A stretch of 64,000 nucleotides of DNA, taken from an uncultured Ferrovum sp. (GTDB taxonomy: Bacteria > Pseudomonadota > Gammaproteobacteria > Burkholderiales > Ferrovaceae). The stretch is taken from positions 1 to 64,000 of the forward strand of contig CAITLJ010000084.1 of the NCBI GenBank assembly GCA_903893215.1, written 5' to 3'. Position 1 is the first letter of the stretch; each line of letters begins with the position of its first letter. The notes under the pieces are model-generated. The model was given only the letters and a program-made list of their open reading frames with translations. It had not been told where the DNA came from and ran no database searches. Below are positions 1-64,000 of this stretch, piece after piece. Both the position numbers and the translations under genes were made by a program.

Positions 1-71
1 CCCCGGTGCTCTTGGACCAGGCGAACTGCGCGCTCGCGGATCTCTGGCGAAAACTTGTTTGACTTGTTCAT
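1..71 (-). pseudogene. IS3-family transposase OrfA, N-terminal part (runs off window)
   Basis: On the minus strand an ATG at 71 opens a frame reading MNKSNKFSPEIRERAVRLV and onward to the window edge. That is the characteristic start of OrfA (HTH subunit) of IS3-family elements of the IS51-like group. Only about 23 codons lie inside the window, so whether the gene is intact cannot be judged. It belongs to the element whose end lies at about 92-121. Confidence 0.8.
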
Positions 72-91
72 GGCTCCATCCTCTCATCAGT

Positions 92-121
92 TGGAGCCTC
101 CACGAAAGGCGGGGCGGTTTA
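92..121. mobile_element. Terminal end of the IS3-family element
   Basis: The GC-rich stretch upstream of OrfA, read on the minus strand, begins TAAACCGCCCCGCCTTTCGT and continues GGAGGCTCC. It resembles IS3-family (IS51-like) terminal inverted repeats, which typically start TGAACCGCCCC. Transposase coding of a different family (IS256) begins immediately after 121, so this is probably the exact edge of the insertion. The boundary is inferred from family knowledge, not from a seen pair of repeats. Confidence 0.6.
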
Positions 122-514
122 GCCCTGCTGCGGACCGTATTCGCTCACGACACCGAAGACGAAGCGAGGCGGCAATGGCGGGTGGTGGCTGACCAGTTGC
201 GCGAACGCTTCCCGAAGTTGGCGGTGCTGATGGACGCCGCTGAGCATGAAGTCCTGGCGCACATGGGGTTCCCGAAGTCCCATCGGCAGCAGATCCACAG
301 CACCAATCCGCTGGAGCGGCTCAACGCGGAGGTCAAAAGGCGCACGGACATCGTCGGCATCTTCCCCAACGCGGCCCCAATCATCCGCCTGGTCGGGGCC
401 GTGCTGCTGGAACAGAACGACGAGTGGGCTCTGCAACGGCGATACATGCAGCTTGAGGGACTGCAGTCGCTCAGCGACAATCAGACTGCCAAGCTATCCG
501 CAGTGATCAGCTGA
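121..514 (+). pseudogene. IS256-family (Mutator-type) transposase, C-terminal remnant
   Basis: About 130 residues match the C-terminal third of IS256/Mutator transposases. The hallmark HSTNPLERLNAEVKRRTD, then VGIFPN, RLVGAVLLEQNDEW and QRRYM, are all present. Family members are about 400 aa, so the DDE catalytic core's N-terminal two thirds are missing. The open frame continues back to 59 only because it reads through the adjoining IS3 end. The gene is therefore interrupted by an IS3-family insertion at about 121; the other half may lie on the far side of that element, outside the window. Confidence 0.85.
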
Positions 515-540
515 GCAACGATTTCAACCTGCCAAGACCA

Positions 541-571
541 CAGCAGTTACACCACTAGGTGGGACACGATC
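541..571. repeat. Probable right terminal inverted repeat of the IS256-family element
   Basis: Downstream of the transposase stop lies TTACACCACTAGGTGGGACA followed by CGATC. This resembles the 3' ends of IS256-family elements, where a TTACACCAC block ends in a GGGAC..GATC tract. No left partner is visible in the window, so the exact end and any target duplication are not established. Confidence 0.5.
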
Positions 572-719
572 AAACCCGGCAATTGAGGGCACCGGAGCAA
601 GCAGAGCCTGCCACGCGAGCCCTGCATTCCAATCGCGTCTGGGGCAAGACAGACAGACGACCCTCCCCTGGCGCCTCGAGGAGGCCCACCGCCCCCGCCG
701 GTCTCGTTCCCCGGGTTGT

Positions 720-775
720 TTTCGACTCTATTGACCTGCTTTCGACTTTAATGACCTGTTTTCGACTTTAATTGT
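720..775. repeat. Three tandem 20-bp repeats (TTTCGACTNTANTGACCTG)
   Basis: Copies start at 720, 740 and 760 with an exact 20-bp period. The first two differ at only a few positions; the third keeps TTTCGACTTTAAT and then diverges. They lie in the non-coding stretch between the IS256 remnant and cbiX. Multiple about 20-bp terminal repeats are typical of IS21-family ends, so this may be the scar of a third, lost element. The IS21 link is inference. Nothing else recognisable lies between 572 and 811. Confidence 0.7.
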
Positions 776-811
776 CGGGAACACTCAACTTTGACAGCAG
801 TGGCGCCGCGC

Positions 812-1183
812 TCAGGCGCGTGTGGCTGCGCCGACCACCCAGTCAGCGATCGCCCTGGTCAATTCCGGCACATCACCGATCGCCGACGTCAGATGCACGG
901 TCAGACCGGGATGCGCTGCGCGCAGATCGTCGAGTAACACCGGCAGGTCCTTCTTCAGGTGACCACCCTGTGCCATGAACAGCGGTACGATGGTCAACTC
1001 GGTTGCGCCGTCGGCAATCAGTCCGGCCGCTGTATCGGGCAGGGATGGCTGCATCAGCTCGAGAAAGGACAACTCCACGCGCAGGCCAGGCGCCGCCGAG
1101 CGCACCGCATCACGAATCGCCACGAACGGCAATGCCCATGCCGGATCGCGCGCACCATGGGCAAACAATAGCACCGCACGCAT
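812..1183 (-). CDS. cbiX: Sirohydrochlorin chelatase, CbiX/SirB small type
   Basis: A 123-aa single-domain class II chelatase. The N-terminal [14 protein letters not shown] carries the metal-binding His of the family, and the second half (VPLFMAQGGHLKKDLP) carries the other conserved His. Small CbiX/SirB proteins insert cobalt or iron into sirohydrochlorin in the cytoplasm. Because cobA and sulfite reductase lie about 7 kb away, a role in siroheme (ferrochelatase) supply for CysI is plausible but not provable here. The ATG at 1183 overlaps the dut stop (TGATG), so the two are translationally coupled. The gene ends beside IS debris. Confidence 0.85.
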   Translation of the reverse strand: MRAVLLFAHGARDPAWALPFVAIRDAVRSAAPGLRVELSFLELMQPSLPDTAAGLIADGATELTIVPLFMAQGGHLKKDLPVLLDDLRAAHPGLTVHLTSAIGDVPELTRAIADWVVGAATRA

Positions 1184-1632
1184 CAGCAAGTCCCCGTGCT
1201 GCCAAAGCCGCCAGTGCCGCGTGCGCTGTGCGCAAACTGCTCCACCACCTGCAGCCCCACCTGGACTACCGGAATCACCACCAGTTGCGCGATACGCTCA
1301 AGCGGCGCCACCGTGTAAACGCTCGCACCGCGATTCCACAACGAGACCATCAGGGGCCCCTGGTAGTCCGAGTCGATCAGGCCGACCAGGTTGCCCAGCA
1401 CAACGCCATGCTTGTGGCCGAGCCCCGAGCGCGGCAGCAGCACGGCAGCAAGTGACGGGTCTTCCAGATAAATCGAGAGGCCGGTCGGTACCAGCTGGCA
1501 TTCGCCCGGCGCCAGGGTAAGTGGCGTATCCAGGCAGGCGCGCAGGTCCAGCCCGGCTGAGCCCGGCGTGGCATGGACGGGCAACTGCCCGCGCATGCGT
1601 TCATCGAGAATCTTGACTTGCAGGGTTTGCAT
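1183..1632 (-). CDS. dut: Deoxyuridine 5'-triphosphate nucleotidohydrolase (dUTPase)
   Basis: A 149-aa homotrimeric dUTPase that hydrolyses dUTP to dUMP and PPi, keeping uracil out of DNA and feeding dTMP synthesis. All five motifs appear in order: [38 protein letters not shown], and the C-terminal [10 protein letters not shown]-loop-like motif 5. Length and start (ATG at 1632) fit the family. It follows coaBC by 16 nt, the usual proteobacterial pairing. Confidence 0.96.
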
Positions 1633-1648
1633 CGCAGAAAGGTCCTGA

Positions 1649-2998
1649 TCAGGGCGTGAAGGGAGCGCCGGCGCGCAGCGCAAGCACATGCGCTACCAGT
1701 TGGCGGGCCAGTTCCGGTTTGGGCGCCGGCCCCAGAGTGCAGCTGCCGCGGTCGTCGTTGACCCAGAGTGTATTTTCGTCAGCACCGATGGCGGCCTGGG
1801 CAAGGTTGGCGGCGATCACAGGTATGCGCTTGCGGCTGCGTTTTTCGCGCGCGTAACGCTCCAGATCATGTGTTTCAGCCGCGAAACCCACGCAGAAGGG
1901 CGCAGCAGGCATGGCCGCCACATCCGCCAGGATGTCACGCGTCGGCTGCAGTTGCAGGATCAATGCGTCGCCGGTTTTCTTGATTTTGCGGTCAGCGGGC
2001 GCCACCGGCGTGTAATCGGCAACGGCAGCCACCGCGAAGAACAGGTCGGCCTGCGCGGCGTGGGCCATCACGGCCGCATGCATCTGCGCTGCGGTCTGCA
2101 CGGCAATCCGGTCACACCCTGCCGGGGTTTGCAGGGCCACCGGTCCGGCCACCAGCGTGACACGCGCACCAAGGGCACGGCAGGCCCCTGCAATGGCAAA
2201 CCCCATCTTGCCCGAACTGCCATTGGTGATGCCACGGACGGGATCGATCGGCTCAAAGGTGGGGCCGGCGGTGATCAGCACATGCTGCCCATGCAGCGGC
2301 CCAACAGCCGCCGGCAGCGCTGAGGTCAGCGGCGGGTGCAACGTGCCGGGGACGACTGCAGGCGTTTGCCCCTGCGCCGCACCCACATCGGCGGGCACGG
2401 CGGGCACGGCCGGCACCGGGTCAACATGGGTGGGGTCGGTACCCGACCGGTGAAGATTCAAGGCCGCCAATCCGGCGAGCAAGTCGGCCGGTTCCAGCAG
2501 GCGCCCCGGTCCAGACTCACCGCAGGCCTGCACGCCTGCCGCAGGTCCCAACACCTGTACCCCGTCCTCGAGCAGGGTGCGCAAATTGCGTCGGGTGGCC
2601 GGGTGCTCCCACATCTCCACGTTCATGGCCGGTGCCACCACCAGGGGTACGTTGCGCGAAACCGCGCAGGTACTGAGCAGGTCGTTGGCAAGGCCCTGCG
2701 CTGCCCGGGCAATGAAATCAGCACTGGCTGGTGCCACCAGGATCACGTCGGCCCAGCGCGTCAGGGCGATATGCGGCATGCGGTTGGGAATGCGTTCGTC
2801 CCATGCATCCGTGTAAACCGTTTCGCCCGTGAGTGCCTGAAAGGTCTCGGGCCCGACGAAACGGGTGGCCGCCTCGGTCATGACCACACGCACCAGCCAA
2901 CCGGACCGGATTGCGAGACGGGCGAATTCGGCGGCCTTATAGGCCGCCACGCCGCCGGTCACACCCAGCAGCAAATGTCGTGGTCGGGAATCATTCAT
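1649..2998 (-). CDS. coaBC: Bifunctional phosphopantothenoylcysteine decarboxylase / phosphopantothenate-cysteine ligase
   Basis: A 449-aa CoaBC (Dfp) that makes 4'-phosphopantetheine from phosphopantothenate and cysteine for CoA synthesis. The N-terminal CoaC flavoprotein domain shows [14 protein letters not shown], the catalytic-His region [20 protein letters not shown] and the substrate flap [10 protein letters not shown]. The C-terminal CoaB domain shows [25 protein letters not shown], which spans the CTP site, and DYTP...KIKK. Between them sits an unusually long low-complexity linker (about residues 185-235) rich in Pro, Val and Ala. The ATG at 2998 is chosen because homology starts there; upstream in-frame codons have no family match. 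Confidence 0.95.
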
Positions 2999-3328
2999 GG
3001 GCAAGATTGTACGTGAACGTCGCACCGGTGCGGCTGACCACGGTTGCTTGTCCTGCCCAGCTACCGGGCGAATGGCGGCGGGATCCGCCGTGTACCGTGC
3101 GCACCGGGGACTTTTCGCTTCAATCAGGGCCCTATTTTCTTCGCGCAGGGTGCGCTGCTGGCCACCCTGAAGTTCCATCACTCAGAAAATTTAAATTTTA
3201 CAAAATTTCACAAGATTTAAATATTCTTCTGGGGGCAAATGGAAGTCCATGAAAAACCGAAAAATATCGATTTTTCTTCGGATTGTTATCAGCTTGATTC
3301 GCTCTAAATTACCAAGGAGTCGTCTCGC
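2999..3328. other. Intergenic region between coaBC and the S53 protease, with an AT-rich patch
   Basis: The first half is GC-rich like its surroundings. From about 3180 to 3305 composition switches to strongly AT-rich, with runs such as AAATTTAAATTTTACAAAAT. This region must hold the divergent promoters of coaBC and the protease. I see no clear gene, and no single convincing -35/-10 pair stands out. A good AAGGAG ribosome-binding site for the protease lies at 3314-3319. Confidence 0.6.
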
Positions 3329-5206
3329 GTGAAATCTCGTCTGCGTTTTTCCCTGCGCTCGTCCCTGGGCGCGCTTGTCCTGACGGCGCTTTGGCTGCCG
3401 ACCTTGCCTGCGGTTGCGGCCCCGGGTGCACGCCCGCTCGACATGGGTCCCAGTGCGCCGGGCATCGTACAGTCGGTATCCATCTATCTGAAGGTGCGCA
3501 ACCAGGCACAGCTTGATCAGCTGATTTCAGCAACGGTGAACCCGGCGAGTCCGCGATACCATCAATTCCTCACCGTGGCAGACTTCGCTGAAAATTTTGG
3601 CCCCACCCAGCAGGACCTCGAGACTGTGCTGGATTCCCTTACGGATGCCGGCATCGTGATCAACGAAGTCTACGCAGACCATCTGGTGATCCGTGCCAGC
3701 GGCACCCTCGCCCAGTTCAATGCGGCATTCAACACCAGCATCCATGACTTCAAGGATTCCGACGGCAAGGCGTTCCGCCAGCCGGTAAAAGCGCCTGAAC
3801 TGCCAGTCACGTTGCAATCGTTGATCCTGACTGTCGCGGGACTCAACACCAACCCGCCTCAGGTTTTGTCGCATCGGCACAGTCTCCGCGATGTGCCGGC
3901 CGGCCACGGCGTCCTCACGCCAGGAATCAAGCTGCCGGCCTCCGGATCCACGGCAAGTGGCGTGGCTGGCCTGTACACCGTGGGCGACGTTGCCAACTTT
4001 TATGGTGTGAATCCGCTCTACAAGCGGGGCGTACTGGGGCAAGGTCACAAGCTGGGCATTGCCACGCTGGCGAGCTTCCTGCCCGGTGATGCCGAGTTCT
4101 ACTGGAAATCGATCGGCCTGGAGGTCAAACCGAACCGGATCACCCAGGTGCATGTGGATGGCGGCGGCCTGATCTCCGCGGCGGCTGGCTCGGGCGAGAC
4201 CGCACTCGATGTCGAGCAGTCCGGCGGCATGGCGCCACAGGCCGATATCGTGGTGTATGACGCACCCAACACAGACTTCGGCTTTCTGGACATGTTTTAC
4301 AAGGCTGTGTCGGACAACCTGGTGGATACGCTGTCGGTCTCCTGGGGCTCACCGGAATTGGCATATCTGCCCTCGACGGGCAGCGCCGACCTCACACCGC
4401 AGCTGATCGCCTTCCATCAGGCCTTTGCCGAAGCGGCCGTGCAGGGCATCTCACTGTTCGCTGCCGCCGGGGATTCCGGTGCTTACGACACCGAACGCGG
4501 TGCACCCGCCCCGCAGTACACCACGCCGCTTTCAGTCGACTCTCCGGCCAGCGACCCCTATATGGTGGCGGCAGGTGGCACCACGCTGCCCGTCTCCATC
4601 TCGTTCACTGGGGTCACCAACCCTGTCGTCATCAACACCGAGCAGGTCTGGGGTTGGGATTACCTGTCCCCGCTGTTCGGCTCGGATGCCGTGTTCTCGG
4701 TCGGCGGTGGTGGCGGGGTCAGCATCGTCTGGCCGACGCCGGCTTACCAGGCGAATGTTGCGGGCGTGCTGACCAGCGCCGCCCAGCAGAGCTGGTCGTG
4801 GTACCCGAATTTTCCAGACCTGACCGGTGGCCTGCAACTGCTTTACAACCTGCCGGCCGGATTCGCCGGCCGCAATGTTCCGGACATCTCGCTCAATGCC
4901 GATCCGTTTTCTGGGTACCTGCTTTACTCCACCCCCGATGGCGGTTTCAGCATGGGCAACGGCGGCACCAGTTTTGTTGCCCCCCAGCTGAACGGGATCA
5001 CGACCTTGCTGGTCCAGGCCACCGGCTCTCGGCTCGGCCTGCTGCAACCGGCCTTGTACGCGGCCCAGACGAAACGTGGTGCCATCCGGGATATCGTGGC
5101 TGGCGACAATTGGGGCTACGCCGGTGTGCCGGGATATGAGCCAGCCGCCGGCCTTGGCGTGCTGAACGTGGCCAAGCTGCTGCAAAGCCTGCAAAAGGCC
5201 AATTGA
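3329..5206 (+). CDS. Secreted S53-family (sedolisin/kumamolisin-like) serine-carboxyl peptidase
   Basis: A 625-aa precursor. Residues 1-30 form a signal peptide (basic start, LALVLTALW-type core, cleavage near AVA-APG). Residues about 45-175 match the Pro-kumamolisin activation domain (YHQFLTVADFAENFGPT, VYADHLVIRASGT). The catalytic domain carries Glu290 and Asp294 in GETALDVEQ, Asp382 in AAAGDSGAYD, and the nucleophile Ser548 in GNGGTSFVAP. The C-terminal calcium site region is RDIVAGDNWGY...GYEPAAGLG. Sedolisins are acid-active endopeptidases exported as zymogens, so the enzyme is predicted periplasmic or extracellular. The start is GTG with AAGGAG 9 nt upstream. It is a single-gene unit; the substrate is unknown. 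Confidence 0.9.
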   Translation: MKSRLRFSLRSSLGALVLTALWLPTLPAVAAPGARPLDMGPSAPGIVQSVSIYLKVRNQAQLDQLISATVNPASPRYHQFLTVADFAENFGPTQQDLETVLDSLTDAGIVINEVYADHLVIRASGTLAQFNAAFNTSIHDFKDSDGKAFRQPVKAPELPVTLQSLILTVAGLNTNPPQVLSHRHSLRDVPAGHGVLTPGIKLPASGSTASGVAGLYTVGDVANFYGVNPLYKRGVLGQGHKLGIATLASFLPGDAEFYWKSIGLEVKPNRITQVHVDGGGLISAAAGSGETALDVEQSGGMAPQADIVVYDAPNTDFGFLDMFYKAVSDNLVDTLSVSWGSPELAYLPSTGSADLTPQLIAFHQAFAEAAVQGISLFAAAGDSGAYDTERGAPAPQYTTPLSVDSPASDPYMVAAGGTTLPVSISFTGVTNPVVINTEQVWGWDYLSPLFGSDAVFSVGGGGGVSIVWPTPAYQANVAGVLTSAAQQSWSWYPNFPDLTGGLQLLYNLPAGFAGRNVPDISLNADPFSGYLLYSTPDGGFSMGNGGTSFVAPQLNGITTLLVQATGSRLGLLQPALYAAQTKRGAIRDIVAGDNWGYAGVPGYEPAAGLGVLNVAKLLQSLQKAN

Positions 5207-5233
5207 CGGCACACCCTTGCCCCTGAGGCAGAC

Positions 5234-5269
5234 GCAGGATCGCCCGGTATTTGCGCCGGGCGATCCTGC
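5234..5269. terminator. Perfect 14-bp stem hairpin downstream of the protease gene
   Basis: GCAGGATCGCCCGG pairs perfectly with its complement across an 8-nt loop (5248-5255). It starts 27 nt after the protease stop. A U-tract is lacking (CGCAAAACG follows), so it is not a classical intrinsic terminator, but it could stabilise the 3' end or assist termination. Confidence 0.5.
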
Positions 5270-5350
5270 GCAAAACGACGCTGGTCTTCGACGCGGTCCG
5301 GTGCGTTTGCAGCCAGTAGCATCCACTCCAGATCTCGCTGGAGTTGCCCG

Positions 5351-6025
5351 ATGAACCTGCTCGACCTGCCGCTGGCCGACCGCCCACGCGAAAAGCTGCT
5401 TCGCCTGGGTGCCGAGGCCCTATCTGATAGTGAGTTGCTGGCGCTGGTACTGCGCACCGGTACCGGTCAGCACAATGCACTCGAAACAGGAAGGGCACTG
5501 CTGCAGCGCTTCCGCTCGCTCGGCGCCCTGTTTGCCGCACTACCCGATCAGGTATGCGCCGAACCGGGTCTGGGTCCGGCCCGTTACGCCAGCCTGCGCG
5601 CCGGCTTCGAACTGGCGCGGCGCACCCTGCGCGAGCAGGCCGAGACACGGGATGCCCTGCGCTCACCGCAGGCGGTGCGTGATTTCCTGCGCATGACCCT
5701 GCACCAACGCCCGATCGAAGTATTCATGGGCGTGTTCCTCGACGCACAGAACCGGGTAATCTGCGCGGAAGAACTGTTCCGCGGCACGCTGACACAAACT
5801 TCGGTGTATCCACGTGAAGTGGTCAAGCGTGCCCTGCACCACAATTGCGCTGCCATGATCCTGGCGCACAATCATCCGTCCGGCTTGGCCGAGCCCAGCG
5901 AAGCGGACCGGATGCTGACCTCCGCGCTCAAGGCTTCGCTGGCGCTGGTCGACATCCGGGTGCTCGATCACTTCGTGGTGGGTCACGGCGACGCCACCTC
6001 ATTTGCCGAACGCGGTCTGCTGTGA
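5351..6025 (+). CDS. radC: RadC-family JAB/MPN-domain protein
   Basis: A 224-aa full-length RadC. An N-terminal helix-hairpin-helix-like region (about 1-100) is followed by the MPN(+)/JAB1 metalloprotein domain with the metal motif HNHPSGLAEPSEAD (about residues 173-186) and an upstream Glu. Once linked to DNA repair, the biochemical role of RadC is unresolved. The gene is encoded divergently from coaBC and upstream of rpmB-rpmG, a common proteobacterial neighbourhood. The ATG at 5351 gives the normal length. Confidence 0.93.
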   Translation: MNLLDLPLADRPREKLLRLGAEALSDSELLALVLRTGTGQHNALETGRALLQRFRSLGALFAALPDQVCAEPGLGPARYASLRAGFELARRTLREQAETRDALRSPQAVRDFLRMTLHQRPIEVFMGVFLDAQNRVICAEELFRGTLTQTSVYPREVVKRALHHNCAAMILAHNHPSGLAEPSEADRMLTSALKASLALVDIRVLDHFVVGHGDATSFAERGLL

Positions 6026-6090
6026 CCCGTCCTGCCTGCCACACGCCGGTGTCCGGCCACCAACCGGCACTCGCCGTCCCACCACCCGGC

Positions 6091-6125
6091 GCCCACCGCC
6101 CATCGCCCATCGCCCATCGCCCACC
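6091..6125. repeat. Five tandem heptamers GCCCA(C/T)C
   Basis: Exact 7-bp tandem units (ACC, ATC, ATC, ATC, ACC endings) lie in the 226-bp non-coding gap between radC and rpmB. The tract is simple GC-rich microsatellite-like sequence upstream of the rpmB promoter. No function is evident. Confidence 0.8.
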
Positions 6126-6180
6126 ACAGGACGCCCCTCGAACCGTGAACCGCCAGAGACAAGTCACATACACAATGCCC

Positions 6181-6209
6181 TTGATAAGAGAACACTTTGA
6201 TGCAATAAT
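6181..6209 (+). promoter_or_regulatory. Probable sigma-70 promoter of rpmB-rpmG
   Basis: TTGATA (6181-6186) and AATAAT (6204-6209) are separated by 17 nt, close to the consensus, and lie in a locally AT-rich stretch. Predicted initiation is near 6216, about 35 nt before the rpmB ATG at 6252, which has GGAG at 6241. Not experimentally supported. Confidence 0.6.
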
Positions 6210-6251
6210 CGGCGGCTAACTGTTTAACCAACCTTATTCTGGAGCAAGCCC

Positions 6252-6488
6252 ATGGCTCGCGTCTGCACCGTGACCGGCAAGAAGCCGATGACCGGAAACA
6301 ATGTTTCCCACGCCAACAACAAGACCAAGCGTCGCTGGCTGCCCAACCTGCAGTCCCGCCGTTTCTGGCTCGAAAGCCAGAACCGCTGGATCCGTCTGCG
6401 CGTGTCCAACGCCGGCCTGCGCCTGATTGACAAGAAGGGCATCGAAGTCGTGCTGGCCGAACTCGGCGAGCAGGCGCTCGGCGCCTAA
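6252..6488 (+). CDS. rpmB: 50S ribosomal protein L28
   Basis: A 78-aa L28 of the large ribosomal subunit. Family landmarks are the start [20 protein letters not shown], then [13 protein letters not shown] and the C-terminal region [15 protein letters not shown]. It has normal length and a GGAG site 7 nt before the ATG. It is followed 15 nt later by rpmG, the conserved pair. Confidence 0.98.
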
Positions 6489-6503
6489 CAGGAGAACATC
6501 ACC

Positions 6504-6659
6504 ATGCGCGACAAGATCAAGCTGGAAAGTACCGCAGGCACCGGTCACTTCTACACCACCAGCAAGAACAAAAAGACCATGCCGGAAAAGATGGAAATCA
6601 AGAAGTTCGATCCCGTGGCTCGCAAGCACGTGATCTACAAGGAAACCAAGCTGAAGTAA
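6504..6659 (+). CDS. rpmG: 50S ribosomal protein L33
   Basis: A short 51-aa gene starting at the ATG at 6504 with AGGAG (6490-6494) upstream. It encodes [19 protein letters not shown], then [18 protein letters not shown] and a basic C-terminus ending KETKLK. These features are typical of L33, a small basic protein of the 50S subunit. It lacks the paired CxxC zinc motifs, so it is the zinc-independent (C-minus) form. Co-transcribed with rpmB; a strong terminator follows. Confidence 0.97.
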
Positions 6660-6696
6660 GGCTGTGTCGAAGGTGCCGTCTGCGGCACCGGTTCCC

Positions 6697-6732
6697 AAAA
6701 ACGCCACGCTCCGGTTCGTGGCGTTTTTTTTT
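6697..6732 (+). terminator. Intrinsic terminator after rpmB-rpmG
   Basis: The stem ACGCCACG (6701-6708) pairs with CGTGGCGT (6717-6724), extended by flanking A:T pairs, with an 8-nt loop and a run of nine T residues. It lies 37 nt after rpmG and ends the ribosomal-protein transcript. The next gene's ATG is 33 nt beyond it. Confidence 0.92.
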
Positions 6733-6765
6733 GACATGATTACCGCGAACCCGGGGAGATCAAGC

Positions 6766-7320
6766 ATGGCTGCCAGTGCCGTTGATGCCAACTACCGATT
6801 TATTGCCGCCGCGCAGGAAGTCAACGCCCGGATTGCCCAGCGCCAACAGGCCATGACCCTGTATGTCAGCCTGACGGTGAGCCTGCTTGCGGCATTGGTG
6901 GCGCTTGGTGGCAATGCAAGGTCCTCATCCGCCCCCGTCGAGTGGCTGATGCTGGGTTTTCCGGTAGCCTCCCTCACGCTCGCCCTGCTGAATTTCACGT
7001 CCGAGCGCGCCATCAGCAATTTACGCACGTTCATGGCCACACTGGAGCAACTCGAACAGGCACATCAAACCCTGCCCAGCTACAACACTGACCCAGGCTG
7101 GGCACTGGAAGCCAATCAGGCACGCCGCTTCCGCGACCTGGCCACGCTGCTGCTGGCCCTCGCCGGCAACGCAATCGGCTTTGGCGCCGCATGGCGCATC
7201 TATCCGCAACGTCTCGCCGAATACGGCGACTTTCTGCTGCTCGGTATCGGACTGGCCCTGCTGTCGCTGGCTTTCCTGCTGATCACGCCGCGCTGGAGTT
7301 ATCGTCCTCGCACATCATGA
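6766..7320 (+). CDS. Unrecognised inner-membrane protein with paired helices
   Basis: A 184-aa protein that I cannot assign to a named family. It shows a soluble N-terminal helix (YRFIAAAQEVNARIAQRQQA), two hydrophobic segments (about residues 33-50 and 60-78), a central soluble segment rich in Glu and Gln, and two more hydrophobic segments (about 120-140 and 155-174). This suggests four membrane spans. The start is the ATG at 6766 with GGGGAGA 8 nt upstream; the frame is open further back, but that part overlaps the rpmG terminator. It stands 10 nt before the EamA transporter and is probably co-transcribed with it. Confidence 0.6.
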   Translation: MAASAVDANYRFIAAAQEVNARIAQRQQAMTLYVSLTVSLLAALVALGGNARSSSAPVEWLMLGFPVASLTLALLNFTSERAISNLRTFMATLEQLEQAHQTLPSYNTDPGWALEANQARRFRDLATLLLALAGNAIGFGAAWRIYPQRLAEYGDFLLLGIGLALLSLAFLLITPRWSYRPRTS

Positions 7321-7330
7321 GTTGTCCGGC

Positions 7331-8215
7331 ATGCAGATGGAACCGCCGCGCGATCGATTGGTGCGGCCTCTGATGGCGCCATCCGCCAGACGCGACCGTC
7401 TGCTTGGCGTGGTCCTGCTGCTGTGCGCGATCGCGGTGATCCAGCTGGGAGCATCGATTGCCAAGACCCTGTTCGCGCAGATCGGCGCCAGCGGAACCGT
7501 CACCCTGCGACTGCTGTTGGCCACCGCCCTGCTGTGGATGATCCAGCGCCCGTGGCGAACTGCCGTGCCACGCAGTGCATGGCCCCTGCTGCTGGCCTAC
7601 GGCACTGCCCTTGGCCTGATGAACCTGCTGTTCTACCTGTCGCTGCGCACCGTACCAGTGGGACTGGCTGTGGCGCTGGAATTCAGTGGGCCACTGACGC
7701 TGACGCTCGCCGCCACCCGCCGCCTGAAGGACCTGCCGTGGTTGTTGCTGGCGCTGGCCGGGCTGGCGGTGTTGTTGCCGGTTCGTGGTGTCGCCAGTGT
7801 GGATCCGCTGGGTTCCGCCTGTGCGCTCGGCGCCGGCGCCTGCTGGGCCGCTTACATGATCACCGGACGGCGGCTGGGTGGATTGCTCGGAAAGCACGCC
7901 GCCGCGTGGGGCATGCCGATGGCCCTGCTCTGGGTGCTGCCCTTCGGCTGCGCCACTGCGGGTTGGCAGATGCTGCAACCCTCGGTACTCCCCACTGCAT
8001 TGGCGGTGGCTATCCTGTCGAGCGCCATTCCCTATCCACTCGAGATGGCCGCCATGCAGCGCCTGCCTACCCGAATGTTTGGCGTGCTGCTCAGCCTGGA
8101 TCCGGTGATGGCCGCACTGGCCGACTGGATGGTGCTGGGTGAAGCGCTGGCCCCTCTGCAGCTTGCCGCCATCGCGGCCATCATGCTTGCTTCAGCTGGC
8201 TCCACTCGCGACTGA
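7331..8215 (+). CDS. EamA-family inner-membrane exporter (RhtA-like)
   Basis: About 294 aa with ten hydrophobic segments arranged as two EamA (DUF6) repeats. The first contains IQLGASIAKTLFAQIGASGTV and the second GAGACWAAYMITGRRLG. The closest family by pattern is the RhtA-type threonine/homoserine or general metabolite exporters of the drug/metabolite transporter superfamily. The substrate cannot be read from sequence. The start is uncertain: a TTG at 7322, ATG at 7331 or ATG at 7337. It is convergent with cobA. Confidence 0.82.
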   Translation: MQMEPPRDRLVRPLMAPSARRDRLLGVVLLLCAIAVIQLGASIAKTLFAQIGASGTVTLRLLLATALLWMIQRPWRTAVPRSAWPLLLAYGTALGLMNLLFYLSLRTVPVGLAVALEFSGPLTLTLAATRRLKDLPWLLLALAGLAVLLPVRGVASVDPLGSACALGAGACWAAYMITGRRLGGLLGKHAAAWGMPMALLWVLPFGCATAGWQMLQPSVLPTALAVAILSSAIPYPLEMAAMQRLPTRMFGVLLSLDPVMAALADWMVLGEALAPLQLAAIAAIMLASAGSTRD

Positions 8216-8249
8216 GCAGGGCGGCCCCAGACCGAAAACCAGAATACCG

Positions 8250-9014
8250 CTAGGTGCGCCGAATCTGTTTCAGGGCATCCGTCAGGGGCAACTGTGCGGC
8301 CACCCACTCGCCGAATACCTGCCCGATCAGGATCAGGGCCGGGCCGCTCAGGTGCGCATGGGCAAACTGTTCCAGGCTGCCCAGCGTGGCACCAAACTGC
8401 ATTCCCTCACTGGCCAGCGAAGCGTTCACCACTACCGCCACCGGCGTGTCGGCCGCACGCCCGGCCTCCATCAGGCTGCGAGCCACCTGGCCGGCATCCT
8501 CCCTTGCCATATAGATCGCCACGGTATCCGCCCCGCGCGCGCAAGTCAGCCAGTGGCTTTCTCCCTCGGCATCACCGATCCGTGGCGTGACCAGCGCCAG
8601 CGAGCGTGATACGCCACGCCGGGTGAGCGATACCCCCAGGTCGGCCGCCGCGGCCAGCGCCGCCGTCACGCCCGGCACCACCTCAAAGGCAATTCCGGCC
8701 TGTACCAGGGCATCGATTTCTTCCTGTGCCCGACCGAATACCAGCGGGTCGCCCCCCTTCAGGCGGACCACGCAACGATGGTGGCGCGCCGCTTCGACCA
8801 GCCGCAAATTGATGAAGGACTGGGTGCTGGAGTGCTTTCCGCAGCGCTTGCCCACGGCCACCAGTTCGGCCCCGCTAGCCAGCGCCAGGGTTTCCGGGTG
8901 CACCAGCGCATCGTGAAACACGATGTCGGCATCCGCCAGCAGCCGAGCAGCGCGCAGGGTGAGGAGGTCAGGCGCACCGGGACCTGCCCCCACCAAAAAG
9001 ACCTTGCTAGGCAT
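8250..9014 (-). CDS. cobA: Uroporphyrinogen-III C-methyltransferase (SUMT)
   Basis: A 254-aa single-domain SUMT that converts uroporphyrinogen III to precorrin-2 with two SAM. Motifs: VFLVGAGPGAPDLLTLRA (SAM loop), VRLKGGDPLVFGR and VVPGVTAALAAAA. It lacks the CysG oxidase/ferrochelatase domain, so sirohydrochlorin oxidation and metal insertion must come from elsewhere (cbiX at 812-1183 is a candidate for the last step). The ATG at 9014 overlaps the cysH end by 8 nt. The gene is the last of a cysI-DUF934-cysH-cobA operon, logically supplying siroheme to CysI. Confidence 0.93.
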   Translation of the reverse strand: MPSKVFLVGAGPGAPDLLTLRAARLLADADIVFHDALVHPETLALASGAELVAVGKRCGKHSSTQSFINLRLVEAARHHRCVVRLKGGDPLVFGRAQEEIDALVQAGIAFEVVPGVTAALAAAADLGVSLTRRGVSRSLALVTPRIGDAEGESHWLTCARGADTVAIYMAREDAGQVARSLMEAGRAADTPVAVVVNASLASEGMQFGATLGSLEQFAHAHLSGPALILIGQVFGEWVAAQLPLTDALKQIRRT

Positions 9015-9786
9015 CCGCCCCGGCTGCTCCGGCCACATGCAGACCGCACTCCTTGGTCTCGGGATGTTCCCACCACCAGCGGCCCGCGCGTGCATCTTCC
9101 CCCGGCTGCACGGCGCGCGTGCAGGGCGCACAACCAATGCTCAGGAAACCCTGATCGTGCAATGCGTTGTAAGGCACCTTGTTGGCGCGCAGGTAAGCCC
9201 ATACCTCAGACTCGGTCCAGTCGGCCAGCGGACTCCACTTGGCGATGGCAAAATCGGCGTCCCACGCCTCCAGCGCCAACTCGGCGCGCGTGGGCGACTG
9301 TTCGCGGCGCAGGCCGGTGATCCAGGCCTTGCGCCCGGCCAATGCGCGCCGCAGCGGCAGCACCTTGCGCACCTTGCAGCAGGCCTTGCGCGCATCGATG
9401 CTCTCGTAGAAGCCGTTGATGCCCTGCTCCGCCACCAGCGTTTCCACCCCGGCCGCTTCAGGAAAATACACCCGTACCGCCCGCCCGTAGGTTTCGCGCA
9501 CGCGCGCCAGCACGCGCAAGGTTTGCTCATGCAGCCGCCCGGTATCCAGCGTGAAGATCTGGATCGGCATCCCGGCACGAAAAATCAGGTCGGTCAGCAC
9601 CATGTCCTCAGCCCCCAGGCTGGAGGCCATCACGAGGCTTGCGGCGGCATCCGATTGACCATTGCCATGCTTGGCCACCGCAGCCTGCAGCACAGCCTGG
9701 GTGGCAGCCACGCGGCTGGCCAGGACGCCGGCTTCCACTGCTGACGTGGACGTGGACGTGGACGGATTTGAGGAACCAGTGCTCAT
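9007..9786 (-). CDS. cysH: Assimilatory adenylylsulfate (APS) reductase, [4Fe-4S] type
   Basis: A 259-aa enzyme that reduces activated sulfate to sulfite with thioredoxin/glutaredoxin. The four iron-sulfur ligands are present as Cys136-Cys137 (KACCKVRK) and Cys219/Cys222 (IGCAPCTR). This marks an APS-using reductase rather than the cluster-free PAPS reductase. The catalytic Cys247 lies in KECGLH. The N-terminus carries a short Ser/Thr-rich leader (residues 3-16) coded by repetitive DNA, which is not typical. It follows DUF934 by 15 nt in the sulfate-assimilation operon. Confidence 0.93.
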   Translation of the reverse strand: MSTGSSNPSTSTSTSAVEAGVLASRVAATQAVLQAAVAKHGNGQSDAAASLVMASSLGAEDMVLTDLIFRAGMPIQIFTLDTGRLHEQTLRVLARVRETYGRAVRVYFPEAAGVETLVAEQGINGFYESIDARKACCKVRKVLPLRRALAGRKAWITGLRREQSPTRAELALEAWDADFAIAKWSPLADWTESEVWAYLRANKVPYNALHDQGFLSIGCAPCTRAVQPGEDARAGRWWWEHPETKECGLHVAGAAGADA

Positions 9787-9801
9787 GACAACTCCTGTGC
9801 G

Positions 9802-10296
9802 TCAGCCCAGACGGCGGCGAAACAAGGGCTCGGGACGATCGACCGAGACCTGATAGGCCTCGGTGAAGGTATCGAGTGCGCTGATGGCATCCTGGGCATC
9901 TTCGCCTTCACGCAACAGGAAGGCATCAAAGCCTACCCGCGACAAATAAAACAGCTGGTCCTTGAACACGTCGCCCACCGCGCGCAGCTGGCCGGCGTAC
10001 CCATGGCGCTCACGCAACAGGCGCGCGATCGAGTAGCCGCGCCCATCGGTGAAGGCCGGAAAATTGACCGTGATCAGCGCCAGTTGTGCCAGCCAGGGCT
10101 GCAGACCGACGGGATCATCCGTCGGTTGCAGCGCCACACCCGCGCGGCCGGCATGGTCCAGCCACGCCTGCGGCTGGGCCAGCCAGTCGGCCAGGCTGAT
10201 TAGCAGGTTGGCACCTGCCGGGGCCTGCGTCGGGTCGGTCGCAACCTGCCACGTGTCCTCAGACAGCTGGCGATTCTGAATGAGCCTTGAGGCCAT
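9802..10296 (-). CDS. DUF934 protein associated with sulfite reductase
   Basis: A 164-aa member of the DUF934 family, almost always found between cysI and cysH in betaproteobacteria. Landmarks are the NFPAFTDGRGYSIARLLRER core and VFKDQLFYLSRVGFDAFLL. The biochemical role is unproven. The distribution suggests help to the CysI-type reductase, for example in electron delivery or assembly. The ATG at 10296 overlaps the end of cysI by 38 nt. Confidence 0.88.
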   Translation of the reverse strand: MASRLIQNRQLSEDTWQVATDPTQAPAGANLLISLADWLAQPQAWLDHAGRAGVALQPTDDPVGLQPWLAQLALITVNFPAFTDGRGYSIARLLRERHGYAGQLRAVGDVFKDQLFYLSRVGFDAFLLREGEDAQDAISALDTFTEAYQVSVDRPEPLFRRRLG

Positions 10297-11941
10297 ACAC
10301 GCTCTCCTTGAAGGGTTCGATACCAAGCCGCTGCACCACGTCGACAAAACGCTCCACCTCGCTGTCGCGCAGGCTGAGGTAGCGCTGGATCATGCGTTCG
10401 ACAGCATCAGGAACTTCGTCCTGTCTGAGCGAGGGTCCGATCACACGACCAAGCGCCGCCGTGGCCGACTGGGCGCCACCGATGGTGACCTGATAAAACT
10501 CCTCACCGTGCTTGTCCACACCCAGGATGCCGATATGACCCACATGATGGTGACCGCACGCATTCATGCAGCCGGAGATGTTCAGGTCCAGTTCACCGAT
10601 GTCGTACTGGTAATCCAGGTTGTCAAAACGCTCCTGCAGCGCCTGGGCGACCGGAATGGAACGCGCATTGGCCAGCGAGCAGTAGTCGCCACCCGGGCAG
10701 GCAATGATGTTGGTGATCAGCCCGATGTTGGGCTGTGCCAGACCCAGCGCCTGAGCCGCAGTATGAACTGCGCCCAGATGCTGTACCGGAACGTCGGGCA
10801 GGATCAGGTTCTGTTCATGGCTGACGCGCAGTTCGCCAAAGCCGTAGCGGTCAGCCAGTTCGGCCACCGCATCCAGACCGCTGTCGCCAAGGTCGCCGGG
10901 CGCCACGCCCGTGCTCTTTAGCGACAGGGTGACACAGGCATAACCACTCACCTTGTGGGCAATCACGTTGCGCTGCAGCCAGCGCAGGAATGCTGCATCG
11001 TCGCTGCGCTGCGCTGCGGCATCCGCAAGCGTCAGCGCCGACGGCTGATAGTCGTGCACGGCAATCCGCGAGCGGATGCGCGCCAGTTCTTCCGGCACCA
11101 GGGTAGCGGGGCCATCGATCAGATGGGCCCATTCTTCTTCCACGGCAGCGCGGAATTTGGCTGGGGTGAGTTCCTTGACCAAGATCTTGATCCGCGCCTT
11201 GTACTTGTTGTCGCGACGACCGAAGCGGTTGTAAACGCGCAGCACGGCGTCCAGGTAGCTCAGCAGATGCTGCTCTGGCAGGAACTCACGAATCACATGC
11301 CCGATCAACGGCGTGCGGCCCAGGCCGCCGCCCACCAGCACCCGATAGCCGATGGCACCCTGCGCGTCACGCACCAGATCCAGACCAATGTCGTGCACGC
11401 GGGTGGCGGCACGGTCATGGGTGGCCCCGTTGACGGCAATCTTGAACTTGCGCGGCAGGAACGCAAATTCCGGATGGAATGTGGACCACTGGCGGATCAG
11501 TTCGCAGTAAGGTCGCGGGTCGATCTGCTCGTCGCCCGCGACGCCGGCGAAATGATCCGTGGTGGTGTTACGGATACAGTTGCCACTGGTCTGGATGGCA
11601 TGCATTTGCACCGTGGCCAGGTCGGCGAGGATGTCGGGAACGTCCTCCAGCTTGGGCCAGTTGAACTGGATGTTCTGCCGGGTGGTGAAATGACCGAAAC
11701 CGCGATCATAACGGCGGGCGATCTGTGCCAGCATGCGCAACTGGCGTGACGAAAGCACGCCATAGGGAATGGCCACGCGCAGCATGGGCGCGTGGCGCTG
11801 TATGTACAGGCCGTTTTGCAGGCGGTGGGGCCGGAAGTCCTCCTCGGACAAGGTACCCGCCAGATAGCGCCGGGTCTGGTCACGGAACTGTGCCACGCGC
11901 TCGTCAACGATGCGCTGGTCGATCTCGTCGTAGAAATACAT
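10259..11941 (-). CDS. cysI: Sulfite reductase (ferredoxin-like, siroheme [4Fe-4S]) hemoprotein
   Basis: A 560-aa nitrite/sulfite reductase-fold protein: two ferredoxin-like half domains alternating with two siroheme/4Fe-4S domains. Cluster and siroheme ligands sit in CPGGDYCSLANARS and, about 40 residues on, GCMNACGHHHVGHIG. Substrate-site basic residues lie in the N-terminal half (HFTTRQNIQFNW, TSGNCIRNTTTDHFAG). Context with APS reductase and SUMT supports sulfite to sulfide in assimilation rather than nitrite reduction. First gene of its operon; no cysJ flavoprotein is nearby. Confidence 0.93.
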   Translation of the reverse strand: MYFYDEIDQRIVDERVAQFRDQTRRYLAGTLSEEDFRPHRLQNGLYIQRHAPMLRVAIPYGVLSSRQLRMLAQIARRYDRGFGHFTTRQNIQFNWPKLEDVPDILADLATVQMHAIQTSGNCIRNTTTDHFAGVAGDEQIDPRPYCELIRQWSTFHPEFAFLPRKFKIAVNGATHDRAATRVHDIGLDLVRDAQGAIGYRVLVGGGLGRTPLIGHVIREFLPEQHLLSYLDAVLRVYNRFGRRDNKYKARIKILVKELTPAKFRAAVEEEWAHLIDGPATLVPEELARIRSRIAVHDYQPSALTLADAAAQRSDDAAFLRWLQRNVIAHKVSGYACVTLSLKSTGVAPGDLGDSGLDAVAELADRYGFGELRVSHEQNLILPDVPVQHLGAVHTAAQALGLAQPNIGLITNIIACPGGDYCSLANARSIPVAQALQERFDNLDYQYDIGELDLNISGCMNACGHHHVGHIGILGVDKHGEEFYQVTIGGAQSATAALGRVIGPSLRQDEVPDAVERMIQRYLSLRDSEVERFVDVVQRLGIEPFKESVYGLKAHSESPAV

Positions 11942-12037
11942 GCCGGACGGGTGGGACGCACCCTTCAGTTTCGGGAACCCTCTATTCTACGGCGACGACG
12001 GGGCATCCCCAAGAACAGAATGTGCTGTCGATATAAG

Positions 12038-12073
12038 CAAAACGCCGGGCCCGCATCCGGACCCGGCGTTTTG
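12038..12073 (-). terminator. Intrinsic terminator downstream of the desaturase gene
   Basis: A 12-bp stem (CAAAACGCCGGG with its complement, 12038-12049 and 12062-12073) has a 12-nt GC-rich loop. It has A-rich and T-rich shoulders, so it could work in either direction. It lies 50 nt past the desaturase stop and about 96 nt upstream of the cysI start. Confidence 0.75.
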
Positions 12074-12122
12074 TCTGCGGCGTCCAACGTGATGCCCGTC
12101 GGCTGTCACGCCCGCAGTGCGA

Positions 12123-13304
12123 TTACGCGTAGCTGCGCAACCGTTGCGAAAAACGCTGCAGGCCAGCGATATCGCTTTGCTCGGCACGCGAACACCAGTC
12201 CTGCAGGGCGTGCACCAGCTGGTCGCGGGTGGCGTTGGTGCGGGTCCAGATCGACACCAGCTCCTCACGCATCGAATACACCGTGCGCAGCGTTGCACTG
12301 TGGTCCAGCAGGGCCCCCACCGCGGCGCGCTCACCATCGTCCAGGTCGCTGGCTTCACGATGGAGCGAGCGCGCGAGCGCAGCGGCGTCCTTGCGGCCGT
12401 CCGGCATGCTGACACGATGCGCCAGTCGCTCGACTTCCTGCTGGGTCAGATCGGCCAGCGAGCGCGCATAACGCGCCAGCACGTCGTAACGGTGGGTGAT
12501 CACCGCCTGCAGGGTGTCGCCGTCGATCACGGTCTTGCTTCGATCGATACGCACGCGACCGGCCACGTTTTTGACCTTGGCCTGACCCACCATTTCGAGC
12601 AGGCGGATATACATCCAGCCAATGTCAAACTCATACCATTGATTGGAAAGCTTGGCCGACGTGGCATACGAATGGTGGTTGTTGTGCAGCTCTTCGCCAC
12701 CGATGAAGATACCCCAGGGCACCAGATTGGTGCTGGCATCCTTGCTCTGGAAGGTGCGATAACCCCACCAGTGGCCCAGCCCGTTGATCACACCGGCGGC
12801 CCAGAAAGGAATCCAGGCCATCTGCACCAGCCAGACAATGGGGCCCGGCACCAGACCAAACATCAGCACGTCAGCAATCAGCATCAGCACCACACCCAGC
12901 TTGGGGTGCGCGCTGTAGACATTGCGTTCCATCCAGTCGTCCGGGGTACCGTGCCCATAGCGCTCCAGGGTCTGCTTGTTGCGGCTTTCCTGCACATACA
13001 GCAGCACACCGGTCCACAACACCGTGTTGATGCCCTTGAACTGGGGACTGTGCGGGTCTTCCGCAGTTTCACATTTGGCGTGATGCTTGCGGTGAATGGC
13101 CGCCCATTCCTTGGTGACCATGCCCGTGGTGAGCCACAGCCACATGCGGAAGAAATGGCTGGGAATGGGGCCGAGGTCCAGCGCACGGTGCGCCTGGTGG
13201 CGATGCAGGAAAATGGTGACGGCCGCGATGGTGATATGGGTGAGCACCAGCAGTACACCAACGAGCTCCCAAAAACTGGGGTGGAACAGACCAGAAAACA
13301 GCAA
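12123..13304 (-). CDS. Membrane fatty acid / acyl-CoA desaturase
   Basis: About 393 aa from a TTG start. The three diiron histidine boxes are HRHQAHR (residues 34-40), HRKHH (71-75) and HNNHH (207-211), with hydrophobic spans around them, as in delta-9 acyl-CoA or acyl-lipid desaturases. The C-terminal 150 residues are soluble, charged and helical. The TTG at 13304 is preferred because AGGGAG lies 6 nt upstream and homologs begin close to this point; an in-frame ATG at 13355 is the alternative. It makes unsaturated chains for membrane lipids. Monocistronic, with its own terminator. Confidence 0.88.
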   Translation of the reverse strand: MLFSGLFHPSFWELVGVLLVLTHITIAAVTIFLHRHQAHRALDLGPIPSHFFRMWLWLTTGMVTKEWAAIHRKHHAKCETAEDPHSPQFKGINTVLWTGVLLYVQESRNKQTLERYGHGTPDDWMERNVYSAHPKLGVVLMLIADVLMFGLVPGPIVWLVQMAWIPFWAAGVINGLGHWWGYRTFQSKDASTNLVPWGIFIGGEELHNNHHSYATSAKLSNQWYEFDIGWMYIRLLEMVGQAKVKNVAGRVRIDRSKTVIDGDTLQAVITHRYDVLARYARSLADLTQQEVERLAHRVSMPDGRKDAAALARSLHREASDLDDGERAAVGALLDHSATLRTVYSMREELVSIWTRTNATRDQLVHALQDWCSRAEQSDIAGLQRFSQRLRSYA

Positions 13305-13419
13305 GGCAGACTCCCTGAGCAAAGGGGAAAAATCAATCGGACAGGCGGAACGCACTTCGCCCCATCAAACAGGATAAACGTTACAGCTGGCGGGGGCAAG
13401 GATTGCGCGGCCGTTGCCC

Positions 13420-14733
13420 TCAGCCCGACACATGCCCTGCCCCTTCTGCGGGCGTCGGGGGTGCTGCGGGCACTGGTCTTGCCGCGCCAGCAGGCACGGG
13501 CTCGGCGTAACGGCGCGCAAGCGCAAGGTGATGTGCCTGCAGCACGTGTACCGCCTCGGCCATCAGCGCGGGCCGCAGGTTGGCATCGTTATGGGCCAGG
13601 TCTGGCACCCACCAGGTCAGGCTGATCTCGATGCCAACATCACTGACCTGGGCCACCTGCACGGTCGGTGCAGGTTCATTGGCGATGTCATCGTGCGCCA
13701 GCAGCATGGCCTGCAGCGCCGCCAGCGCGAGGCGCAGGTCGGCATCGTGGTGCAGCCACAGACTGAATGACACGGCCCCACTGCGGTCATTCAGCGTGTG
13801 ATTGATCACGATCGCGGTGACAAAAGTCTCGTTCGGGATGATCGTTTCCAGCCCGTCCGCGCCCTTCAGCACCGTATAACGTGCCTCCATGTGCGACACC
13901 CGGCCCTTGCGGCCGTCCACAGTGACCACGTCGTCCAGCCGGACCGAACGCTCAAGCAGGATGATGAAACCGCTCACATAATTGCTGGCAATCTTCTGCA
14001 AGCCAAAACCAAGCCCCACTCCAAGCGCCCCGCCGATCACCGACAGGAAGGTGGTATCGATGCCGACCAGCGGCAAGGTGAACAACACTGCGAGCGTGAG
14101 CAGTCCGCCATGGATCAGCTTGGTCAGGATCACGCGCAGGCTGACATCCAGTCCGGCCACCTGCATCACCCGGCGCTCCAGAATGCGCCCTCCCCAGAGC
14201 GACAGCACGATTGCGGCGACCACCACCAGACTGCCCTGCAGGATGTGCAACACGCTGACGCGATGATCACCAATCGGCAAGGCCACGTCATCGAGCAGTT
14301 CCATCACCGGGTCGAGCACCCCCAGCACATGCAGTGCAAACACACACCACACCACCCGGGCCAGCGTGCGCTCCCAGTCACCGCGGGCATGACCACGCGC
14401 CTCGAGCAGCGTTCGCATGATGCGCACGCCAAACCGGATCACCACCAACGCCAGCAGCAATGGCATCGCCAGATGCAGCAGGGGGGCCGGCGCGTGATGG
14501 AACTGCAGCCGCCAGCCCAGCACCAGCGCGCACAAGCCCACCAGCGGAAACACCAGGTCCGGCAGGCGCACGGCGGCCGCAGCCACCGGCGTTCGATGGG
14601 CCACGCGCTCGACCACGAACCCCGCCAGCAATGCCAGCACAATCAACGCCCACTGATCCAGATTGGCGGGATCAAGCGCGGCCAGGCGCAGCGATTGCAG
14701 ATGCAGCAGGATGTCGGCGGGTGTTCCATTCAT
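13420..14733 (-). CDS. MscS-family mechanosensitive ion channel
   Basis: A 437-aa inner-membrane protein with about five or six N-terminal hydrophobic spans. The MscS core follows: the pore helix GGALGVGLGFGLQKIASNYVSGFIILLE, then the beta domain DVVTVDGRKGRVSHMEARYTVLKGADG and IIPNETF. It opens under membrane tension to release solutes on hypo-osmotic shock. The C-terminus is a Pro/Ala-rich tail (about the last 30 residues). The ATG overlaps the stop of the RNA methyltransferase gene (TGATG). Confidence 0.9.
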   Translation of the reverse strand: MNGTPADILLHLQSLRLAALDPANLDQWALIVLALLAGFVVERVAHRTPVAAAAVRLPDLVFPLVGLCALVLGWRLQFHHAPAPLLHLAMPLLLALVVIRFGVRIMRTLLEARGHARGDWERTLARVVWCVFALHVLGVLDPVMELLDDVALPIGDHRVSVLHILQGSLVVVAAIVLSLWGGRILERRVMQVAGLDVSLRVILTKLIHGGLLTLAVLFTLPLVGIDTTFLSVIGGALGVGLGFGLQKIASNYVSGFIILLERSVRLDDVVTVDGRKGRVSHMEARYTVLKGADGLETIIPNETFVTAIVINHTLNDRSGAVSFSLWLHHDADLRLALAALQAMLLAHDDIANEPAPTVQVAQVSDVGIEISLTWWVPDLAHNDANLRPALMAEAVHVLQAHHLALARRYAEPVPAGAARPVPAAPPTPAEGAGHVSG

Positions 14734-16007
14734 CAGGCGGGCGCTCCGTCCTTGCCACGGCGGCGCCATGCCGCTGCAAAGAAGCCATCCGTGCCATGCA
14801 CGTGCGGCAACAGTCGCAGGTATGGCCCCATGTCAAGCGGAATACGCGCCTGCCGCAGCAAGGCACCACAATCCTCCGGCGCAAACTCGGGGTGTGCCGC
14901 AGTGAAGGCGTCCGCGCGCGCCTCATTTTCGGCTTGCAGCAGGCTGCACGTGGCATATACCAGCAGGCCACCCGGCTTGAGCAGGGTGGCGGCGGCCTCA
15001 AGGATCGACGCCTGCTTCTGCACCAGTTCAAGCACCCCCGCTGCACTCTGGCGCTGCTTGAGGTCGGGGTTACGGCGCAGGGTACCAAGACCGCTGCACG
15101 GTGCGTCGACCAGCACCCGGTCGACCTTGCCGGCCAGGCGTTTGACGCGCTGGTCACGCTCGCTGCTGATCAGTACCGGGTTGACGTTGGACAGACCGGA
15201 ACGCTTCAGGCGAGGCTTGAGGTTGGCCAGCCGCTTCTCGGACACGTCGAACGCGTAGAGTCGCCCTTCGTTCTGCATCAGCGCGCCCAGCAGCAGGGTC
15301 TTGCCACCGGCGCCCGCGCAGAAGTCGACCACCATCTCACCGCGCCGCGGTGCCAGCACGTGCCCGAGCAACTGGCTGCCCTCATCCTGCACCTCGATCA
15401 GGCCGTCGCGGAACACCTGCAGGGCCTGCAGCGAGGGCTTGCCCCTGGCGCGCAGGCCATGCGGCGCATAGGGCATGCTGACTACCGGCACCTCGGCGGC
15501 TGCGAGCTGTGCCTGCGCCTCTTCCGGCCGGGCCTTCAGCGTGTTGACGCGCAAATCGAGGGGCGCTGCCTGTTGCAGCGCCCGCCCGAGGGCCAGGATT
15601 TCGTCATCGGCGAATTGCGCCCGCAGCGCGTCGATCACCCAGTCCGGCAACTCGGCCTGCAGGCCCAGTGTGGACTCGGGCGCAGGCTGCGCCTTGAGGG
15701 CACGCAACCATTCAAGCTCGGTGCCGCGGCAGAGCGGCTCCAGGTCGCGCATGCTGAAACCGCGCAGCATGGCCAGCGTGGCAAACGCCAACCGGCGCGG
15801 TTCGCCGCCGGGAACCAGCGCCTCAAGCCAGCGACTGCGGCGCAGCGCAAAGTACACCGAATCCGAGACGATGCTGCGATCGCGCGGACCGAGCGCCTTA
15901 CGGTCGCGAAAGAACTGCTTGAGCAGCACGTCGGCCGGAGCGTTGAGGCTGCCGACCTGGATCAGGGCTTGAACCAGTACGTCGAACTGCGCTTGCGAAA
16001 TGGCCAT
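14733..16007 (-). CDS. RsmB/NOP-family RNA (cytosine-C5) methyltransferase
   Basis: A 424-aa protein with an N-terminal NusB-like region (1-130) and a C-terminal SAM-dependent m5C methyltransferase domain. The SAM motif is VVDFCAGAGGKTLLLGALM. The two signature cysteines are in VLVDAPCSGLGTLRRNPD and LLVYATCSLL. It modifies a structured RNA, probably rRNA. This is the paralog that sits beside DUF3108 and purN in betaproteobacteria, so I do not assign it to 16S C967 (rsmB proper). Confidence 0.9.
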   Translation of the reverse strand: MAISQAQFDVLVQALIQVGSLNAPADVLLKQFFRDRKALGPRDRSIVSDSVYFALRRSRWLEALVPGGEPRRLAFATLAMLRGFSMRDLEPLCRGTELEWLRALKAQPAPESTLGLQAELPDWVIDALRAQFADDEILALGRALQQAAPLDLRVNTLKARPEEAQAQLAAAEVPVVSMPYAPHGLRARGKPSLQALQVFRDGLIEVQDEGSQLLGHVLAPRRGEMVVDFCAGAGGKTLLLGALMQNEGRLYAFDVSEKRLANLKPRLKRSGLSNVNPVLISSERDQRVKRLAGKVDRVLVDAPCSGLGTLRRNPDLKQRQSAAGVLELVQKQASILEAAATLLKPGGLLVYATCSLLQAENEARADAFTAAHPEFAPEDCGALLRQARIPLDMGPYLRLLPHVHGTDGFFAAAWRRRGKDGAPA

Positions 16008-16013
16008 GGATTC

Positions 16014-17186
16014 CTAAAGTGCGCTATGAAGGCCGACCACGCGGATGGCGATGGCGGACAGGGTGATCAGGCGTCCGCGCGCGCTAAAGCGCATCTGCAC
16101 GGGCAGGTAGTGACGGTCTTGCGCCAGCCAGACATCGAAGTCATCCTCGTTGCTGGCGTGCAGCTTGGTGATGTGCACGGTTTGGAAGCGCCCCACCGGC
16201 AATTGCAGGGGGCCGCGTTCCGTCATCTCAAAGGCGTAACGGTCCAGTTTGCGGCCATTGGTGACCGGTTGCAGCATGCTGTCCGTGCTTGGCGGCAACA
16301 GGGCAAACTGCATGAAAAAGCTGAGCAGGTCCTGGGTGCCGTCCGGCAGTGCCAGCGCCTGACCGGAAGGCTGCAGCACCAGATGGCCGCCCGCCCAGTC
16401 AAAGCGCGCCGCCTCCTCGGAGTTTTCGGCCAGACGTCCCAACACGCGGAACTGGTCAGGGGCCAGCCCGTTGGCGGTGATGTGTCCCTCGCTGATCTGA
16501 CTGACCACATTGGACTTGAACAGTCGCGCCAGCCCCACGGCCTGCGCGGTCAGGTCGATGTGGTAGTGCAACCCCTCGATGCGCCAGCGCAGGGTGCCGT
16601 TCGCCAACTTGAAGTCCCCGCCCCCCAGGTTCACCTGATAATCGACCTCGCCGTCGGCCGGCATGTCTGCCAATGCCGCCTGCATTGCCGGCGACAGCGC
16701 AGGCGCGGGCGCCCCCCCCGGGGGCGCGACCACAGCCGCCGCAGCCTCAGCCGCGTGTTGCCGTGCCAGCAAGGCTGCCTGCTCGATGTCGGCAAGCAGA
16801 CGGCTGGCAGCGGCATCCGCCGCCTGGTGCGCATCGTCCACGCCCTCGTTGGCGGCCTCGCTGCCGGCCGTTGCCTGAGCAGGCTCAGCAGGCGGCGGCA
16901 GTCCGGCGACCGACTCCGCTGGCGCAGGCGGCGCAGCCGGCGCAGGCAACGCTGGAGGCGCGGGCGGCGGGATCGTCACCGGTTCGGGCGCCCTGCGCGG
17001 CATGCTGGATCCGACCAACGGCGGCAGCAAGACCAGGGCCACCGGCGCGCCTGGCACTTCGCCCGCAGGCGGGCGCAACACCCCGTGCAGCGCGACCAGC
17101 AGCAGCAGATGCAGCGCCAGCGACACCAGCACGCCCAGCACCAGCACCCGACGCGCCCTGCGGCCGATGTGGCCAGCCGGTTTCAT
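16014..17186 (-). CDS. DUF3108 protein with N-terminal membrane anchor
   Basis: A 390-aa protein. Residues about 12-36 form one hydrophobic segment after a basic start ([18 protein letters not shown]), giving an inner-membrane anchor with a periplasmic body. Residues 40-150 are Pro/Ala-rich low complexity. The remainder matches DUF3108 (VDYQVNLGGGDFKLANGTLRWR ... LDRYAFEMTERG), a beta-rich fold of unknown function near envelope genes. Its start overlaps the purN stop (ATGA), and it precedes the methyltransferase by 6 nt. Confidence 0.85.
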   Translation of the reverse strand: MKPAGHIGRRARRVLVLGVLVSLALHLLLLVALHGVLRPPAGEVPGAPVALVLLPPLVGSSMPRRAPEPVTIPPPAPPALPAPAAPPAPAESVAGLPPPAEPAQATAGSEAANEGVDDAHQAADAAASRLLADIEQAALLARQHAAEAAAAVVAPPGGAPAPALSPAMQAALADMPADGEVDYQVNLGGGDFKLANGTLRWRIEGLHYHIDLTAQAVGLARLFKSNVVSQISEGHITANGLAPDQFRVLGRLAENSEEAARFDWAGGHLVLQPSGQALALPDGTQDLLSFFMQFALLPPSTDSMLQPVTNGRKLDRYAFEMTERGPLQLPVGRFQTVHITKLHASNEDDFDVWLAQDRHYLPVQMRFSARGRLITLSAIAIRVVGLHSAL

Positions 17187-17881
17187 CCCGGCACCTGCAG
17201 GCAGCCCTGGTCGTCAACGGGCTGCAGCACACGCGATATGCCATGCGCATCGGTGGCGATCCGCCCTTCGGCCCAGGCCAGTACCACGGCGGGATACAAG
17301 CGGTGCTCCTGCCGCAACACGCGCGCGGCCAGCTGATCTGCATCGTCGCCCACCAGCACCGGAACGGCGGCCTGTGCCAGGATCGGACCGTGGTCGAGTT
17401 CGGCGGTGACCAGGTGCACCGTACAGCCGTGCACGCGCACGCCCGCTGCGAGCGCGCGCTGGTGGGTGTGCAGTCCAGTGAACGCCGGCAACAGGGAGGG
17501 ATGAATGTTGATCATGCGCCCGGCGTAGCGCGCCGTGAACGCCGGCGTCAGGATGCGCATGAAGCCGGCCAGCACGATCAGGCCAGCGCCAGCCGTCGTG
17601 CCTGCGTCCGACTGCGCTGGCGCGCCCGGCGCCTGCCCTGCGGCCAGCGCCTGGTCAATCTGCTGCGCCAGCGCCGTATCGAAGGCTTCCCGGCCGGGAA
17701 AGGCGGTGTGGTCCAGCACCACCGTGGGAATGCCATGCTGCTGCGCAAGGATCAGTCCCCCGGCGTCGGCCCGATTGCTGATCACGGCTGCAAACTGCAC
17801 CGGCAGGTGCGCGGCCAGCAGGGCCGCAAGATTGCTGCCCCGACCGGAGATCAGCACCACCACCCGGGGCAGGGTATTCAT
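17183..17881 (-). CDS. purN: Phosphoribosylglycinamide formyltransferase 1
   Basis: A 232-aa GAR transformylase using 10-formyl-THF, the third step of purine synthesis. Motifs: [26 protein letters not shown], and the catalytic stretch [10 protein letters not shown] ... [21 protein letters not shown] ... [17 protein letters not shown] with the Asn, His and Asp of the active site. A short Gly/Ala-rich insertion lies near residues 100-120. The ATG overlaps the purM stop by 4 nt, so purM-purN-DUF3108-methyltransferase-mscS form one coupled unit. Confidence 0.96.
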
Positions 17882-18939
17882 CGCACCACCGTGGGTGCCT
17901 CGCCGGGCGCGGAAACGCGGATCCTGCCAATGTCCCATGCCGGCAACTGACTGGCTTCCAGATGCGCGAGCGTGGCCGCGACATCCGCCTCGGCCACGAT
18001 CACCACCATGCCGATCCCGCAGTTGAACACGCGGTGCATCTCTGCTTCATCCACACCACCGGCCTGCTGCAACCAGTCGAAGATGGCCGGGCGCGGCCAG
18101 GCAGAGCGCGACAGGTCGGCGGTCAGTCCCTTGGGCAGCACGCGCGGCACGTTTTCGGTCAGCCCGCCACCCGTGATGTGGGCCATGCCCTTTACGGTGA
18201 GCCGTTCCATCAGTGCCAGCAGGGGCTTCACATAAATCCGGGTGGGCTCGAGCAGCACCCGGCCCAGCGTGCGGCCGGCGGGATCTGCGGCAAACGGTGC
18301 GCCCAGATCGGCCTTGGCATGGGTCACAATGCGCCGGATCAGCGAGTAGCCATTCGAGTGCGGTCCACTCGACGCGATGCCGATCACCCGGTCACCCGCC
18401 GCTATGGTGCGGCCGGTGATGATGCGCGACTTTTCCACCACGCCCACCGCAAAGCCGGCCAGATCGTACTCCCCATCCGGATACATGTCCGGCATCTCGG
18501 CGGTTTCACCGCCGATCAGCGCGCAACCCGCCTGTTCACAACCAAGCGCAATGCCCTGGATCACCGCGGCAGCCGTGTCGACATCCAGGTGGCCACAGGC
18601 AAAATAATCCAGAAAGAACAGGGGTTCGGCCCCCTGCACAAGGATGTCGTTGACACTCATCGCCACCAGATCGATGCCGACTGTGGCATGCCCGTCCTGT
18701 TCAAAGGCCAGACGCAGCTTGGTACCGACGCCGTCAGTGCCGGACACCAGCACCGGCTCGCGAAAGCGCTTGGAAATCTCGACCAGCGCACCAAAGCCGC
18801 CGATGCCTTCCAGCACCTCGGGCCGCATGGTGCGTCGGGCGAAGGGCTTGATCCGTTCCACCAGCGCGTCACCGGCCTCCATGTCGACGCCGGCATCGCG
18901 GTAGGAAAGGCCCGTGCTGGGCGGCTGGGGGGTAGTCAT
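17878..18939 (-). CDS. purM: Phosphoribosylformylglycinamidine cyclo-ligase
   Basis: A 353-aa AIR synthetase (PurM/ThiL fold) closing the imidazole ring with ATP. Motifs: [66 protein letters not shown] and [16 protein letters not shown]. The start at 18939 is preferred over the in-frame ATG at 18960 because GGAG lies 11 nt upstream. First gene of the leftward purine operon, divergent from hda. Confidence 0.96.
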
Positions 18940-19101
18940 CGGCAATCGATCTCCGGTCATCGGCTAAGGTCTTGCTGTTAGAATCCAGGCTGCCGGGTGA
19001 GGTTCGGTCCGGCTTTACGCTGCTGACTTGACGACGCTGCCGGCTCAGGCAACGTCGATGTCAGCCCTCCAGTTTAACACCCGCCGCACCGGAGCGTTTC
19101 A

Positions 19102-19794
19102 TTGCGCCAGCTGGCACTGCAAATCCAAAGCCCGGCCCCACCTACCCTCGACAACTTCACCTGCGGCCGTAATGCCGAGGCGCTGGCCGCCTTGCGTGCG
19201 ATTCCGCCGGGAGGCGATGGCGAGACTTTCGTGTTTCTGTGGGGACCGGCTGGCAGCGGCAAGACGCACCTGCTGCAGGGCCTGTTTGCACGTCTGCAGC
19301 ACTCCGGTTGCCCGGTGCGCTGGGTGGACGGCGCAGCCACCACCACACCCGCAGACTTGGCTGGAAACCATCTGCTGGTGGACAATGTGGATCGGTTGGC
19401 GCCAGCGCTGGCCGAGCAAGTGTTTCATGGGTGGAACCGCATCCGGGAGCAGGGTGGACTGTTGGTGTGCACCGGACTGCAGGCGCCGGCTGGCCTGCCG
19501 CTGGCGCCCGAACTGGCCACCCGGCTGGCGTGGGGACAGGTATTCCGTTTGCATGGCCTGAATGACGATGAAAAGCGCACTGCACTGGGTGACCGGGCGC
19601 GCAGTCTGGCCATGCCGATCAGTGACGAAGCCCTGGACTATCTGCTGGAGCGTGCAAGCCGCGACCTGCCGTCACTGCTGGCCACTCTGGATGCCCTCGA
19701 CGCGCACAGTCTGGCCACCCGGCGCGCCGTGACGATTCCACTGATCCGCGAGCTGCTGCATCTGCTGGATCACCCTTTTTCCCTGGAGCCCTGA
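19102..19794 (+). CDS. hda: DnaA regulatory inactivator Hda
   Basis: A 230-aa AAA+ DnaA paralog without the DnaA DNA-binding domain. The N-terminal MRQLALQI is the beta-clamp-binding motif that brings Hda to the replisome, where it triggers ATP-DnaA hydrolysis. Walker A is WGPAGSGKTHLL, and LLVDNVDR occupies the Walker B position. The TTG start at 19102 is set by GGAG 7 nt upstream and by keeping the clamp motif at residue 3. Divergent from purM; two nt before the HAD gene, as usual in betaproteobacteria. Confidence 0.93.
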   Translation: MRQLALQIQSPAPPTLDNFTCGRNAEALAALRAIPPGGDGETFVFLWGPAGSGKTHLLQGLFARLQHSGCPVRWVDGAATTTPADLAGNHLLVDNVDRLAPALAEQVFHGWNRIREQGGLLVCTGLQAPAGLPLAPELATRLAWGQVFRLHGLNDDEKRTALGDRARSLAMPISDEALDYLLERASRDLPSLLATLDALDAHSLATRRAVTIPLIRELLHLLDHPFSLEP

Positions 19795-19795
19795 C

Positions 19796-20482
19796 GTGCG
19801 ACTGACCCTGTTTGACCTGGATAACACACTGATCAGCGGCGACAGTGACTACGAGTGGGCACAGTACCTGATCGACCTGGGCGTGCTGGACCGCAGTGAA
19901 TACGAGCAGCGCAACCTCGAGTTTTATGCCCAATACAAAGCCGGCACGCTGGACATCACCGCTTTTCTTGCCTTCGCGTTGCGCCCGCTGGCACAACACC
20001 CCCTCGACCAGCTCGAAGCCTGGCGATACGATTTCCTGCAGACACGGATCCTGCCGCTGATCTCTCCGGCCGCACGTGCACAGGTGGCCGAAGAGCAGGC
20101 ACGGTCGGCCCTGACAGCCATCGTCACCGCCACCAACAGTTTCGTCACTGCGCCGATTGCCGCGGCCCTCAACGTGCAACACCTGATCGCCACCGAACCT
20201 GCGCGCGGTGCGGATGGCCGCTTCACCGGTGCCGTGGCCGGATTGCCCAGCTTTCGCGAGGGCAAGATCGCCCGTGTCCATGATTGGCTGCAGTCGCTCG
20301 GCCATGACTGGACACAGTTCACGCAAACCTGTTTCTACAGCGATTCCCTCAACGACCTGCCGCTGCTGCAGCAGGTCTCCGAGCCAATTGCAGTCGACCC
20401 CGACCCCACCCTCGCGGCCCATGCCGCGCAGGCTGGCTGGCCGGTGCTGTCGCTGCGTCTGGCCAACCCGATCACGAACTGA
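19796..20482 (+). CDS. HAD-superfamily IB hydrolase (SerB/CicA-like)
   Basis: A 228-aa protein with the HAD nucleophile motif DLDNTLISGDSD at the N-terminus, TATNS as motif II and YSDSLNDLPLL as motif IV. It has the alpha-helical cap of subclass IB (phosphoserine-phosphatase-like). The substrate is not determinable; homologs in this position are annotated HAD-IB. The GTG start lies one nt after the hda stop. Confidence 0.88.
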   Translation: MRLTLFDLDNTLISGDSDYEWAQYLIDLGVLDRSEYEQRNLEFYAQYKAGTLDITAFLAFALRPLAQHPLDQLEAWRYDFLQTRILPLISPAARAQVAEEQARSALTAIVTATNSFVTAPIAAALNVQHLIATEPARGADGRFTGAVAGLPSFREGKIARVHDWLQSLGHDWTQFTQTCFYSDSLNDLPLLQQVSEPIAVDPDPTLAAHAAQAGWPVLSLRLANPITN

Positions 20483-20548
20483 ACCACGCATGCTTTCACT
20501 GAACCCTGTTCCCTGCACTGCCGGCCACCGTCCCCGGGGGCTCCTGCC

Positions 20549-21958
20549 ATGATCATGGACCTGTTCCGTCGCGTGCTCGGGCGTCGGCCACGCATCGTTG
20601 ACCAGCCGCGCCTGCGCGTGCTGGGCCTGCAAGAACATGGCATTCGCCGCGAGCAGATCAGCAGTTGCGCGCTGCGCACCACCGATGCCCTGCACAAGGC
20701 GGGTTTTCAGGCCTTTGTGGTTGGCGGTGCGGTGCGCGATCTGCTGATCCAGCGGGCACCCAAGGATTTCGATGTCGCTACCAACGCCACGCCCGACGAG
20801 GTGCGGCGGGTGATCCGGCGCAGCCGCATCATTGGCCGGCGTTTCCAGATCGTGCATGCCATGTGCAACGACGAGGTGGTCGAGGTTTCCACCTTTCGTG
20901 CGCTGCAGGGGGGCGCGGATGATGATCAGGCGGCAGACGAGCATGGCCGTCTGATCCGCGACAACGTGTTCGGCAGCCAGGAAGACGATGCCCGCCGGCG
21001 CGACTTCACAGCCAACGCCCTGTTCTATGACCCGCGCAAGCAGGAAGTGTGGGATTACTTCAACGGCGTGGCCGACATTCGCGCCAAGCGCATGCGCATG
21101 ATTGGCGATCCGGTGGTGCGCTATCGTGAAGACCCGGTGCGCATGCTGCGTGCCGTGCGCTTTGCCGCCAAGCTGAACTTCCGGATTGACGAGGCAGCGC
21201 GCGCACCGATTGCCGAACTGGCCGACCTGCTGGCCAATGTGCCTTCTGCGCGCCTGTTTGACGAAGTGCTCAAGCTGCTGCTGTCCGGTCACTCGGCAGA
21301 TTGCCTGCGCCAGCTGCGCGCCGAAGGACTGCACCACGGCCTGCTGCCGTTGATCGATGTGGTGCTGGATGAACCGGTCGGGGCGAAGTTCGTCAACCTC
21401 GCACTGGCCAGTACCGACCTGCGCGTGGCACAGGACAAGCCGGTCTCGCCCGCCTTCCTGTTCGCCACCCTGCTCTGGCAGCAGGTGCGGGTAAGCGCCG
21501 AACGCATCGAGGCCGCAGGCGAGAGCCCGGTTCCCGCATTGTTTGCGGCAATGGACGAAGTGCTCGACGCCCAAAAGGAAAAATTGGCCATCCCGCGTCG
21601 CTACGATGCGGTGATGAAGGAAATCTGGAGCCTGCAGTCACGCTTCGTGCAACGCAGCGGGCAACGCCCGTACCGCCTGCTCGAGCATCCACGCTTTCGT
21701 GCGGCATGGGACTTTCTGGTGCTGCGCGCCGAGGCCGGCGAGATTGACCCGGACCTGGCACGCTGGTGGGCCGACTTTCAGGACGGCGACGATGCTCAGC
21801 GCGAGGCCTTGCTGGTGCAGGACGACAAACCCAAGCGTCGGCGCAGGCGCAGCATTCGCTCGCGGCGCGGCGGTGCGGGCGCGACGGGGGATGGTGGCGA
21901 CGGCGCGGACGGCAGCCAGCAGCATGGCGGCTACCCGGACGACGGAGACGATGCATGA
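20549..21958 (+). CDS. pcnB: Poly(A) polymerase I
   Basis: A 469-aa class II nucleotidyltransferase that adds 3' poly(A) tails and promotes RNA decay. The active site is VVGGAVRDLLIQRAPKDFDVAT. It is followed by RRSRIIGRRFQIVH, the EDDARRRDFTANALFYDP region and the RYREDPVRMLRAVRFAAKL neck. The extended C-terminus, with the basic run KPKRRRRRSIRSRRGG and a Gly/Asp-rich tail, marks PcnB rather than a CCA enzyme. Its stop overlaps the folK ATG. Confidence 0.94.
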   Translation: MIMDLFRRVLGRRPRIVDQPRLRVLGLQEHGIRREQISSCALRTTDALHKAGFQAFVVGGAVRDLLIQRAPKDFDVATNATPDEVRRVIRRSRIIGRRFQIVHAMCNDEVVEVSTFRALQGGADDDQAADEHGRLIRDNVFGSQEDDARRRDFTANALFYDPRKQEVWDYFNGVADIRAKRMRMIGDPVVRYREDPVRMLRAVRFAAKLNFRIDEAARAPIAELADLLANVPSARLFDEVLKLLLSGHSADCLRQLRAEGLHHGLLPLIDVVLDEPVGAKFVNLALASTDLRVAQDKPVSPAFLFATLLWQQVRVSAERIEAAGESPVPALFAAMDEVLDAQKEKLAIPRRYDAVMKEIWSLQSRFVQRSGQRPYRLLEHPRFRAAWDFLVLRAEAGEIDPDLARWWADFQDGDDAQREALLVQDDKPKRRRRRSIRSRRGGAGATGDGGDGADGSQQHGGYPDDGDDA

Positions 21959-22461
21959 GCGCACCCATGGCGACGCGGGCCTACATCGGACTCGGTGGCA
22001 ATCTCGATCATCCGGACGCGCGGATCGAGCGTGCCCTGCTTGCCTTCGATACGCTGCCCGGTACGCGCCTGGTGGCACGTTCCGCGCTCTATCGCACGGC
22101 ACCCGTCGGCTTTGTCGATCAGCCTGATTTCATCAACGCGGTCGCCGCGGTGGAAACCACGCTGGCGCCGCTCGACTTGTTGCACGCCCTGCTGGACCTG
22201 GAGGTGGACGCGGGACGTGAACGCTCGTTCCGCAATGCGCCGCGTACCCTCGACCTTGACGTGCTGCTTTATGGCGATCTGGTGCAGGACGATCCGCAAC
22301 TGATCCTGCCGCATCCCCGCATGGGCACGCGTGGCTTCGTGCTGCTGCCACTGCAGGAAATCTCACCCGATTTGATGATTCCGGGACTCGGGCCGATCGC
22401 GCCACTTGCAGCCGCCTGCCATGACCAGGGCGTGCTGCGCCTGCAGCCCAGCGCGGCATGA
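21955..22461 (+). CDS. folK: 2-amino-4-hydroxy-6-hydroxymethyldihydropteridine pyrophosphokinase
   Basis: A 168-aa HPPK. The N-terminal AYIGLGGNLDHPDARIERAL, the TAPVGFVDQPDFINAV segment and the Mg/ATP loop RNAPRTLDLDVLLYGD are the family signature, followed by LPHPRM. It transfers pyrophosphate to 6-hydroxymethyl-dihydropterin for folate synthesis. Overlaps pcnB and the downstream kinase by 4 nt each (ATGA). Confidence 0.95.
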   Translation: MSAPMATRAYIGLGGNLDHPDARIERALLAFDTLPGTRLVARSALYRTAPVGFVDQPDFINAVAAVETTLAPLDLLHALLDLEVDAGRERSFRNAPRTLDLDVLLYGDLVQDDPQLILPHPRMGTRGFVLLPLQEISPDLMIPGLGPIAPLAAACHDQGVLRLQPSAA

Positions 22462-23111
22462 GCGCCCAGGCGGGGGCCCTCGGGCGTTTTCGCCATATTG
22501 CGGTGGAAGGCCCGATAGCCTGCGGCAAGACCACGCTGGCACGACGGCTGGCCAAGCATCTGGACGCCGACCTGCTGCTGGAAGACTTTGCGTCCAACCC
22601 GTTCCTTGGCCGCTTCTACCGTGACATGCCGCGCTGGGCGTTTGCCACCCAGATGTCGTTCCTGTTCCAGCGCGTGGCGCAATGCGCCCAACTGCGTCAG
22701 CCGGGACTGTTCGACCCGCCGGTGGTGACCGATTTCCTGCTCGACAAGGACCCGCTGTTCGCAAGGCTCACCCTGTCGCCTGACGAGTACGCGCTATACC
22801 GGCAGGTGTTCGCGCATCTGGCACCACAAGCGGCGCCCCCGGATCTGGTGATTTACCTGCAGGCAACGCCGGACACGCTGATCGAGCGGGTCAACCGGCG
22901 CGGACTCGACATGGAACGTCCGATCAGTCAGGAGTACCTGCGTGATCTGGCCACGCTGTACGCCGAATATTTCCACGCGTACGATGCATCCGCAGTGCTG
23001 ATCGTGAACAGTGAGCACCTCAATTTTGCGGACCGCGAGGAAGATTTCGCGTTGCTGCTCGAGCACATTGGCGGCATGCGCGGTCGCCGCGAATTCTTCA
23101 ACCGGGGCTGA
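22458..23111 (+). CDS. Deoxynucleoside kinase
   Basis: A 217-aa dNK/Dgk-type P-loop kinase: VEGPIACGKTTLARRL (Walker A), DFLLDKDPLFARLTL and the LID-like region ATPDTLIERVNRRGLDMERPI. It phosphorylates deoxynucleosides (dA/dG type in other bacteria); specificity cannot be read here. The folK-dNK-pan order is conserved in betaproteobacteria, but panB, often next, is missing and panC follows directly. Confidence 0.88.
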   Translation: MSAQAGALGRFRHIAVEGPIACGKTTLARRLAKHLDADLLLEDFASNPFLGRFYRDMPRWAFATQMSFLFQRVAQCAQLRQPGLFDPPVVTDFLLDKDPLFARLTLSPDEYALYRQVFAHLAPQAAPPDLVIYLQATPDTLIERVNRRGLDMERPISQEYLRDLATLYAEYFHAYDASAVLIVNSEHLNFADREEDFALLLEHIGGMRGRREFFNRG

Positions 23112-23112
23112 T

Positions 23113-23961
23113 ATGGAAGTCATCCGCAGCGCACGCCAGTTGCGCCACCGTCTCGCCGGCGAGGGATCGATCGGCTTCGTGCCCACCATGGGCAGCCTGC
23201 ATGAAGGTCACCTTAGCCTGGTGCGCGAGGCGCGCAATCAGGCCTCGTGTGTGGTGGCGAGCATTTTCGTCAACCGCCTGCAATTCGGTCCGGGCGAAGA
23301 CTTTGAGCGTTACCCGCGCAGCCTGGAGCAGGACGTGGCGCACCTGGCCAGCAGCGGCTGCCAGGTGGTCTTCGCCCCCGACGAGGCCGAACTCTACCCG
23401 CGCCCGCAACGCGTGTTCGTGCAGCCCTCCGCGCTGAAGGACACGTTGGAAGGGGCAGTGCGACCGGGCCATTTTCAGGGCGTTTGCACGGTGGTGATGA
23501 AGCTGTTCCAAATGGTGCAGCCGCAGATCGCCCTGTTCGGCAAGAAGGATTACCAGCAGTGGCTGATTCTGCGCGAGATGGTGGAAGGCTTGGCCATGCC
23601 GATCCGCATGGTAGGTGGAGAGACTGTCCGGGCCACCGATGGTCTGGCGCTGAGCAGCCGGAATGCTTACCTGAGTGTCACCGAACGTGCCGAAGCACCC
23701 CGCCTGCAACAGCGCCTGAGCGGTGTCGCCAAGGCCGTGCAGGACGGGGCTGACGCTGCCGGCGCCGAGCGCGAAGCGCTCAGCGTGCTGCAGCAGCATG
23801 GCTGGGTACTGGATTATCTCACCGTGCGCCGCCAGCTTGACCTCGAGCTTCCACAGGCGGGTGATCGTGCGCTGGTGGTGCTGGCCGCTGCGCGACTGGG
23901 GAACACCAGGCTGATCGACAACCTCGAATTCACCTTGCCGGATGGACATCATGGAAGCTGA
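23113..23961 (+). CDS. panC: Pantothenate synthetase
   Basis: A 282-aa ATP-dependent ligase of pantoate and beta-alanine. Signatures: GFVPTMGSLHEGHLSLVREA (HIGH-like motif as HEGH), FVNRLQFGPGEDFERYPR, GAVRPGHFQGVCTVVMKLF, FGKKDYQQWLILR and DGLALSSRNAYLS. The ATG at 23113 follows the kinase stop by one nt. The 3' end overlaps the DUF465 gene by 20 nt. Confidence 0.96.
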   Translation: MEVIRSARQLRHRLAGEGSIGFVPTMGSLHEGHLSLVREARNQASCVVASIFVNRLQFGPGEDFERYPRSLEQDVAHLASSGCQVVFAPDEAELYPRPQRVFVQPSALKDTLEGAVRPGHFQGVCTVVMKLFQMVQPQIALFGKKDYQQWLILREMVEGLAMPIRMVGGETVRATDGLALSSRNAYLSVTERAEAPRLQQRLSGVAKAVQDGADAAGAEREALSVLQQHGWVLDYLTVRRQLDLELPQAGDRALVVLAAARLGNTRLIDNLEFTLPDGHHGS

Positions 23962-24154
23962 TGAAGACCTGCGTCGCGCACGACTGGCCGAACTGCAAGC
24001 CGAGCATCGCACCCTCGACGAACTGATCGGGCGCTACGGCGAGGGCGGCACCGTTGACGAACTGGCATTGCGCCGGCTAAAAAAACGCAAGCTGCGATTG
24101 AAGGACGAGATCTTCACACTGGAATGCTCGTTCACCCCGGATATCCTGGCCTGA
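23942..24154 (+). CDS. DUF465 (YdcH-like) small helical protein
   Basis: A 70-aa protein of two charged helices. The C-terminal ALRRLKKRKLRLKDEIFTLE matches the DUF465 signature (LKKxKLxLKDEI). Function is unknown. The start is either ATG 23942 or ATG 23951. Its 3' half is antisense to the end of the C13 peptidase gene. Confidence 0.8.
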   Translation: MDIMEADEDLRRARLAELQAEHRTLDELIGRYGEGGTVDELALRRLKKRKLRLKDEIFTLECSFTPDILA

Positions 24155-25680
24155 AACCGGCGCCCACCCGGCGTTGGCGCGACCTGCGGCCTGCGATACT
24201 GCCGCTGCCAGAGCAACACCGCACGCGCGCCCGCCGAGCCGGTGGCCCCTGCCTGAACGCTGCCCGAAGGTCCGCCAGGCTGACCCAACCGCGTTTGCAG
24301 CGCGGCCAGCTTGGCGACCATGGCGCGCCCCAGCGCCATCTGCGGATTGGACGGCACCTCACCCATTGCCTTTTCGCGTGCGCGGATGGTCCGCGCCGCC
24401 TGGTTGAAGGCATCGGTAAACGACAGGCTGCGGCGCAGCGCCTGATCAAAATAGGCCTGACCAAACCACGTGTAACGATCTGCCGTGCCGCAACCGAAGG
24501 ACGGATGGGTGGCATCCGAAGCCGTGATCACCAGGGTGCGCTCGTCGCGCAGGGCATCGACAAAGGCACCGGAGTAGCAGGCCGACACGATCACGATACG
24601 CCAGCGGATGCCTGACTGGTCGAGCGCCTTGCGCAAGCCGGGCGGGTCGATGTCCCCAAGTGCGAGTGCAGGCTGCGCCAACGCCAGCGTGCCGGCGCGG
24701 GTGCCATGACTGCTGAGGAACAGCAGCAGGATGTCATCTTCCACATCCATCACTTCGGCCAGCCGGGCAAAGGTGGCGGCCAGCGCCGAGCGGGTGGCGA
24801 ACGGGTGTACAGGACTTGGGTTAAGGTCGTTGGCGAGCACCACACTGCGGCCAGCAGTGTCAAAACGCTGCGCCAGCAAGTCATGCGCCAGTTCGACTTC
24901 ATTGCGGATGGCCGGCGTGCCTGCATCCCCCGCAAAGCCGACAAAATACAGGTCATCGACGCCGGAACGCTCAGGCTGCAGTGACTGCAGGGCATCATCG
25001 AGCAAACCTGGCTGCTCGTAGAAAACGTCCTCGCGCATGGCCTGAACCGAAGGGCCCTCTTCCGGTGCCGCGTTATCGCCTTGCCACAGGTCGGTGACGG
25101 GAAACAGCACCAGAAGCACCAGCGCCGGCCCGGCGAAGGCACTCCAGGCCAGCAGCCGCCGCAGGCGGCTCACCGCTCCGACCCGTCCAAGGCGCACCAG
25201 GCCAGCCAGCAACCACCAGAGTTGCAGCAGGTTGAGCAGATGATCGGTGGGTTGCTCCAGCCAGACGCGGTCGGGCCAGCGGGCCAGCGGCCACTGCACC
25301 AGCAGGGCAAGTGCGAGCAGCAGCACGCGCACACCGAGCAGGTCGGTAAACACGGTCATGGTCTGCCCGGGCTGGTCGAGCAACACACCAGCCGCCCAGC
25401 AGGACAACCAGAGGATCGCCACCGGAAACAGCAGGTCAGGCAATGTGCTCCACTCTACGTGTCCGGGCAGTCCATTCAACAGCAACCCCTCGAATCCCTG
25501 CAGCACCATGGCCAGCAGGACGGCCAGCAGCACCGCTGGCACCGGGCCGCCCGACACGGCTGCCGACCCCGGGGCAACTGCCCCGGCCATGCTGGCAGCA
25601 CCCATGGTCAGATCGACCGGAGACGCCCGACGGAACAGCAGGGCACGCAAGGCGGCAAGGGGGAGCGCTGAAACGGGCAC
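24034..25680 (-). CDS. Membrane-anchored C13 (legumain/caspase-like) peptidase
   Basis: About 548 aa from the GTG at 25680. Hydrophobic segments near residues 46-62, 80-100, 110-130 and 178-197 anchor the N-terminal half. The C-terminal half is a clan CD cysteine-peptidase domain with the His-Cys dyad His325 (LFLSSHGTRAG) and Cys368 (IVIVSACYSGAF), matching peptidase family C13. The upstream frame stays open to 25980 but is antisense to the flavoprotein gene there. Met at about residue 25 is another start option. The tail overlaps the DUF465 gene antisense by 121 nt. Substrate and role are unknown. Confidence 0.82.
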   Translation of the reverse strand: MPVSALPLAALRALLFRRASPVDLTMGAASMAGAVAPGSAAVSGGPVPAVLLAVLLAMVLQGFEGLLLNGLPGHVEWSTLPDLLFPVAILWLSCWAAGVLLDQPGQTMTVFTDLLGVRVLLLALALLVQWPLARWPDRVWLEQPTDHLLNLLQLWWLLAGLVRLGRVGAVSRLRRLLAWSAFAGPALVLLVLFPVTDLWQGDNAAPEEGPSVQAMREDVFYEQPGLLDDALQSLQPERSGVDDLYFVGFAGDAGTPAIRNEVELAHDLLAQRFDTAGRSVVLANDLNPSPVHPFATRSALAATFARLAEVMDVEDDILLLFLSSHGTRAGTLALAQPALALGDIDPPGLRKALDQSGIRWRIVIVSACYSGAFVDALRDERTLVITASDATHPSFGCGTADRYTWFGQAYFDQALRRSLSFTDAFNQAARTIRAREKAMGEVPSNPQMALGRAMVAKLAALQTRLGQPGGPSGSVQAGATGSAGARAVLLWQRQYRRPQVAPTPGGRRFQARISGVNEHSSVKISSFNRSLRFFSRRNASSSTVPPSP

Positions 25681-25769
25681 GAAAAAACCTGGGCGAAATG
25701 GAAGGACGGCGGCCGCACGCGCGTAGCACCCGCGCACGCAGGGCGCGGACGAAGGCAGACAGCACGGGT

Positions 25770-25775
25770 TATAAT
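25770..25775 (+). promoter_or_regulatory. TATAAT -10 element of the C1-cofactor operon
   Basis: A perfect TATAAT lies only 8 nt before the ATG at 25784. A normal -10 to start distance puts transcription initiation near 25782, so the mRNA would be leaderless or nearly so. No good -35 is visible 17 nt upstream, and no Shine-Dalgarno sequence precedes the ATG. Confidence 0.5.
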
Positions 25776-25783
25776 GCCTGCTT

Positions 25784-26350
25784 ATGAAACGCGATGCACA
25801 CCCCCGCATGGCCTGGGCGATCACCGGTTCCGGGCACTTCCTCAAGGAGTCGCTGGAGCTCGCGCGGCGCCTGCCAGATGTCGATCTGTTCCTGTCGCGG
25901 GCGGGCGAGGAAATCCTGTCGATGTACGACATCAAGCTGACGGACCTGCGCCAGCAGTTTCGTATATTCCGTGACAACACCGCCAGTTCGGCGCCTGTCG
26001 GCCTGTTCTATCACGGCGAGTACCACAGCGTGGTGCTGGCACCCGCCACCAGCAATACGGTGGCCAAGTGTGCCCTGGGCATTTCCGACTCCTTGCCCAC
26101 CAACATCTTTGCGCAGGCCGGCAAGTGTCGCCTGCCCGCCATCGTGTTTGCCTGTGATACCGAACCCGAAGTCGCCACCGAATCACCGTCGGAATGGGTC
26201 ACCCTGTATCCGCGCGAAGTCGACCTGATGCATGCGCGCACCCTGGCCACCTTCAGCAACGTCCAGGTCGTCGGCAGTCCGCAGGCACTCGAGCACGCCA
26301 TCCAGGCCCATCTGGCACAGCTGGCCCTGTCACCGCCGGCAGCAGGCTGA
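25784..26350 (+). CDS. DmrB/AfpA-like flavoprotein (dihydromethanopterin reductase family)
   Basis: A 188-aa flavoprotein (PF02441-type fold). The start AWAITGSGHFLKESLELARRL is the FMN-binding signature of DmrB/AfpA proteins; VVLAPATSNTVAKCALGISDSLPTN is the second flavin contact. DmrB reduces dihydromethanopterin to tetrahydromethanopterin. AfpA is a related flavoprotein found in C1-gene clusters of bacteria. Sequence alone does not separate the two, but the following genes of H4MPT/methanofuran synthesis support either. First of four tightly packed genes; 8 nt before the next. A second possible start is the ATG at 25808. Confidence 0.82.
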   Translation: MKRDAHPRMAWAITGSGHFLKESLELARRLPDVDLFLSRAGEEILSMYDIKLTDLRQQFRIFRDNTASSAPVGLFYHGEYHSVVLAPATSNTVAKCALGISDSLPTNIFAQAGKCRLPAIVFACDTEPEVATESPSEWVTLYPREVDLMHARTLATFSNVQVVGSPQALEHAIQAHLAQLALSPPAAG

Positions 26351-26358
26351 GCCCGCGC

Positions 26359-27783
26359 ATGGACGCACCTGTCGAACACCTGCTGTTCCTCACCGGACGG
26401 CTTGCCGAACTGGGCTTGCGCCGCGTGCTGGAGGGGATGGCACCGTGCCCGTTCACCTGGGAAGTCCGCGACCTGGGCATGCAGGTGGCCGGGCTGATGA
26501 CGGCGGACATGCTCGGTCGCCGCTTGCGCGATGTCGATCTCGGCGCCTTCGACCGGGTGATCCTGCCGGGCCGGGTGCGCGGCGACCTTGACGCGCTGGC
26601 TCTGCGGCTGGGCAAGACCTTTGTGCGTGGTCCGGACGAAATGAAAGACCTGCCACAGTTCTTTGGCCGCAAACGCGCGCGGGTGGACTTGTCACGCCAG
26701 GACGTGCTGATCTTTGCCGAAATTGTCGACGCGCCAGAGTCCGACATCGACACCATCCTGGCCCGCGCTGCGCGCTATCGCGCCGATGGTGCCGACGTGA
26801 TCGACGTGGGCTGCCTGCCCGACACGCCCTTCCCGCAACTGGAAGACATCGTCCAGGCACTCAAGCAGCAGGGATTCACGGTGAGTGTCGACAGCCTGAA
26901 CACGGACGACCTGCGGCGCGGTGCCGCCGCCGGTGCCGACTACCTGCTCAGCCTGCATGAGGACACCCTCTGGCTGGCGCAAGAGGTGGCCGCCACCCCG
27001 GTGCTGATTCCGAGCCGCCATGGTGATCTGGCGTCGCTGATCCGTGCGGCAGGGCAGATGACTGCCTGGGGCAAGCCCTTCCTGGCCGATGCCATTCTTG
27101 ACCCGATCCATTTCGGCTTCACCGAATCGCTGGTGCGCTTCCGCGACCTGCGCGCCGCACTGCCGGATGCGCGCCTGATGATGGGCGTGGGCAACCTGAC
27201 CGAACTCACCGATGCCGACACCGCCGGCATCAACGCCATCCTGTTCGGCATCATTTCCGAACTGCGGATCAATGCCGTGCTGGCCACCCAGGTCAGCCCG
27301 CACTGCGCAAGCGCGGTGCGGGAGGCCGACGCAGCGCGCCGCATGATGTTCGCCGCGCGCGAGGAAGGCGCCCTGCCGCGCGATTTTTCTTCCCTTTTGC
27401 TCAACCTGCGCGCGCGCCGCCCGTTCCCGGATACCCCGGACGATGTGCGCGAAATGGCCAGCCGCATCCGCGATCCCAACTTTCGGGTGCAGGTCAGCCG
27501 GGATGGTATCCACGCCTACAATCGTGACGGCCTGCGCACCGCCCGGGACCCATGGACGCTCTGGCCGCAACTGGGCCTGGAGCACGACGCCAGTCATGCG
27601 TTCTACATGGGCGTGGAACTGGCACGCGCCCATCACGCCTGGCTGCTCGGCAAGCGCTACGAGCAGGATGAGGACCTGAACTGGGGCTCCGCCCTGCCCG
27701 CAGTTGACGAAGACAAGCTGCGTCAGAAAGCCGAGGGGCTCACGCTCACCCACAAGTTGCGCGAGGCGCGCGACAAACCATGA
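26359..27783 (+). CDS. Pterin-binding DHPS-like protein of H4MPT-type cofactor synthesis (DUF6513)
   Basis: A 474-aa protein. Residues 1-120 form a distinct N-terminal domain (MDAPVEHLLFLTGRLAE...). Residues about 125-370 are a dihydropteroate-synthase-like TIM barrel: ILARAARYRADGADVIDVGCLPD, FTVSVDSLN and PLLADAILDPIHFG-type strands. A C-terminal region containing NLRARRPFPDTPDDVREMA follows. Homologs occur in methanogens and in H4MPT-containing methylotrophic bacteria, where they are needed for the pterin cofactor; the exact step is unsettled. The ATG at 26359 is chosen by homology and spacing. Coupled to DUF447 by an ATGA overlap. Confidence 0.82.
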   Translation: MDAPVEHLLFLTGRLAELGLRRVLEGMAPCPFTWEVRDLGMQVAGLMTADMLGRRLRDVDLGAFDRVILPGRVRGDLDALALRLGKTFVRGPDEMKDLPQFFGRKRARVDLSRQDVLIFAEIVDAPESDIDTILARAARYRADGADVIDVGCLPDTPFPQLEDIVQALKQQGFTVSVDSLNTDDLRRGAAAGADYLLSLHEDTLWLAQEVAATPVLIPSRHGDLASLIRAAGQMTAWGKPFLADAILDPIHFGFTESLVRFRDLRAALPDARLMMGVGNLTELTDADTAGINAILFGIISELRINAVLATQVSPHCASAVREADAARRMMFAAREEGALPRDFSSLLLNLRARRPFPDTPDDVREMASRIRDPNFRVQVSRDGIHAYNRDGLRTARDPWTLWPQLGLEHDASHAFYMGVELARAHHAWLLGKRYEQDEDLNWGSALPAVDEDKLRQKAEGLTLTHKLREARDKP

Positions 27784-28340
27784 TCCTTGAATCGGTACTG
27801 ATCACCTGCAATGCCGATGGCAGTCCGCACATTGCCCCCCTGGGGCTGCATGTGCACGACCAGCAACTGGTGGTGGCGCCCTTCCGTCCGTCGCGCACCC
27901 TCGAAAACATCGCCCGCGACGGACACGCCGTGGTGAACTGGACCACCGACGTGCGCCTGTTTGCCGGGCCGGTCACCGGCCGCCGTGACTGGCCGGTGCT
28001 GGCACTGCCGGACGCACCTGGCTGGCGTCTGCAAGCGGCACATACCCATGCGGCCTTGCGGGTGGCGCAGGTGGATGACGACGCGTTGCGGCCGCGCTTT
28101 GTGTGCGACATCGTGCACGAACAGACTCACTTGCCCTTCCGTGGCTTTGTCCGCGCACAGGCCGCTGTGGTCGAGGCCGCCATCCTGGCCACCCGCCTGC
28201 ACATGCTGCCGGCAGACAAGGTGGAGCGCGAACTGGCCTATCTGCAGATCGCCATCGACAAGACCGCCGGCGCTGTGGAGCACGAGGCCTGGCAGTGGTT
28301 GCAGGCGCGCTTCGCAGATTGGCGCACCGGCCAGCCATGA
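27780..28340 (+). CDS. DUF447 family protein (C1-cofactor cluster)
   Basis: A 186-aa flavin-reductase-like beta-barrel protein of the DUF447 family: MILESVLITCNADGSPHIAPLG, then PFRPSRTLENIARDGHAVVNWTTD. The C-terminal helical part (EAAILATRLHMLPADKVERELAYLQIAIDKTAG) is typical. DUF447 proteins occur in methanogenic archaea and bacteria carrying H4MPT genes; no reaction is proven. Overlaps its neighbours by 4 nt on both sides, so it must be co-translated with them. Confidence 0.85.
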   Translation: MILESVLITCNADGSPHIAPLGLHVHDQQLVVAPFRPSRTLENIARDGHAVVNWTTDVRLFAGPVTGRRDWPVLALPDAPGWRLQAAHTHAALRVAQVDDDALRPRFVCDIVHEQTHLPFRGFVRAQAAVVEAAILATRLHMLPADKVERELAYLQIAIDKTAGAVEHEAWQWLQARFADWRTGQP

Positions 28341-29050
28341 GCATTGCCTGTCGCGTATTGGCCAGCGTGCGCAATGCCCACGAGGCGGCCCTGGTGTGGC
28401 CATGGGTTGACCTGGTCGATGCCAAGCAACCCGCGGAGGGCGCATTGGGCGCGCTGGATGCGGCCACCCTGCGCGACATCGTGCGAACGGTGGCGGGCCG
28501 GCGGCCGGTATCTGCCACCGTCGGTGACTTGCCCCTGCAAGCGGCGCTGCTTGCACCTGCCATGCAGGCCGTGGCGGACACTGGTGTGGACTTCGTCAAG
28601 GTAGGCCTGTTTGGCAGCGCCGATGTGCCGCGGCTGACAACCTGTCTGCGCGACCTGCCGACCCTGCATGCGGCGCCCGGGCGACCAGCGCCGCCGGCAC
28701 GGATTGCGGTGCTGATGGCGGATCAGGGCGGTGTGCACTGGCCGCTGCATCTGCTCGCCGAGGCCGGTTTTGCTGGCGTGATGCTCGACACCGCCGACAA
28801 ACACTGCGGCGGCCTGCTTGCCGTGCTCGATCTGGACGCGCTACGCCACTTCGTGGAACAGGCGCGCGCGCTCGGCCTGCTCAGCGGACTGGCGGGCAGT
28901 CTCGCTGTTCAGGACATCCCCACCCTGTTGCCCTGCCAGCCAGACTATCTGGGTTTTCGCACGGCGCTCTGTACAGGCGGCGTGCGCACGGAGGCGGTCG
29001 ATGCCGCTCAGGTGGCCGCCGTCACAGCGGTGGTCCGCCAGGCCCGCTGA
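28337..29050 (+). CDS. mfnB: (5-formylfuran-3-yl)methyl phosphate synthase (MfnB-like)
   Basis: A 237-aa TIM-barrel enzyme (formerly DUF556). It forms the furan ring precursor of methanofuran from glyceraldehyde-3-phosphate. Conserved elements are DLVDAKQPAEGALGAL with Lys30, SATVGDLP, DFVKVGLFG with Lys88, and the C-terminal LGFRTALCTGG phosphate loop. In bacteria it belongs to the methanofuran analog pathway of H4MPT-dependent formaldehyde oxidation. The ATG at 28337 overlaps the DUF447 stop. Its last 43 nt are antisense to the MfnE-like kinase. Confidence 0.87.
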   Translation: MSIACRVLASVRNAHEAALVWPWVDLVDAKQPAEGALGALDAATLRDIVRTVAGRRPVSATVGDLPLQAALLAPAMQAVADTGVDFVKVGLFGSADVPRLTTCLRDLPTLHAAPGRPAPPARIAVLMADQGGVHWPLHLLAEAGFAGVMLDTADKHCGGLLAVLDLDALRHFVEQARALGLLSGLAGSLAVQDIPTLLPCQPDYLGFRTALCTGGVRTEAVDAAQVAAVTAVVRQAR

Positions 29051-29613
29051 CCGAGCAGGCGCACCGACATCTGCGCAGGACGCGCGTGGCTGGCAAAGCG
29101 CGCGTCCACCCAGCCTTGCGCGCTCCAGTCAGCGAGTTGCCCAGCGTGTGCGCCAGCCTGCAATTCACCGCAATCCAGCGCCTTCAGCACGGTCAACGCG
29201 CATGCACCCGCCTGCCCCGCCACCCAGGCGGCCAGACTGTCCGAAGTCATCTGCCAGTCGGCCGCCACCTGCAGATGGTCGGGCAGCAGCGCACGCGGCG
29301 TCCACAAGGTGTCAGGCGCCAGATCGCTGCGCACCACAGGCGCACGCTGATGGCGCTGTTGCCAGGCTTGCTGGAGCGCCCAAGCGGTCTGTTCCATGCA
29401 CAGCAATGCCTGCCGGTGCGCCGTCAGATCACTCAGCCCAAGCCGCTGCTGTTCGATGCGTACCGTGTCGGCGTAGCGCCCGCCGCCGCACACCACCAGC
29501 AGGGGGCCGGCGTGCCAGGCAGCGTCCAGCCAGTCGATCAGGTCGGGCAGCAGGGTGGGCTCACACAGGCTGCCGCCCACCTTTACCACCTGCAGCCCGA
29601 CCATTTGGCTCAC
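29008..29613 (-). CDS. Amino-acid-kinase-fold protein, MfnE-like
   Basis: About 201 aa. The N-terminal VVKVGGSL and LLVVCGGGRYADTVR form the phosphate-binding loops of the aspartokinase/acetylglutamate kinase fold. MTSDSLAAWVAGQAGACALTVLKALDCGE carries the second nucleotide site. In H4MPT organisms such short kinases correspond to MfnE, which phosphorylates aminomethylfuran phosphate before methanofuran assembly. Being next to mfnB supports this, but the gene lies on the opposite strand. GTG at 29613 overlaps the hydroxylase stop (GTGA); ATG at 29604 is the alternative start. Confidence 0.75.
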   Translation of the reverse strand: MSQMVGLQVVKVGGSLCEPTLLPDLIDWLDAAWHAGPLLVVCGGGRYADTVRIEQQRLGLSDLTAHRQALLCMEQTAWALQQAWQQRHQRAPVVRSDLAPDTLWTPRALLPDHLQVAADWQMTSDSLAAWVAGQAGACALTVLKALDCGELQAGAHAGQLADWSAQGWVDARFASHARPAQMSVRLLGQRAWRTTAVTAAT

Positions 29614-31868
29614 ACGCTGATCGGCTGGATCGGCAAGCTGCGCAGGCGTTCCCCGCCTGCTGCCGCGTGGATGGCAGCGGCCAGCGCCGGCGCAACGGGA
29701 GGCACTCCCACTTCGCCGATGCCACCGATCGGTGCCTGCGGATTGTCGATGATCAGCACCTCGACCGGCGGTGTATCGGCCAGGCGCAGGGCCGGAAAAT
29801 CATTGAAGTTGGCCTGCTGTACTGCGCCATTGACCACCGTGATCTGACCGTAGAGCGCACTGCCCAGACCGAACAGCAGGCCGCTTTCCATCTGTGCACG
29901 CACGTTGGCCGGCTGCAGCGCGCTGCCACAATCCACGGCCGCCGTGATGCGCTCGACACGTAACTGGCTGGCGGTACCCGACACTTCGATCACGCAGGCG
30001 GCAATCGACCCGAAGGACGCATGCAGCGCCAGACCGCGACCATGCCCGGGCGGCAATGGCGTATTCCAGCCGGCGGCCTTGGCCGCTGCCTGCAGCACGG
30101 CCTGATGACGCGGGTGACCGGCCAGCAGACGCAGGCGATAGGTCAGGGCGTCCTGTCCGGCCGCCTCGGCGAGTTCATTCACCATCGACTCGATGGCAAA
30201 GGCATTGATCGAATGGCCCACGCTGCGCCAGAATCCGACCGCCAGGCCCGGCGGTGCCGGCACATGTTCCACGCGCAGGTTGGCCACGGCATAGGGCAGT
30301 TCGATTGCGCCATCGACAGCCGTCTTGTCCGGCGACAAGTCACTGGCAGCGAGGGGCAGCAGTCGCTGCAGCACCGACTTCATGATCGACGGCGTGACCA
30401 CCCGGGTATACCACGACACCGGCAGTCCCTCGGCGTCCAACGCCACTCGCTGGCGCACCAGCGCCATCGGCCGATAAGCGTCGTTGCGCAGATCGGTATC
30501 ACGCGCCCAGACCACCTTCACCGCCTGTCCCGGCGTGCGGGCAGCAATGGTGACGGCCTGCACCACCATGTCGATCTCGAGCCGGCGCCCAAAGCTGCCA
30601 CCAAGGGGCAGGTTGTGGAACACCACCCGGTCGACCGGCACATTGGCGACCTTGGCTGCAAACCAGCGCACCAGGGTGGGCACCTGATGTCCCACCCAAA
30701 CCTCGCAGCCACCATCTGCCACCCGCGCTGTGCAGTTCACTGGCTCCAGCGCGGCATGAGCCTGAAAAGGCAGGTGATAATCCGTACTGAATACCCGGGT
30801 GGCCGTGCCCTCGCGTGCAGCCTGCTGATCGCCTCGCGTCTCGTGGGTCTGCGCACTGCCCTCGCCCGCCAGCCGCGCATAGTCGGCACGCAGCCGTACG
30901 GTGTCGGGCAACATGTCGGGTTTGGTAAAATCCACATCAAGTGCCAACACGGCCTGACGGGCACGCCACCATTGATCGGCCACCACCGCAACACCGCCGG
31001 GCACGGTGACGACGGCGGTCACCCCAGGCTTGGCCAAGGCGGCATCGGGGGCGACACGGCGCACCTCGCCACCAAAGACCGGTGCCATGCGCACCGCGGC
31101 AAACAGGCCCTTGGGCACCTGCACATCGATCCCATACTGGGTGCGTCCGCCCACCTTGCCTGGCAGGTCCAGACGTGGCTGGTCATGACCCAGCACGCGC
31201 CATTCTGCAGGTGAACGCAGTACCGGTTGCGCATTGAGCGAGAGCTTTGCCGCCACCGGGGCCAACTCGCCGTACCCAAGATGTCGTCCACTGGCTGCGT
31301 GCAATACCTGGCCGCCTGCCGTGGTGCACTCACCCTCAGCGACCTGCCAGCGTGCCGCCGCCGCCTGCACCAGCAACGATCGCGCCGCCGCGCCGGCCGT
31401 GCGCATGGGCAACCACGCATCGCGCACGCTGGTGCTGCCACCGGTAGCGATCAAGCCAATCTGGCGCATGCCATTGGCCGCCAGTTGCCGCACCACTTCG
31501 GCCCAATGACCGCGCTCGGCCGCCGGAATCATGGCGGTCCCTTCCACCAGCATGGTGGCATTGGCATAGATGGTGGCCTGGGAGGGCTGCTCCACGCGAA
31601 CATGGGCCCAGTCAATATCGAGTTCCTCGGCCACCATTGCGGCCAGCGCGGTGGTGATGCCCTGGCCGACGTCGGCGCGCGGCACGGCGATGGTCACGCC
31701 GCCATCGGCGGCGATACGCACCCAGCCGTTGAGCGCAGTCTCGCCGGGCACCATGCCAAACACTTTGCGGTCACCGGTCAGGTCGGGGCGCTGACTGGCC
31801 CAGCCCAGCAAGAGACCACCACCGGCACCAACCGCCGCCAGCCCGATCAGGAAATTACGCCGCTTCAC
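29610..31868 (-). CDS. Tat-exported molybdenum hydroxylase large subunit (isoquinoline 1-oxidoreductase beta-like)
   Basis: A 752-aa protein of the xanthine oxidase family. Residues 2-9 KRRNFLIG followed by a hydrophobic Gly/Ala stretch are a twin-arginine signal, so it acts in the periplasm. Landmarks are VAVPRADVGQG-type motifs (DVGQGITTALAAMVAEELD), PLGGSFGRRLEIDM in the cofactor channel, and C-terminal PIGGIGEVGVPPVAPALAAAI with the catalytic Glu. It oxidises aldehydes or N-heterocycles with Mo-MCD. No [2Fe-2S] small subunit gene is present in the window. GTG at 31868 overlaps the TetR stop; the stop overlaps the kinase start. Confidence 0.87.
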   Translation of the reverse strand: MKRRNFLIGLAAVGAGGGLLLGWASQRPDLTGDRKVFGMVPGETALNGWVRIAADGGVTIAVPRADVGQGITTALAAMVAEELDIDWAHVRVEQPSQATIYANATMLVEGTAMIPAAERGHWAEVVRQLAANGMRQIGLIATGGSTSVRDAWLPMRTAGAAARSLLVQAAAARWQVAEGECTTAGGQVLHAASGRHLGYGELAPVAAKLSLNAQPVLRSPAEWRVLGHDQPRLDLPGKVGGRTQYGIDVQVPKGLFAAVRMAPVFGGEVRRVAPDAALAKPGVTAVVTVPGGVAVVADQWWRARQAVLALDVDFTKPDMLPDTVRLRADYARLAGEGSAQTHETRGDQQAAREGTATRVFSTDYHLPFQAHAALEPVNCTARVADGGCEVWVGHQVPTLVRWFAAKVANVPVDRVVFHNLPLGGSFGRRLEIDMVVQAVTIAARTPGQAVKVVWARDTDLRNDAYRPMALVRQRVALDAEGLPVSWYTRVVTPSIMKSVLQRLLPLAASDLSPDKTAVDGAIELPYAVANLRVEHVPAPPGLAVGFWRSVGHSINAFAIESMVNELAEAAGQDALTYRLRLLAGHPRHQAVLQAAAKAAGWNTPLPPGHGRGLALHASFGSIAACVIEVSGTASQLRVERITAAVDCGSALQPANVRAQMESGLLFGLGSALYGQITVVNGAVQQANFNDFPALRLADTPPVEVLIIDNPQAPIGGIGEVGVPPVAPALAAAIHAAAGGERLRSLPIQPISV

Positions 31869-32590
31869 CTGCCCGCCTCCTGCCATCCCACCACCCGGCC
31901 GCGCCAAAGCGCGCGCAGCGCAGCCTCGGTGTCCCGGCGAAAATCGAGCGGATAAGGATTGGCAGGATCCGGGCTCAGCAACTGCCACAGCCCCATGATC
32001 ATGGCGTAACTTGACATCAACAAGGAAATTCCCCCGCCGGGTTCGAGACCCGTGAAATGTGCTTCCAGAATGGCACCGACGTGGGCCAGGCGCTCGGCAA
32101 TGCGCTGTTTGTAGGCGGTGCGCACGGCTGGCAGCACCGAGAAATCGAGCGCGCCAAGGCAACGGCTGGCCAATGGCAGGTAGAGCGGATCGCTCAGCAT
32201 GTAGCGGTCGAGCAGCGCGAACACGCCTTCAAAGTCGAGCCGGCGCTGCTCGCTGGCCTCGGCCAGGGCGCGGAAAAACCACTCGGTCTGCCGCTCGTGC
32301 AGGGCAAGCAGCAGTTCGTCCTTGCTCGGAAAATAAAGATAGACCGTACCCTTGGCCAGTCCCGCCGCCTGGGCCACTTCCGCCACGCCGATATCGCGGT
32401 TGGGCGCCTGCGTGAGCACGTCTGCAGCGGCGTCGAGGATCAGGTGACGACGCTGCTCCTTGGCATCAGCCTGCAACGCACGGCGTGTGCCGCGAGGCAA
32501 TGCCGGGGTGGCCGCAGTGCCGTCCACCTTGGCGGCCACTGCAGGCGGCAGCGGCATGGTGGGGTAAATCAGGTGGGGTCGATTGGCCAT
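31865..32590 (-). CDS. TetR/AcrR-family transcriptional regulator
   Basis: About 241 aa. The HTH is complete: ILDAAADVLTQAPNRDIGVAEVAQAAGLAKGTVYLYFPSKDELLLAL (about residues 50-96), followed by a helical ligand domain. Residues 1-45 form a Pro/Ala-rich leader that is long for the family. ATG at 32590 is taken as the start; a TTG at 32647 and an ATG at 32557 are alternatives. It is translationally coupled to the molybdenum hydroxylase (GTGA) and probably controls it. No clear palindromic operator was found just upstream. Confidence 0.85.
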   Translation of the reverse strand: MANRPHLIYPTMPLPPAVAAKVDGTAATPALPRGTRRALQADAKEQRRHLILDAAADVLTQAPNRDIGVAEVAQAAGLAKGTVYLYFPSKDELLLALHERQTEWFFRALAEASEQRRLDFEGVFALLDRYMLSDPLYLPLASRCLGALDFSVLPAVRTAYKQRIAERLAHVGAILEAHFTGLEPGGGISLLMSSYAMIMGLWQLLSPDPANPYPLDFRRDTEAALRALWRGRVVGWQEAGR

Positions 32591-32674
32591 GGCCTGCGCG
32601 GTGATCAGTCTCGGGGTGAGGCTAGTGGAGGGATTCGCAGCCGTCAATCATGCACTGCCGCAGCCAGGATTACC

Positions 32675-33259
32675 TTAAAGCCCGCCAAGCAAGGCCTTTT
32701 TCAGGCTTTCTTGCGCCGGGTGATCGCCCAGCCATACCTTGAGCAGGGCGCGAGCAACGAGTGGATGGATCACCCGACCGCGCTCGACACCGTCAAATGC
32801 CACGGACACGCCTTCGCTGCCCAGGCTGAGCACCACCTGGCTGCCTTTGACCGCCAGTTTGATATCGGCCATGATCGCCAGCAGTCGCTCCACGGCCGGA
32901 CGCAGGCTTTCGAGTTCGGCAGGACTCAGGTTGGCCTGCAAACCCTCGTCCAGCGCATGCCCCAGAGTCAGCGCATCCACATCACGCATCAGTCGCAGGG
33001 TGATCACGCGCGGGTTGGTGGTCTCCATCAGCGCCGCGGCACTGACCGGCCGGTCCCCCACGTAGAGCGCGGCCACATAGACGTCAAAGATCAGTTTGGT
33101 GCGCAGGCCGGCACCCTGCAGATGCAGATCCTGATTGCCCATGCGCAGTGCGGGCGGCACATCAATTCCGGCAACGGAGACGGCATACGCCGTCGGCGAC
33201 AGCAGCGACAGCAGCGACAGCAGCGACATCAACACGGACAGACGGGCTACACGGATCAT
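32675..33259 (-). CDS. Exported chalcone-isomerase-like protein
   Basis: A 194-aa protein with a signal peptide (residues 1-26, leucine/serine repeat core, cleavage near AYA-VSV) and a chalcone-isomerase-like domain: GIDVPPALRMGNQDLHLQGAGLRTKLIFDVYVAALYVGDR. Bacterial members are periplasmic. The fold binds fatty acids in plants; the bacterial function is unknown. It sits between a thioesterase-like gene (TGATG overlap) and the TetR gene, at the end of the fadE operon, which fits a lipid-related role. Confidence 0.8.
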   Translation of the reverse strand: MIRVARLSVLMSLLSLLSLLSPTAYAVSVAGIDVPPALRMGNQDLHLQGAGLRTKLIFDVYVAALYVGDRPVSAAALMETTNPRVITLRLMRDVDALTLGHALDEGLQANLSPAELESLRPAVERLLAIMADIKLAVKGSQVVLSLGSEGVSVAFDGVERGRVIHPLVARALLKVWLGDHPAQESLKKALLGGL

Positions 33260-33768
33260 CAGGCTTCCTGCATCAGCTTGCGTTTGTAGAAGGATTTTTC
33301 CGCAATGTACACCGTGCGCTCCACCGCAGTATGCAGCACGCCGGCAGCATCCTTGAGGTCCACGGTAAAAGTGAAATCGGTTTCTCCGTCCCGCTCGACA
33401 GCGGTGCGGATGGCTAGTACTTCTTCCGGCTGCAACTGAAAATCGGCGTACAGGGTGCCGCGCGCTGGCCGCCGGTAGCGGATGCTGGCTGCCTTGTCCC
33501 AGACGATCACGTCCTGGCCCAGGGCCAGCATGATCAGCAGAGGATGCAAGCCGTCGGTGACGGCAAACAGCGCCCCGCCAAAAATCGACCCGGCAAGGTT
33601 GCGGGTCTTGCGATTGAGTGGCAAGGCCACCCGGATGCGGTCAAGACCGGGCGAGACCTCGACGACCCGGCCGCCGGTGCCCCGCCACGCGGGGTGGCGG
33701 TTGAATCCGAAACGGAGTACCCGGGTGCGCAGGAATGGCGGGAGGCGATAAAGCCACTCGACATTCAT
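33259..33768 (-). CDS. DUF4442 hotdog-fold protein (thioesterase-like)
   Basis: A 169-aa protein. NLAGSIFGGALFAVTDGLHPLLIMLALG is the helix-containing hotdog core of PaaI/DUF4442 thioesterase-like proteins. It is followed by YRRPARGTLYADFQLQ and DFTFTVDLKDAAG strands. It probably binds acyl-CoA or acyl chains; activity is unproven. The ATG at 33768 (a GTG two codons upstream is possible) lies 24 nt after the fadE stop, and the gene is part of the fadE operon. Confidence 0.8.
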   Translation of the reverse strand: MNVEWLYRLPPFLRTRVLRFGFNRHPAWRGTGGRVVEVSPGLDRIRVALPLNRKTRNLAGSIFGGALFAVTDGLHPLLIMLALGQDVIVWDKAASIRYRRPARGTLYADFQLQPEEVLAIRTAVERDGETDFTFTVDLKDAAGVLHTAVERTVYIAEKSFYKRKLMQEA

Positions 33769-33792
33769 GCGCACATTCCAGCTTGCAAGCGG

Positions 33793-36156
33793 TCAGGCAA
33801 CGCGCAGGGTAACGTCGGCCGCAGCGACCGGGGTTTGCGCTTCCTGACGGAAATCGATCGGGAAATCGTCCACACGGATGACAATGTCACGCAGCACGTT
33901 GCGGTGCTCGAGCACGGCGTATTCCTCGGCCGTGATCACGCCCTGATCGCGTGCAACCTGTGCGATATCGCGGACATTGGCACGCGGGTTGAGGCCGAAT
34001 ACACCCTGCTTCTGCGCCGCCCGCACCTTGCTTTCGATCTTCTCGGCAGCGATGGTGGCGTGCAGGCCGTCTTCCAGTGCGCGACCCTGCTCGTGGATCG
34101 ACTCGGGCAGGAACACCGAATTGGTCAGGCGCGCGCGCGCTGCCGACGGGTTGATCAGCAACCTGGCCACCTGGTAGCCCACGCTGTCCTTCGGTGCGGC
34201 GAGGCGATAACCGAACGGGAAGCCGACCAGTTTGAGCAGGGCTGCCAGCGGACGGCTCGGGTAGTTGGCAATAACGCCCTTGAAGGCTTCCTCGGCTTTC
34301 ACCAGGGCATCCTGCACGGCCCAATGTACCAGCGGCAGGTCTTCGGCCGGACGGCCTTGCGATTCGAAGCGCTTCAGCACGCAGGACGCAATGTACAGAT
34401 AGGCGAGGATGTCACCCAGACGGGCCGAAAGCTTCTCCTTGCGCTTCAGGTCACCGCCCATGCTCAGCATCGACAGGTCGGCTGCGAAGGCCAGACCTGC
34501 CGACAGACGCGACATCTGACGGAAATACGGACGCACTTCGGGGGCGCACTGATCCGGCGTGCCGGCAAATACGGAACCCGTCAGACCATGGAAGGCCGTG
34601 CGCACCATGTTCGACACGGTATATGCGATGTGCGCTGAAATGGCCTTGTCAAAACGCTTGAGGCCCTTGCCAGCATCCTTTTCCTGCGCCGCATGCATTT
34701 CTTCGAGCACATACGGATGGCAACGGATGGCGCCCTGACCGAACAGGATCAGGCTGCGGGTCAGGATGTTGGCACCTTCCACGGTGATGCCGATCGGGAT
34801 CTGCTGATAGGCACGCCCCAGGAAGTTGGCCGGCCCAAGGCAGATACCCTTGCCGCCGATGATGTCCATACCGTCATTGACCACCTTGCGCGCGATTTCG
34901 GTGCAATGGTATTTGGCGATGGCAGACACCACACTGGGCTTTTCGCCCAGATCGACCGAGCCCGCGGTGATCACCCGCACGGCTTCGCTCTGATAGGTAA
35001 GACCACCCATCCGCGCCAGCGCCTCCTCGACGCCTTCGAACTTGCCGACCGCCATCGAGAACTGGCTGCGGATCCGCGAATACGCACCCACGGCGCGGGT
35101 GGTGGCCTGCGCAGCGCCGGCATTGGACGACGGCAGCGAGATGGCGCGACCTGCGGCCAGGCACTCCATCAGCATGCGCCAGCCGTGGCCGGCCATCTTG
35201 GGACCACCGATGATAAATTCAAGCGGCATGAACACTTCGTTGCCCTGGGTCGGGCCGTTCATGAACATGGCGTTCAACGGGAAGTGGCGACGACCGATCT
35301 TCACGCCCGGATGTTCACGCGGAATCAGTGCGCAGGTGATGCCCACCTCTTTTTCGCCACCCAGCAACTGGTCCGGGTCAAACAGCTTGAAGGCCAGACC
35401 CAGCACGGTGGCCACCGGTGCCAGCGTGATGTAGCGCTTGTCCCAGGTGACGCGCATGCCCAGCACTTCGCGGCCCTGCCATTCGCCCTTGCAGACGATA
35501 CCGAAATCGGGGATGGCAGCGGCGTCCGAACCGGCCCACGGGCTGGTCAGCGCGAAGCAGGGAATGTCTTCACCACGGGCCAGACGCGGCAGGTAGTGGT
35601 TCTTCTGTTCATCAGTACCGTAATGCAGCAGCAGTTCTGCCGGCCCGAGCGAATTCGGCACCATGACCGCCACCGCCGAACTGGAGGCACGCGTGGACAG
35701 TTTGGTGATCACTTCGGAGTGGGCGATTGCCGAGAAGCCTTTGCCACCATAGCTCTTCGGGATAATCATGCCCAGGAAGCCCTTCGACTTGATGTAGTCC
35801 CATACGTGCGCGGGCATGTCGAAGTCGTGCTGGCTGATCTGCCAGTCATCGATCAGCGCGCACAGCTGGTTGGTTTCCACGTCGACAAACGACTGCTCTT
35901 CGGCGGTCAAGGTGGGTACCGGAATGGCGTTCAGGCGGTTCCAGTCAGGCTTGCCGCGAAACAGCTCACCTTCAAACCAGACGGTGCCGGCTTCCAGCGC
36001 GTCTTTTTCGGTTTGCGACATGGCCGGCAGAATGCGCTTGTAGACGCGGAACACCGGACCGGTGACCAGCGCACGGCGCAGCGGAGGCAGCAGCAACACG
36101 GCAGCCAGGCCGCCAAGCAGCAGGAGCAGTGCATTGAGAACGGGACTTGCAGACAT
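33793..36156 (-). CDS. fadE: FadE-type acyl-CoA dehydrogenase (with DUF1974 C-terminus)
   Basis: A 787-aa FAD-dependent dehydrogenase for the first step of beta-oxidation. An N-terminal hydrophobic segment (residues 6-24) suggests membrane attachment. The ACAD core follows: YGGKGFSAIAHSEVITKL, CFALTSPWAGSDAAA, the VRVTWDKRYITLAP-type region and GGKGICLG. The long C-terminal DUF1974 region is what separates FadE from short dehydrogenases. ATG at 36156 has GAGG 9 nt upstream; a start at 36183 would put the operator inside the gene. A PsrA-type operator overlaps the upstream region, so fatty-acid induction is likely. Confidence 0.94.
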   Translation of the reverse strand: MSASPVLNALLLLLGGLAAVLLLPPLRRALVTGPVFRVYKRILPAMSQTEKDALEAGTVWFEGELFRGKPDWNRLNAIPVPTLTAEEQSFVDVETNQLCALIDDWQISQHDFDMPAHVWDYIKSKGFLGMIIPKSYGGKGFSAIAHSEVITKLSTRASSSAVAVMVPNSLGPAELLLHYGTDEQKNHYLPRLARGEDIPCFALTSPWAGSDAAAIPDFGIVCKGEWQGREVLGMRVTWDKRYITLAPVATVLGLAFKLFDPDQLLGGEKEVGITCALIPREHPGVKIGRRHFPLNAMFMNGPTQGNEVFMPLEFIIGGPKMAGHGWRMLMECLAAGRAISLPSSNAGAAQATTRAVGAYSRIRSQFSMAVGKFEGVEEALARMGGLTYQSEAVRVITAGSVDLGEKPSVVSAIAKYHCTEIARKVVNDGMDIIGGKGICLGPANFLGRAYQQIPIGITVEGANILTRSLILFGQGAIRCHPYVLEEMHAAQEKDAGKGLKRFDKAISAHIAYTVSNMVRTAFHGLTGSVFAGTPDQCAPEVRPYFRQMSRLSAGLAFAADLSMLSMGGDLKRKEKLSARLGDILAYLYIASCVLKRFESQGRPAEDLPLVHWAVQDALVKAEEAFKGVIANYPSRPLAALLKLVGFPFGYRLAAPKDSVGYQVARLLINPSAARARLTNSVFLPESIHEQGRALEDGLHATIAAEKIESKVRAAQKQGVFGLNPRANVRDIAQVARDQGVITAEEYAVLEHRNVLRDIVIRVDDFPIDFRQEAQTPVAAADVTLRVA

Positions 36157-36182
36157 GGTGGGTTCCTCGCGGAGTGGTTTCA

Positions 36183-36200
36183 TTCAAACGATCGTTTGAA
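36183..36200. promoter_or_regulatory. PsrA-type operator upstream of fadE
   Basis: TTCAAACGATCGTTTGAA is a perfect 18-bp palindrome matching the published PsrA box CAAAC-N4-GTTTG. It lies 27 nt before the chosen fadE ATG, consistent with repression of that operon. Confidence 0.85.
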
Positions 36201-36236
36201 GTGTCGGCCAAGGTGCGTGGCCTGTCAAGCTGGGAA

Positions 36237-36260
36237 ATGCCCCCCCGGGCAGGGGGGCAT
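36237..36260. terminator. GC-rich hairpin downstream of the PsrA-like repressor gene
   Basis: ATGCCCCCC (36237-36245) pairs with GGGGGGCAT (36252-36260) across a 6-nt loop. It lies 70 nt past the repressor stop on the minus strand and upstream of fadE. There is no real U-tract, so its role as a terminator is tentative. Confidence 0.4.
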
Positions 36261-36329
36261 CGGCAAACCGTCATCTCGCGGCCTGTGCTGGCCAGGGCCA
36301 CTTGCCGCGCAGCGGCGCGGATAGCAGAA

Positions 36330-37088
36330 TCAGGCTACGGCGGCATCGTCAGCATCGTCCAGATCTGCTGCCTCCAGGTCGGCCATCGACAAGCCCAGGC
36401 CAAACCCGCCGAGCGGTTGCAGATCACCTTCCGGAATCGCGGCACGCATGCCGCCAACCAGAAAGCTGTAAAGGCGCGGCCACAGGCGGCGCGCCTGTTC
36501 GATCGGCAGTTCATCGCTGTCGAACTGCACCGACACCTGCAGGAAATCGCTGCCGGCCAGTGCATAGGCCGTGGCACCCAGCATGAACTGAAACCGCCAG
36601 GCCACCTCCTGCCGTGGAACTTCGGGCAGGGCATTGATGAAGGCCTGCTTGTAACGCTCCACCACTTCCCGGTATTCCTCGGCCAGCAGCGCGCGGATAA
36701 AGCCGTTCGGCGAAGTGAAGCTGCGGCCAATCAGCTTGAGGAACACCTCGCCCCCGAGTTCGCGGTTGGACCCCATGCCGATCAGGGTGCCAAAAAATGC
36801 CTCCACGATCTTGTGCGGGCGGGGTGGCCGACCATCGGCGCTGGCTTCGAGCTCGTCGAGCACACGCATGCGCTCCTCGTTCAACCAGTCCAGCCGGCGT
36901 TTGAGCACCGCCTCCATCAAGGCTTCCTTGCCACCAAAGTGGTAATTCACTGCCGCCAGGTTGACCTTTGCCTCGCCGGTGATCATGCGCAGCGAGGTGC
37001 CGTCATAACCGTGTTTGACGAACAGGCGCTCGGCCACATCAAGGATGCGGTTACGGGTGGTGGCGACGGGCTGGGTAATCACTGCCAT
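36330..37088 (-). CDS. PsrA-like TetR repressor of fatty acid degradation
   Basis: About 252 aa. The HTH region RILDVAERLFVKHGYDGTSLRMITGEAKVNLAAVNYHFGGKEALMEAVLKR closely follows PsrA of pseudomonads, in which ITSKAGVNLAAVNYHFGSK is diagnostic. A helical acyl-ligand domain and an acidic C-terminus follow. PsrA repressors release DNA on binding long-chain acyl ligands. The matching operators upstream of itself, fadE and fadD support this role and autoregulation. Start at ATG 37088 (or 37100). Located directly upstream of fadE in the same direction. Confidence 0.87.
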   Translation of the reverse strand: MAVITQPVATTRNRILDVAERLFVKHGYDGTSLRMITGEAKVNLAAVNYHFGGKEALMEAVLKRRLDWLNEERMRVLDELEASADGRPPRPHKIVEAFFGTLIGMGSNRELGGEVFLKLIGRSFTSPNGFIRALLAEEYREVVERYKQAFINALPEVPRQEVAWRFQFMLGATAYALAGSDFLQVSVQFDSDELPIEQARRLWPRLYSFLVGGMRAAIPEGDLQPLGGFGLGLSMADLEAADLDDADDAAVA

Positions 37089-37103
37089 GGCGGTAAACAT
37101 CTT

Positions 37104-37121
37104 TTCAAATGAACGTTTGAA
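37104..37121. promoter_or_regulatory. PsrA-type operator upstream of the repressor gene
   Basis: TTCAAATGAACGTTTGAA has the same outer arms as the fadE operator with one core mismatch (CAAAT in place of CAAAC). It ends 15 nt before the chosen start of the repressor, so binding should block its own expression. Confidence 0.75.
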
Positions 37122-37247
37122 TAATACATCGTCCCATCCCGTACGCCAATCCAATCAGCGCGCTGAACGGGGGTCAGTTCGCCGATCAGACACCACCGGC
37201 ACCAGCGCCCTTGCCTTGAAAACCGGTGACTGCGTTACCATCGCCAA

Positions 37248-38234
37248 ATGAATACCGCCGACCTGTTTCCCGTATCGCTCGCCGAACTTGGCAGCGCCCT
37301 GCTGCTTGGCGGGATCAGTGCCGCCCTCCTGCTGCGGGTGCGGCGCGACGAGCGGCACAGCCTGCTGCTGAGCCTGCTGCTGGTCCTCACCGGCCTGCTG
37401 GTGATGGCCGGCGGCAGCCTGATCGCGCTTAAGATGGCCGCCCCCATGCTGGGGGCCGGGCTGCGCGAGGGCGGTCTGCTGCTGTTCGGTATCGGGATCC
37501 TGCGTGTCAGCGGTCAGTCCCTGTTCCAGTTCGTGCTGATGCCCTTCGGCATTCCGCGCATCGTCGAAGACCTGGTCGTGCTCGGCGCGTATCTGGGATG
37601 GACGCTGGTGCGACTGCGTGATGGCGGCATGGAAATATCACAGCTGCTCACCACTTCGGCGGTGATCACCGCCGTGCTGGCGTTCTCGCTGCAAGACACG
37701 CTAGGCAACCTTTTGGGCGGCCTTGCCCTCGAGTTCGATGATGCGTTCAACCTGGGCGACTGGATCAAGGTGGATGATGTGGCCGGGCGGATCGTCGAGA
37801 TCCGCTGGCGTTCCACGTCGGTGGAAACGCGCAATGGCGAAACCGTGGTGATCCCGAACAGCGTGCTGATCCGCAGCCGTATTTCGGTGGTCGGCAAACG
37901 CTCTGACCAGCCGCTGCAATGGCGCCGCTGGATCTGGTTTCATGTGGACTACTCGGTCGATCCGACCCGGGTGATCGGACTGGCTGAACAGGCGATCCGC
38001 ACCGCCGGCATCGCCCATGTATCGGACAATCCGCCGGCCAGTTGCCTGTTCATGGACTTCGATCAGAGCAGTGCACGCTTTGCCTTGCGCTACTGGCTGC
38101 AGAGGCTCGACCTGGACGACAGCACCGATTCGGTGGTGCGCTGCGCGCTTCATGCCGCACTCACCGAAGCGGGCATCGCTCTGGCCGTGCCACGACAGAC
38201 CATCGACGTCAGGCAGGCGTTGCCAGCTGTGTAG
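37248..38234 (+). CDS. Small-conductance MscS-family mechanosensitive channel
   Basis: A 328-aa protein with three to four N-terminal hydrophobic spans (within residues 10-130). The MscS domain has the pore helix SAVITAVLAFSLQDTLGNLLGGLAL, the beta domain DDAFNLGDWIKVDDVAGRIVEIRWRSTSVET and VVIPNSVLI, then the alpha/beta C-terminal domain. It differs from the longer mscS gene at 13.4-14.7 kb and is not a recent duplicate. It is divergent from the PsrA-like gene and convergent with the thiolase. Confidence 0.9.
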   Translation: MNTADLFPVSLAELGSALLLGGISAALLLRVRRDERHSLLLSLLLVLTGLLVMAGGSLIALKMAAPMLGAGLREGGLLLFGIGILRVSGQSLFQFVLMPFGIPRIVEDLVVLGAYLGWTLVRLRDGGMEISQLLTTSAVITAVLAFSLQDTLGNLLGGLALEFDDAFNLGDWIKVDDVAGRIVEIRWRSTSVETRNGETVVIPNSVLIRSRISVVGKRSDQPLQWRRWIWFHVDYSVDPTRVIGLAEQAIRTAGIAHVSDNPPASCLFMDFDQSSARFALRYWLQRLDLDDSTDSVVRCALHAALTEAGIALAVPRQTIDVRQALPAV

Positions 38235-38327
38235 GCAGATCGGTCAATGTCTCGGCCCGCTGGTGCGGGTGCGGTTGCGGGTGCGCCAGGGTGTCGAACC
38301 ATCCATCGACACCCCCCGGCGCCAGCG

Positions 38328-39521
38328 TCAGACCTTCTCGAACGCCCCTGCAGCACCCATGCCGGTGCCAATACACATGGTGACCATGCCCTTGGTGGCT
38401 TCGCCACGCTGCATGGCGGCCATCAGTGTGGCGACGCGGATCGCCCCGGTGGCGCCCAGCGGGTGCCCCAGCGCAATGGCACCGCCCTGCGGATTGATCC
38501 TGGCCGGATCCAGCTCGAGCGTGCGCTGCACGGCCAGCGCCTGCGCGGCGAAGGCTTCGTTCAGCTCGATCCAGTCCAGGTCGTCCTTGTGCCAGCCGGC
38601 GGCCTGGAGCGCGCGCGGAATGGCTTCGATCGGGCCGATACCCATGATTTCTGGCGGCACGCCGGCCACACTGTAACTGGCCACACGCGCAATCGGCGTG
38701 ACACCGAAGCGCTTCAGTGCCGCTTCCGACATCAGCAACACCGCGCCGGCGCCATCCGACATCTGCGAGCTGTTGCCGGCAGTCACGCTGCCGCGTGCGG
38801 CAAATACCGGGCGCAATTTGGTCAGCCCCTCGATGCTCGAGTCAGCGCGCGGACCTTCGTCATCGGCCACCACGCGCTCCAGCACGCGCACCGTGCCATT
38901 GGCACCCGGCACGTGCGTGTGCGTGGTGAACGGCGCAATCTCGTCACGGAACTTGCCGGCCGCAATCGCGGCCGAGGCGCGCTGATGCGAAGCTTGCGCA
39001 AAGGCATCCTGATCGTCACGGGTCACCTTCCACTGCTGCGCCACTTTCTCGGCGGTCAGTCCCATGCCGAACGCAATCGCGTAGTGGTCGGCGTCGTTAA
39101 ACACAGCCGGGTTCGGGCTGGGCTTGTTGCCCATCATCTGGGTCATGCAGCTCATGCTTTCGGTACCGGCCCCGATCATCACATCGGCCTCGCCCAGGCG
39201 GATGCGCATGGCAGCATCCGCCACGGCCTGCACGCCTGACGAACAGAAGCGGTTGATGGTGTAAGCCGGTACCGACTGGGGCAGGCCCGCCAGCAGGGTG
39301 GCAATCCGTGCCACGTTCATGCCCTGCTCGGCTTCAGGCATCGCGCAGCCCACGATCACGTCGCCGATGGCTGCGGGATCCACCTGCGGCACCTTGGCCA
39401 TCAGGGCACGCAAGGCATGCGCCAGCAAGTCGTCAGGACGGGTGGACCGAAACTGACCGTTACGCTTGGCCACCGGCGTACGCACGGCGGCTACGATGTA
39501 GGCTTCCTGAATCTGTTTCAT
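38328..39521 (-). CDS. fadA: Acetyl-CoA acyltransferase (3-ketoacyl-CoA thiolase)
   Basis: A 397-aa thiolase releasing acetyl-CoA in the last step of beta-oxidation. The nucleophile Cys93 is in NRFCSSGVQAV. His353 lies in GHPLGATGA and Cys383 in CIGTGMG, completing the active site. ATG at 39521 has AAGGAG upstream and gives the canonical length. It lies 73 nt after fadB in the same direction; the pair are the subunits or partners of the beta-oxidation complex. Confidence 0.95.
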   Translation of the reverse strand: MKQIQEAYIVAAVRTPVAKRNGQFRSTRPDDLLAHALRALMAKVPQVDPAAIGDVIVGCAMPEAEQGMNVARIATLLAGLPQSVPAYTINRFCSSGVQAVADAAMRIRLGEADVMIGAGTESMSCMTQMMGNKPSPNPAVFNDADHYAIAFGMGLTAEKVAQQWKVTRDDQDAFAQASHQRASAAIAAGKFRDEIAPFTTHTHVPGANGTVRVLERVVADDEGPRADSSIEGLTKLRPVFAARGSVTAGNSSQMSDGAGAVLLMSEAALKRFGVTPIARVASYSVAGVPPEIMGIGPIEAIPRALQAAGWHKDDLDWIELNEAFAAQALAVQRTLELDPARINPQGGAIALGHPLGATGAIRVATLMAAMQRGEATKGMVTMCIGTGMGAAGAFEKV

Positions 39522-39594
39522 CAATGTCTCCTTGGGGCGGGCGGCGCGCACCCGGGCTGCGTCGCATCCGCCGGAATATGAACGGGGAACGCGC

Positions 39595-42006
39595 TCAGTT
39601 GCGCAGTGGCTTGCCGGTTTCCAGCATGTGCGCAATGCGCTGCTGGGTAGGTTCCTGACGCAGCAGGTCAACGAACAACGCACGCTCCACATCGAGAATC
39701 CACTGCTCATCCACGCGGCTGCCCGATTCCACCTCGCCGCCACACAGGGCCACGGCACCGGCACGCGCCACCTTGTAGTCATAGGCGGAAATCATGCCGC
39801 CCTCGCGCATGTTCATCAGCATCATTTCGCAGGCAGCGATGCCATTGCGACCTGCCACCACGATGTCGCGTCCTGGCAGTGGCGGACGGGTACCCGCCTC
39901 GGCCATTGCACGGGCACGACGGATGCCGGCGTAAAGGAGTTCATGCGGATTGAACACCACATCATCGCTGGCCTTGCCATAACCCATGGCAATGGCCTGA
40001 TGCGCGCTTTTTGACACGGTGGCCATGGCCACCTGCTGAAATACGTTCTGGATAAACGGAAACACATCGCCACCGGGCGTGCCGGCGGCAAGTTCATGCG
40101 CCCGCACGGCAAGGTATTTGCAGCCGGCACCGGCCGGAATCAGGCCAACACCGGCTTCAACCAGACCCACATAGCTTTCCAGGGCAAACACCCGATGCTG
40201 GGCATGCATGACGAATTCGCAGCCACCACCCAGCGCCAGCCCGGAGACGGCGGCCACGGTCGGAACCTGCGCGTAGCGCAGGGTCTGCGAGGCCAGCTGG
40301 AACTTGGCGATCATGGCGTCGAGCTGATCGAATGCGCCTGCCTTGCACCCTTCCAGAACTTCTTTCAGGTTGGCACCCACCGCGAAGGGGGCTTCATGCC
40401 AGACCACCACGCCGTCAAGATCCTGCTCGGCGCGCGCGATCCCCTCGATGAGGCCTTCCAGCACCGCTGCACTGGCGCTGTGCATCTTGCTCTTGAACGA
40501 CAGGATGCCGATGCGGGCATCCACTTCGGGCAACACCCACAGCCGCACGCCGTCGCGCGCATCGCCGTTTTCCCAAAGGGTGGTGCCGCGCGAGGCGCTG
40601 GCTTCACCGAGCAGGCGCTCGGGTTGCAACTGGCGGTCATAAACCGGCAAAGCCGACCGCGGCTGATACACGGCCGTCTTCGGGGCGTAGGAACCGGCTG
40701 GCGTATGAGCGGCTTCGATCGTGCCCACCCATTCAGGCAGCGCCACTTTGGCCATGGCACGACCAGCGGCGATGTCTTCACTGATCCAGCTGGCAACAGT
40801 CTTCCAGCCAGCCGCTTGCCAGGTTTCAAACGGTCCCATGCTCCAGCCAAAACCCCAGCGCAGGCCACAGTCGATTTCCTGCGTGGTGTCAGCGATCGTG
40901 CTGAGGTGATAAGCGCAGTAGTGGAAAATGTCGCGGAAGATCGCCCACAGGAACTGGCCCTGCGGATGGGTGCTGGCGCGCAGCGCTGCGAATTTTTCCG
41001 CCGGATTGCGGATCGCCAGGATGGCGGCCACTTCGTCGGCCACCGTACCAGTGGACGGACGATAGTCCTGCGCCTTGAGGTCGAGCACCTGGATTTCCTT
41101 GCCCACCTTGCGGAACACGCCTGCCTTGGTCTTTTGGCCCAGCGCGCCCTTCTCGACCAGCGCAGTCAGCCAGGCCGGCTTGCCAAAGTGCTCCTTCCAG
41201 GGGTCGGCATCCGGACCGTCCGACAGGGTGGTCTGCATGGTGTTGATCACGTGCCCCAGGGTATCCAGACCGACCACGTCCGCAGTGCGATAGGTGGCGC
41301 TCTTGGCGCGCCCGATGCGCGGTCCGGTCAGTGCATCAACCTCGTCGAAGCCCAGACCGAACTGCACGGTGTGGTGCATCACTGCCAGCATCGAGAACAC
41401 ACCGACACGGTTGGCAATGAAGTTGGGGGTGTCCTTGGCGCGCAGCACGTTCTTGCCAAGGCGCGAGGTAAAGAAGGTCTCCAGCTGGTCGAGCAGCACG
41501 GCATTGGTGTAACGGGTGGGAATCAGTTCCACCAGCGACATGTAACGCGGCGGGTTGAAGAAATGCACGCCGCAAAAACGGTCGCGCATACCCTCCGGCA
41601 GATTTTCGGCCAGCGCGGTGATCGACAGGCCAGAGGTGTTCGAGGCAAAGATCGCGTGCGGGGCGATGTGCGGCGCCACTTTCAGGTACAGGTCGCGCTT
41701 CCAGTCCATGCGCTCGGCAATCGCCTCGATGATCAGGTCGCAACCCGCCAACCGGGCCAAATCGGTCTCGTAGTTGGCGGCGGTGATCGCGGAGATGCGT
41801 GCCGGATCGCTGAAAGGTGCCGGCTCGAGCTTCTTCAGCCCGGCGATCGCCTTGTCGATCAGGGCGTTCGGCTTGCCCTCCTTTGCCGGCAGGTCGAACA
41901 GCAGGACGGGTATGTCCGCATTGGCGCAATGTGCCGCAATCTGGGCACCCATCACGCCTGCGCCGAGCACGGCCACGCGTCGAACAATCAGTTTGCTAGG
42001 GTTCAT
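39595..42006 (-). CDS. fadB: Bifunctional 3-hydroxyacyl-CoA dehydrogenase / enoyl-CoA hydratase
   Basis: An 803-aa two-enzyme protein. The N-terminal half is the NAD-dependent dehydrogenase: Rossmann RRVAVLGAGVMGAQIAAHCAN, FASNTSGLSI and FFNPPRYMSLVELI with the catalytic His. The C-terminal third is a crotonase domain: VSGLALGGGCEFVMHAQHRVFALESYVGLVEAGVGLIPAGAG. Dehydrogenase first and hydratase last is the FadN-like order, the reverse of E. coli FadB. ATG at 42006 has GGGAGG 11 nt upstream. No PsrA-type box is visible before it. Confidence 0.94.
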   Translation of the reverse strand: MNPSKLIVRRVAVLGAGVMGAQIAAHCANADIPVLLFDLPAKEGKPNALIDKAIAGLKKLEPAPFSDPARISAITAANYETDLARLAGCDLIIEAIAERMDWKRDLYLKVAPHIAPHAIFASNTSGLSITALAENLPEGMRDRFCGVHFFNPPRYMSLVELIPTRYTNAVLLDQLETFFTSRLGKNVLRAKDTPNFIANRVGVFSMLAVMHHTVQFGLGFDEVDALTGPRIGRAKSATYRTADVVGLDTLGHVINTMQTTLSDGPDADPWKEHFGKPAWLTALVEKGALGQKTKAGVFRKVGKEIQVLDLKAQDYRPSTGTVADEVAAILAIRNPAEKFAALRASTHPQGQFLWAIFRDIFHYCAYHLSTIADTTQEIDCGLRWGFGWSMGPFETWQAAGWKTVASWISEDIAAGRAMAKVALPEWVGTIEAAHTPAGSYAPKTAVYQPRSALPVYDRQLQPERLLGEASASRGTTLWENGDARDGVRLWVLPEVDARIGILSFKSKMHSASAAVLEGLIEGIARAEQDLDGVVVWHEAPFAVGANLKEVLEGCKAGAFDQLDAMIAKFQLASQTLRYAQVPTVAAVSGLALGGGCEFVMHAQHRVFALESYVGLVEAGVGLIPAGAGCKYLAVRAHELAAGTPGGDVFPFIQNVFQQVAMATVSKSAHQAIAMGYGKASDDVVFNPHELLYAGIRRARAMAEAGTRPPLPGRDIVVAGRNGIAACEMMLMNMREGGMISAYDYKVARAGAVALCGGEVESGSRVDEQWILDVERALFVDLLRQEPTQQRIAHMLETGKPLRN

Positions 42007-42059
42007 CTGTACCCGTCCTCCCACGGTTATTGATCTGGGGCCGGCACGCAGTCCGACCG

Positions 42060-42073
42060 AGTCTGCGCAGACT
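42060..42073. promoter_or_regulatory. 14-bp palindrome upstream of fadB
   Basis: AGTCTGCGCAGACT is a perfect inverted repeat 54-67 nt upstream of the fadB ATG, in the 151-nt gap after the MalT-type regulator. It could be an operator, for example for that regulator, but there is no supporting second site. Confidence 0.4.
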
Positions 42074-42157
42074 ATGCCAGCAGAAGCGCCCTGACTTCCA
42101 CCCGGATGGGGAGTCGGCCCACTGGCACCCTGTCCTCTGGCCACCCGACAGCGGGAC

Positions 42158-44905
42158 TCAGTCGGTCTCGGCTTCTGGCAGGTTGGCCATACGGATGCCA
42201 AGTCCGGCCTGGATGGCTTGCACCCGTCCCGACACCTGCAGCCTGTCGTAGATGTGTTTCAGATACCACTTCACCGTTTCCGGCGAGATGCCTAACGCGC
42301 GTGCAATCTGCTTGTTGGAGAGGCCGCGCGACATGTATTGCAGGATTTCGGTTTCACGCGCGGAGAGTCTTGGCGCGCTGAAGTCAGCAGCGACCGCCGG
42401 TTCGATCACCGGTGCCTGCACCTGACGCGCATACACCGGATCGAGCATCACGCGCAGTCGGCGCAGATATTCCGGATCGACATCGGGGTGTCCCAGACCG
42501 CCCGACATCAGACGGGCGATGGGGCCGGCCAGTGCCGGCCCTTCATCCACGAAGGTGCGCACCAGACCGTTCTGTTGCCCGTAGCTGAGCGCTTGCCAGA
42601 GCGGCTCGAGCGCCCCCTCCGGATCGCCCGCCGCTTCCAGCGCCCGCACCAGCGTGACGCCCACCGTAGCGGCCACGTAAGCCCGCCGGCCCAGGCCCAG
42701 ATCTTCCCAGAGACTGCGCAACAAAGGCACCGCGCGGCGCGGCGCGTTGACCGCCACCAGTACCCGCCCCTCCGCCAGACGCACCATGTCCCAGGCTTCG
42801 CTGGCTGCCGTGGCGCGGTCTTCCGGCGCCCGGATGCCCAGGGCCAGCAGGGTGCGCAAGGCGCGATCTGCCTCCAGCGCCTGTCCGTGCACCAGCAGGA
42901 TGCGCACCATTTCTCCAAGGCATCCCGCCTGCAGGCGCAGCAAACCGCGCGACCGGCCAAGCGCTGCCCCTTCCTCAAGCAACTGCAGCGTCTGTGCCAG
43001 ATCGCCACGCAGGTCGGCCAGCCGCGCTTCGGTGCGCAACAGATGCAGCAAGGCGCCGAGCGAAGCGCCGGCCGTGACCTGGCCCCGCCGGTCATTCAGC
43101 AATCCGCGCGCGCGCTCTGGATCGTTGCGCTCATAATGGATCGCCGCAAGATAGGCCGCGGCCACCGCAGCAGCTTGTGACCCCGGCGCGCCATTCTGCG
43201 CAGCCTGCGCCAGCACATCCTCAAAAATCAGTCCGGCCTGGTCAAGGCGACCGGCCTGGAATGCGCTATACCCAAACAGGTTCTGCCGGTAAAGCGATGG
43301 CAGATTACCGAGCGCCGCAGGCGCAGGCTGAAGATCGCGCAGCGCTTCCACCTCGTCAAAGCGGGAAGCGGCCCCCAGACCAAAAATCACGGCGGTATGC
43401 CCCACATGATCGGCCAACGAGCCGACAGCTGGCCGCAAGGCGAGCACGGCCTGTCCGGCCTCCAGCGCAGCAGCGCTGTCATCGGCCAACGCGGTCATCA
43501 CTGAGCGCACCGCCAGGGCATCCCGCTGACAGGCATCCAGCATGGCCTGCAGGGCCTGCAGGCCATGCTCGGCCTCGCTACGCCGGTGCAGGAAGGCAAG
43601 TGCCCAGGCACGCGCGAGTTGCAGGCGTGGACGCGCCTGTACCGCTTCGGCGGGCATGCGCTCAATCCAGTCGAGCAATACGTCGAACCGGCCGGCATCC
43701 AGCAAGGCCTCCGCCCCTTGCTCGATCCAGTGCGCAGCCTGGCTGGCCTCGCCGCCATCGAGCGCATGACGCACAGCGCGCAACCAGTCACCCTGCGACG
43801 CATGCCAGGCTGCGGCGCGACGGTGCAGCAGCACCGCCGCGCCCGGCCGTTCGCGCTGCAGGCGCTCGCGCAGGCACTGGCCGAGCATGGGCTGCAGACG
43901 GTGTCCACCCTGCGCGGCCGCAATATCGCAAAACAGGCCTTGCACCTGTAGCATCTCCAGCACGTCGGCGCTGTCCTCGATCCCGGCCAGCGCGTCGGCA
44001 AGGGCAGGTTGCAAATCGGCAGCCACCGAGGTAAGCAGCAGGAACTCCTGCTGCCGCGCCGGCAATGCCGACAGCACCTCGGCCTGGGCGAAAGTCTCGA
44101 GCGCAGCCAGCATGGCTGGCAGGCGGGCACGCGCCGAGCGTTCATCCCAGGGTGCGCGCAACTCGCGCAGCGCGAGTTGCAGCGCAAGCGGCCAGCCATC
44201 CACCAGGTCCTGCAGGAAATCGAGCGTGCCATCCACAGGAGCGCTCCCCAGCGCGGCCGCGGCAAAGCCAGCCAGTTCGCTACGCGGAATGCGCAGCGCG
44301 CCTGACCCCAGCGTGTGCACCTGCCCGCGCGCTTGCAGGTCGGCCACCTGCAGCACCGGCAGACGGCGGCCGATCAGCACCAGATGGACGCCTTCAGGTG
44401 CCTCGCGCAGCAGCCGTTCGATCATCTCCACAGACTGGGCGTCATTCAGCCAATGCACGTCGTCAAGCACCAGCACCAGCGGCAGCGCGATTGCTTCGGC
44501 CCGTTCCACCAGCGCGGCGAGACACAGGGATAGCGCCTGCCGGCTGTCGGTGGGCGCTGCAGCATTGGTGAGCAGGTTGCGTGCAGCGCCTTTGCGACCG
44601 CCGGCGGGGCGTGTCAGCACCGGTGCCGACAGGGCAGCGACCAGATAGCAGCCCAGGGTGAGTGGATCGCATTCGCCGGCCTCCAGGCGCAACCAGTGCA
44701 CGTCGGCGCCTTGTGCGGGCAGCTGGTCAGCCCAGTCGGCCACCGCCAGTGACTTGCCGAAGCCGGCGGGCGCCAGCACCCGGGTCAGACGATGACGCAG
44801 CACGGCCTCGAGCCGGGTACATAGCTCCGGGCGGCGATAATAGCCGGGCGGCGCCTTCGGGCGCTGCAGACGGGTGCGGATGAGGATGGCGGCGGGAACA
44901 TTCAC
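42158..44905 (-). CDS. MalT/LAL-type LuxR-family ATP-dependent transcriptional regulator
   Basis: A 915-aa protein. The N-terminal STAND-type ATPase has Walker A VLAPAGFGKSLAVADW (about residues 45-60) and Walker B LVLVLDDVHWL. The middle part consists of TPR-like alpha-helical repeats (about 400-800). The C-terminal LuxR HTH is LSARETEILQYMSRGLSNKQIARALGISPETVKWYLKHIY. These activators (MalT, AlkS) sense a small ligand. It lies just upstream of fadB-fadA in the same direction and diverges from fadD, suggesting control of lipid or alkane catabolism. GTG at 44905 is chosen by homology; no clear ribosome-binding site. Confidence 0.88.
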   Translation of the reverse strand: MNVPAAILIRTRLQRPKAPPGYYRRPELCTRLEAVLRHRLTRVLAPAGFGKSLAVADWADQLPAQGADVHWLRLEAGECDPLTLGCYLVAALSAPVLTRPAGGRKGAARNLLTNAAAPTDSRQALSLCLAALVERAEAIALPLVLVLDDVHWLNDAQSVEMIERLLREAPEGVHLVLIGRRLPVLQVADLQARGQVHTLGSGALRIPRSELAGFAAAALGSAPVDGTLDFLQDLVDGWPLALQLALRELRAPWDERSARARLPAMLAALETFAQAEVLSALPARQQEFLLLTSVAADLQPALADALAGIEDSADVLEMLQVQGLFCDIAAAQGGHRLQPMLGQCLRERLQRERPGAAVLLHRRAAAWHASQGDWLRAVRHALDGGEASQAAHWIEQGAEALLDAGRFDVLLDWIERMPAEAVQARPRLQLARAWALAFLHRRSEAEHGLQALQAMLDACQRDALAVRSVMTALADDSAAALEAGQAVLALRPAVGSLADHVGHTAVIFGLGAASRFDEVEALRDLQPAPAALGNLPSLYRQNLFGYSAFQAGRLDQAGLIFEDVLAQAAQNGAPGSQAAAVAAAYLAAIHYERNDPERARGLLNDRRGQVTAGASLGALLHLLRTEARLADLRGDLAQTLQLLEEGAALGRSRGLLRLQAGCLGEMVRILLVHGQALEADRALRTLLALGIRAPEDRATAASEAWDMVRLAEGRVLVAVNAPRRAVPLLRSLWEDLGLGRRAYVAATVGVTLVRALEAAGDPEGALEPLWQALSYGQQNGLVRTFVDEGPALAGPIARLMSGGLGHPDVDPEYLRRLRVMLDPVYARQVQAPVIEPAVAADFSAPRLSARETEILQYMSRGLSNKQIARALGISPETVKWYLKHIYDRLQVSGRVQAIQAGLGIRMANLPEAETD

Positions 44906-44978
44906 GCGAAGCAGTATAGCCCTGCAGGCCACTCGATCGGGGGGGTTGGCACTTTTTCGCAAAACACGCTATTGTTGA

Positions 44979-44996
44979 TTCAAACGATCGTTTGGA
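44979..44996. promoter_or_regulatory. PsrA-type operator upstream of fadD
   Basis: TTCAAACGATCGTTTGGA differs from the perfect fadE operator only at the penultimate base. It lies in the divergent region between the MalT-type gene and fadD, 117 nt before the fadD ATG and 74 nt before the regulator's GTG, so it could act on either. Confidence 0.83.
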
Positions 44997-45112
44997 TCGG
45001 ACGCAGTTTGCTGCGCCCCGCCTTGCGTCGATCACCAGAACAAGGCCGGCTGGTCGCGATCGCGACCTATCCGTGCCCACAACAGCATCAGGGAAGGAGT
45101 GGCACTGCGCCC

Positions 45113-46795
45113 ATGGAAAAGATCTGGCTGGCCGGCTATCCTGCCGGTGTACCGCATGACATCGATCTGAGCGCTGTACGTTCGATGGTTGAGGTCCTGG
45201 AGGACGCGTTCAAGCGTTATCACGACCGCCCTGCTTTCACCTGTCTGGGCAAAGCCTTGACCTATGCCGAGGTGGCACGCCAGTCGCAAGCGGTTGCCGC
45301 CTGGCTGCAGGCCAAGGGGCTGGGAATCGGCAGCCGGGTAGCGATCATGTCGCCCAATGTGCTGTCCTATCCGGTGGTTCTGGCGGGGATCGCGCGTGCC
45401 GGATGCACGCTGGTGTCAGTCAACCCGCTGTACACGCCGCGCGAACTGGAACACCAGCTGAACGACAGCGGCGCCGAGGCTATCTTCATCTTCGAAAACT
45501 TCGCTGCCACACTCGACGCGGTGAAGTGTCCCGCGCTGAAGCACGTGGTGGTCACCGCCACCGGCGACCTGCTCGGTTTCCCCAAGGGCGCCATTGTGAA
45601 TCTTGTGGTGCGCAAGGTGAAAAAGATGGTGCCGGCCTGGAGCCTGCCCGGCCACGTGCGCCTGGCCGCCGTATTGCAGACGGGTGCCCGGCTGCCATTC
45701 AGCCGTGTCGCGCCCAACCCCGAAGACATCGCCCTGCTGCAGTACACCGGCGGCACCACCGGCGTCTCCAAGGGTGCCATGCTGCTCCAGAGCAATATCG
45801 TGGCCAACGTGTTGCAGATCGAAAGCTGGGTGGGCGCCGAATTCACCCCGGGCGAGCGCCTGAATGTGGTGTGCGCCCTGCCGCTGTATCACATCTTTGC
45901 CCTGACCTTCTGCGGTCTCGTCGGCATGCGCCTGGGTGCCTGCAACCTGCTGATTCCCAATCCGCGCGACATGACCGGGTTCATCAAGTCGCTGCGCGGA
46001 TTCCGGTTTCACGTGTTTCCCGGCGTGAACACCCTGTTCAACGGTCTGCTCAATCAGCCGGACTTTGCAACCCTCGATTTTTCGCAGCTGCGTGTGGCGA
46101 TCGGCGGCGGCATGGCAGTGCAATCCGCCGTGGCTGCCCGTTGGCTGCAGGTCACTGGCAAACCGCTGATCGAGGGCTATGGTTTGTCGGAAACCTCGCC
46201 GGTGGCGAGCTGCTGTCCGGCCAACCGTCAGGAATACACCGGCACGATCGGACTGCCGGTGCCGTCAACCGAGCTCTCGATCCGCGATGATGATGGCAAT
46301 GAGCTCCCGCTCGGCCAGCCTGGCGAGATCTGCATCCGTGGCCCGCAGGTGATGGCAGGCTACTGGAAGCGTCCGGATGAAACCGCAAAAGTCATGACTG
46401 CAGACGGCTTTTTCCGGTCAGGCGACATCGGCGTGATGAACGAATCGGGCGAGACCAAGATTGTCGACCGCAAGAAAGACATGATCCTTGTGTCGGGCTT
46501 CAATGTGTATCCCGCCGAAGTGGAAGAGGTGATCAGCCAGCATCCTGGCGTGCTTGAGTGCGTGGCCGTGGGTGTGCCCGACGCGAAGAGCGGCGAGGCA
46601 GTCAAGGTGGTGGTGGTGCGCCGCGACCCCGCGCTGAGCGAACAGGATGTACGCGACTGGTGCAAGGACCGCCTGACCGGCTACAAACGCCCGCATCAGG
46701 TGGAATTCCGCACCGACCTGCCCAAGTCGAATGTGGGCAAGGTACTGCGCCGGGTGGTGCGTGACGAGGCTGGCGGCGGTCGCGCCGCAGCCTGA
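45113..46795 (+). CDS. fadD: Long-chain fatty-acid-CoA ligase
   Basis: A 560-aa AMP-forming ligase that activates fatty acids with ATP and CoA at the membrane. Motifs: LLQYTGGTTGVSKGAML (P-loop), EGYGLSETSP (A5), GWFRSGDIG-type segment DGFFRSGDIGVMNESGETKIVDRKKDMILVSGFNVYP (FACS signature) and the C-terminal catalytic Lys region PKSNVGKVLRR. ATG at 45113 is preferred; AAGGAG lies 13 nt upstream. Preceded by a PsrA-type operator and followed by a terminator; single-gene transcript. Confidence 0.95.
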   Translation: MEKIWLAGYPAGVPHDIDLSAVRSMVEVLEDAFKRYHDRPAFTCLGKALTYAEVARQSQAVAAWLQAKGLGIGSRVAIMSPNVLSYPVVLAGIARAGCTLVSVNPLYTPRELEHQLNDSGAEAIFIFENFAATLDAVKCPALKHVVVTATGDLLGFPKGAIVNLVVRKVKKMVPAWSLPGHVRLAAVLQTGARLPFSRVAPNPEDIALLQYTGGTTGVSKGAMLLQSNIVANVLQIESWVGAEFTPGERLNVVCALPLYHIFALTFCGLVGMRLGACNLLIPNPRDMTGFIKSLRGFRFHVFPGVNTLFNGLLNQPDFATLDFSQLRVAIGGGMAVQSAVAARWLQVTGKPLIEGYGLSETSPVASCCPANRQEYTGTIGLPVPSTELSIRDDDGNELPLGQPGEICIRGPQVMAGYWKRPDETAKVMTADGFFRSGDIGVMNESGETKIVDRKKDMILVSGFNVYPAEVEEVISQHPGVLECVAVGVPDAKSGEAVKVVVVRRDPALSEQDVRDWCKDRLTGYKRPHQVEFRTDLPKSNVGKVLRRVVRDEAGGGRAAA

Positions 46796-46831
46796 CCACA
46801 GATCGCTGGGCCCCTCCCCGGGGCCACTGAC

Positions 46832-46862
46832 GACAGGCCCGCTGCGCGGGCCTGTCTTGCTT
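46832..46862 (+). terminator. Intrinsic terminator after fadD
   Basis: An 11-bp perfect stem GACAGGCCCGC with its complement (46832-46842 and 46846-46856), a 3-nt loop, then TTGCTTT. It is 36 nt beyond the fadD stop. Confidence 0.82.
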
Positions 46863-47116
46863 TGGCAGCGCCATCCGCAACGTGGTGGGCCTGCTGACCG
46901 GGTCACCAACCGCTTTGCGCCGACCCCCGCATAAAAAGTTCACGAACCTCGTATTTAACGCCTGTATTTCTGTGATTTTCGACTACAGTAATGGGGTGAC
47001 CACTGGCACTGCGGGACGCAAACCCGGGTGGTTGCACTGCGGCAACCGCGCCAGCCAGCCACCCCGGGCGACATGGCGCGTTCCAGACATAATCAGGCGG
47101 GGGGGGGGAACAAGAC
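46863..47116. other. Intergenic region upstream of the lipoprotein hydrolase, ending in a G10 tract
   Basis: A 254-nt gap beyond the fadD terminator. It includes a locally AT-rich stretch (about 46930-47000) likely to hold the promoter. It ends with ten consecutive G residues at 47099-47108, 8 nt before the ATG, overlapping where the ribosome-binding site should be. No gene is seen. Confidence 0.6.
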
Positions 47117-48952
47117 ATGATCAGACAGTCAAGCCGGGCGGCCATGGTGGCCTTGGTCCTGGTGCTCACCGCCTGTGGCGGTGGCAACAACAACCCAAAT
47201 ACCGGTCTCAGCACGGCGAGTGTCGCCACACCGTCCGCCGCCGGAGGCAATCCGCAGGGCGGCATCCTGCTCGCCAACCCACCCTATATGCTGGCGGCCG
47301 TTTCACCGTCCTTCCTGCAGGGCAAGCTGCTCGATCCCACGGTGGGCGGCCCTGCCGGCGCACAACTGTTTCAGGCCGTAGGCAGCAACCTGCCCTGCGC
47401 CTTCCGCTCCTATTACCTCAACTACACCACCAAGGGTGCCCAGGGCGAGGACACCAACGCCACCGGGGCCCTGCTGGTGCCGTATGGCAGCCCGCAGTGC
47501 GAGGGCCGGCGCGACGTCGTGATGTATGCACACGCACCCAACACACAAAAGAATTACAACATCCTGAACCTGGTCGACACCACCAATCCAGCCTTTCAGG
47601 AAGCCGGCCTGATTGCCGCCACGTTTGCGGCGCAGGGCTACATCGTGATTGCCAGCAACTATGCCGGCTACGACATCTCCAGCCTGCCGTACCATGCCTT
47701 CCTGAACGCCGAACAGAAGTCGCGTGAAGCGATCGACACCCTGCTGGCTGGCCGCACGGCGCTGGCTGCGGTCAGCACCAGCACGGTCGATTCAGGTCGC
47801 CTGTTCCTGACCGGCTACTCCGAGGGTGGGTGGGTCTCGATGGCCACCCAGAAGGCCATGGAAGCCGCCGGCAACCAGGTGGTGGCAAATGCCACCCTGG
47901 CAGGCCCGTATGCACTGGCCGCCTTTTATGACGCGATCTTCCTGGGCAACACCAATGCCGGTTCCACGTTCTTCACACCGCTGCTGCTGACCAGCTATCA
48001 GAAAGCCTACGGCAACATCTACAGCAAGCTCAGTGATGTCTATGCCCCGACCTATATCAATGGCACGGCGCAATACCCCGGCCCGATCGACCAGCTCTCC
48101 CCGGGTGCCTTCGGCTACTTTCAGCTGATCGCCAATGGCCAGCTGCCGCTGACCAGCTTCTTTGATCCCACCCCACCCACCATCCCGGGTTCCACCGCGC
48201 TGGTGCCTGCAGCCGTGCAGGATCTTGCCGTGAACGGCACCAGCGCCTCCTTGTTCGGCCTGGTTGCCAATTTCGGTGTACCTGCCAGTCCCGCCAGCAT
48301 CAATACCTGCCAGGGCTTTGCCGACAACCTGAGCCCGCCCAGGCAGGGGGGTCCCGAAACCACCGTGACCGGCAACCAGGCCTATCTGTTCAGCCAGGGC
48401 TTCGCCAAGGACAACCTGATCCAGAACACCTTCCGCGGCAATTATCTGGCCGACTTCTGCAACAATCCGGATGGCAATGTGCCGAATGACATCGGCGGTG
48501 GCCCGACCACCACGGCGGCATTTCCACTCCGTCAGGCATTGGCCCGCAATGACATGCGCAGCTTTATCCCGAAGGCACCGATCCTGATGTGCGGCGGCGG
48601 CAACGACGCAACCGTGTTCTTCATCAACACCGAGTACCAGGCCCACTACTGGGGCAAGCAGGGCGTGCCCAAAGGGCAGGTCGTCACGCTCAATCTCGAC
48701 AACACCCAGCTGTCCGCCAACATGCCGCAGCCCTCCGTCGGTCCGCTCAGCTATACCACCGGATCCAGCGTGGCGGCCACGCCGGATTCAGCGATCGACT
48801 ACACCACCGAGATCAACGGCTTCACCGCCAACGTAAAAAACTTCCTCGCCACACCGGGGAATGATCTGGTGGCCTATGCCAAGGCTTACCACCAAGTGTT
48901 GCTGCCTCCATGGTGCGCCGGTGCTGCACTCAAGTACATCAAGGCGCACTGA
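47117..48952 (+). CDS. Lipoprotein alpha/beta-hydrolase (secretory lipase/esterase-like)
   Basis: A 611-aa lipoprotein precursor. The signal ends in the lipobox VLTAC with Cys20, followed by a flexible GGGNNNPN stretch, so it is lipid-anchored in the envelope. The body is an alpha/beta hydrolase with the nucleophile elbow GYSEGG at Ser235 and a large central cap region. Late-domain ILMCGGGNDATVFFINT probably carries the acid residue. Family resemblance is to secretory lipases and feruloyl-type esterases; the substrate is not known. It lies 3' to fadD and before an OmpW-like porin, suggesting ester or lipid breakdown at the cell surface. Confidence 0.82.
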   Translation: MIRQSSRAAMVALVLVLTACGGGNNNPNTGLSTASVATPSAAGGNPQGGILLANPPYMLAAVSPSFLQGKLLDPTVGGPAGAQLFQAVGSNLPCAFRSYYLNYTTKGAQGEDTNATGALLVPYGSPQCEGRRDVVMYAHAPNTQKNYNILNLVDTTNPAFQEAGLIAATFAAQGYIVIASNYAGYDISSLPYHAFLNAEQKSREAIDTLLAGRTALAAVSTSTVDSGRLFLTGYSEGGWVSMATQKAMEAAGNQVVANATLAGPYALAAFYDAIFLGNTNAGSTFFTPLLLTSYQKAYGNIYSKLSDVYAPTYINGTAQYPGPIDQLSPGAFGYFQLIANGQLPLTSFFDPTPPTIPGSTALVPAAVQDLAVNGTSASLFGLVANFGVPASPASINTCQGFADNLSPPRQGGPETTVTGNQAYLFSQGFAKDNLIQNTFRGNYLADFCNNPDGNVPNDIGGGPTTTAAFPLRQALARNDMRSFIPKAPILMCGGGNDATVFFINTEYQAHYWGKQGVPKGQVVTLNLDNTQLSANMPQPSVGPLSYTTGSSVAATPDSAIDYTTEINGFTANVKNFLATPGNDLVAYAKAYHQVLLPPWCAGAALKYIKAH

Positions 48953-49025
48953 CGCGCCGCTGCCGGTGCAAATCGCGCTGCACCGGTGCCCCCCGATAAA
49001 AACAGAGATTCCGAGGAGCGCCTCC

Positions 49026-49754
49026 ATGTCCGTAGCATCGTCGTCCATGCGCACCCGACTGCGCACCCTGATTCTGGCCAGCCTGAGCACTGTTGCAGTG
49101 TGTGTCCCGCTTGCCGCCCAAGCTGACAGCCTGCGGCTGGGCACCACCTATGTCCTGTTTCACGATCACAACACCGACCTGACGCAGACCAGCGGCAACC
49201 CGGCCAATGCCACCCCGGCGGGTCTCAACACCCATGTGCAGCCGCTGGCCACCCTGTTGCTGACGTATTCCATCGACTTCACCGATCACCTGTCGGCCGA
49301 AATCGTGGCCGGCATACCGCCACATTTCCGTGCCAAAGGGGTGGGCCCGACCACGGTGGATGGGGTGCGCCGCTATGATGGTGAGACCCTGCTGACCGGC
49401 ACGGCCATCACACCCACCGCATTTCTTGAATACAAGTTCTTCAAGCCGGGGGACATCCGGCCGTATCTGGGGCTGGGCGTCAACTACACCCGCTTCGTCA
49501 AGACCAAGATGACCGACGCCGGTGCACTGGTGAGCGGCGGCGGCACCCGCGTCGACCTCAGTTCATCGAAGGGTCTGGCTTACGTGGCCGGACTGGAGAT
49601 GCCGATCGCGCGCGACATGTCGCTCGCATTCTCGGTATCACGCTTCAAGCTGATCACCGATGTGCGAACCGAGACCGATGGTCAGCTGATTCGGCGCAGC
49701 CATCAGGATCTGGGCCCCACCCTGTACTCGCTGACGGCCGGCTACGATTTCTGA
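49026..49754 (+). CDS. OmpW-family outer-membrane protein
   Basis: A 242-aa precursor. The signal peptide (residues about 1-33, ending AAQADS) is followed by an eight-stranded OmpW-type barrel: LRLGTTYVLF, LLLTYSIDFTDHLSAEIVAGIPP, TAFLEYKFFKPGDIRPYLGLGVNYTRF, and a C-terminal aromatic SLTAGYDF for BAM recognition. OmpW channels pass small hydrophobic molecules. GAGGAG lies upstream of the ATG at 49026, 73 nt after the lipoprotein gene. Its end overlaps sulP convergently by 13 nt. Confidence 0.9.
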   Translation: MSVASSSMRTRLRTLILASLSTVAVCVPLAAQADSLRLGTTYVLFHDHNTDLTQTSGNPANATPAGLNTHVQPLATLLLTYSIDFTDHLSAEIVAGIPPHFRAKGVGPTTVDGVRRYDGETLLTGTAITPTAFLEYKFFKPGDIRPYLGLGVNYTRFVKTKMTDAGALVSGGGTRVDLSSSKGLAYVAGLEMPIARDMSLAFSVSRFKLITDVRTETDGQLIRRSHQDLGPTLYSLTAGYDF

Positions 49755-51391
49755 TCCGACACTGCCGCAAGTTGCACCAGCGCGGCGACCAGCGTTGGCT
49801 GCACGTTGCTGATGCCGAGCGCGGCCAGAACTCCGGCGCGCTCGAGCTTGAATGCCACGTTGTCGCGCAGCTCCACCAGGATCAGGCGGGTCTGCCGACG
49901 CTGGCAATGGCGGACCAGTTCCTCCAGCGACTGCATGCCGGTGGCATCCACAAACGGTACCCGCCCCATCCGCACCACCAGGGTGGGCATGTGGCTTTGC
50001 ACCGCCTCTAGCGTGCGCTGCAGTTTTTCTGCAGCACCAAAGAAAAATGGCCCATCGATGCTGTAGACCAGTACCCCGGCGGGCAGACGCAGCGCGTGCC
50101 CGGCAGCATCCCGGCTGTCCAGTCCGGCTGCGTCCACTTCGGTCACCTCCACCGCCTGCGCCATCCGGCGCATGAACAACAGTGACGCCACCACCACCCC
50201 GACATTGACGGCCAATACCAGGTCGGTGAACACCGTCAGGAACAAGGTGAGCAGCAGGACGGCCATATCCGGTCGCGGTGCGCGTCGCAACAGGTGCCAG
50301 AAATGGGGCAGGTCGCTCATGTTGTAAGCCACCACAAACAGCACGGCCGCGAGGGCTGCCAGCGGGATGTAGGCAGCCAGTGGTGCCAGCAGCAGGATCA
50401 CCAGCACCAGGGTAAGCGAATGCACCAATCCGGCCAGCGGACTGTTGCCGCCATTGCGGATGCTGGTCGCGGTGCGCGCAATCGCGCCGGTAGCGGCAAA
50501 GCCACCGAACAGCGGGGCTGCCAGGTTGGCGAGCCCCTGCCCGATCAGTTCCTGGTTAGAGTCATGACGGGTACCGGCCATGCCGTCCGCCACCACCGCG
50601 GACAACAGGGACTCGATCGCACAAAGCAGGGCAATCGTGAACGCCGGCCCGATCAGGCGGATCACATCGGTGAACTGGATTGGCGGAAATCCGGGCGCGG
50701 GCAGCACCTGCGGAATGCCACCGAACACCGAGCCGATGGTGGCCACGCCAACCGGATGCAGGACATATTCAAGCAGCGTGGCAAGCACGGTGGCCACCAG
50801 CGGTGCCGGAACGCGCGGCCAGAGTTTGGGCCACACCACCAGCACGCCCAGGCTGAACATGCCGATCGCCGTGGTAGCCGGTTGCAGGGCAGGCAGGGCC
50901 AGCAACAGGCCGATCAGCTTCTGATGGAAATGCTCACCGCTCACCGCAGGCAGCCCGAAAAAATCCCGCCACTGGCCCACCCAGATCACAACGCCGATAC
51001 CGGTGGTGAAGCCGGCGATCACCGGATCAGGAATGAAGCGGATCACGCTGCCCAGTCTGGCCAACCCCATCGCAACCAGGATCACCCCCGCCATCAGCGT
51101 GGCCACCTGCAACCCGTGAACCCCATAACGTGCAGTGATCCCGGCCAGGATCACGATAAAGGCGCCGGTGGGACCGGCAATCTGGCAGCGGCTGCCGCCA
51201 AATACCGACACCACGACCGCAGCCACGATGGCGGTGTAGAGCCCCTGTTCGGGCTTCACGCCACTGGCGATCGCAAACGCCATGGCAAGCGGCAGGGCAA
51301 CCACGCCGACCACCAGCCCGGCCAGCACATTGCGCCGCCATTCGGCAGGCGAGAGCTTGCCAGCCCGACATGCCTCGCGCCAGGCGATCAT
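49742..51391 (-). CDS. SulP-family anion transporter with STAS domain
   Basis: A 549-aa inner-membrane transporter with about 10-12 spans. The SulP core is GVVALPLAMAFAIASGVKPEQGLYTAIVAA and QIAGPTGAFIVILAG. The C-terminal cytoplasmic STAS domain (about residues 425-540) is LRLPAGVLVYSIDGPFFFGAAEKL ... PFVDATGMQSLEELV. SulP proteins carry sulfate, bicarbonate or related anions; the substrate cannot be assigned. ATG at 51391 is preferred. Confidence 0.9.
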   Translation of the reverse strand: MIAWREACRAGKLSPAEWRRNVLAGLVVGVVALPLAMAFAIASGVKPEQGLYTAIVAAVVVSVFGGSRCQIAGPTGAFIVILAGITARYGVHGLQVATLMAGVILVAMGLARLGSVIRFIPDPVIAGFTTGIGVVIWVGQWRDFFGLPAVSGEHFHQKLIGLLLALPALQPATTAIGMFSLGVLVVWPKLWPRVPAPLVATVLATLLEYVLHPVGVATIGSVFGGIPQVLPAPGFPPIQFTDVIRLIGPAFTIALLCAIESLLSAVVADGMAGTRHDSNQELIGQGLANLAAPLFGGFAATGAIARTATSIRNGGNSPLAGLVHSLTLVLVILLLAPLAAYIPLAALAAVLFVVAYNMSDLPHFWHLLRRAPRPDMAVLLLTLFLTVFTDLVLAVNVGVVVASLLFMRRMAQAVEVTEVDAAGLDSRDAAGHALRLPAGVLVYSIDGPFFFGAAEKLQRTLEAVQSHMPTLVVRMGRVPFVDATGMQSLEELVRHCQRRQTRLILVELRDNVAFKLERAGVLAALGISNVQPTLVAALVQLAAVSDQKS

Positions 51392-51467
51392 GGCGGCGTG
51401 ATCACGGCAACCCGCTCCCAATCACGCATCGGGCGAAACAGGCGCCGTGAAAGCCGTTCATGACAGG

Positions 51468-55089
<3,622 letters not shown>

Positions 55090-55103
55090 TTTGCCACGCT
55101 TGG

Positions 55104-56129
55104 TCAGGCGGCGGGCGCCGCGACCGGCGCGCTGCTGTCGGGCACGCCGATGGCGGCCCGGATGCGGCTTTCGATTTCCTGGGCCAGCGCAGGATGTTCC
55201 TTCAGGTACTCGCGCGTGTTGTCCTTGCCCTGCCCGATCTTCTCGCCGTTATAGGCGTACCAGGCACCCGACTTGTCGATCATCTTGTGAATCACGCCCA
55301 ATTCGATGATCTCGCCCTCGCGCGAGATGCCCTCGCCGTACAGGATGTCGAAATCAGCCACCCGGAACGGCGGTGCCACCTTGTTCTTCACCACCTTGAC
55401 GCGGGTTTCGTTGCCGACCACTTCCTCGCCACGCTTGATTGCGCCAATACGACGGATGTCCAGACGCACCGATGCGTAGAACTTGAGCGCGTTGCCACCG
55501 GTGGTGGTTTCGGGGCTGCCGAACATCACGCCGATTTTCATGCGGATCTGGTTGATGAAGATCACCAGGGTGTTGGAGCGTTTGATGTTGCCGGTCAGCT
55601 TGCGCAGCGCCTGCGACATCAGGCGGGCATGCAGACCGACATGCGAGTCCCCCATTTCGCCTTCGATTTCGGCCTTGGGCGTGAGCGCGGCCACCGAGTC
55701 GACCACCACGATGTCGACCGAGCCGGAACGCACCAGCATGTCGGCGATTTCCAGCGCCTGTTCGCCCGTGTCCGGTTGCGATACCAGCAGGTCGGAAATG
55801 TTGACGCCAAGCTTGGCGGCATACTGTGGGTCGAGCGCGTGTTCAGCGTCGATGAAAGCCGCCACCCCCCCCTTGCGCTGCATTTGCGCGATCACCTGCA
55901 GGGTCAGCGTGGTCTTGCCGGACGATTCCGGCCCAAAAATTTCGACCACCCGCCCGCGCGGCAGACCACCGACGCCCAGCGCCACGTCAAGCCCCAGCGA
56001 ACCGGTGGACACCACTTCGATGTCCTTCTCGGCACCACTGTCACCCAGACGCATGACCGAGCCCTTGCCGAACTGCTTTTCAATCTGTGCCAACGCTGCG
56101 GCCAGCGCTTTGCTCTTGTTGTCGTCCAT
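55104..56129 (-). CDS. recA: Recombinase RecA
   Basis: A 341-aa RecA. Walker [11 protein letters not shown] is at residues 66-75. [25 protein letters not shown] contains Walker B and loop L1, and [35 protein letters not shown] is loop L2 and its flank. It catalyses strand exchange and triggers LexA cleavage. ATG at 56129. The 48-nt upstream gap shows no clear LexA box to my eye. Confidence 0.98.
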
Positions 56130-56177
56130 GAAGTGTCCTGTCTTTCGTTAGCTGTCGATTATGCCATGCCGCCCCGG

Positions 56178-56801
56178 TCAGTCCGGACCGGAAAACGCAT
56201 GTGAATTGGTTTCGGTGAGCGCCAGCAGACCGAGCAGGCCGCACCAGATCGTGCCCAGGCGCACGGCGTCCCGGTCGCCGGGAAATTGCAGGCGCAGGGC
56301 CTGCGCACGGCCGGCGAGCGGCAGCGCGCTCCAGGCCAGACACACCGTGCCCACCGGCTTCTCAGCGCTGCCACCGCCAGGCCCCGCCACCCCGCTGACT
56401 GCCACCGAACACTCGGTCTGCAGACCGCGGCAGGCCCCGAGCGCCATTGCCTGCACCACTGGCAGGCTGACTGCACCGCGCGCCTGCAGCAGGGCGTCTG
56501 GCACACCAAGCAAGGTGGTCTTGGCTGCGTTGCTGTAGGTCACGTAACCGCCCTCGACCCAGGCCGAGCTGCCAGCAACTGCGGTCAAGGCGGCGGCAAT
56601 GCCACCGCCCGTGCAGGATTCGGCGGTAGCCACGCGCCATCCGCGCGCCTGCAGCGCCTGACCCAACAGGGTCACCAGCGCGGGCAAAGCCTGCGGTACC
56701 GCCCCCAGATCGGCCACCACCCTGTCGGCCACCTGCTGCGGCGACTGCCACCAGACGTCGCGCCAGCCTTGCATGTCGACTGAAGTTGGACCCATCCCCA
56801 T
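56178..56801 (-). CDS. pncC: Nicotinamide-nucleotide amidase (CinA C-terminal domain, PncC)
   Basis: A 207-aa stand-alone CinA C-terminal domain that deamidates NMN to NaMN in pyridine nucleotide recycling. Motifs: [36 protein letters not shown], and [26 protein letters not shown]. The N-terminal MoCF-like CinA domain is absent, as is normal for this form. ATG at 56801 overlaps the pgpA stop (TGATG), with AGGAGG 9 nt upstream; about 35 extra residues precede the domain. Confidence 0.92.
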
Positions 56802-57286
56802 CACATCGGCCCTCCTGGCAGGTGCAGCCACCGCAGTCCCAGATAGACCAGCCCGGCCAGGATGGCGGCCAGCACGTCGTCCAGCATGATGCCGAGACCG
56901 CCATGCACGTGACGGTCGGCCCAGCTGACCGGAAACGGTTTCACTGCGTCAAACAGGCGAAACAGCAGGAACGCCCAGACCTGGGCGCTGAGTGCCACGG
57001 GCAGGCAAAGCAGCAATCCGGCAAAGGCCACAAATTCGTCACAGACCACTGCACCAGGGTCGGCCACCTGCAGGGCACGCGCCGACAGCGTCGCGGTCCG
57101 GATGCCAAGCATGACCAGCAAGGCAATGAGGAGGGCCTGCAGCGGCACGGCAAGCCCGCGCGCCAACCCTGCCAGGGCGAAACCCGGCAAGGTCCCGAAC
57201 GTACCTGGCGCAAAGGGCATCAGGCCAAGCCCGCCGCCGAGCGAAAAAAAATGCACAGGCGAACGCAACAGGCGCCACCGGTTCAT
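56801..57286 (-). CDS. pgpA: Phosphatidylglycerophosphatase A
   Basis: A 161-aa inner-membrane enzyme that dephosphorylates phosphatidylglycerophosphate to phosphatidylglycerol. Signatures: [23 protein letters not shown], the acidic VVCDEFVAF and [31 protein letters not shown]. About four hydrophobic spans. Overlaps thiL by 4 nt and pncC by 1 nt. Confidence 0.95.
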
Positions 57287-58341
57287 GGCAACGCATCCCT
57301 GCCGGCAGCGCCGTCTGCGGTCATGGCCCCTCGCACCAGCGCGGGCGCACGCACGGCGGCAGGGTCGACTGCCGGTGCCGCAACATCTGCGAAGTGATCA
57401 AAGCCGGCGCGCGCAAATGCCATGGGCCGACCGGCCCGATCAAACACACGGGTGCCGTCCTGTGACTCGACCACCCCAATGGCAGTCACCCTCACTCCGA
57501 CGGCGGCAGCGGCGGCCTGCACTGCAAGACTTGCACTGGCTGGCGCCGTGAAGCAGAGCTCATAGTCATCGCCACCGGTGAGCGCAGCTGCCCGTACGAA
57601 GTTGTCATCCCGCAGCCCGGCCAATGCCGCCGACAAGGGTACGGCGGGCCAGTCGACACGCGCGCCAAGCCCGCTGGCAGTGAGCAGATGCCCCAGATCG
57701 GCCAGCAGGCCATCCGACACATCGATTGCTGCGCTTGCCACGCCGCGCAGGGCCAGGCCAAGACCAACCCGGGCGGTGGGTCGCTCGAGCCGCGCCACGC
57801 AGTGCGCCCGTGCCTGGTCGTCCAGCCCGAGACGCTGCTGCAGGCAAGCCAGCCCGCAGGCAGCATCCCCCAGCGTGCCGGACACCCAGAGCTGGTCGCC
57901 GGGCAGGGCCCCGCTGCGCCGCAATGCGTGCCCGACCGGGACCTCGCCCAGTATGGTGACCGAAATATTCAGTGGTCCTGCCGTGGTGTCACCACCTACC
58001 CAATCCACCTGATGGGCGCACGCCTCGGCATGAAAGCCCCGGGCAAAGGCCGCCACCCAGTCCTCGTCGGGATGGGGCAATGCCAGCGCCAGCAACACCC
58101 AGCGCGGGGTGGCCCCCATGGCGGCCAGATCGGACAGGTTGACCGCCAAGGCCTTGTGGCCAAGCCGCTCCGGATCGGTGTCGGCAAGAAAATGGCAGCC
58201 TGCCACCAACATGTCGCTGGAGACCGCCAAGTGCTGGCCGGGCGCCGGCTGCATCAACGCTGCGTCATCGCCCACACCGAGCACGGTATGGGTTGTCGCA
58301 CGCCGGAAGTGGCGCGCGATCAGGTCAAATTCACCCGCCAC
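57283..58341 (-). CDS. thiL: Thiamine-monophosphate kinase
   Basis: A 352-aa ATP-dependent kinase making thiamine diphosphate. PurM-like fold: MAGEFDLIARHF, GVGDDAALMQPA, LGHKALAVNLSDLAAMGATPRW, WVGGDTTAGPLNISVTILGEVP and AAIDVSDGLLADLGHL. ATGA overlap with pgpA; 11 nt after nusB. Confidence 0.96.
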   Translation of the reverse strand: MAGEFDLIARHFRRATTHTVLGVGDDAALMQPAPGQHLAVSSDMLVAGCHFLADTDPERLGHKALAVNLSDLAAMGATPRWVLLALALPHPDEDWVAAFARGFHAEACAHQVDWVGGDTTAGPLNISVTILGEVPVGHALRRSGALPGDQLWVSGTLGDAACGLACLQQRLGLDDQARAHCVARLERPTARVGLGLALRGVASAAIDVSDGLLADLGHLLTASGLGARVDWPAVPLSAALAGLRDDNFVRAAALTGGDDYELCFTAPASASLAVQAAAAAVGVRVTAIGVVESQDGTRVFDRAGRPMAFARAGFDHFADVAAPAVDPAAVRAPALVRGAMTADGAAGRDALP

Positions 58342-58352
58342 CGCCGGGGGGC

Positions 58353-58847
58353 TCAGGCTGGCCGGGCACCGCGCACATTTTGCGCAGCTTCGTCGGCACG
58401 CAGTTGCTGGGCCAGCTTGTCCAGCACGCCATTGACGAATTTGTGGCCGTCCGTGCCACCGAAGGTCTTGGCCAACTCGATCGCCTCGTTCAGGATCACC
58501 CGCAGCGGGGTGTCCGGACGATGGATCAGCTCGAACAGCCCGATCTGCAGGATACCGCGCTCCACCGGACTGACTTCGGGTAGCGGCCGATCAATGGCAC
58601 CTGCCATGGCCAGTTCGATGCCATCAATGTCGGCCACGATGCCGGCCAGCGTGGTGCGGTAAAATTCGTGATCGAGCTGGACCCAATGTTCCGACAATTC
58701 GATGTCGCGCTGGATGTCGCGTACCTCGGCGCCGGACAGTAGCCGACGGTACAAGGCCTGCAGCAGGAAATCACGGGTCTTGCGGCGCTTGGACTTGTGG
58801 CGCACCGGTGGATGGGCAGCCGGCAGGCCGGGCAGTTCGGCGGTCAT
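58353..58847 (-). CDS. nusB: Transcription antitermination factor NusB
   Basis: A 164-aa all-helical RNA-binding factor that, with NusE/S10, binds boxA for rRNA antitermination. Landmarks: [73 protein letters not shown] basic, Pro-rich N-terminal extension of about 20 residues precedes the fold. ATG at 58847 overlaps the ribH stop by 4 nt. Confidence 0.95.
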
Positions 58848-59335
58848 TCGGTGTCCCGCAACGCAGCCACCAGCCGCGCCATTTCTACCGCAGCCTGGGC
58901 GCAATCGCGCCCCTTGTCGAAAGTACGCGCAAAGGTCTGCTCGTCGTCTTCGGTGGTCAGCACGCCGTTGGCCACCGGAATTTCCAGGTCGAGCTGCACC
59001 TGGGTGATGCCGGAGCCCGTCTCGTTGGACACCAGCTCGAAGTGATAGGTCTCGCCGCGGATCACTGCACCCAGCGCGATCATGGCGTCCGGCTCATGCG
59101 CCGTGCCGAGCACTTGCAGGGCCAGCGCAATCTCCAGTGCCCCGGGCACCCGGACCACGGTGATGTCGTCATCGGCCACACCAAGCCGCAGCAGCTCGTC
59201 GGTGCAGGCCTCAAGCAGTTCATCACAAGCCTGCGCATTGAAACGGGCACACACGATGCCAATCTGCAGGCCTTCGCCGGCTGGAACACCGGCCGTGTTG
59301 TCGGCAGCTTCGAGACCGATTTCCAGTATGTTCAT
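58844..59335 (-). CDS. ribH: 6,7-dimethyl-8-ribityllumazine synthase
   Basis: A 163-aa lumazine synthase, penultimate step of riboflavin synthesis. Motifs: [53 protein letters not shown] and [21 protein letters not shown] at 59335 overlaps the ribBA stop (ATGA). Confidence 0.96.
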
Positions 59336-60477
59336 GTCGGGTTTCCTCTGACTTCTTCGGGACTTAAAAATCCTGTGACTTCCAGGCCAAAACCCATGAA
59401 ACGCGTCAGGCGCGCCGGCTTGGCCAGGATGCGCATGCGGCCCACGCCAAGATCGCGCAGGATCTGCGCGCCAACGCCGTGGGCACGCGGGTCCCATTTA
59501 CGACGCGCAAGCGCCACCAACTGACGTTCACGGGTCAGATCAGTAAAGTCGCCATCGGCGGCTTCACCCTGCAGCAGGACCAGCACACCCGCGCCCCGCC
59601 CGGCGATCACGCGCAGGGCCTCGTGGACACCGAAGGCATGACGCCCGACACCGTCGTCGATCAGGTCGGCGAGCGAGGCCGGTTCGTGCACCCGCACCAG
59701 GGTTTCCTGATCCGCTTGCGGAACACCCAGCACCAGCGCCACATGGGTGCGCTCGGCCACGGCATCAAAGTACTCGACCACCCGAAAACGCCCTTCGGCC
59801 AGCGCGATTTCGCGCTCGGCACAACGCCGCACCAGACTCTCGGTTTCGCTGCGGTAGCGGATCAGATCGGCGATGGTACCCACTTTCAGGTGATGGATCT
59901 GCGCGTATTCGAGCAGGTCGGGCAGACGGGCCATTTCGCCGTCTTCCTTGAGGATTTCGCAAATCACGGCGGCCGGTTCGCAGCCCGCCAGCTGGGCCAG
60001 GTCGCACCCGGCTTCGGTGTGACCAGCCCGCATCAGCACGCCACCTGGGCGCGCCATCAGCGGAAAGATGTGCCCGGGCTGCACGATGTCTTCGGGCGTG
60101 GCGTGCGCCGCAACGGCCGCCTGCACCGTGCGTGCGCGATCAGCGGCCGAAATGCCGGTGGTGACCCCGGTGGCGGCTTCAATCGACACGGTGAAATTGG
60201 TGGCATACGGCGAACGGTTGTCGCTGACCATCAAGGGCAGGCGCAACTGCGCGCAACGCTGCTCGGTCAGGGTCAGGCAAATCAGGCCGCGCCCGTGGCG
60301 CGCCATGAAATTGATGGCTTCCGGGGTGACATGCTGGGCAGCCAACACCAGATCGCCTTCGTTTTCGCGATCTTCGTCATCCACCAGCACCACCATGCGA
60401 CCGGCGCGGATTTCTTCAATGATGCCGGCAGCAGGCGTGATGCCCGGCAGGCTGGAAGGGAATGAGGGGGTGGTCAT
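59332..60477 (-). CDS. ribBA: 3,4-dihydroxy-2-butanone-4-phosphate synthase with degenerate GTP cyclohydrolase II-like domain
   Basis: About 381 aa. The N-terminal 200 residues are an intact Rib[21 protein letters not shown] with the acidic metal loop, [33 protein letters not shown] and [16 protein letters not shown]. The C-terminal half aligns with RibA but lacks the CDC zinc-cysteine cluster (the region reads [20 protein letters not shown]), so GTP cyclohydrolase activity is not expected. Such RibBX forms are common in betaproteobacteria. ATG at 60477 is preferred; 60519 is possible. I saw no FMN riboswitch upstream. Confidence 0.92.
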
Positions 60478-60692
60478 CAGGGGGAACACGGTAGCGCCTG
60501 GAGTCAGGCCACCCTCCATTATCGCGCAAAAGGGCCGGGCCGTCCAAACCCGGACCAGGCATCGCCGCGAGGATGGCGGAATTCATCTGGATGCGTCGAA
60601 AACGCACATGAGAAATTTAAAAACATTAAATAATTAATAACTAAAGATTCCTCGCAGGCATCCGTTAATCAGGCATCACCCGAGGTCCACAT
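60478..60692. other. Divergent promoter region between ribBA and the chemoreceptor mini-ORF
   Basis: A 215-nt gap. Positions 60605-60655 are markedly AT-rich (AATTTAAAAACATTAAATAA), unlike the GC-rich surroundings, and probably contain the promoter of the plus-strand genes. On the minus strand CGATAAT near 60520 could be a ribBA -10. No conserved FMN riboswitch core was found. Confidence 0.45.
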
Positions 60693-60947
60693 ATGAATTC
60701 CCTCTTCGCTCCTGCTGTGGATCTGACGTTGCATTTGCGCTTCCCGGCCAATTTCGCGACGAATGACAAGCTTTTTACCGGTGTGCTCGGTTTTCTGGCC
60801 GGGCATGCCGTGCCTGCACTTGCCCGTGTGCATTTCGTAAAACCCGAAAAGTCTGATGCCAGCCAGGCACAGATCAATACGGTGATCCATGCACGCAATC
60901 TGGGTCCTGCAGGAATATGTCTGAACCAAGCGGGGACCTCCAAATGA
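60693..60947 (+). CDS. Mini-ORF repeating the chemoreceptor N-terminus
   Basis: An 84-aa open frame. Its first 37 residues align without gaps to the N-terminus of the chemoreceptor that follows (17 of 37 identical by my count, sharing LF-PA--L---LRF-A-FA and VLG-L). The rest has no similarity I recognise. It may be a truncated duplicate of a chemoreceptor gene, or a translated leader peptide. Its TGA overlaps the receptor ATG (ATGA), so if translated it would be coupled to it. GAGG lies about 8 nt before its ATG. Confidence 0.5.
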
Positions 60948-62986
60948 CGATCTTGTTTTTGCCCGCATTGCGCCTGATGGAGCGCTTGCGCTTCTCTGCC
61001 AAGTTTGCGCTGACCGGCGCATTTTTTCTGGTGGTACTGGGCTATCTGGGTTGGTACTCGGTCAACACACTCAACCAGCGGCTGGAAAAAATTGCTGCCG
61101 AGCAGTCCGGCGCCACCCTGGTGGCGGATCTGGTCAGCCTGAATCAGGCCCTGATCGAGTACCGCCGCACGGCCGTCAATGCGCCCACCGGCGATGATAC
61201 GGTCAAGACCCGTCTGCAGGCCCTCTCCAGCGCCAACACCGTGGCACTCGACAAGTTCGAAGAAGACGTGCGCAAGGCGCAAGCCGCCTTCGACATGAGC
61301 GGACGGGCCAGGGAATTGCGCGCCAGCTGGTCGGGCATCGCGGGCACGGTAGACGCGCTGCCGCTGGATACAGCCTTCGGCACCAAGGCGTTCGCCGCAC
61401 ATGCCACGATCTTCGACCTGATCTATGTGACCATGCGCGAAATCGGTGACCGCTCCGGCATGGCGTTGGAACCCGACATGGACCTGTTCTACCTGGGCTT
61501 TCCGATTGCCAACAATGTGCCGCGGATCGCCGGCATGACTGTGCGGGTCTATGCGTACGAGTCCATGAACCTGATGCGCGGCACGCTCACGGCGACCGAC
61601 AGGATTTTTTACGAAGTGACCGAATCGCGCCTGAGAGATGCGATTGGTGCCAGCACCGTCATGCTGGAACAGTCCATGCAGGCCAACCCGGCGGTCAAGG
61701 CCAGGCTGGCGCCGCTACTGGCTGCCCTGCAAACCACCAGCGCCGACCAACTCTCCTTCGCCCGTGAACAGTTCATCAAGTCAGACCAACTGGCCGTCAC
61801 CATGGCGCAGGCGGGCGACCACTCCCGTCAGGCGGTCGAAGCCGCATGGGCGCTGGTGAACGGCACACTGGACGTGTTCCAGGAGCAGCTGACCGCCCGG
61901 GCCGCCGCCGTCACCGCCCAGCGCTGGCTGCTGTTGATCAGCATGCTGGGTTGCTCGTTGGGCAGCATCTATCTGTTCATCGGCATGTACCTGTCGGTGG
62001 CAGCATCGGTAACCAGCCTGAAGGAGGGCAGCGCCCGCCTGGCCAAAGGCGATTTCCGCACGCCCGTGCGCGTCGGTGCACAGGATGAACTGGGCGAGGT
62101 TGCCACCCATTTCAACACCATGATGCGCGCGCTTGGCAACCTGATGATGGGCCTGAAAACCTCGGCAAGCGGTGTGCTGGATGCTGCCAACGGCCTTGCC
62201 AACAGCGCCAGCCAGATCTCGCAAGGCTCGCGCGTGCAGTCCGCCGCGGCACAATCCACGGCCTCTGCCGTGGATGAAGTGTCCGCCAGCGTGCGTGGCG
62301 TGTCCGACAGCGTGGCCGAGACAGTACTGGTGTCGGAGGCCGCTGCGCAGTCCACTTTGCACGGCCGCGAAGTGATCCTTGCCGCCGCCGCCGAAACCCG
62401 CTCGGTGGCCGATCTGGTGGGTAAACTGACCGCCGATGTCACCCGACTGGGCGGCCGCGCCGACGAGATCGGCCTGATCGTCAACACCATCCAGGGGATT
62501 GCAGACCAGACCAATCTGCTGGCCCTCAACGCCGCCATCGAGGCAGCCCGTGCCGGCGAGGCTGGCCGCGGCTTCGCGGTAGTGGCAGACGAAGTACGCA
62601 AGCTGGCAGACAACACACGCCGCGCCACCGAAGCGATTGCCGGCATGATCGGCAAAGTCCAGGGCGATGTGAAGTTGTCAATCGCGCAGGCGGAATCCAG
62701 TCGTATCCGCGTCCTGAAGGGCGTGGAGATGACCGAGTCTGCCGTGCTCAGCCTGGATCACATTCGTGCCGGTTCGGACACCACCATGCAAAGGATTCGC
62801 GAGATCGCCGCAGCATCCCGCGAACAGGCGCAAGCTACCGAGGACATCGCGCGGAACGTGGAACGGATCAGCCAGATGTCCGAAGACAACGATCACGCCA
62901 TCGACGGCGTCAGCGCCGCTGCGCTGCGCCTGAAAGCCCTGGCGGACAGCGTCCAGCAGGGCGTGGCACGGTTCCAGGTGGGCTGA
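60944..62986 (+). CDS. Methyl-accepting chemotaxis protein
   Basis: A 680-aa receptor. TM1 lies at about residues 19-40, a large periplasmic sensor region at 42-325 that I cannot assign to a named domain, and TM2 at about 327-349. HAMP follows ([22 protein letters not shown]...[13 protein letters not shown]), then the cytoplasmic signalling domain. The conserved hairpin tip is [22 protein letters not shown] followed by [18 protein letters not shown]. It controls CheA; ligand unknown. The start at 60944 is preferred because GGGGA lies 7 nt upstream and homology begins there; an in-frame ATG at 60917 also exists. It interrupts the rib gene order on the opposite strand. Confidence 0.92.
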
Positions 62987-63069
62987 TCCGGCTGACCGCT
63001 GCTTCGGACGGACGCGCCGGTTGACCCGAGGCCCGCGGGCAACGAAGACTGGCCTTCGGGTACGGCGGA

Positions 63070-63672
63070 TCAATCCTGCGAAATCTGGCTGTAACTGAGG
63101 ATGCGCTCGCAATACCGGGCGATCAGGTCGACTTCCAGGTTGACCGGATCGCCCGCCTGGAGATTGCGAAAAGTGGTGACCGAGCGGGTGTGCGGGATGA
63201 TGTTGATGTCGAATACCCGCCCTGCCACATGATTGACGGTCAGGCTGGTGCCGTTCACGGTCACCGAGCCCTTCCGCGCGATATAGCGGGCAATCAGGTC
63301 AGGCGCCTCGATCTCGAGAAACCAGCTCTCGCCGACCGCCTCGAATCGCGTTACCCGACCGACCCCGTCGACGTGGCCGGAAACCAGATGCCCCCCCAGG
63401 CGATCGGCCAGGGTGAGTGATTTTTCCAGATTCACCTCAGCCAGCTGATCCAGACCGACCGTACAGTCGAGCGTCTCGCGCGACACGTCGGCCTCGAACG
63501 CATGCTCGGTCAGGGCCACCGCCGTCAGGCACACCCCGTTGACACAGATGCTGTCGCCAAGCTGGGCGTCAGCCAGCGGCAGACCGGCGGTGTCGATGGT
63601 CAGGCGGACGCCCTGCGGCAGCGGAGCAATCTGGGTAATGCGGCCAACAGCAGCCACGATTCCGGTAAACAT
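63070..63672 (-). CDS. ribE: Riboflavin synthase, alpha chain
   Basis: A 200-aa protein with two lumazine-binding repeats: MFTGIVAAVGRI ... GDSICVNGVCLTAVAL ... and GHLVSGHVDGVGRV ... GSVTVNGTSLTVNHV. It dismutates two lumazines to riboflavin and the pyrimidine precursor. ATG at 63672 starts at the invariant MFTGIV. It is 14 nt after ribD. Confidence 0.96.
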   Translation of the reverse strand: MFTGIVAAVGRITQIAPLPQGVRLTIDTAGLPLADAQLGDSICVNGVCLTAVALTEHAFEADVSRETLDCTVGLDQLAEVNLEKSLTLADRLGGHLVSGHVDGVGRVTRFEAVGESWFLEIEAPDLIARYIARKGSVTVNGTSLTVNHVAGRVFDINIIPHTRSVTTFRNLQAGDPVNLEVDLIARYCERILSYSQISQD

Positions 63673-63686
63673 GGGCAGAGGTTCTC

Positions 63687-64000
63687 TCAGAAAGGAAGAT
63701 GGGAAGGAAAGGCCTGAATGCGCAGATCGGCACCGATCGGACAGCACTCGCCAAAACGCAGGGCAAAGGCCTGCTGCAACTCGATGAACGGCCCCAGCGC
63801 CGCGGGACCGCGGGCCTGCTCACCCAGCAAACGGGGGGCCAGATAAAAAATGCACTCATCGACCAGACCGGCAGCCAGCAGGGCGGCGTTCAGGCGCGAA
63901 CCGGCTTCCACCAGCAGATCATTGATCGCCAGGCCGCCCAAGGCCTGCAGGGCCGCAGCAAGGTCGAGGTACCGGCCTGAAGCGGGCACGCCAATCACCT
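63687..64000 (-). CDS. ribD: RibD C-terminal part (riboflavin-specific reductase domain), cut by window end
   Basis: About 104 residues of the C-terminal reductase domain: LGGLAINDLLVEAGSRLNAALLAAGLVDECIFYLAPRLLG matches the RibD reductase (LLVEGG...L---LVDE). The frame stays open to the window edge, so the deaminase domain and the rest lie beyond 64000. It is the first visible gene of the leftward rib cluster. Confidence 0.9.
   Translation of the reverse strand, partial: VIGVPASGRYLDLAAALQALGGLAINDLLVEAGSRLNAALLAAGLVDECIFYLAPRLLGEQARGPAALGPFIELQQAFALRFGECCPIGADLRIQAFPSHLPF

Follow-up and report, generated by a model that had tools for sequence, protein, structure and literature searches.

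Pseudogenes and losses among paralogous chemoreceptors have been reported for Pseudomonas, for example for pctA, pctB and pctC (PMC6974571), and in the genus Ferrovum the F. myxofaciens strains carry flagellar and chemotaxis genes that other Ferrovum strains lack, a difference ascribed to gene loss (PMC4886054, PMC7236192). Two further lines of published work bear on how such genes are expressed. The consensus of sigma28 promoters is given as TAAAGTTT-n11-GCCGATAA (PMC2859248), and translational coupling is described both for neighbouring chemotaxis genes of E. coli (PMC2716512) and for gene pairs overlapping by ATGA, 13 of 14 of which were strictly coupled when tested (PMC6728339). Among titles and the opening parts of abstracts, we found no account of the locus described here or of a receptor relic of this kind in these organisms.

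Here we describe a locus of an uncultured Ferrovum species at which a chemoreceptor gene is preceded and overlapped by a short open reading frame (mini-ORF), and we conclude that the mini-ORF is probably an internally deleted relic of the upstream member (A) of an ancestral tandem pair of NIT-like receptors, the surviving member (B) probably now depending on the promoter of A. The window (the whole stretch of DNA analysed) comprises 64,000 nucleotides, and the locus lies within a 122-kb contig of a draft genome of 84 contigs with a completeness of 99.46%. The features of the locus, in window coordinates, are:

59332 to 60519, minus strand: ribBA-like gene, the left synteny flank, with 87% identity to the gene that borders the tandem receptor pair on the left in a sister species
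60642 to 60668, plus strand: match to a sigma28 (FliA)-type promoter, TAAAGATT-N11-TCCGTTAA, 13 of 16 consensus positions, 24 nt before the mini-ORF
60693 to 60947, plus strand: mini-ORF, ATG to TGA, 84 codons (84 aa)
60693 to 60815, plus strand: mini-ORF codons 1-41, probably derived from the N-terminal end of receptor A, first membrane helix included
60816 to 60878, plus strand: mini-ORF codons 42-62, likely remnant of receptor A codons 271-291 (end of the sensor domain)
60879 to 60947, plus strand: mini-ORF tail, codons 63-84 and stop, with no match above shuffles, ending in the common ATGA
60944 to 62986, plus strand: surviving chemoreceptor, 680 aa, with NIT-like sensor domain, HAMP and MCP signal domain
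63070 to 63672, minus strand: ribE-like gene (riboflavin synthase), the right synteny flank, 86% identical to the ribE-like gene of the sister

The left-flank gene is presumably ribBA, a name given from general knowledge of the family. On the strand opposite to it, Rfam matches RF02820 (V_AS9, a Vibrio antisense RNA; 60246-60350, 52.8 bits), which may be a mere mirror of the conserved ribBA coding sequence, and Rfam gave nothing besides this match inside ribBA.

A preliminary description of this DNA had pointed out that the first 37 residues of the mini-ORF and of the receptor align without gaps with 17 identities and that the end of the mini-ORF overlaps the receptor start in an ATGA. Both observations were exactly reproduced, the ATGA common to the mini-ORF stop and the receptor start lying at 60944-60947. 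Shuffling the first 37 receptor residues 20,000 times never gave 17 identities, and the local alignment of mini-ORF and receptor scored 83, compared to a shuffle mean of 24.2 (sd 4.2), with 0 of 1000 shuffles as high. The receptor frame has a further upstream ATG at 60917, and we took 60944 as the start because it agrees with the starts of sister receptor A (see below) and of a receptor of genome G011; sister receptor B starts one residue later. When the 84 residues were used as a query against 61 genomes, matches at E <= 10 were obtained in 12 genomes, and those at a receptor N-terminus with E < 0.01 were limited to the neighbour, both receptors of the sister and one from a related genus; a profile matched mini-ORF residues 1-56 with 31.2 bits. 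Pfam assigns no family to the 84-aa mini-ORF, which is devoid of the second membrane helix, the HAMP domain and the signal domain, and no short frame homologous to it was found in the 61 genomes, the sister having full genes instead.

The surviving receptor itself has Pfam matches to HAMP and MCPsignal, and its sensor domain is all-helical in a predicted model (pLDDT 88). Structure comparison of this model with 918 PDB chains gave as best match NasR (4akk_A; Z 24.1, 270 residues, rmsd 3.8), the next chain reaching Z 14.2, while Foldseek alone yielded no PDB match at E < 0.001. NasR, which has a NIT domain, is an antiterminator that responds to nitrate and nitrite. The Pfam NIT family (PF08376) matches neither the window receptor nor sister receptors A and B, and it does match two of three distant relatives (Aliikangiella and Kangiellaceae). 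Region 60944-62026 thus holds a sensor domain that Pfam misses but whose model fits the NasR NIT domain far better than other folds. As judged from the model, the survivor is a divergent NIT-like receptor; nitrate or nitrite as its ligand would be a guess.

The preliminary description had proposed looking for a full-length receptor at this position in relatives, and the sister genome G001 (uncultured Ferrovum sp. isolate T8-5_bin-086, contig CAIPBT010000073.1, a correspondence that we inferred; same genus by kinship label) indeed has a tandem of two complete receptor genes, A and B, in the interval from ribBA to ribE. On the sister contig (L013) the region contains:

3917 to 5959: sister receptor A, 680 aa
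6088 to 8127: sister receptor B, 679 aa
8208 to 9302, minus strand: extra ORF between B and ribE

Identity of the window receptor is 60% with A and 61% with B. Trees built from full receptors and from sensor domains left the order of A, B and the survivor unsettled, and did not show whether A or B is orthologous to the survivor. In the signalling halves A and B share 210 of 280 residues, compared to 197 and 199 of 280 between them and the window receptor, whereas in the sensor halves A and B share 125 of 280, against 140 and 146 of 280 with the window receptor; gene conversion within the sister pair may be involved in this pattern.

A search with the sensor part detected only one other receptor in the source genome (G000), a distant one (24%), and neither an intact second full copy nor another A-like sensor-domain piece was found elsewhere in this genome (99.46% complete). 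Across 32 genomes of the family the same search gave any match in five, with close ones confined to G000, G001 and G011, the last having a single related receptor at a different locus. In G002, ribBA and ribE are present with no receptor between them and no receptor remnant in the spacer; G003 has two other genes there, and the contig of G004 stops just past ribBA. The two unrelated genes of G003 are, as judged by eye, a metallo-hydrolase-like and a membrane permease-like ORF. The space between ribBA and ribE hence varies among species of the genus (empty in G002, two genes in G003, receptors in G000 and G001) and looks like an insertion-prone interval. Another chemoreceptor match of the source genome (G000:C82:55901-56389) has a TGA stop inside the signal domain, possibly a further receptor pseudogene or a sequencing error.

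The mini-ORF appears to combine pieces from two parts of a receptor. Codons 1-41 have 19 of 41 identities to A and 18 of 41 to the neighbouring receptor, and codons 42-62 align with receptor codons 271-291 (AFAREHFTNAERITVTQADID in A), which in the predicted model cover the last part of a long helix, a loop and the first part of the helix leading into the second membrane segment. When the 63 bases of codons 42-62 were slid without gaps, on both strands, over the sister locus L013, the window and L135 (169,956 offsets), the best match apart from self was codon 271 of A (35 of 63, among about 170,000 offsets), and the homologous codon came first among in-frame offsets in all four receptors (A 35, window receptor 32, sister B 28 and G011 28, the latter two tied). 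The base matches to A amount to 13 of 21 at codon position 1, 14 of 21 at position 2 and 8 of 21 at position 3, and at the receptor invariants R274, F277, T286 and A288 the mini-ORF has R, F, S and A. A profile of the four receptors scored this segment at 2.0 bits (3000 shuffles: 99th percentile 1.1, maximum 5.3), a wider profile of seven at -1.5 bits, which is chance level, and the profile alignment of the mini-ORF can also continue straight to residue 56. Homology of codons 42-62 to receptor codons 271-291 is likely, not certain. The last 65 bases of the mini-ORF matched nothing convincingly on A, on B, in the spacer between them or in the region upstream of A; the best of these placements, on the end of A together with the spacer, was equalled by 42 of 500 shuffles. 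Counted over the 62 residues that can be assigned, A is the closest receptor (28 identities, followed by the window receptor with 24, G011 with 23 and sister B with 21) and the best match in 76% of column bootstraps. Since codons 1-41 are not closest to A in their bases, identifying the relic as A depends chiefly on its position, the spacing of the promoter and the second segment.

The promoter match at 60642 is the sole site with at least 13 of 16 consensus positions within the window and the sole exact match to TAAAGNTT-N12-CCGNTAA in the source genome, and none of 500 shuffles produced one as good. A 13/16 site precedes the start of sister receptor A by 23 nt, and sister receptor B has a weaker site of its own (11/16, 26 nt before the start), whereas the best site before the surviving receptor reaches 9/16, no better than shuffles. 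With this promoter match before the mini-ORF and a chance-level site before the receptor, the promoter of the lost gene seems to have been retained and that of the survivor lost. Between 60500 and 61000 we detected no sigma70-type promoter on the plus strand and no terminator. FliA is encoded in the source genome (G000:C70, 279.6 bits over the cut-off), and six of 11 other receptors of this genome possess a site of at least 11/16 that is reached by at most 4.3% of shuffles (11 of 14 other receptor matches were taken, with the first Met as start). Allowing one mismatch in the motif, the source genome has six sites versus none in a reversed control, and G001 four versus three; the single exact match in G001 lies 33 nt before the FlgM gene. 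Among the five one-mismatch sites of the source genome, one lies about 190 nt before FlhD and four have no evident flagellar gene downstream. The one-mismatch site at G000:C36:29731-29757 precedes a pilin- or GspG-like gene (named by eye). By eye, a Shine-Dalgarno-like GAGG lies 7 nt before the ATG of the mini-ORF and a GGGGA 7 nt before the receptor start; RNA folding of two stretches around both starts was unremarkable (z -1.88 and -0.36).

The preliminary description had called the mini-ORF a partial 5' duplication, possibly a scar left when one member of a tandem receptor pair was lost, or a leader setting receptor expression. A duplication of the 5' part of the surviving gene, kept in frame in a lineage that never had a full second receptor, would agree with the bases of codons 1-41, which match the neighbouring receptor best, if narrowly (69 of 123, compared to 68 for G011 and 66 for A). 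We nevertheless consider it improbable: the mini-ORF and its neighbour agree at 24 of 62 residues, a divergence equal to that between intact paralogues (24 to 32 of 62 in six pairs), the mini-ORF also includes the internal segment from codons 271-291, and at this place in the sister a complete first gene follows its promoter at the same spacing. The term duplication is therefore not upheld, while the scar of a tandem pair fits both the intact sister pair at this locus and the origin of the mini-ORF pieces in two receptor parts. Even less probable is an assembly artefact in which unrelated pieces were joined; the draft state of the genome, with its 84 contigs, might invite such errors, but the locus sits inside a contig of 122 kb, the mini-ORF is too unlike every receptor found to be a collapsed repeat, and no other A-like sensor-domain piece was found in the genome.

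That the mini-ORF could instead be a functional translated leader, or a small membrane protein under selection, that sets receptor amount deserves more attention, as its 84-codon frame is open behind a sigma28-type promoter, begins after the GAGG and ends in an exact ATGA overlap, of a type for which another study found coupling in 13 of 14 pairs tested (PMC6728339). We regard it as rather unlikely, given that no homologous short frame was found in the 61 genomes, that gene loss fully accounts for the origin of the frame, and that its codon use is poor and its membrane-helix hydropathy low. The third-position GC of the mini-ORF is 0.56, compared to 0.80 in the receptor, a value as low being found in 2 of 159 84-codon slices of long window ORFs, and its codon adaptation is 0.52 versus a slice mean of 0.67, with 4.4% of slices as low (training set of 29 ORFs, picked mechanically by length); codon use is poorest in the tail. 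The best 19-residue hydropathy, 1.46, falls below all four receptors (1.72 to 2.06), and of the 11 residues invariant among these receptors in the first 41, eight are kept and R14, K20 and G25 are lost, K20 being invariant in all six sensor domains compared. Because the N-terminus of the mini-ORF is no further from A than that of the living receptor, and because the intact receptors themselves each miss one to five residues common to the other three in a leave-one-out comparison, the decay appears mild or recent. A leader role is possible as a later by-product of gene loss and compatible with it, since the promoter precedes the mini-ORF and the frames overlap.

We thus favour the loss of an upstream tandem receptor. 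The intact sister pair, the two homologous segments and the promoter match that precedes the mini-ORF and is absent before B are observations, whereas the order and number of deletions as well as transcription, translation and coupling are inferred. The common ancestor of the source species and the sister would have had a tandem A-B pair between ribBA and ribE. Deletions would have taken out, in frame, about codons 42-270 of A, and also the whole stretch between about codon 292 of A and a point shortly before B, the promoter of B included, so that the sigma28 promoter and start of A, a truncated frame with its stop overlapping the start of B, and an intact B would remain. Transcription would proceed from the old flagellar promoter of A, starting near 60675, through the relic into the receptor, and B would be translated from its own Shine-Dalgarno-like site, aided by ribosomes ending at the ATGA. 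Such ribosomes could restart on the receptor because coupling is reported for ATGA overlaps and for E. coli chemotaxis genes (PMC6728339, PMC2716512). The mini-ORF is known from a single genome, and no intermediate was seen among the genomes compared.

If A was lost in this way, the mini-ORF is ordinary debris of gene loss, the event is of a known kind, and the promoter was neatly handed over. The case would provide a readable example of a tandem chemoreceptor pair collapsing to one gene in a motile acidophile lineage, with the survivor rescued by the promoter of the dead gene, and it cautions that a short frame joined by ATGA need not be a designed leader or a partial duplication. A bolder and more doubtful proposal gives the relic a present function: through an exchange of promoters brought about by the deletions, the survivor would have become the distal gene of a two-frame operon on the stronger sigma28 promoter of its dead paralogue, and selection would hold the relic open to the ATGA as its translation delivers ribosomes, the dead gene acting as a translated leader to set the dosage of the receptor. 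Should the amount of receptor indeed be controlled by translation of the relic, this would be a concrete case of gene debris turned regulatory element.

The locus resembles pctA, pctB and pctC of Pseudomonas in that one copy of a duplicated receptor gene degenerates or disappears and its paralogue is retained (PMC6974571), and differs from them in that a short open relic and the promoter of the dead gene remain, fused to the survivor by ATGA. As at the sigma28 promoters of E. coli tar, tsr and aer, a TAAAGTTT-n11-GCCGATAA type element stands close before a receptor start (PMC2859248, PMC4183435); unlike there, it precedes the dead first gene, and an 84-codon relic lies between promoter and live receptor. 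The overlap of stop and start is like that of ATGA pairs coupled by termination-reinitiation (PMC6728339), whereas here the upstream frame of the putatively coupled pair is a gene relic rather than a functional partner.
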